Source: a virus
IMG/VR virus record: IMGVR_UViG_3300039354_000258
Location: 1 to 25,785 of that record
Direction: 5' to 3' (one strand)
DNA length: 25,785 nt
Within the stretch, counting starts at the first letter, position 1, and every line of letters begins with the position of its first letter. The position numbers were made by a program, and so were the translations under genes. The notes below the pieces were generated by a model that had not been told where the DNA came from, ran no database searches, and was given only the letters and a program-made list of their open reading frames with translations. Positions 1-25,785 of this stretch are shown piece by piece.

Positions 1-1449
1 ACTTGGGTTCGTCGCAGTCATACCGGATTTTGCAAAGTTTGCACAATAAGTACAACTTCCATCATCACCTGTAGCATTCGGGTCATAATTATCCGCGTTT
101 GGATCTGTACAACCTTGTCCATAAGCTGGATTAGCAAGTTGAGATATAATCATTGAATCACTTATAGCACTGTTATTAGGATGTGTTATTACAATATTCC
201 CTGTTCTAGTACCTGTTGCGTTAGCGGCAACCGTAAAGTTTAACTCAGGATCAAACGTATTCGCATCTTGATATGAATTTATTGTTACCCATGCCGGTGC
301 AGTTACATTATTTGCACTTAATATTAATCCCGTAGTTGGAGTTGTAGCATAACTTATTTCACCTACACCACCACTATGTACTATATTAACAAACTGACTC
401 TCATCACCAACGAATTGAATTGTTTCTGTTGGTGCATTAGTTGCATTTGTTGCTGACGTTGTAGCCACAGTTGCTAATGTTGTTGCTGGTTCTCCAGTCC
501 ATGGATCTCCATTTTCATCAACTTCTAAATCTCCACCTGGTGTTATCTCAACAGTATTACCTATTGGACCTCCGTATTGGTTTAAGTTTAGATCTGCAGG
601 TTGTTCGACTATAGCAACAGTTCCAGGTTCAGGCGTATTGCCAGTTCCACATGGTGCTGTACAGAATTCTTTCCAAGATATGGTTCCATTTCCATCTTCA
701 ACTGCTCCCCAAAAACCACCGCCAAAATATCTAACCATACCTGGTTCTACCTGGCTTAAGCTGACATTTGTATTAGGTAGCTTAAATGTATTATTTACGT
801 TACTATCAAAACTAACATTAGATTTAAAAGTAAATTTATCTAGTTCTACAAAATACTCAATTATTTCTGCAGGATCTGTGTTTAAATTAACACCATAAGT
901 CTCTGCTAATGTAAATCTAGTCCAATCAACATTTCCATCAGTTTGTTCAGAAGTGGAAAGTGTAATTGCTATATTATTTGATGTTCCAGTTCTTTGGCCG
1001 TGCCAAAAGGTAATTAACTCAGCAGAAGGAGAATCTCCACCAACTGCATGTTTACCTATTGTTAATGTAGATCTTAAATTAGTAGTTCCACTATTATTCT
1101 GAATCTCATTAAAATCTTGATCTCCTAAAAATATAACCGGATGATAGTTATCTGTTGATACTTTAGGCTTAAGTATAACATACTCATTATTCGCATTATT
1201 ATTAGGATTAATAGGTATAACTTTCCACCTAGAAGTGGTCTCTCCTGTTAAACCCTGAGGGCCTATATCACCTTGATCTCCTTTTTGTCCAGTTTGTCCA
1301 ACAGACCCCTGGTCTCCTAGATCTCCCTTTTTACCCATAGGACCGCCACCGTTAGCCAGTATCTGGTCGAAGTTATAGTTAACCTTTTCCCACTTAATCT
1401 GGTTAGAGTCACTAGGGTGTAGTATTTCTTGTATATTGAATATGGCCAT
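1..1449 (-). CDS. Collagen-repeat tail fibre/adhesin, 3' end cut by window edge
   Basis: Reading from ATG at 1449 the frame stays open for 483 codons to the window edge, so the C-terminus is missing. Residues 1-33 look like a virion-docking head with an NYNF motif. Residues 36-71 are twelve uninterrupted Gly-X-Y triplets, a collagen-like trimer stalk common in phage fibres. A glycine/asparagine-rich beta region follows, then an Ala/Thr/Asn-rich linker at about 325-345. A BACON-like beta domain spans about 345-443. A calcium-loop-like motif at 446-469 starts GCTDPNADNYDP and ends DDGSC. That motif and BACON domains are typical of secreted Bacteroidota proteins, so the tip probably contacts the host surface. 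The gene starts three bases after the stop of the 3059-residue gene; AAGG just upstream is the only faintly SD-like start in the window. Adhesin identity is inferred from architecture; the receptor is unknown. Confidence 0.85.
   Translation of the reverse strand, partial: MAIFNIQEILHPSDSNQIKWEKVNYNFDQILANGGGPMGKKGDLGDQGSVGQTGQKGDQGDIGPQGLTGETTSRWKVIPINPNNNANNEYVILKPKVSTDNYHPVIFLGDQDFNEIQNNSGTTNLRSTLTIGKHAVGGDSPSAELITFWHGQRTGTSNNIAITLSTSEQTDGNVDWTRFTLAETYGVNLNTDPAEIIEYFVELDKFTFKSNVSFDSNVNNTFKLPNTNVSLSQVEPGMVRYFGGGFWGAVEDGNGTISWKEFCTAPCGTGNTPEPGTVAIVEQPADLNLNQYGGPIGNTVEITPGGDLEVDENGDPWTGEPATTLATVATTSATNATNAPTETIQFVGDESQFVNIVHSGGVGEISYATTPTTGLILSANNVTAPAWVTINSYQDANTFDPELNFTVAANATGTRTGNIVITHPNNSAISDSMIISQLANPAYGQGCTDPNADNYDPNATGDDGSCTYCANFAKSGMTATNPS
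1237..1344 (-). repeat. Collagen-like Gly-X-Y repeat
   Basis: Twelve consecutive triplets with glycine at residues 36, 39, 42 and so on to 69 of the partial fibre gene. X and Y are mostly Asp, Gln, Lys, Pro and Thr, as in other phage collagen-like stalks that form triple helices without hydroxyproline. It lies between the N-terminal docking head and the beta-rich distal part, which fits a stalk role. Confidence 0.9.
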
Positions 1450-1452
1450 GCC

Positions 1453-4400
1453 TTATGACGTTATTTTTACCATAGGTCTTATTCTATAAGAATAACCTAA
1501 TCTTTTATTATATATCAACCTAAAATTAAGGGGCTTTTGTTCGTGGGACGAAAACACAAAGTTTTGATCGTTAATGTAGTTATTATCATCTAATGCATCA
1601 ACAGAATCTACGCTTTCTACTTGAGACCCTTTACCTTTAATCCTCTGTGTATATAGCTTAATTTGGCTAATTCCAAACACACTTACTAAGTTCTTTCCAA
1701 TATAAAGTTGGGCATCATCGGTTAGTATTGTTTTATCATCAGCTGAATTTGCAGCTAGCACATACTTTGTAATAGTATCTAACACACCGTCAGCACTTAA
1801 TTTTTTATTTATTGTAAAATCTATATAGAAGTCTAATACAACTCTATTCTTATCCTCAAACTGTACAACATCTGTCGTATTTGTAGAGTTAGCTAAAATA
1901 TCGTCTAATTCTTCTTCTGTTCTTACACGAGTAACGTCAAAGTTTAACATTGTATAACTATCTTTAATCTTCATAATAGTTGAAGCTAAGTAAGATCTCT
2001 CCTCTTTAGTTTCAAATGTTCCAGGAACTAATTCCGCAAGACCACCTGATAAAGCCCTAGTGTAATAGTTTTTATCCCATGAGGATTTAAACACATGCAC
2101 ATCTTTCTTATCGATAGCAACCTCTCCAATTAATGGATATAATGGTGGTTTATCAGAAGATACTGATAATTTAATTACACCACTAGATTTGAATTCATTT
2201 ACTTTTCTATAGAAATGATTTCTAATATAACCCCATTGGCTATCGTGTGTACCTCCATCGTAAATAAATCCTAAGTTAAATGCAACACCACATCTATTAT
2301 ATCTCTTGTAATAATCTTTAGCTAACTGAATATCCTCAGTGCTAGTTAAAGAGTGTTTATACATTTGCTCTTCTAATTCTAACTCAAAGATATTTGAAGT
2401 ATTTTGAAGAGTATTTGTTTTCATGTGTGCATATACATCTGTAAATGTTACAACAGGAGTTGTGTCAATAGTATATCCACCATTATGTCTAATTAAGAAC
2501 GGGTAATAAGTTCTAGTAAGTCCTAGATTAAAGCCAATATTACCGGAAGATAATTTAAACGATTCTGGTTTATCATCATCTACCTCAGTATTAATTTCAG
2601 CTTCCTTAATAATTTCAACACCATCTTCTAATAGAATGATAAATTTATTAAGAGCCACTGTACCGTCTAATTCTATAGTTGAATACTTAACATTATCAGG
2701 GTTTCTTAATAACATTGTCGCCATATCTTGAGCTCCTAAGGACTCTAAGATAAATTTATATGCATTAATACCACCGCCTTTGTAAACATATCCAGCATTA
2801 TATTGTAAGTACCCTGGTAGATTATCTAACGTTGTTTCTACTTCAGTTCCATTTGTAATATCTTGAGGAGGTCTTGCAAGTAATATCTCAGTTTGTCCAC
2901 CTACATTAGAAATATCTAATTGAATTTTCTGAAGTCCGAACGCAGTATTTATATCTACAATAATACTTCCGTAATCATCATCTTCGTTTTTATTGATTTG
3001 TTCTAAGAATTGTGGAACACTTCCATCGGCATGCGTTAAACCATTTACTATTAAATAATTATCAGCAGATGGATCCGAGAAGTTAGCACCTGTTAAATCC
3101 AGATGTCCATCAACTTTAATATCAGAATACTTAAATGTACCCTCTTCATTATTCCATACTAAAGAATGATTTAATTCATATAATAACTTTCTAGTTAGAG
3201 TTTGGTCTGCCCATAAATCATCTATTCTTAAAGATATAAAGAATACTACAAACTTAAATTTCTTATTTTGTATTACCTCATATTCGATACCGTTAGAATC
3301 CTCTGATGTTTTTACATTTAATACAGTACTAAATCTATATCCATTAAATTCAGAAGACTTAACAAAATCAACCGGACTTGTAGATGTAAATTCCTTTCTA
3401 GATTTAAATATAACTTTTAGACCTTTGAATATAGAATCAGCAAACGCAGTATCATTACCACCGTTAACTAATGTATATTTTTTCTGTCTATTAGTTTTAA
3501 CAAACGTCTTGTAAGAATTATCACCTTTAGTTTCAAAGCCTTCAGTTACAAAGAATCTATCAAAGTAATCATAGTCAATGCTTTTAAACATAGAAGGAGT
3601 CATTTCAAACCCTTCCATAAAGTTAAGATAACTAAACGATTCATTTAATCTGTATTCCGGGCTTGTTAAAGTACCAGTGTTTTCTTTAAGGTGTTTAGGT
3701 AGGTTATTAATATAAAACCACTCGTGAGTCATTCCCAGTCTATCTCGGCCTGCAACAGAAAGATCTGATGCAAAGTTAGATCTACCAAATGCCTCATTTG
3801 CATTTAAGTAATAAGGTTGTTCTCTAACAGTTAATGTATCTTTTAATACCCACTTATTAATTGAAGGAACTACTCTACTCCTTATAGAGTTTTCTTTTAA
3901 ATAGTTCTCATTTAATCTATCATATTCACTTTCAACTAAATCCTCGTTAAACGTATCTGTTATTTCATCTTCTAATACTCCACTTAATCCTGAGAAGTAA
4001 CTAGCAGGAGCTACTGAATAATCAGTGTTATCTCTTTCTCCAAACGGATATATGTCACTTTGATTATCTAATTCCGGCTCATAGTTGATTTCAGAAGCAG
4101 TTTCGTATTTTAATTCTTTTAGATCCGAGTTTGAAGTATCATAAAAATCAAAGTTCATATCATGAATATCAAATGCAGAAAATAAACCTAATGTCACTAG
4201 GTTATCTGCAAAAACATTTACTTCACCAGATCCTATTGTATTTTTCTTATTTAATACTAGTTTCTTATATTCTAAAGGTAACCTTTCAATATCATCAACA
4301 ATATCAATAACTTGATTGTAAACCCCTTGTGAACTTGTTTCTAAATAGTCACCAATATTAATATCAGCGACAGAGTCTAACGTTGCTAATACAGATTTGC

Positions 4401-7400
4401 CACCTGAATTACCACCATTAAAGAAATATATCTTACTGTTTTTAAATACCTCAGAAGTATTACCAGTTAGTTGTAATCTTAATACGTTTCTAGGCTCATA
4501 CGTGAGCTCGTTGTCTCCCTCAATAGTTACCCAGTCATTTGCGTTATCGTTCGGCACTGCAATCCCTGATTGCATCAATCTATATCCAAGTACGTCGTTC
4601 TTAATATAAAGATGATCTGCACCATCGTATGTTAATGCAGTGAACCCATTGTCTACTGAATTAATAGATTTAGTTAGTGCTGCTGCAATCTCGTCGTTAG
4701 TTCCATTAGTTGAAAAGGCAGTTGTATTAAAATGCCCTGCTAATAAAGCATCTGATCCGAAGAACATATTATTTGAAAGATCGTAAGGTACTTGTGTATA
4801 CTCAATTCTAGCTAATGTTGTATTAGTACTAGAATTTGGGGTTATAGAAGGCTTTAACGGTCTTAGCGTACATTTCTTTTCATAGAATATAATATCATCA
4901 CCGTCTGCTTTCCAATAAAGATTATCATCAATCCCAAGCCCTTCTAATACATCAACAGTATCTTCAACAGTATTCTGTAGTGTTAATAAATAATCTACAT
5001 TACCAACAGTTTCTACAAGAGTGATTCCTAACTTAAAAGTATCTCCAGGAGTAAATCTTGTAAAATTAATTCTATAATCCTGTTCTTTAGAAGGGAATAT
5101 AGCTACTCTATCATTATTAGCTGGAGTTCCGTTAATTGTAAGTTTAACAAAATCACTACCTGCTGATTCGTTTACTAAAGTGTCAATAGATCTACCAACA
5201 GCTGCAAGTTTAATTTCTGCAGGTATTGTGTTAGAAGAATCTTCAACTCTTAACTCTGATTTTAAAGTATCATAAAACGTTGGAGAAATCTTATAGAAGT
5301 TATTAGAAATATGAGCATAACCTAGTGTTGGAGTAGCTGTAATTAATTCTACAGGAGGTATTGCAGATTTTGCATCATCATTAATATATGAATTTAAAGC
5401 TTTAAACTTAAGTAGTCCATTAGTAGATGACTCTAAAGATCCATAACCTGAATCAATATCATTTACATATAGACCGAAATATCTGTTTACAGCATAATCT
5501 TCAGTACCATCATCGTCAAATAAAAACTCTAAATTGATAATGTTAGCACATGCTAGTTTGTTTCTTTCAAAACCTCCAGTAATTAAATCATTTTCATTAA
5601 TAATAGTCTGGTCTTGTCTTACAAAATCATTAAATAGGTATTCACCCTTATTTGTAAACCCGCCCTGTGTTAAATCAATACCATTAAAGTTTGTTCTTTC
5701 ATTTTCACTAAAGTTTGCACTAACTGGATTGCTTGGAAATAACTCAGACTGTACATGGTTTCTAATATAAGTACCAATTGCAGATTCTCTAGTTAAATCA
5801 AAGGTTTTTATTAACTCACTGTTTTTTAGAATTTCATCCATGTTATTAAAGTTACTTTGAGAATCAAAGTCTAAAATAGCAGCTGGATCGCTAACTCTAA
5901 ATATTACAAAATTATTAGGTATATTTTTATCTAACCAAATAGGAGCTAACATTCTAAAATCTTCATTGTGTAATTTAGAATAATTATACGTAGTTCCGTA
6001 GTGATAATCCTCTTCAATCTGCTTTTCAAAAGATTCTTGGACCGTAAGATCTGAGAATCTAGATTTCACATTGTATATTAAATCTGATGGAGTCTTATTA
6101 GCATTAAAAAACTTAGCTAAATCATAAGACCATTTACCATCTTTATTAACCGACCATTTTTTATATTCAACAGCTGCTAACTCTTTACTAGCATCAATAG
6201 ACTCAATATACATATTGTCGTTACTATTAACTACTAATTTAGCATTTGTAGATAATTTAGGGTTTGTTCTCAATAAAGGTTTAGATAAATTATCTAATTC
6301 ATAATTCTTTTCTAAGTCAAAGTTAGGTATAGATCTATTAATAATTTCAGCATCATCTATTCCGTCTAAAACAAACTCTGAGAAGTTTTGCTCATCTAAT
6401 AAACAACTTCTACAATCTTCTCTATATTCTATTACTGCTCCGCTTGTAAATCCTAATTCAACTGGATTAATTTCAATAATCCTAATATCATCACCATACT
6501 CTGGTCTAGATAATAAAATATTAACAGCATCATCATAATTAACTGCAAATATTTTATGCTGAATAGTAACACATTCTAACATGCTATCACCTCCGATATT
6601 TATTGCAACGCCATTGTTTTGGCTTGGCTCTATAACATCTATTAGTTTTTTAATATACGACGTTGAGTTTGAAGCAAACGTATGTAATCCATCTGTTAAA
6701 TATAAACTATAATATGGTTTTCCTGCTTCTATTTTAGCAGAACATGCATAAAATGCATAAAACACATTTACTCTAGATTCTAAAAGTTTCTCTTGGTCAG
6801 ATATTTCACATTGATCTCCAGGGAGTCCAAGGCAATAAGTTGAATTACCAGCTGGTTTAACAAACTGTGTATTACAATCACCTAATATTGAATTTGTATT
6901 TGCATACTCTAATGTACTATCAGTCTGATTAACACCAAGCCATGAATAAGTATATGAAGCATTTTCTGTACTTAAGTAACCACTATCGTTTTCATTGTCC
7001 CATATTGCAAATCTAAGACTAGGCACGTATCCATTCTCTGGATCACTTATTGCGCCGTTTGCTTCATCAACTGCAATAAAAGTAGTATTGTCCCATAACC
7101 CATCGTAGTTAACTTCACTAGCAGTCGCTTCTGTAGTGTATATTAATATTTGATTTTTAACTACGTACTCTAGGGCTTTTTGGTGTGTTGAAAGATCAAC
7201 ATAGAAATCACCGCCCTCTATATCATCGTAACGAGCATCTATTCTAGCCCATAAGTTAACTAAAGTCAGGCCATCTTCTCCAGCAAGACAAGCTGCGTCC
7301 ACTGCTAATCTATTGTCTTGACTATAATAAGCCTTAAAATTAAATGTTACATACTCTATTGGTACCGGGCATAAAAATAACTTTACAGGATTGTCTACGT

Positions 7401-10400
7401 CTGTTAAGTTATCTTCCCATACACCTTCGCCATTTTCGTTTGTTGTAAACTCATAATATATGAATTGATTATTAATATTTTTTCTAGAGCCGTCATTGTA
7501 GAAACCTGGTGATACACATAAAGATGCCGGAGCAAAATAACCATCAGCATTTCTATACTCACCCTGGTTAGCATAATATTGACTAGTAAATAATTGTCCA
7601 CCTGCAGCTATTACAGCAGCAAGAGTTGTAGGACTACTGCTAGTGTCAATTACGTTTTGGTAAACAATAGTCTGACTAACTGTGTATTCTAATTCTTCGG
7701 CACATATCTCATCAATATTATTAGAGAAGTTAATTTCAAGAGGCCATGCATTATCTAAACTAGTTTCACAATCAATAACTTGTATAATATCTCCATTAGC
7801 AGCTACCTTAGCAGCTCTAATTACTGGCTCTCCGCCTATATCTTGTTGAATTGAAATCCAAGAGAAAGAATCAGCTGATTGTTGAGCGCTTGGTTGCGCA
7901 ACATCATCGGCACTTAATACATTAGTAGTATATAATGAATCATTGGCTGCTAGCCCTGTAATATCCGTAGTTTCTGCTGCGTCTAAGTAAACATCAACAG
8001 ACCTATCATCTTCACATGCTTGTGCAGCAGTTGGTCTCCAATTTGTAGATGCGGTTATACCGCTAATATATGCAACCCCTGTTGCAGTTATTGTCAACTC
8101 GTATGAATCTTCTCCACCATATTGGTCCACGACCTTAATAGTATAACCTTCATTTACAATCTGGTTCGGATTAATATCCCATGTGCCTGTACTATATGTC
8201 CATACACCGGTGTTTTCGTTTATGTTAAGATCTCCTTGTTGTGACTGTGCACCACCAGATACAGGTACCCAAACAGAGGACCATGTCAACGAATCGCCAT
8301 CTCCATCATTTGCAGTAATATTTTCTGAAGCAGAAGATATTGTATCGTACTGATTTACTGTTCTAGTTATTGACGTTTGGTTAGTATTGCCATTAATAGA
8401 AATTATAGGATTTGTGTTTGACGCAGCAGTCATGGTGATCGTGATCTGAGCTACACTAGATCTTAGACCCTCTGTGTCTTCTGCTTTATAGTAGAAAGTA
8501 TCAGACTTTTGTGGTTCAAGAGGAGTCATTGTGTTTCCAGTATAGGTATAAGTTAATATACCATTACTAGCATATACTATATTACCATACTGCCCAAATT
8601 TAGGTTGGCCTACGTCAAATTGAGCATCGCCAGTTCCATCGGCAGTAGACCAGTAGTAGGTTAAATTTTCATCTAGATCACTATCGTCAGAAACAAATGC
8701 CCAAAGATTAATACCAGGTGCCTGAGCATTTTGCGTAGCGCCTGTAATAGACCCGGCAATTGCATTAACCCCTGGCGCTTGATTAAGAGGTGCTGTTATT
8801 GTTAAACTAGCAGTATATTCAGGAGAATCATCATTCCCATCATTTACTTTATATTCAAAACTAATAGTCTGTTGACCCGCCGAACCAACTGCAGTATTAA
8901 GTTGTATCTGGGCAGTTAAAGTGTTAGGACCTCCTGTTAGTGTATATGGAATATTATTAGAAATAATATTTGTAGATGGATTACCTGAATTATCTATTAA
9001 TATAGATTGATTACCTTCTATTTCTAACCCACCAATATCAGTAATTATTATATTTAAGTCATCATTATCTACGTCATTGATAGCATTACCTGTCCAACCT
9101 CCTGCGCCAAAATCAAGAAAGTCTAAATTAATAGTTTGCTGACTAGCAGACCATGGTATACTTTTACTTATATCATCACCCGTCGGTGCTGTATTACCAG
9201 CAGTTTGTTCTATTGTAAAAGTCTGTGTTGTTTCATTAGGATCATCAGGGTGTACAAGCATTACTACTATCGATCTAGTACCTGTCCCAGTATTTGCTGA
9301 TGGAGAAAAGATTACATCTCCACCTGCAGTACTAAAAGAGTTAGTACTTGCTGTAAGCCACGTGCTTAACTCTGTGTTTGCGGTATATGTAATATCAGTA
9401 TTAACATCAAAGGCGCTAGTTGCCCCAGTCATAGTAACCTCCTTCTCTAGGTTCTGGCCTGCACTAGGCCCAAAAACAAGAGTATCTGTATTGTTAAGCG
9501 AAATACTTGCAGAAGCCTGGCCACCAGTTACCTGAACAGTACAGGCAATCGTATTACCAGAATTAGAATAACCAGCAGGTATGTTAACCGTTAGTGTATA
9601 ATCATAAGTACCATCTAAATATAAATCATTATTAGAGTTAGTAATACTAGCAAAAGTTGCACTGCCGTTAGTTGAAAAGCCGGCAGCCGTAATTTGTTCA
9701 CCAATAACACCATTAGCAATTACTAATGTCTCTGTAGAACACGTAAATTCTGCTAACGTTGCGTTAGTTGCGTTAGTTGCAGCAGTAGTTGCGTTAGTTA
9801 CACCAGTCGTTGCAGCTATATCACCAGTAAAATCACAAGAAATATCATCACCTCCGGAATTTGAATAACCACTTGTAGGTGGTTCTATTTGAGTAATTAC
9901 ATAAGTTGTAGTTCCATCACCATTATCGTCGTAAGTATATATGCTCGGGGTTATTACATAGTCCAAATTACTAGGAGACTGTAGCCAGTTAACTGAAGTT
10001 GCTAAAATTGTATCTCCGACATTACCATTAGGAATCGTTGGGCCTGCTGCCGCACAATTATATTCTGGTAGTGCTTGTGTTGTTGTAGTAACTGTAACAT
10101 TTTGGATTACAACATTAAGTGTTCCATCGCTAGAATTATTATACCCTGCAGGTATATTAATAAATGCACCGTAAGTGCTATTTCCAATTGAATAATTTGT
10201 TGGAGCATAAGAAGCAATAGTAAGTCCAGAATTTACAGTACCTGCTACGAGGTCACCATCTGCACCGCCTGGAATATTAAGGCCTGCAAGCGTAGGAGTG
10301 AATGTTACCATCCCGTTGTTTAAAGTACTTACACTACCGTTACTGCTTATCTGTATAATCCAAGGGTATGGACTTCCCCATGTGGAGTTATTACCTCCAT

Positions 10401-10632
10401 CCCATATCCAATGCTTATTCTGCCCATTAAATGGATTCGTGAGGCCAGCATCTGTAAACACGTCTACACCTCCCCCTGGTTGTCCCGGAGAAGGGCCCGG
10501 GCCTGAACCTGAATCATTGTAATATATGACTGTTGTAGTTCCGTTAAAAGTGGGATTATTTTGAATCTCAGCTCTTGCTAACGGCAGAGTGTCGTAATAC
10601 GGTGTTCTTAAATTTACTGTTATAGTAGCCAT
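1453..10632 (-). CDS. Giant virion protein: adhesin-like N-half fused to structural C-half
   Basis: A 3059-residue protein. Residues 1-40 are a short head, followed by a Gly/Pro-rich hinge at about 42-55. About 105-370 hold three related beta modules ending in a G-Y-S/N-N-S signature. About 380-480 is a BACON-like domain. About 481-855 holds three cadherin/Ig-like repeats (N-x-A-P starts, DGDGDS and DVDND loops). About 855-1410 is a cysteine-rich region of unknown fold with a CRSC motif near 1409. The second half, from about 1440 (KPLLRTNPKL), is of a different kind: long, acidic/aromatic, with only three cysteines. I associate it with large conserved virion proteins of big myoviruses, but have no specific name. 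The position after baseplate genes and before a fibre fits a tail-tip or long-fibre component. The ATG at 10630-10632 follows a 68-base gap holding a hairpin, with no SD. Internal frames are shadows. Function is inferred. Confidence 0.85.
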   Translation of the reverse strand: MATITVNLRTPYYDTLPLARAEIQNNPTFNGTTTVIYYNDSGSGPGPSPGQPGGGVDVFTDAGLTNPFNGQNKHWIWDGGNNSTWGSPYPWIIQISSNGSVSTLNNGMVTFTPTLAGLNIPGGADGDLVAGTVNSGLTIASYAPTNYSIGNSTYGAFINIPAGYNNSSDGTLNVVIQNVTVTTTTQALPEYNCAAAGPTIPNGNVGDTILATSVNWLQSPSNLDYVITPSIYTYDDNGDGTTTYVITQIEPPTSGYSNSGGDDISCDFTGDIAATTGVTNATTAATNATNATLAEFTCSTETLVIANGVIGEQITAAGFSTNGSATFASITNSNNDLYLDGTYDYTLTVNIPAGYSNSGNTIACTVQVTGGQASASISLNNTDTLVFGPSAGQNLEKEVTMTGATSAFDVNTDITYTANTELSTWLTASTNSFSTAGGDVIFSPSANTGTGTRSIVVMLVHPDDPNETTQTFTIEQTAGNTAPTGDDISKSIPWSASQQTINLDFLDFGAGGWTGNAINDVDNDDLNIIITDIGGLEIEGNQSILIDNSGNPSTNIISNNIPYTLTGGPNTLTAQIQLNTAVGSAGQQTISFEYKVNDGNDDSPEYTASLTITAPLNQAPGVNAIAGSITGATQNAQAPGINLWAFVSDDSDLDENLTYYWSTADGTGDAQFDVGQPKFGQYGNIVYASNGILTYTYTGNTMTPLEPQKSDTFYYKAEDTEGLRSSVAQITITMTAASNTNPIISINGNTNQTSITRTVNQYDTISSASENITANDGDGDSLTWSSVWVPVSGGAQSQQGDLNINENTGVWTYSTGTWDINPNQIVNEGYTIKVVDQYGGEDSYELTITATGVAYISGITASTNWRPTAAQACEDDRSVDVYLDAAETTDITGLAANDSLYTTNVLSADDVAQPSAQQSADSFSWISIQQDIGGEPVIRAAKVAANGDIIQVIDCETSLDNAWPLEINFSNNIDEICAEELEYTVSQTIVYQNVIDTSSSPTTLAAVIAAGGQLFTSQYYANQGEYRNADGYFAPASLCVSPGFYNDGSRKNINNQFIYYEFTTNENGEGVWEDNLTDVDNPVKLFLCPVPIEYVTFNFKAYYSQDNRLAVDAACLAGEDGLTLVNLWARIDARYDDIEGGDFYVDLSTHQKALEYVVKNQILIYTTEATASEVNYDGLWDNTTFIAVDEANGAISDPENGYVPSLRFAIWDNENDSGYLSTENASYTYSWLGVNQTDSTLEYANTNSILGDCNTQFVKPAGNSTYCLGLPGDQCEISDQEKLLESRVNVFYAFYACSAKIEAGKPYYSLYLTDGLHTFASNSTSYIKKLIDVIEPSQNNGVAINIGGDSMLECVTIQHKIFAVNYDDAVNILLSRPEYGDDIRIIEINPVELGFTSGAVIEYREDCRSCLLDEQNFSEFVLDGIDDAEIINRSIPNFDLEKNYELDNLSKPLLRTNPKLSTNAKLVVNSNDNMYIESIDASKELAAVEYKKWSVNKDGKWSYDLAKFFNANKTPSDLIYNVKSRFSDLTVQESFEKQIEEDYHYGTTYNYSKLHNEDFRMLAPIWLDKNIPNNFVIFRVSDPAAILDFDSQSNFNNMDEILKNSELIKTFDLTRESAIGTYIRNHVQSELFPSNPVSANFSENERTNFNGIDLTQGGFTNKGEYLFNDFVRQDQTIINENDLITGGFERNKLACANIINLEFLFDDDGTEDYAVNRYFGLYVNDIDSGYGSLESSTNGLLKFKALNSYINDDAKSAIPPVELITATPTLGYAHISNNFYKISPTFYDTLKSELRVEDSSNTIPAEIKLAAVGRSIDTLVNESAGSDFVKLTINGTPANNDRVAIFPSKEQDYRINFTRFTPGDTFKLGITLVETVGNVDYLLTLQNTVEDTVDVLEGLGIDDNLYWKADGDDIIFYEKKCTLRPLKPSITPNSSTNTTLARIEYTQVPYDLSNNMFFGSDALLAGHFNTTAFSTNGTNDEIAAALTKSINSVDNGFTALTYDGADHLYIKNDVLGYRLMQSGIAVPNDNANDWVTIEGDNELTYEPRNVLRLQLTGNTSEVFKNSKIYFFNGGNSGGKSVLATLDSVADINIGDYLETSSQGVYNQVIDIVDDIERLPLEYKKLVLNKKNTIGSGEVNVFADNLVTLGLFSAFDIHDMNFDFYDTSNSDLKELKYETASEINYEPELDNQSDIYPFGERDNTDYSVAPASYFSGLSGVLEDEITDTFNEDLVESEYDRLNENYLKENSIRSRVVPSINKWVLKDTLTVREQPYYLNANEAFGRSNFASDLSVAGRDRLGMTHEWFYINNLPKHLKENTGTLTSPEYRLNESFSYLNFMEGFEMTPSMFKSIDYDYFDRFFVTEGFETKGDNSYKTFVKTNRQKKYTLVNGGNDTAFADSIFKGLKVIFKSRKEFTSTSPVDFVKSSEFNGYRFSTVLNVKTSEDSNGIEYEVIQNKKFKFVVFFISLRIDDLWADQTLTRKLLYELNHSLVWNNEEGTFKYSDIKVDGHLDLTGANFSDPSADNYLIVNGLTHADGSVPQFLEQINKNEDDDYGSIIVDINTAFGLQKIQLDISNVGGQTEILLARPPQDITNGTEVETTLDNLPGYLQYNAGYVYKGGGINAYKFILESLGAQDMATMLLRNPDNVKYSTIELDGTVALNKFIILLEDGVEIIKEAEINTEVDDDKPESFKLSSGNIGFNLGLTRTYYPFLIRHNGGYTIDTTPVVTFTDVYAHMKTNTLQNTSNIFELELEEQMYKHSLTSTEDIQLAKDYYKRYNRCGVAFNLGFIYDGGTHDSQWGYIRNHFYRKVNEFKSSGVIKLSVSSDKPPLYPLIGEVAIDKKDVHVFKSSWDKNYYTRALSGGLAELVPGTFETKEERSYLASTIMKIKDSYTMLNFDVTRVRTEEELDDILANSTNTTDVVQFEDKNRVVLDFYIDFTINKKLSADGVLDTITKYVLAANSADDKTILTDDAQLYIGKNLVSVFGISQIKLYTQRIKGKGSQVESVDSVDALDDNNYINDQNFVFSSHEQKPLNFRLIYNKRLGYSYRIRPMVKITS
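9520..10312 (-). repeat. Three tandem beta modules in the giant adhesin
   Basis: Protein-level repeats of about 80-90 residues lie at roughly 10312-10089, 10073-9815 and 9757-9520. Modules 2 and 3 open with L-x-E-Y/F-x-C, then I-x-N-G-x-x-G-x-x-I-x-A, and close with G-Y-S-N-S-G followed by I-x-C. Module 1 keeps the INIPAGYNNS signature but lacks both cysteines. The paired cysteines in modules 2 and 3 could form a disulfide outside the cell. DNA identity between copies is low by eye, so the duplication is old or under diversifying selection. Confidence 0.7.
9754..9800 (-). repeat. Short 9-bp tandem repeat encoding an Ala/Thr/Asn linker
   Basis: The plus strand shows GCGTTAGTT at 9761-9769 and 9770-9778, a degenerate copy at 9779-9787, and another exact copy at 9791-9799. 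On the coding strand this gives an alternating Asn-Ala-Thr linker between modules 2 and 3 of the giant protein. A similar but diverged linker sits before the BACON-like domain of the downstream fibre (about 430-485). Such repeats can change length by slippage. Confidence 0.75.
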
Positions 10633-10653
10633 TAATTATTCATATCTATTTTC

Positions 10654-10671
10654 TAGAGGATGTCTCCTCTA
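10654..10671 (-). repeat. Perfect 7-bp inverted repeat in the widest gene gap
   Basis: TAGAGGA, loop TGTC, TCCTCTA on the plus strand; the coding-strand RNA would form a 7-bp stem with a GACA loop. It lies 21 bases before the ATG of the giant gene. No U-tract follows on the coding strand, so it is a poor intrinsic terminator. It could be an RNA-processing site, a 5'-end stabiliser or a translational control element. The inverted repeat is certain; the function is a guess. Confidence 0.75.
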
Positions 10672-10679
10672 TTATATAT
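10671..10679 (-). promoter_or_regulatory. Candidate late promoter-like motif ATATATAAT
   Basis: The coding-strand 9-mer ATATATAAT sits 38 bases before the giant-gene ATG and directly abuts the hairpin. The same 9-mer occurs upstream of the S1-domain gene, with near matches in two other gaps. T4-type late promoters are a lone AT-rich -10-like element (TATAAATA), so this is plausible. AT-rich spacers produce such words by chance. Confidence 0.3.
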
Positions 10680-10700
10680 TCACCTTATTCAGGCTATATA

Positions 10701-13700
10701 TTATCTAAATAACTTGGCAGCCTTAATAGAGTTTAAATTTCTACCTTTAGGACCGTACTTCGCGAATACTTCTAAATCAAACGAGAACTGCTCACCAAAC
10801 TTGTCAAAAATATCTAAACCTATTTTCTTAGTATAAGTTAAGTTGTTATACGCAAGTCTAGCAAATCCACCAACTCTACCAGTATCAATAGAATCTTCGT
10901 TACCAAAGTAATCTGTCATTCTAAATTGGAATACTATATCTACTGAAATAGCGTTAGATTCATTATCTTTTTTAGCTTTAACTACCCTAGAAGATCTTTT
11001 AGTTTCACCTCCTACTTTTAGTGTATCAGCATTTACTGGAGACATAAATAAGAATGCTCCGCATGATTTACCACCTAACATATACTGGTCATTCGCTTCA
11101 AACGACATTTTCATAGGCCTCTCTTGTGAGGTTTGTGAATATAAGTTATCACCTTGGTGGTACGCTAATTGTTGTTTAGCTTGAGTTTGATTATCTGTAT
11201 CAGCACTTGAACCAAATATACTAAATAAAGTAGCTCCTGTCGCTAATGTTGCTGTTTTAGGCATTGAGAATATCATAGAATCCACAACAGTACTAATATT
11301 AAACGCATTACTTTCTAATGCAGCTGACCAAATATTAGCTAAATTAGGGTGATCTTTATGAACAAATAATCCAGAATTGTATTGAGTTATATTTACAGAA
11401 CTAATAGGAGATACATTAATTTGAGATTTACTCCACTCTTGTCCTGATGCATAGCTAACAAATGAACCAGACCATATAAAGTTATTATTACTATCTGACA
11501 CGGCTGTAGGATTTGGCCATTCTCCAGACCCAGCTCCAGAACCGTATGTTGCTAATTTATGTTCATAATCCGATATTTCGGGCGAAACTACAGCGTCTCC
11601 AACTGGTTTAGTAATATAATGTGGGTTTTGATTTGCAATATCCATATATCTACTATAGATAAATTGGCCTCTTCTTTGCGCCGATTGATATGGAGCCTCT
11701 GAAGTTAAATCAAAATTAGCAGTGTTTATATTCTGGTATTGAATAGGTACTAAATCATAATTACCCTCTTCTTGATAATAAGTATCTCTTTCAACTTTTG
11801 TATCTACAGAAGTAATTCCTGATCCAGATTCATTAGCAATACCAAATCCTTTTGCGTTTGCTTCGGTATTTACATTAATAGATCTATATACCGGTTTTGT
11901 TCTATCACCAATTAATCTAGAAACTAATTCTAATTTAGTAGATTTACTATTTTCTAATTGTAGTTTAAACGTTTTAGTAACAATATGTCCTTTTCTTACC
12001 GTTAAATCAGCAACCTCATCGACATAATACCCTGCAAATAACTGAGTTGTAGTGTCTTTATTAATATTAGTAACCGATCCATCTTCTGAAACAACCTTAA
12101 CCATAAGTTCTCCAACTTCAGCATCAACAGTTCCTTTAAGTCCAGCTATCTGAGCTTCAAGTTCTGCTATTTTGTCATAGACAGAAATTGGCTTTTGTTC
12201 TGGAGATAAGAATCCTGATGCGATATTAGTTGCAACGTGAGCATAATAATTTTCATTAGCAGTAAATGAATCACTAACGTGAGTAAATACTCCTTGTCCA
12301 GTTAATTCTTCAGTAATTTGTACTTTTGCTAATTCAGCAGTATTTACTTGAACTACTGCAGCAACATCCGTTGTATCAATTTCTTCTTCCGGGAAATTAA
12401 TTGTAACTGGCTCTGACCAATCAGAGATTATTGGATTAGCAGGGAATCCAGCCTCAGAAACAGATTTAACTCTAATTTCTACTAGTTCTCCTTGATTAAT
12501 TGAAATATCTAATTGGTTAAAGTTGATCTCTTGACCATCTTCAATTTTACTAGCTTGCCATGTAAACTTCTTTTCGATAGTTCCATCGCTATTAATAGTT
12601 TTAGCTCTTTGTCTAACTTTACCACTATATTCATTCCAGTTTGAAAAGATAGCAGATTGTTCTCTACCATCAACTGTAAACTTAAGTTGTGCAGCCTCTG
12701 CAGCTTTACCTGAAGTTGATAAGTATCTATATTGTACAATAAATCGTACAACCTCTTGATCTAATGTATCAGCAACTTGTTTTGCAGCAGGTACTTTCCA
12801 GAAACCTCTAACTCTATATTTAGGGTTAATATTTTGTGCGTTTGACGAAGATGATAAGGCTTGTATTTGAGTTACAATAGAGTTATATAATTTTGCTTCA
12901 GAAGATCTTTCTTCAATTAGTGCAATTAACTCATTCTTATCTTTGTCCTTTTGTACTTGAGATGCATACTTAGTACTAGCAATAACAGATCTCTTCTTAG
13001 TGATAGTATCATCTAGTTTTTTAATAGCCTCTTGTACAGATATTTTATCAGCAGATAATTTCTTAATTTTATCAGCAGCATCATTTTCAGTTAAATGCTT
13101 ATTGATTTGAATTACTTTAAAATTTTGACCATCTAATTCCGGAGCATCTGGTGTAACACCAACCGTTGCCGGAGGAATATTGTCTTCTTTAATAGATGTA
13201 ATAAATTTACCGAAATCTGCTACATTATCTTTATAGAAAGAAGATAGTAAAATAATACTACCGTCTTCTTGTAATACTTCTAAATCGTTTGAATAGAATC
13301 CAACACCTGGAGACCATTTCTCAGCTAAGATCTTTGACTGCGGATCGATTGCTTTCACAAACATTAATATTCTTTCATCAAATCCAACTGGAACATCAAT
13401 ATTTAAATTGTTATCTTCAGATTTATAGATTGATAAAGTACTTCCGCCAATTTTAATAGCCTCATACCCTTCAACTAATCTAAGCTCAACCTGTCTAGTT
13501 GAAGAATCCAGCTTGTCAATTACATATCTAGTATTTTTAGAACCGCCAGCGACCATTAACTCGTCTCCTATGCGTAGTAATTCAGTCTGGTCTAGATCTT
13601 TATTGTTATCTGAGTAAGTTAAACTATCTAATGTATATAATTTAATAGCCTGTTTTACAGTTACACCATTCTCAACAACTTCTCTTTTAGAATTAGAAAT

Positions 13701-14348
13701 TGATAGAACATCAAACTTTCCAGTATATTGTGTAGTTCTGTAAGGCATATCTCTCATCTCTTCGTCAAGAATATATGCTATATTATTATTGACAATATCT
13801 CTAATTGCCGTTAAGTAATCGATGCCATCTTGGTTTCTGTAATTCTCGTTAAAGAAATCTACAGCAACTTGATTTGTTCCATCGAATAAAATTCTTTTAA
13901 CAAGAATCCTTTCTGTATCATTTGGTATTTGACCGCTTACATCTACCGAAGTAGTTAACATTGGGTTTAAGAAATCCTCTGCAAAATAGTTTGCTTTAGA
14001 TACAAATGCAGTTGGTCTAGCTAAGATAGTAATATCATTAGCAGGAGTCTTTAATGCCGTTGTAATAATGTTTTGAAAAGTACCATCTGGTAACTTAACC
14101 TTAGTACTACCTTTTCCTAATCCAGCCAATGCTTTAAGATTATTATCTAACCTTAATAGTTCTTGCTTCATATACCCAAACCCAGGTACAGATACAATTT
14201 TAGTACCTTCGTCTGTCAGTATTTCTAATGGAATAGATTTCGCATTAGTGGTTACTGCTTCGTTGATTCTTTCAAATGTTTTTAGAGAATTAGTATTAAT
14301 TTCTAAAAGCTTCTTTAAGGAATTAGATATGGAATTGTTAGTGTTCAT
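10701..14348 (-). CDS. Large baseplate/tail structural protein with coiled coils and FN3-like part
   Basis: A 1215-residue protein I cannot assign to a named T4 gene. The N-terminus (1-60) is polar and helical. About 60-400 is mixed alpha/beta and ends in a segment referring to a KWSPGVGFYS motif. About 419-496 is a Lys/Glu-rich coiled coil (KKLDDTITKKRS). About 506-655 looks fibronectin-III-like, with V-R-F-I-V-Q-Y-R-Y, E-I-R-V-K-S-V-S-E-A-G and W-S-E-P-V strands. A second short coiled coil spans about 713-752 (KIAELEAQIAGLKG). The C-terminal 350 residues are beta-rich and end in a basic tail. It starts one base after the stop of the 646-residue gene (TAA-T-ATG), implying translational coupling. 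Its place after the wedge genes suggests a gp10-like baseplate periphery or fibre-attachment role; this is positional inference only. Confidence 0.85.
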   Translation of the reverse strand: MNTNNSISNSLKKLLEINTNSLKTFERINEAVTTNAKSIPLEILTDEGTKIVSVPGFGYMKQELLRLDNNLKALAGLGKGSTKVKLPDGTFQNIITTALKTPANDITILARPTAFVSKANYFAEDFLNPMLTTSVDVSGQIPNDTERILVKRILFDGTNQVAVDFFNENYRNQDGIDYLTAIRDIVNNNIAYILDEEMRDMPYRTTQYTGKFDVLSISNSKREVVENGVTVKQAIKLYTLDSLTYSDNNKDLDQTELLRIGDELMVAGGSKNTRYVIDKLDSSTRQVELRLVEGYEAIKIGGSTLSIYKSEDNNLNIDVPVGFDERILMFVKAIDPQSKILAEKWSPGVGFYSNDLEVLQEDGSIILLSSFYKDNVADFGKFITSIKEDNIPPATVGVTPDAPELDGQNFKVIQINKHLTENDAADKIKKLSADKISVQEAIKKLDDTITKKRSVIASTKYASQVQKDKDKNELIALIEERSSEAKLYNSIVTQIQALSSSSNAQNINPKYRVRGFWKVPAAKQVADTLDQEVVRFIVQYRYLSTSGKAAEAAQLKFTVDGREQSAIFSNWNEYSGKVRQRAKTINSDGTIEKKFTWQASKIEDGQEINFNQLDISINQGELVEIRVKSVSEAGFPANPIISDWSEPVTINFPEEEIDTTDVAAVVQVNTAELAKVQITEELTGQGVFTHVSDSFTANENYYAHVATNIASGFLSPEQKPISVYDKIAELEAQIAGLKGTVDAEVGELMVKVVSEDGSVTNINKDTTTQLFAGYYVDEVADLTVRKGHIVTKTFKLQLENSKSTKLELVSRLIGDRTKPVYRSINVNTEANAKGFGIANESGSGITSVDTKVERDTYYQEEGNYDLVPIQYQNINTANFDLTSEAPYQSAQRRGQFIYSRYMDIANQNPHYITKPVGDAVVSPEISDYEHKLATYGSGAGSGEWPNPTAVSDSNNNFIWSGSFVSYASGQEWSKSQINVSPISSVNITQYNSGLFVHKDHPNLANIWSAALESNAFNISTVVDSMIFSMPKTATLATGATLFSIFGSSADTDNQTQAKQQLAYHQGDNLYSQTSQERPMKMSFEANDQYMLGGKSCGAFLFMSPVNADTLKVGGETKRSSRVVKAKKDNESNAISVDIVFQFRMTDYFGNEDSIDTGRVGGFARLAYNNLTYTKKIGLDIFDKFGEQFSFDLEVFAKYGPKGRNLNSIKAAKLFR

Positions 14349-14349
14349 A

Positions 14350-16290
14350 TTATCTTAAAATATCTACTTCAAATACATAGTTGATTGGATCTATACAAAC
14401 CAACTCAATGTAAGGTTTAGTCGTTATTAACTGTGATGGGTCGATGTCAGCGATATTTATCCAACCTCCAGATTTATTAGTTAAAACCTTTATGTTGTTA
14501 CCGTTTACATCAATAGTATCTATCGCTATTTTAAATACTTGACCTTTCTTCCATCCGTTGGTAGAATCATCAATGTATATATCTAGGCTACTATTCAGCG
14601 ACTCGCTGTTTAATACGTTATTCAGACTTAATCTATTAGTATAAAGATTTAACTTTGCCCATACACCGTATTGATTAGCTGCTGAATTATCAAATAAGTT
14701 AGTTGATGTTAAAGCTCCGGTTGTAATACCTGATGCAATATCCCATTTAAATAAATCGGAAACTACATAGCCCTCAACTTCATTATTAACTTTAATTTTA
14801 CCAGCTACTGACTTATCAACAGTGGTTCCTTTACCTGCAAATATTACATCTGTATTATATTGTAATTCTACTGGAATTGTTCCATCTATTAATTGATTAA
14901 TCTTTCCATGTGCATTATTAATTAAAGTTAATAGTGCATCTGAATCTTGTAACTGTAATGAAGATGCTGTAAAGTCATCTTCTAATTCTTTTATTCTTGT
15001 TTCTAGTTGAGCTGCTTGAGCCGTTCCTAAAATTATATTTTCTAAAGTAGTTAATCTCTCAGCAATTGCTCCATATCTATTGTTAGCTTGTAATAGTAGA
15101 TCAGTTGCATTCTCAAGTGCTGTAGTGGTGTCCATGAATAAATCCATAGAGAATGTAGTGAAATCATTTACACTAGTCTCAACACCTACGTTATCAAGAG
15201 ATGAATTAAATTTAAGATTTAACTTTAAAGAATACGCATTACCATTTAAGCCTGTTACTTCATTAGGCTTAAATTTAATTTGTTCATGAATCTTAGATCC
15301 AGGACCATAAGAATCTGTAATATCATCTAGGATTAAGATACCATATAAGTTTGTAGATCTATTAGCAGGTACAGAAGAGCTATATAAATCATAATATACT
15401 AAAACGGCATTAAATCTAAACTGTTGTCCAGTTTTTGCATAATCCAATAATGACTTAACATCTGGATTATTTTGGATCTGCTCATAAGAGGCAGTATCGA
15501 AATCAATTTGTACAGAATTTGTAGCATTTGTTTGTACATCATAATACGGACCTGAATTAAGAGTCCACTGATCTACAATTGGCAATAAGTCAATATTAGG
15601 ATCTGGGTGTGTTTGTCCCTCTCTACCTTCTACATTTACAGCATTTACATCACTAGGATATAATTTAGTTGCTGTTGTGTTATAGTCAGTGGGCTTAAAC
15701 AATACTTGAGGAGTAAAACCTACCGATGTTGGTACGTTAATATAAACTTCATGATAAGTATTTCCCTGATATGCAACGTCATTCTCTGCGTCGATGCTAC
15801 CTAAATACTTTACTACTCTCTCATAGTTTGCTCCACCTAAAATCGCATTGTCATTCTCAGCATAATCACCAGTCGAAGATTCGTTAGAATCTGAGGGTCT
15901 AAAATCAATTGCTCCTAAAGAAGATAACCATTTAAAAAAGATCTTCTCTGCATCTGATTGCAGTAAGATCGGATCATAGTCATCATCATTTAAAAGAAGT
16001 TCTTCTAAATTTAATGCATAATTTTGGAATGTCTGTGCGAAATCCACATTCGGCATATTAGCTCCAACATACGATTGCCCGGATGCTTGCTTTAGATTTA
16101 ATTTAAAATCAATTGCGTTTGCGCCATTTTGAGATTGTGTGAAATCAGGTAAATCTAGTAAAGCGTATTTACTAAATTCAAAATTGATGTCAGCACTATT
16201 AAATGCTCTGGTAATATCTCTTGCCGATGAAGCAAATGCATACATCGTGCCGCCTTGCGGTTGTGGTATTCTAACTAACGGAGTTGCCAT
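14350..16290 (-). CDS. Virion structural protein with central coiled coil
   Basis: 646 residues, not recognised as a named family. The N-terminal 1-130 contains Asp/Asn-rich segments and a short helical stretch. About 150-385 is beta-rich, with an LYGILILDDITDSYGPGS segment that resembles strand-turn patterns of baseplate wedge proteins. About 393-453 is a coiled coil (heptads through ERLTTLENIILG and ETRIKELEDDF), and the C-terminal 190 residues are again beta-rich. A trimeric fibre or wedge-periphery subunit, in the position where T4 carries gp8-gp10, is the best guess. It starts 23 bases after the small fibre-like gene and its stop is one base from the next ATG. No SD sequence is seen. The reading frame is secure; the role is positional inference. 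Confidence 0.83.
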   Translation of the reverse strand: MATPLVRIPQPQGGTMYAFASSARDITRAFNSADINFEFSKYALLDLPDFTQSQNGANAIDFKLNLKQASGQSYVGANMPNVDFAQTFQNYALNLEELLLNDDDYDPILLQSDAEKIFFKWLSSLGAIDFRPSDSNESSTGDYAENDNAILGGANYERVVKYLGSIDAENDVAYQGNTYHEVYINVPTSVGFTPQVLFKPTDYNTTATKLYPSDVNAVNVEGREGQTHPDPNIDLLPIVDQWTLNSGPYYDVQTNATNSVQIDFDTASYEQIQNNPDVKSLLDYAKTGQQFRFNAVLVYYDLYSSSVPANRSTNLYGILILDDITDSYGPGSKIHEQIKFKPNEVTGLNGNAYSLKLNLKFNSSLDNVGVETSVNDFTTFSMDLFMDTTTALENATDLLLQANNRYGAIAERLTTLENIILGTAQAAQLETRIKELEDDFTASSLQLQDSDALLTLINNAHGKINQLIDGTIPVELQYNTDVIFAGKGTTVDKSVAGKIKVNNEVEGYVVSDLFKWDIASGITTGALTSTNLFDNSAANQYGVWAKLNLYTNRLSLNNVLNSESLNSSLDIYIDDSTNGWKKGQVFKIAIDTIDVNGNNIKVLTNKSGGWINIADIDPSQLITTKPYIELVCIDPINYVFEVDILR

Positions 16291-16313
16291 CTACAGTTTC
16301 GGTTTTGTTTAAT

Positions 16314-16877
16314 TTATACTATCGTTGCTTTGTGAGAAGCTACTACATACCACTTAGTGTTAAAACATCTAAGTGTTATAGTTGAGTTAACTGCGTCCAA
16401 TATAATACTCGTTGCTTGTAAAGCAGCTCCAGTATTTGCACCTAAAGATATACTTGCTGATGCTACACTTATTAATGTTACTTCTTGTCCATCGACTCCT
16501 ACAGGAATCACGAAGTTACCATCAATAAAGTATGTACCTTTATCTAAACTAGACGGTGCTAAATTAGTAGTTGCACTAGTTGCAGTACCAACGACACCTG
16601 ACTTGATAATTGAACCACCAAGGTTAATCGAGCTAGAGAAGGTTGCAGCAGTAGAAACAGTTGCACCAGATGTGTTTACAACAAATAATGTTGTTCCATC
16701 TACTATGCTTAGTTGTTGTGATGTAGCAGATGTTAAACCACTCATGACACCAGTCACCGGGTTTAAAAGAGCTGTTACACTTGCTAATTCGTCATTCAAT
16801 AATTCGAAATTACTATTAATAGTTGGTCTCGAAGAAGATACCGAATCTGTACCTAAAATTTCAGTAATGTTTGCCAT
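16314..16877 (-). CDS. Small fibre-like structural protein
   Basis: 187 residues. The first 40 form a docking-like head (NITEILGTDS, then INSNFELL) that resembles the N-terminus of the collagen-repeat fibre. The middle is Ser/Thr/Gly/Ala-rich beta sequence. The C-terminus (about 105-187) is a compact beta domain with VDGQEVTL and FNTKWYVVASH, a pattern often seen at the tips of phage fibres. It is shorter than T4 gp9 (288 residues), which also has an N-terminal coil and beta C-terminus; its position between the gp7-like and 646-residue genes would suit a gp9-like adaptor or short fibre. A 180-codon plus-strand frame covers the same DNA (16357-16899), but operon spacing (7-base gap upstream, ATG start, TAA stop) favours the minus-strand gene. 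Confidence 0.8.
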   Translation of the reverse strand: MANITEILGTDSVSSSRPTINSNFELLNDELASVTALLNPVTGVMSGLTSATSQQLSIVDGTTLFVVNTSGATVSTAATFSSSINLGGSIIKSGVVGTATSATTNLAPSSLDKGTYFIDGNFVIPVGVDGQEVTLISVASASISLGANTGAALQATSIILDAVNSTITLRCFNTKWYVVASHKATIV

Positions 16878-16884
16878 TTTATAT

Positions 16885-19683
16885 TTATTTTACTTTTAAC
16901 ATGTTGCGTTTTACAACGTTCTTATTTCCATACGTGTCTTCAGCTTCCAGTTGTATCGAGTATTCACCCGGTTCCTGAAAAATGTAAGTAAGCCACATAT
17001 TATTATAGTATATATCATTAATTTCTGGGTTAGTTATATTGGTGATAGTCCACTTTGGCTTTCTAGCACCAGGAAACTTAGAAATGTCAGTTGATATAGT
17101 TAAATGCGTTGATCTTTCGACCATCGCATAGTCTTTAAATACTTTTACGTTATCCCATGTTGGGTTATAGTGAACCACATGGACTTCTCCACTTATTGCT
17201 GAAGTAGGAGATTCTGTATCTATTGTAACGGATTCAAAATCATAAGTTTTTGAATACTCTTGTCCGGTACATATAATATAGTAAAACTGATCATTAGTAT
17301 CTATATCATCATCAGAGTCTATATCTTTAAATACAGGATTATAGTTAAATTTTGAAATTACAGGATCTATCGATGCCTCTAATTCATCTGCGATTGCTTT
17401 CCAACCAGCTACATCGTTAACACCAGTTGGTGTTGGAGACATAATAGTATGAGAACCTACTCTATTTACATTAGTCGTTGGATTCTTATGCGTAATCGCT
17501 AATATATCGCCTTGTTCAATCCAGTCTATTTTAAATGAAGCTGTCAAATCTGGTCCAACTCTTAAGTTTTCCCACCAGTTATGTTCAGTGTCTTTCCATC
17601 TAAAAGCACATTCATCCCATTGATAAGGTCCGGTTGTTTCAGAATATCCGGTATCTGAAAATACATCACCAAATCTTCTAACCGTAGAAAATCTAACGCC
17701 TTGATCTTCTTCTAAATGTATATAGTTAGCTCTGTCAAGCGTTTGGTATAAAGTTGCAATAGTATCTTCTACCTTTTGGGTATTGTCTTGTGGCATATCC
17801 CAGTAGCCTCCAGACTTATTCCAGTCTAAAGATTTAAGATTCCATGGAGTTGCATTACCTTTTGCATCAGTCTCTAACCATTTGTAAACTCCGTATAATT
17901 CTAATTCTTTTAATTTAACTTCAAAAAGATCTGACTTCTTATAGTAAGACATGTGTCCAAATAAATCATACATTCTCATTTCTATAGTATAGCTTCCAAC
18001 GTATGGTAGTGTAATTGGTAATCTTTTGTAGTCGTCGACAACATTTCCATCAGCATCTAAGTAATCAACAGGACCTCTGTATTCTTGATGAAATTCATTT
18101 GGTCCATCAATAATCCATTCAATTTCATAAACCCATCTTTTATACCAGTTGTTCCAAGTCACTTTTAAGTTTTGATTCGCATCAACTGCATCATCCCACA
18201 CAAAAGTAGCCTCATCCCAAATATCATCCCAAGACTCAGTAGAATCTAGAATAACAGGACAACCTATTGGTATATTAGTTTGTGAAAAGTTTTGATTATA
18301 TGATTCCATTGATCTATCATGATAAGAATCATAAAAACTTTCAAATACATTCTTTTCTTCAGATCTTTGAATATTTGTTAAACTAGCCTCTTTACCAACC
18401 TCTAGATTTAAGAACGTATCATAACTACTAGCTGCATCGTTCTGGTCTAATGTAGATTTTAAAACCATTGAAGTATCTTCAATAAAAAGATCTCTATCTC
18501 TTGGCCATACATCAAACTTAACCCTATGTCCCTCTGTAAAGAATCCAATTGGATTTTGAATCTTCCACATGTTTATATTCTTCTGTGTGAAATAGTCGCC
18601 TTCCCCTGTAATATCTACAATTTTAGCTTCGAGGGGTAAAAAATCTCTTTGTAATCTATTCTTTAAACCGTATAATTTGATTAGGACTTCTTCTGGTGTG
18701 AAATCAAAGACTTCATCAACATTAGCAAAATCCCATTGATCGAAAGTTCCGTTTGGTTCATTTAGTCTATAAACTAATGAGAACCTACTAGTTTTCTTTT
18801 GTGTTTTAGAAGGTACTTTAAATCTTAACCTCTTTCTAGTCATCTCACCTCTAACAGATGAGTTAGGCACTGGGATAGCATGTAGCTTACCGAAAGTTCT
18901 CGACGCGTTATCTACATTAATCCAATACTCTTTAAGTGTAATCTTATCATATCCAAAGAAATCAATAGCATTTAAGATTGCTTTATATGTTCCAATAAAA
19001 GGTTTAATGTTATTAAGCTCTAATAACATCTCTTTTCTCTTTTGGTTTAATAGTTGATAATCAGGGTGCATCTCAGAAATATCATGAGATTTAAATATCA
19101 TAAAGTCTTCAGCCTCTAATGAAGCACCTAAGTTACCTAATAGTACTTTAAATCTTTCATCCTCAGCTTCAACTTCACCGTAAAATTCTATTCTTGCAAC
19201 AACTGAATCCCCAGCTTTAATTTGTAAAATTCTCTTGTGGATACCAGCGTTTTCAGAGGATACTGCAATATTAATTTGAAAACCAACATTTAGGTTAGCA
19301 TTAATAGTCTTTAAGTAATTAGCATCTTGTGAATCGACTGTCTCTGCTGGTCCAAACCCAAATGATTGGGTTCTAAGCTCTTTTACATAAGCTTTACCAC
19401 CATCATATCGCATACCATACATGATAACATCTTTAGATTGGTCAGGTCTTAAGTTTTCCCAACTAAAATCTAATCCAGTAAGTGTATTATCTGGAGAAAG
19501 TGGTTTATTAATAACAGCATCGCCATTATACAAACACTCTTCCACAATAAATAGGTTTGCCGTTTCATACAGGTTCGTAGATACCTCAGGAAGATATACT
19601 TGTCCTTCCCATATACCGTCTGCGTCCTGAGCTAGTTGTAGCTCGTAATCCGTACCGTTAAAGAATCTTAAATTATTCCACAT
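16885..19683 (-). CDS. Baseplate wedge protein, gp7-position, with gpI-like segment and PKD-like domains
   Basis: 932 residues, near the size of T4 gp7 (1032) and in the same place after gp6. The N-terminal 1-190 is beta-rich. Residues about 208-260 read Y-x-x-L-x-x-x-R-K-E-x-L-L-E-L, then GTYKAILNAIDFFGYD and LKEYW. This resembles the conserved helix of tail protein I/P2 gpI families, which link baseplate to fibres. Two related tryptophan-rich segments start near 494 and 691 (F-x-W-D/K-D and a following I/E-W-I). PKD/Ig-like beta domains lie at about 521-584 (VGSYTIEMRMYDLFGH) and 874-932 (PGEYSIQLEAEDTYG). Its ATG is one base past the stop of the 90-residue gene. Wedge identity rests on synteny and the gpI-like segment; no T4 gp7 motif was recognised directly. 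Confidence 0.8.
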   Translation of the reverse strand: MWNNLRFFNGTDYELQLAQDADGIWEGQVYLPEVSTNLYETANLFIVEECLYNGDAVINKPLSPDNTLTGLDFSWENLRPDQSKDVIMYGMRYDGGKAYVKELRTQSFGFGPAETVDSQDANYLKTINANLNVGFQINIAVSSENAGIHKRILQIKAGDSVVARIEFYGEVEAEDERFKVLLGNLGASLEAEDFMIFKSHDISEMHPDYQLLNQKRKEMLLELNNIKPFIGTYKAILNAIDFFGYDKITLKEYWINVDNASRTFGKLHAIPVPNSSVRGEMTRKRLRFKVPSKTQKKTSRFSLVYRLNEPNGTFDQWDFANVDEVFDFTPEEVLIKLYGLKNRLQRDFLPLEAKIVDITGEGDYFTQKNINMWKIQNPIGFFTEGHRVKFDVWPRDRDLFIEDTSMVLKSTLDQNDAASSYDTFLNLEVGKEASLTNIQRSEEKNVFESFYDSYHDRSMESYNQNFSQTNIPIGCPVILDSTESWDDIWDEATFVWDDAVDANQNLKVTWNNWYKRWVYEIEWIIDGPNEFHQEYRGPVDYLDADGNVVDDYKRLPITLPYVGSYTIEMRMYDLFGHMSYYKKSDLFEVKLKELELYGVYKWLETDAKGNATPWNLKSLDWNKSGGYWDMPQDNTQKVEDTIATLYQTLDRANYIHLEEDQGVRFSTVRRFGDVFSDTGYSETTGPYQWDECAFRWKDTEHNWWENLRVGPDLTASFKIDWIEQGDILAITHKNPTTNVNRVGSHTIMSPTPTGVNDVAGWKAIADELEASIDPVISKFNYNPVFKDIDSDDDIDTNDQFYYIICTGQEYSKTYDFESVTIDTESPTSAISGEVHVVHYNPTWDNVKVFKDYAMVERSTHLTISTDISKFPGARKPKWTITNITNPEINDIYYNNMWLTYIFQEPGEYSIQLEAEDTYGNKNVVKRNMLKVK

Positions 19684-19684
19684 A

Positions 19685-19957
19685 TTATCTAGTTCTTTCG
19701 TCGTCTTTTTCTACCGTAAAGTTACCAAAATTCTTTAAGGATCTAACCTGATCTAATAATGCTAAAAAATAATCATTAACAAATATAAGGAATTCTCTCA
19801 TTGTCTGATTTCTTCTAATATGAGGAGAAACTTGTTTATCAATTAAACCATGTTTCTTGTAATCATACTTAACATTAACATTGTCATCTTTCCTATGTTT
19901 GGAAACCTTATACAATCGTTTACGTTTATATACTAATAGATCTTTAAATAGACTCAT
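19685..19957 (-). CDS. Small basic protein of unknown function in the baseplate operon
   Basis: 90 residues. The N-terminal 60 are strongly basic (KRKRLYKVSKHRKDD), and the C-terminal third is helical and hydrophobic (FLIFVNDYFLALLDQVRSL) before an acidic/basic end. There is no signal peptide or clear membrane segment. The start overlaps the gp6 stop by one base (TAATG) and the stop lies one base from the next ATG. This tight coupling to gp6 and the gp7-position gene makes it a real gene, possibly a small wedge-assembly or bridging subunit. It does not resemble T4 gp53 by eye. Function unknown. Confidence 0.75.
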   Translation of the reverse strand: MSLFKDLLVYKRKRLYKVSKHRKDDNVNVKYDYKKHGLIDKQVSPHIRRNQTMREFLIFVNDYFLALLDQVRSLKNFGNFTVEKDDERTR

Positions 19958-21786
19958 TATTTTATAGCTTTTCTATTTCCAGCCTGCACTCTAGTGTAAA
20001 TAGTTCTAGGTACTGGTGTTGCATCAAAGTTAATTGAAAGTGCAGCTTCAGCATTCATTAATGCATCGTCAACAATTTCATCACCATCTCTATCTTGCCA
20101 ACCACCTCTGAAAACAGCAACTTCTTCTTTATCCATAATAATATCTCCCCATTCATCTAGTCCAGCTACATCGTATGGGATAGCAGTTGTTTCATCAACA
20201 TCTACAGTTTTAACTTCTTCTATTTGTTTAAAGAAAATATATTTTTGTTTACCATTACCTATGTCTTCTAAAACTACAGGCTCTTGTGGCACTACAGTTA
20301 CAGTCTTAGACAAATAATACCCTAATCTTCTTGCAGTCTCTTCTGTCTCAGATATAAATCTTACATTAACTGCATCAATACCTTCAATAGTTTCTAATAT
20401 GTAAACAATATCAGACTTAGGTAGTTTATCTCTTCTTGTAATATTAAGCATGTAATCACTTACAGCTCTTCTAACATTAACGAATATTTCTTGTTTTGTA
20501 TGTCCTTCAAAATATCTAATATTAATATCCATAGAATATTTTCTAACTTGTGGTTTTACAAATACTACTTCAGTTGTAACCATTTGTTGGCCACTATCTT
20601 GAATAACTTGCGACATCTTATCATATTCATTCTGATCAAAGAACATCTCATTTACTGGAATCGAGAAATAATCTTGATCCGCTAATAACTTTCTTCTAGC
20701 ATCTGGAATTGCAAAAATGTAAATCACATTATCATCATCTAAATACTGGTCCTCAGTCGTATTGTAAGCATCCACATACGAGAACATTCCATATCTAGAT
20801 AGGAAATACTCATAATTATCTGGAGTCGCTAGAACGTATGATTTAGACGCTAAGGGTGCCATTAACTTAGTAAATTCAACAGACTCTTTATCAGCTCCCA
20901 TCTTAGGAGATGAAGTTACTGTAAGTTCTAAGAATTCATTTAAATCAAATTCATCACCATTAGAATCAGAACCTTCTGCATCCCACTTAAGTATAATATC
21001 TTGTGCATCATCTAAGTTACCTTGGAAACCTGCATGCTTAATGTATTCAATCTCTATTGAATTACCAGCACTTGGTATTGCACCAAAGTTACCAGTTCCA
21101 AAATAAACATCAAGGCCACCAGAAATACCAGTCTTAAGAATATATGCTTTTTCGTTATTTAATAAGTCATACATTGAATCGTGTTTTGTCCACTTTTCAC
21201 CGTTAACTGAAACGCTAACTTTAGAATGATCTGTTAAAGAACTTGTTTGTACATTATATGATTGCATTGGCTCTCCAGTTCCAGTAAACCTTTGAGATTC
21301 AAATTTACCCTGAACAATTGCGCATTTTATAGCGTACTTATTTGACTTTTCTAATCTAAATTTATCTTGTGAAGTTAATAGAGTATAAACTAATCCATTT
21401 AATTCACATTTTAATTCTGATCTTGCATCAACATTTAATCCAGTTCCTGCAATTTTACCAAGATCTGATCCAACTGCCCATTTAAATTCAATTTCACCAG
21501 TTGCAGCAAAACCTCTTGTAGCATCATGTCCTGTTAATCTTGATATACCATAAATAGATTCTGGTTGTTGCGCAGTGTATATGTTTTGTTCTACTAAAGA
21601 ATCTTCTATATAGAACATAATTAATTCACCTAACTCAGCCATAACAGAAATAATCTGAGCAAATGGTGATGCTTCAGTAAATAGAGTATTCGCACGCTTG
21701 TAAACTCTTGCGATATATGTTCGAGCATCGGTCTTAATTTGATTAGCCGATGTTCTTAGTGTGCTTAAAAATTTTAATTCTGCCAT
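19957..21786 (-). CDS. 6: Baseplate wedge protein gp6 (baseplate J family)
   Basis: 609 residues; T4 gp6 has 660. It dimerises around the baseplate and forms the wedge ring that holds gp25, gp53 and gp7. The N-terminus carries the family's helix-rich opening with FAQIISVMAELGELIMFYIEDS at about 41-62. Residues 222-246 (VYFGTGNFGAIPSAGN) match the baseplate J strand-loop. About 418-450 shows YFEGHTKQEIFVNVRRAVSDYML, followed by LPKSDIVYILETIEGIDAVNVRF, the typical C-terminal pattern of J-type wedge proteins. It follows gp25 by seven bases and overlaps the next start by one base. There is no SD before the ATG. Synteny with gp25 supports the call. Confidence 0.88.
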   Translation of the reverse strand: MAELKFLSTLRTSANQIKTDARTYIARVYKRANTLFTEASPFAQIISVMAELGELIMFYIEDSLVEQNIYTAQQPESIYGISRLTGHDATRGFAATGEIEFKWAVGSDLGKIAGTGLNVDARSELKCELNGLVYTLLTSQDKFRLEKSNKYAIKCAIVQGKFESQRFTGTGEPMQSYNVQTSSLTDHSKVSVSVNGEKWTKHDSMYDLLNNEKAYILKTGISGGLDVYFGTGNFGAIPSAGNSIEIEYIKHAGFQGNLDDAQDIILKWDAEGSDSNGDEFDLNEFLELTVTSSPKMGADKESVEFTKLMAPLASKSYVLATPDNYEYFLSRYGMFSYVDAYNTTEDQYLDDDNVIYIFAIPDARRKLLADQDYFSIPVNEMFFDQNEYDKMSQVIQDSGQQMVTTEVVFVKPQVRKYSMDINIRYFEGHTKQEIFVNVRRAVSDYMLNITRRDKLPKSDIVYILETIEGIDAVNVRFISETEETARRLGYYLSKTVTVVPQEPVVLEDIGNGKQKYIFFKQIEEVKTVDVDETTAIPYDVAGLDEWGDIIMDKEEVAVFRGGWQDRDGDEIVDDALMNAEAALSINFDATPVPRTIYTRVQAGNRKAIK

Positions 21787-21793
21787 TAGTTAT

Positions 21794-22150
21794 TTATCTT
21801 AAATTTACTTTGATTTGGTACTCGTTGTTAACAGTAATGTCAATAAATGCCATATCCCTAGCAACACCCTTCATAAACTTAACGCTTACCGTGGTTTTGT
21901 ACTTTCCTGATAGGGGAACGAAATTAGCCAATTGGCCCTGTATCTCGTTTTTAATTTGGAATTCATTTTGACCTAAACTATATACAATATCTTCTAAGTT
22001 ACAACCAAATGATGGAGTACCTAAAACATCTCTCTTTCTTGTGAAAAGAACGGTTTCTATCTGAGTCAATAATTGTTCAATTTCACCTACGTTTTGAACA
22101 ACTCCTGTCTGATAATTAGGGTCTCCTATGTATTTTATATAAAAATCCAT
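21794..22150 (-). CDS. 25: Baseplate wedge protein gp25 (GPW/gp25 family)
   Basis: 118 residues, close to T4 gp25 (132). The family folds like a small lysozyme-like domain and contacts gp6 and the first sheath ring, helping to start sheath polymerisation. The core signature is present at about 22-60: EIEQLLTQIETVLFTRKRD, then GTPSFGCNLED with the usual F-G-C/S-x-L pattern, and the long beta-strand end follows. The gene is followed seven bases later by gp6, the usual arrangement in contractile systems. Its ATG is preceded directly by ATATATAA and by no SD. Confidence 0.9.
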   Translation of the reverse strand: MDFYIKYIGDPNYQTGVVQNVGEIEQLLTQIETVLFTRKRDVLGTPSFGCNLEDIVYSLGQNEFQIKNEIQGQLANFVPLSGKYKTTVSVKFMKGVARDMAFIDITVNNEYQIKVNLR

Positions 22151-22158
22151 TTATATAT
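22151..22158 (-). promoter_or_regulatory. Promoter-like ATATATAA abutting the gp25 start
   Basis: The 20-base gap between the neck gene and gp25 holds ATATATAA directly before the ATG, giving TATAAATG, one mismatch from T4 late consensus TATAAATA. If it were a promoter, transcription would start inside gp25, so it more likely acts as an AT-rich translation-initiation region. Low support. Confidence 0.15.
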
Positions 22159-22170
22159 GTATTCTACTTT

Positions 22171-23043
22171 TTATGAGTGGAACATCCAGTCCACTCCTTC
22201 GTCTCCTTTTATCTCCTCAATAATTGACTCTAATTCGGTGTCTCCCATGTCTTTTATTGCGTCGTAGTCGAATTCTACATTACCTGGTAATGCAAACTTA
22301 AAAATACCAAGCTTAGCGCCTAGTGATTGCTTAATCTTAGCAGAACAATATCTAAAAAAGATTTCGTCATCAAATAGTGCACAATCCGGAATTGTTTCGT
22401 ACACATCAAGTATCACATCTCCCTTCGGAGTGTCTCCCATAATCTTTAATTCTCCAGTCAGCCTAGCGTATTGAAAAGAAATAGGGTTTTCTAAAATCTG
22501 TCTAGCCATATCTGCTAAAGATTGATTCAATACGTAATATTCTAACTCAGCTGCAGATTCTGCTGCACCAGATCCGTCATACATTCCTCTGAATAACATC
22601 TTCTCTATTGCAAAGTCTCCACCGCTTTGGAATCTAACATCTAATCCACCACCTGTTGAATTCCAACCTGAGGATATATCATGTACTCCAAACACTGAAA
22701 ATACTGAACCAGATCCGTCTGCATTAGCACCTGGTAAATTTAATGTTCTATTCTTTTTAAAATATTCACTACTAAATACAGCATTTGGTACATGGTAATA
22801 GTTTTCTAGTACAGAGTCTTCATAGTTCTTATAGAACCATTTCTTAGCTCTTTTAACTATATTAATTATTTCTCTTTGTGGTAAATTTACTGGCACCATA
22901 CATGCTCCAGTTAGCTCATCACCAAGCTCTTGTAAAAATGCGTTTAAACAGTTGGTATTATTACTGGCGTTAAATCTTCCAGTATTTAAGTTATGTTCAT
23001 TTGGTTGATCTTCTCCAAAATAACCGCTTCTAATTTCACTCAT
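22171..23043 (-). CDS. 13: Neck protein, T4 gp13-like
   Basis: 290 residues (T4 gp13 has 309). Neck proteins complete the head after packaging and join it to the tail. An N-terminal segment at about 53-75 (V-N-L-P-Q-R-E-I-I-N-I-V-x-R-A-x-x-W-F) matches the amphipathic helix pattern of myovirus gp13 proteins. The C-terminal 195-275 matches the conserved core of T4-like cyanophage neck proteins: F-x-Y-A-R-L-x-x-x-L, V-I-L-D-V-Y-E-T-I, F-F-R-Y-C-S-A-K-I-K-Q-S-L-G-A-K-L, then F-A-L-P-G-N-V. The middle (about 105-165) is Gly/Ser-rich and specific to this phage. It starts one base after the amidoligase-like stop. In T4 gp13 sits with gp14/gp15 rather than gp25, so the context is rearranged. Assigned from recalled sequence patterns, not alignment. 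Confidence 0.65.
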   Translation of the reverse strand: MSEIRSGYFGEDQPNEHNLNTGRFNASNNTNCLNAFLQELGDELTGACMVPVNLPQREIINIVKRAKKWFYKNYEDSVLENYYHVPNAVFSSEYFKKNRTLNLPGANADGSGSVFSVFGVHDISSGWNSTGGGLDVRFQSGGDFAIEKMLFRGMYDGSGAAESAAELEYYVLNQSLADMARQILENPISFQYARLTGELKIMGDTPKGDVILDVYETIPDCALFDDEIFFRYCSAKIKQSLGAKLGIFKFALPGNVEFDYDAIKDMGDTELESIIEEIKGDEGVDWMFHS

Positions 23044-23044
23044 T

Positions 23045-24358
23045 TTATGATTTTATTTTTTTACTTACCACAACTTCAGTTTCATCTGAGAATCTAACAT
23101 GAGGTCCAACCCCACCTTCTCTAAATATACCACCTTCCATTCTACCTTTAAAAATACCATCTCGTCCAAAAACAAAACAGTTTTTAACAGTTACGCTGCC
23201 ATGTACAAAACAAGATTCTATTTTAGAATCTATGATTTGACACCCTTTATATATTTGTGATCTTAATATTTGTGCTCCATTTATTTCGCCGCCATATATT
23301 TCACTATTTTCTATATTACCCGATAGTTCACAATCTATAAATTCAAATCCATCTAGCAGATATGCTGTTTTAAATTTACCATCTTTAACTTGAACAGTAG
23401 AATAATCTGAATCATAGTTAATAATACCTTCTTCCATTGTGCCAGTTGATAACAATTCTAATACTTTATGTTTAAACCTATCCCACTGTACATTAATTAC
23501 TGTAGGATTATCTTGTAAATCTACTAATATATCTATCTTAGGCCAATATTTATTTACGGCGGTATAGTCTCTTAGCATCTTCATTAAAGGTTCATTCTTT
23601 CTTAAAATACGCTGCAACTCTATTTTATTAGCAGAATTAAACTTTGGATCTCTACAAGACCTCCAAATAGCCATGATAAATCTATCTGCTAATGTTAGAA
23701 TATCTTCTTGTCTATCTTCATAGTTTTTACCACCAATATACCTAAATTCTAAATAATTACTTTGAGCCTTTTCAAAGTTAATACCGTAATATTTAGTATT
23801 TGCAAATGTAAAGTTATCCTTATTAATTAAATCGGCATTATAGTAAAATGCTTCATGTTTAGGCATAATCCACTTAATAGATTTTGCGTAAGTAGAATTC
23901 TCTCTATCCGGGAAATACTTATATACTCGATCTTCATCAAACTCAAGTATGAATTTCAACACGTCCATGTGCTGAATCATATTTGAATCTTCTAGAAAAT
24001 CAGGATTAAATGACATATTTAAGTGAATAGATGCACGATCTGATGTGTAGCCGTTTTCACGAATCCATCCTAACATTTTCACAATAACTAGCCTAGCGTT
24101 TCTATAAGGCATTGGACCAGTTACTAGTTCAATTAATCCTTTTCCACCTGACATGTCAGGTTCCATCTTAAACACATCTGCTGATGGTACAAAATCTGAA
24201 TGAGCCTTTTCTTCTAATTGAATTTTTCTATCTAATAGTTTAGACACAGACTTTACAGTCTCTTCTAGTTCTAAATTAGAATAAAACTCAAATTCGATAC
24301 CCATTTGGCTGGCAGCTAATACTTCTTGCCTTACTGAATTGCTTTTTAACTTTTGCAT
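23045..24358 (-). CDS. Amidoligase-like enzyme with C-terminal beta-helix-like repeats
   Basis: 437 residues. The N-terminal 300 match the putative amidoligase family (glutamine-synthetase-like fold, ATP-dependent amide-bond formation). GIEFEF is at 20-25, K-M-E-P-D-M-S at 64-70 leads into GLIELVTGP, SIHLNMS is at 110-116, and YGINFEK followed by NYLEFRYIGG spans 191-210; these are the expected metal/ATP-binding acidic and basic positions. Residues about 335-425 are short hydrophobic rungs (FEFIDCELSG, SEIYGGEING, SQIYKGCQIID), resembling a right-handed beta-helix or pentapeptide-like tail. The family usually joins an amine to a carboxyl group of a peptide or cell-wall unit; the substrate here is unknown. 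It is placed one base upstream of the neck gene, inside a structural operon. It could modify a virion protein or the host envelope, or be a non-catalytic relative. Confidence 0.72.
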   Translation of the reverse strand: MQKLKSNSVRQEVLAASQMGIEFEFYSNLELEETVKSVSKLLDRKIQLEEKAHSDFVPSADVFKMEPDMSGGKGLIELVTGPMPYRNARLVIVKMLGWIRENGYTSDRASIHLNMSFNPDFLEDSNMIQHMDVLKFILEFDEDRVYKYFPDRENSTYAKSIKWIMPKHEAFYYNADLINKDNFTFANTKYYGINFEKAQSNYLEFRYIGGKNYEDRQEDILTLADRFIMAIWRSCRDPKFNSANKIELQRILRKNEPLMKMLRDYTAVNKYWPKIDILVDLQDNPTVINVQWDRFKHKVLELLSTGTMEEGIINYDSDYSTVQVKDGKFKTAYLLDGFEFIDCELSGNIENSEIYGGEINGAQILRSQIYKGCQIIDSKIESCFVHGSVTVKNCFVFGRDGIFKGRMEGGIFREGGVGPHVRFSDETEVVVSKKIKS

Positions 24359-24384
24359 TAATTAAGAGTATGATATTACTTTTC

Positions 24385-24393
24385 AATATATAT
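24385..24393 (-). promoter_or_regulatory. Promoter-like ATATATATT upstream of the amidoligase-like gene
   Basis: Coding-strand ATATATATT lies 26 bases before the ATG, in a 53-base gap after the S1-domain gene. It differs by one base from the ATATATAAT word found before the S1-domain and giant genes. The spacing would allow a short leader. The gap shows no hairpin with a U-tract. Weak evidence in AT-rich DNA. Confidence 0.25.
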
Positions 24394-24411
24394 CAAACTC
24401 TGTGGCGATAG

Positions 24412-25707
24412 TTATTGGGGTAGTTTAAGAAATACCTTCATTGAGTCTTCATCGATCCTAGTAATTTGTACTTCGATCTCATCTCCAACTCTATAGGTAT
24501 CTAATATATCACCTGGCAACTCACTAATATGTAGTAATCCTGTTACACCATCTTCGATGTTTACAAACACTCCATATTCTTTTTTGGTCTTGATTTTAGC
24601 CTTAACAACCGATGGTATTGAATACCTTGTAGAAATATTAATCCAAGGGTTTACTGTAGTAGTCTCCTTTTGAGTTAATGTAATCTTGTTGTTAGTAATA
24701 ATATCTTTTACAAAGAAGTTAATTGGTTCGCCTGGTTTAATCTCCCTAGCTTTAAATTTAACTGAAGTTTCTTCATCAAGTTCATTTGTATGGATCATAC
24801 CTGTTAAACATTTATTGAATTCAACAAATACTCCATATTTTGCTGTACCTGTTACTAAACCTGATTTAGGTTCATTAAGAGTTTCTTTTAATTCATTAAT
24901 TGAAGTTGGTATTAGAGCTTGTAAATATTTTCTATGTGAAACCACTAATGTACCACGATCTGGTGAGAAACTTACTGGAACAACATATAATTCTTCTCCA
25001 ACGATAGAACTAAAGTCTGATAATTTATTAATACCTGCAAGTGATCCTGGCATAAAGCAATCTACACCTTGTACCTTTACAATATAACCACCATTTTCAA
25101 TCATGTTATTTACCGTACCGATCCAAGCAGTATTGCCTTCGTCGATTGCAGCTCTAAGATCCATGAATGTTTTATGTTTTACACCACCAGTAATAGTACC
25201 AGTTAATGTACCTTTAGTTTCTGTAATTAAAACTGCAGTTTCCGCTCCAGGTAGAAGTTGTCTAACCTCTTCAGATTCTTTATTAGCTTTAACATAAACT
25301 AATTCTCTATAGTTAATGTCTATTGTAATATATTCTTCGGTTACTCCATGTATTGTACCGTCGTGAATTTCACCTATAAACAATTGAGGTTTAATATTCA
25401 CCATAGCACCTTTCATGATGTCATATAACTCTTGAGCATAAGGCTCTCGAGAGAATACTTGATCCCCGTCCTGTGTTTTAATATGTGGGTTTGGTTTTCG
25501 GGATGCTGTTACGCATGTTGCTTCGTAAGCTTCCCATTTGAATTCTCCTGCTTCATCATAAAATTCTGAAAAATCGTTACCGTCATCTTCTTTAGTTTTA
25601 GTAACTTCTTGTATTGGAGTTTCAGCTTGAGCTGTTTCTTGAACTAGTTCTACTGTGTTTGCCTCTTGGGCTGAAGTGTTTATTCTTCGTCTTTTTTTAT
25701 CTGACAT
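24412..25707 (-). CDS. Phage-encoded protein with four S1 RNA-binding domains
   Basis: 431 residues. Residues 1-100 are polar with a basic start (KKRRR) and an acidic stretch, with no S1 fold. Four S1 (OB-fold) domains follow at about 110-176, 193-260, 281-347 and 364-429. Domains 3 and 4 show the clearest signatures: K-Y-G-V-F-V-E-F then GMIHTNEL, and E-Y-G-V-F-V-N-I then GLLHISEL. The layout resembles a shortened ribosomal protein S1, which binds mRNA at the 30S platform. In Bacteroidota, where leaders lack SD sequences, such a protein could steer ribosomes to phage messages; RNA protection or antitermination are alternatives. The ATG is preceded only by A/T-rich sequence. Domain call is strong; the biological role is inference. 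Confidence 0.88.
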   Translation of the reverse strand: MSDKKRRRINTSAQEANTVELVQETAQAETPIQEVTKTKEDDGNDFSEFYDEAGEFKWEAYEATCVTASRKPNPHIKTQDGDQVFSREPYAQELYDIMKGAMVNIKPQLFIGEIHDGTIHGVTEEYITIDINYRELVYVKANKESEEVRQLLPGAETAVLITETKGTLTGTITGGVKHKTFMDLRAAIDEGNTAWIGTVNNMIENGGYIVKVQGVDCFMPGSLAGINKLSDFSSIVGEELYVVPVSFSPDRGTLVVSHRKYLQALIPTSINELKETLNEPKSGLVTGTAKYGVFVEFNKCLTGMIHTNELDEETSVKFKAREIKPGEPINFFVKDIITNNKITLTQKETTTVNPWINISTRYSIPSVVKAKIKTKKEYGVFVNIEDGVTGLLHISELPGDILDTYRVGDEIEVQITRIDEDSMKVFLKLPQ

Positions 25708-25735
25708 TTATTTTTTATTTAAAAGGTATTAACAT

Positions 25736-25744
25736 ATTATATAT
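25736..25744 (-). promoter_or_regulatory. Candidate late promoter-like motif ATATATAAT
   Basis: Coding-strand ATATATAAT lies 28 bases upstream of the S1-domain gene ATG. It is identical to the word before the giant gene and one base from that before the amidoligase-like gene. If real, it would drive the first visible gene and perhaps the whole block. No -35-like element is evident. Confidence 0.3.
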
Positions 25745-25748
25745 CTAC

Positions 25749-25785
25749 TTAACCTTGCTTTTTATCCATGTGCGTTCTGGCTAAT
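25749..25785 (-). other. Possible C-terminal end of an upstream gene
   Basis: The last 37 bases contain a minus-strand frame with 11 codons (ending D-K-K-Q-G) closed by TAA at 25749-25751. A second frame closes with TAA at 25762-25764, so the true frame cannot be chosen. Every other stop in the window is TAA, and genes here abut, so one of these may be the end of the preceding gene. Too short to identify. Confidence 0.25.

Follow-up and report, generated by a model that had tools for sequence, protein, structure and literature searches.

Phage amidoligases, members of a family described by Iyer et al. in 2009 (as cited in PMC10580990), are annotated in many genomes. The published guesses as to their role, modification of the cell wall or of metabolites, come from early gene cassettes of podoviruses (LUZ24 gp16–gp22, tf, phiEco32, RIO-1 and PSA-HP1). 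In these cassettes, a protein of the same broad superfamily is encoded in the early/replication region in the company of glutamine amidotransferase (GATase), ATP-grasp and gamma-glutamyl cyclotransferase (GGCT) genes. The window analysed here, a 25,785-base stretch of DNA that is surely a fragment of a virus genome, holds an amidoligase-like gene without such partners: no GATase, ATP-grasp, GGCT or COOH-NH2 ligase gene was found among its neighbours, which encode S1, neck, gp25, gp6 and tail proteins, and comparison with hhalign revealed no relation of its product to LUZ24 gp18 or gp16.

Closer similarity is seen to the amidoligase of Agrobacterium phage Atu_ph07 (AUZ94978, PF12224), which has the same glutamine synthetase (GS)-type fold and the motifs GxExE, EPDxS, HxN and ExR; the hhalign comparison gives an E-value of 4e-11 with EPD, HxN, KY and EFR aligned. 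However, the Atu_ph07 protein lacks the C-terminal β-helix of the window protein and has added sequence in its N-terminal half, and its gene is differently placed, adjoining a lysin-like gene near the portal, and a nucleotidyltransferase. The protein A0A6J5PQ40 from an uncultured Caudovirales phage (439 residues, BFVD model), annotated as 'uncharacterized', matches over its full length with a TM-score of 0.85 and has the same two-part architecture; as its sequence identity to the window protein is 21%, this architecture is itself conserved. Glutamine synthetase and gamma-glutamylcysteine ligase share the fold, and their catalytic residues come in the same order (ExE, acid, acid, His, ExR) on corresponding strands, but sequence identity is about 10%, the global TM-score is low and the β-helix is an addition of the window protein.

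The gene is an intact open reading frame with an ATG start (Table 1), and the plus-strand translation of the same interval is riddled with stops. Against Pfam, its 437-residue product gives a single match, to PF12224 (Amidoligase_2) over residues 18–127, with a score of 24.4 bits against a curated cut-off of 22 bits. The cut-off is also passed by the relatives from loci L081 (24.1 bits) and L123 (26.9 bits), and the huge-phage members score below it. Among PHROGs, the match is to phrog_33777, of unknown function (E 3e-9), and a sequence search for relatives of solved structure found none. An AlphaFold model, for which 25 natural homologues served as input, has a mean pLDDT of 91.9. It predicts a GS-fold domain at residues ~10–235, a helical linker at ~236–304 and a C-terminal β-helix at ~308–434. 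Searched against the PDB with Foldseek, the model has glutamine synthetases as its top matches (E 4e-4, probability 0.99); the global TM-scores of 0.26–0.29 are low partly because the β-helix has no counterpart in GS. Against predicted viral structures it retrieves many 'Amidoligase enzyme' entries, including those of Atu_ph07 (E 2e-11) and tf (E 1e-5). The original prediction of a GS-fold ligase, made from the letters of the sequence, is thus borne out both by the profile match and by the modelled fold, and the motifs GIEFEF (20–25), EPD (66–68), SIHLNMS (110–116) and LEFRYIGG (203–210) are present where it had placed them. We conclude that the protein has a GS fold and probably joins amino and carboxyl groups.

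The 'short beta rungs' that had been noticed after the ligase domain correspond to the strands at 308–434, which form the β-helix in the model. We term this domain pentapeptide-repeat-like rather than a member of that family. The window protein has no Pfam pentapeptide-repeat match, and those of its relatives are below threshold, the best scoring 26.8 bits against a cut-off of 38. Foldseek matches to the pentapeptide-repeat proteins AlbG and EfsQnr are weak, and compared with such proteins the repeat pattern is imperfect. The 5-residue periodicity in hydrophobicity is marginal (452 of 10000 shuffles were equally strong). The strand pattern of the models is compatible with five-residue rungs, and in that of a catalytically dead homologue, described below, it recurs every five residues.

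Table 1. Coordinates of the features discussed. Coordinates without a prefix refer to the window; those with an L-number refer to other loci.
Feature	Coordinates	Strand	Basis and remarks
Amidoligase-like ORF, 437 aa, ATG start, intact	23045-24358	minus	ORF call, Pfam, AlphaFold model, Foldseek, conservation
Codons 20-27 (GxExE; E22 and E24 predicted to bind metal)	24278..24301	minus	on model strand 17-27
Residues 66-72, EPDxSGG	24143..24163	minus	lost in dead clade
Residues 112-116, HxNxS	24011..24025	minus	model and conservation; H112 replaced in 5/5 dead lineages
Residues 204-206, ExR	23741..23749	minus	R206 kept in dead clade; E204 lost in 4/5 lineages
C-terminal β-helix, residues 308-437, pentapeptide-repeat-like	23048..23437	minus	DSSP of models; relatives match Pentapeptide_4 weakly
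S1-domain (ribosomal protein S1-like) protein, 431 aa	24412..25707	minus	PF00575 E 7e-21; upstream of amidoligase, 53 bases away
Neck / head-tail adaptor, 290 aa	22171..23043	minus	phrog_211 E 3.7e-10; 1 base downstream
gp25-like baseplate wedge subunit, 118 aa	21794..22150	minus	weak: PF04965 E 0.011, phrog_43 E 0.007; size and position fit
gp6-like baseplate wedge protein, 609 aa	19957..21786	minus	phrog_219 E 2.9e-31; Baseplate_J
Dead-clade homologues	L145:7376-8674, L154:6001-7302, L156:5229-6530, L172:6001-7302, L173:1633-2931		
Dead-clade necks with GNDNK C-terminus	L145:8686-9498, L154:7312-8118, L156:6540-7343		

The model has E22/E24, E66/D68, E77, H112/N114 and E204/R206 on consecutive strands, ordered as in GS. 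The GS order, which we take to be ExE, two acids, His and ExR, would make these residues equivalent to its catalytic set, with H112 the predicted counterpart of the active-site His by order and strand. The residues at all 27 inspected positions are shared by 84 of the 89 unique sequences, a set that includes Atu_ph07; those that do not conform are LR756504, Atu_ph07, which keeps the core acids, His and ExR and differs at other inspected positions, and one distinct dead clade. The GxExE motif is invariant in all active-type homologues, as is EPDxSGG with the exception of LR756504. All nine inspected catalytic positions fall within the 56 near-invariant columns among 437 (hypergeometric P ~5e-9), and the dN/dS of the gene is low, at 0.04–0.11. 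As the GS-type residues are identical in 84 of 89 homologues, down to ~33% identity, most members of the family are probably active, and we consider it very likely that the window's phage possesses an active ligase. In LR756504 (636 kb; L084:11998-13362), E66 is replaced by Leu (KILPD) in an otherwise intact amidoligase, which could mark the onset of decay or be a change that the enzyme tolerates.

In the marine lineage, the gene order is S1, amidoligase, neck, gp25, gp6, p90, p932, p187, p646 and p1215, and upstream of S1 there are more tail genes, encoding sheath/baseplate-like and hub-like proteins. The neck gene had been predicted to lie one base from the amidoligase gene, and a single base does intervene. 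S1 is the immediate upstream neighbour in 115 of 129 scored loci, with a gap mostly of 48–57 bases, and the neck the immediate downstream neighbour in 118 of 132, these loci being redundant and most of them fetched with the amidoligase; the slot between S1 and neck, gp25 and gp6 is also found in loci retrieved by gp6 alone. In nearly every locus, amidoligase and neck either are 1–11 bases apart or overlap slightly, as expected of one transcript. Elsewhere in the window, a 3059-residue minus-strand ORF at 1453-10632, adjoining a collagen-like tail-fibre ORF (1-1449), has no Pfam match and is probably a giant tail or adhesion protein, and a 180-residue plus-strand ORF at 16357-16899, antisense to a 187-residue gene at 16314-16877, is probably spurious.

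Relatives are encoded in at least 547 IMG/VR stretches and in the huge phages LR756500 (462 kb), LR745206, LR756502 and LR756504 (635–642 kb) and LR756501 (735 kb); the text of PMC7162821 (Al-Shayeb et al.) makes no mention of amidoligases. One scan of genome contigs with two sequence patterns yielded no cellular relatives. In LR756500, extra genes are inserted among the S1, amidoligase, neck, gp25 and gp6 genes. About 2 kb separates the amidoligase from neck and gp25 in LR756504, and in the other 635–735 kb phages it is far off; S1 and amidoligase are unlinked in this size class. Since these phages have the gene outside the S1/neck operon, the operon slot is not obligatory. Homing-endonuclease-like genes are present near the amidoligase in huge phages (L084:16337-18130 and L085:13334-14122), the latter overlapping its 3′ end on the opposite strand, which may bear on its relocation. 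No amidoligase was detected in Lak, PAU, PTm1, pT24 or MaF61, despite their homologous neck and gp6 proteins, nor in Tenacibaculum phages. The existence of related neck/gp6 phages without a detectable amidoligase argues against a universal assembly factor. For PAU, PTm1, pT24 and MaF61, we considered whether the corresponding place in the operon hides an amidoligase and rejected this, as the ORFs there are no amidoligases and match p646. Prevotella phage Lak-A2 has a homologue of the window's S1-domain protein with 35% identity (L127:5947-7056). In Salicola phage SCTP-2, the C-terminal part of gene 125 (L087:10924-12744) matches the GS core (hhalign E 5e-11), and the adjoining gene 124 (L087:12741-14684) is a second tblastn match of gene 125; the two are possibly an unannotated tandem pair of divergent amidoligase-like proteins.

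In five sampled lineages (L145, L154, L156, L172 and L173), six to eight of the nine inspected catalytic residues are gone. The first such homologue was met in loci L145–L148, fetched with gp6, where it occupies the same slot with 29% identity; later searches added L154/L155, L156/L157, L172 and L173. The lineages are 53–81% identical to the reference member L154, and they constitute a single clade with one or few loss events. Taking the lineages in the order above, H112 is replaced by K, T, T, Q and N and E77 by S, C, V, S and R; D68 has become S or G, and E66 K, V or I. R206 and S116 are retained throughout the clade, and E204 in L145 alone, which also keeps E22 and looks like an intermediate state. 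The proteins are 432–433 residues long, their slot and neighbours are unchanged, and the model of a dead homologue (pLDDT 88.6) is GS-like by Foldseek. Between L154 and L156, pN is 0.11 and pS 0.70, giving a dN/dS of ~0.06 with dS near saturation; as pN is far below pS, the gene is under strong purifying selection and not a decaying pseudogene. A search of the clade for a relocated second intact copy found none on its available contigs, which reach 133 kb and are incomplete.

A tree of gp6 and neck together groups the marine phages, dead and active, to the exclusion of the active huge phages (support 81/82), with the dead clade nested inside the active ones. The placement of the dead clade is unresolved with gp6 alone and moderately resolved with the two proteins. 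On the strength of this nesting, the loss of the active site was probably secondary. Between the window protein and members of the huge-phage type, identity is 39–40% in the GS core and 26–33% in the β-helix; for the dead clade the corresponding values are equal, at 24–28% and 25–26%, so its β-helix is hardly more diverged than that of the huge phages. We read this pattern of sequence identity as a release of catalytic constraint in the dead clade with structural constraint kept. The dead clade keeps the gene, with its length and fold, in the same slot after losing the active site: catalysis is dispensable there and the protein is not, which suggests that the protein has a structural or scaffolding job in addition to ligation. 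We therefore lean towards a non-catalytic role as well, although the dead clade may also have acquired a new activity.

Candidate substrates were sought among the neighbouring proteins. All 64 distinct necks accompanying an active-type enzyme (marine, L123-type and LR756500) end at ...D[WFY][MF][MF]xS, with G or T in place of the final S in three, and the dead-clade necks are extended by GNDNK past the Ser at which the window neck ends. The neck C-terminus was nevertheless rejected as a ligation target: the necks of huge phages with an active enzyme have ...MVKK or ...MAR as their last residues, and those of PAU and PTm1, which have no enzyme, end where the window's does. A co-loss scan brought out no other neighbour protein as a prominent target. 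Among proteins with three dead-clade rows, the changed fraction of invariant positions is 37% for the amidoligase against 7–22% for the others. Of the 60 S1 positions that never vary in active phages, 52 are kept in the dead clade, and nothing points to a lost target. We found no paper giving a known substrate for a phage amidoligase, nor an isolate or a proteome of this lineage. It is quite possible, though we would not lean on it, that the substrate is a late or virion protein; the crosslinking or tagging of virion proteins, the modification of the envelope and the functional partnership with S1 raised in the original prediction are speculative, the partnership being one of gene position.

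A purely enzymatic reading is weakened by the keeping of the gene in a lineage that has lost its active site. Another reading, the published guess for the amidoligases of phiEco32, LUZ24-like and RIO-1-like podoviruses (PMC5498523, PMC10580990), would have the enzyme modify, at a late stage of infection, the host surface, a peptidoglycan peptide or a small metabolite, with the tail operon merely giving late expression. This seems to us rather improbable, as does the superinfection exclusion or control of lysis timing that such cell-wall or metabolite modification would serve: the podovirus cassettes sit among early/replication genes with partner enzymes, none of which adjoins the window gene, there is no hhalign relation to LUZ24 gp18, and it is left unexplained why a dead copy should stay in the slot. 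At the opposite extreme, the GS fold could have been recruited family-wide as a virion or assembly scaffold, with no member catalytic in vivo. The stable retention of the dead clade would fit, but the catalytic positions are near-invariant in every other lineage and only with an intact active site does the conservation of the GS core exceed that of the β-helix; we consider this explanation very unlikely.

RimK adds amino acids to ribosomal protein S6, and the amidoligase might similarly extend the phage S1, or a ribosomal protein of the host, by amino acids, favouring late translation. The S1 gene does lie directly upstream in the 115 loci counted above, and huge-phage S1-like proteins have been proposed to redirect translation (PMC7162821). 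Against this, the two genes are unlinked in the 635–735 kb phages, S1 occurs in Lak, where no amidoligase was detected, and the S1 of the dead clade has retained its conserved positions; a translation partnership is in our judgement unlikely.

There is about an even chance that the protein combines a role in virion assembly with, in most phages, modification of a co-expressed late protein or peptide. We infer the enzymatic activity, the part in assembly and the kind of substrate alike, the ligase chemistry because fold and residues resemble those of glutamine synthetase and gamma-glutamylcysteine ligase. According to this combined reading, ATP and metal ions in the GS-fold domain would activate a carboxylate to an acyl phosphate, with which an amine would react to form an amide. 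The β-helix would be a docking or scaffold domain, and the protein an assembly factor or minor virion component close to the neck and baseplate. In most phages it would also modify a co-expressed late protein or peptide, and in the dead clade it would act as a scaffold only. We put forward more tentatively, as a possibility, a bifunctional assembly amidoligase that is structural near the neck and baseplate, forms an amide on a late phage protein and has become a pseudoenzyme in one branch.

The amidoligase family was already known; what is new is the operon setting and the β-helix architecture, and of the new facts the dead clade tells us the most. In a widespread lineage of marine and huge phages, the amidoligase is fused to a β-helix, is encoded in a tail-assembly operon and is kept in one branch without its active site. 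The live and dead versions amount to a natural experiment, in which the part they have in common would reflect the structural role and the part confined to the live ones the chemistry, and which would bear on the post-translational modification of virion proteins.
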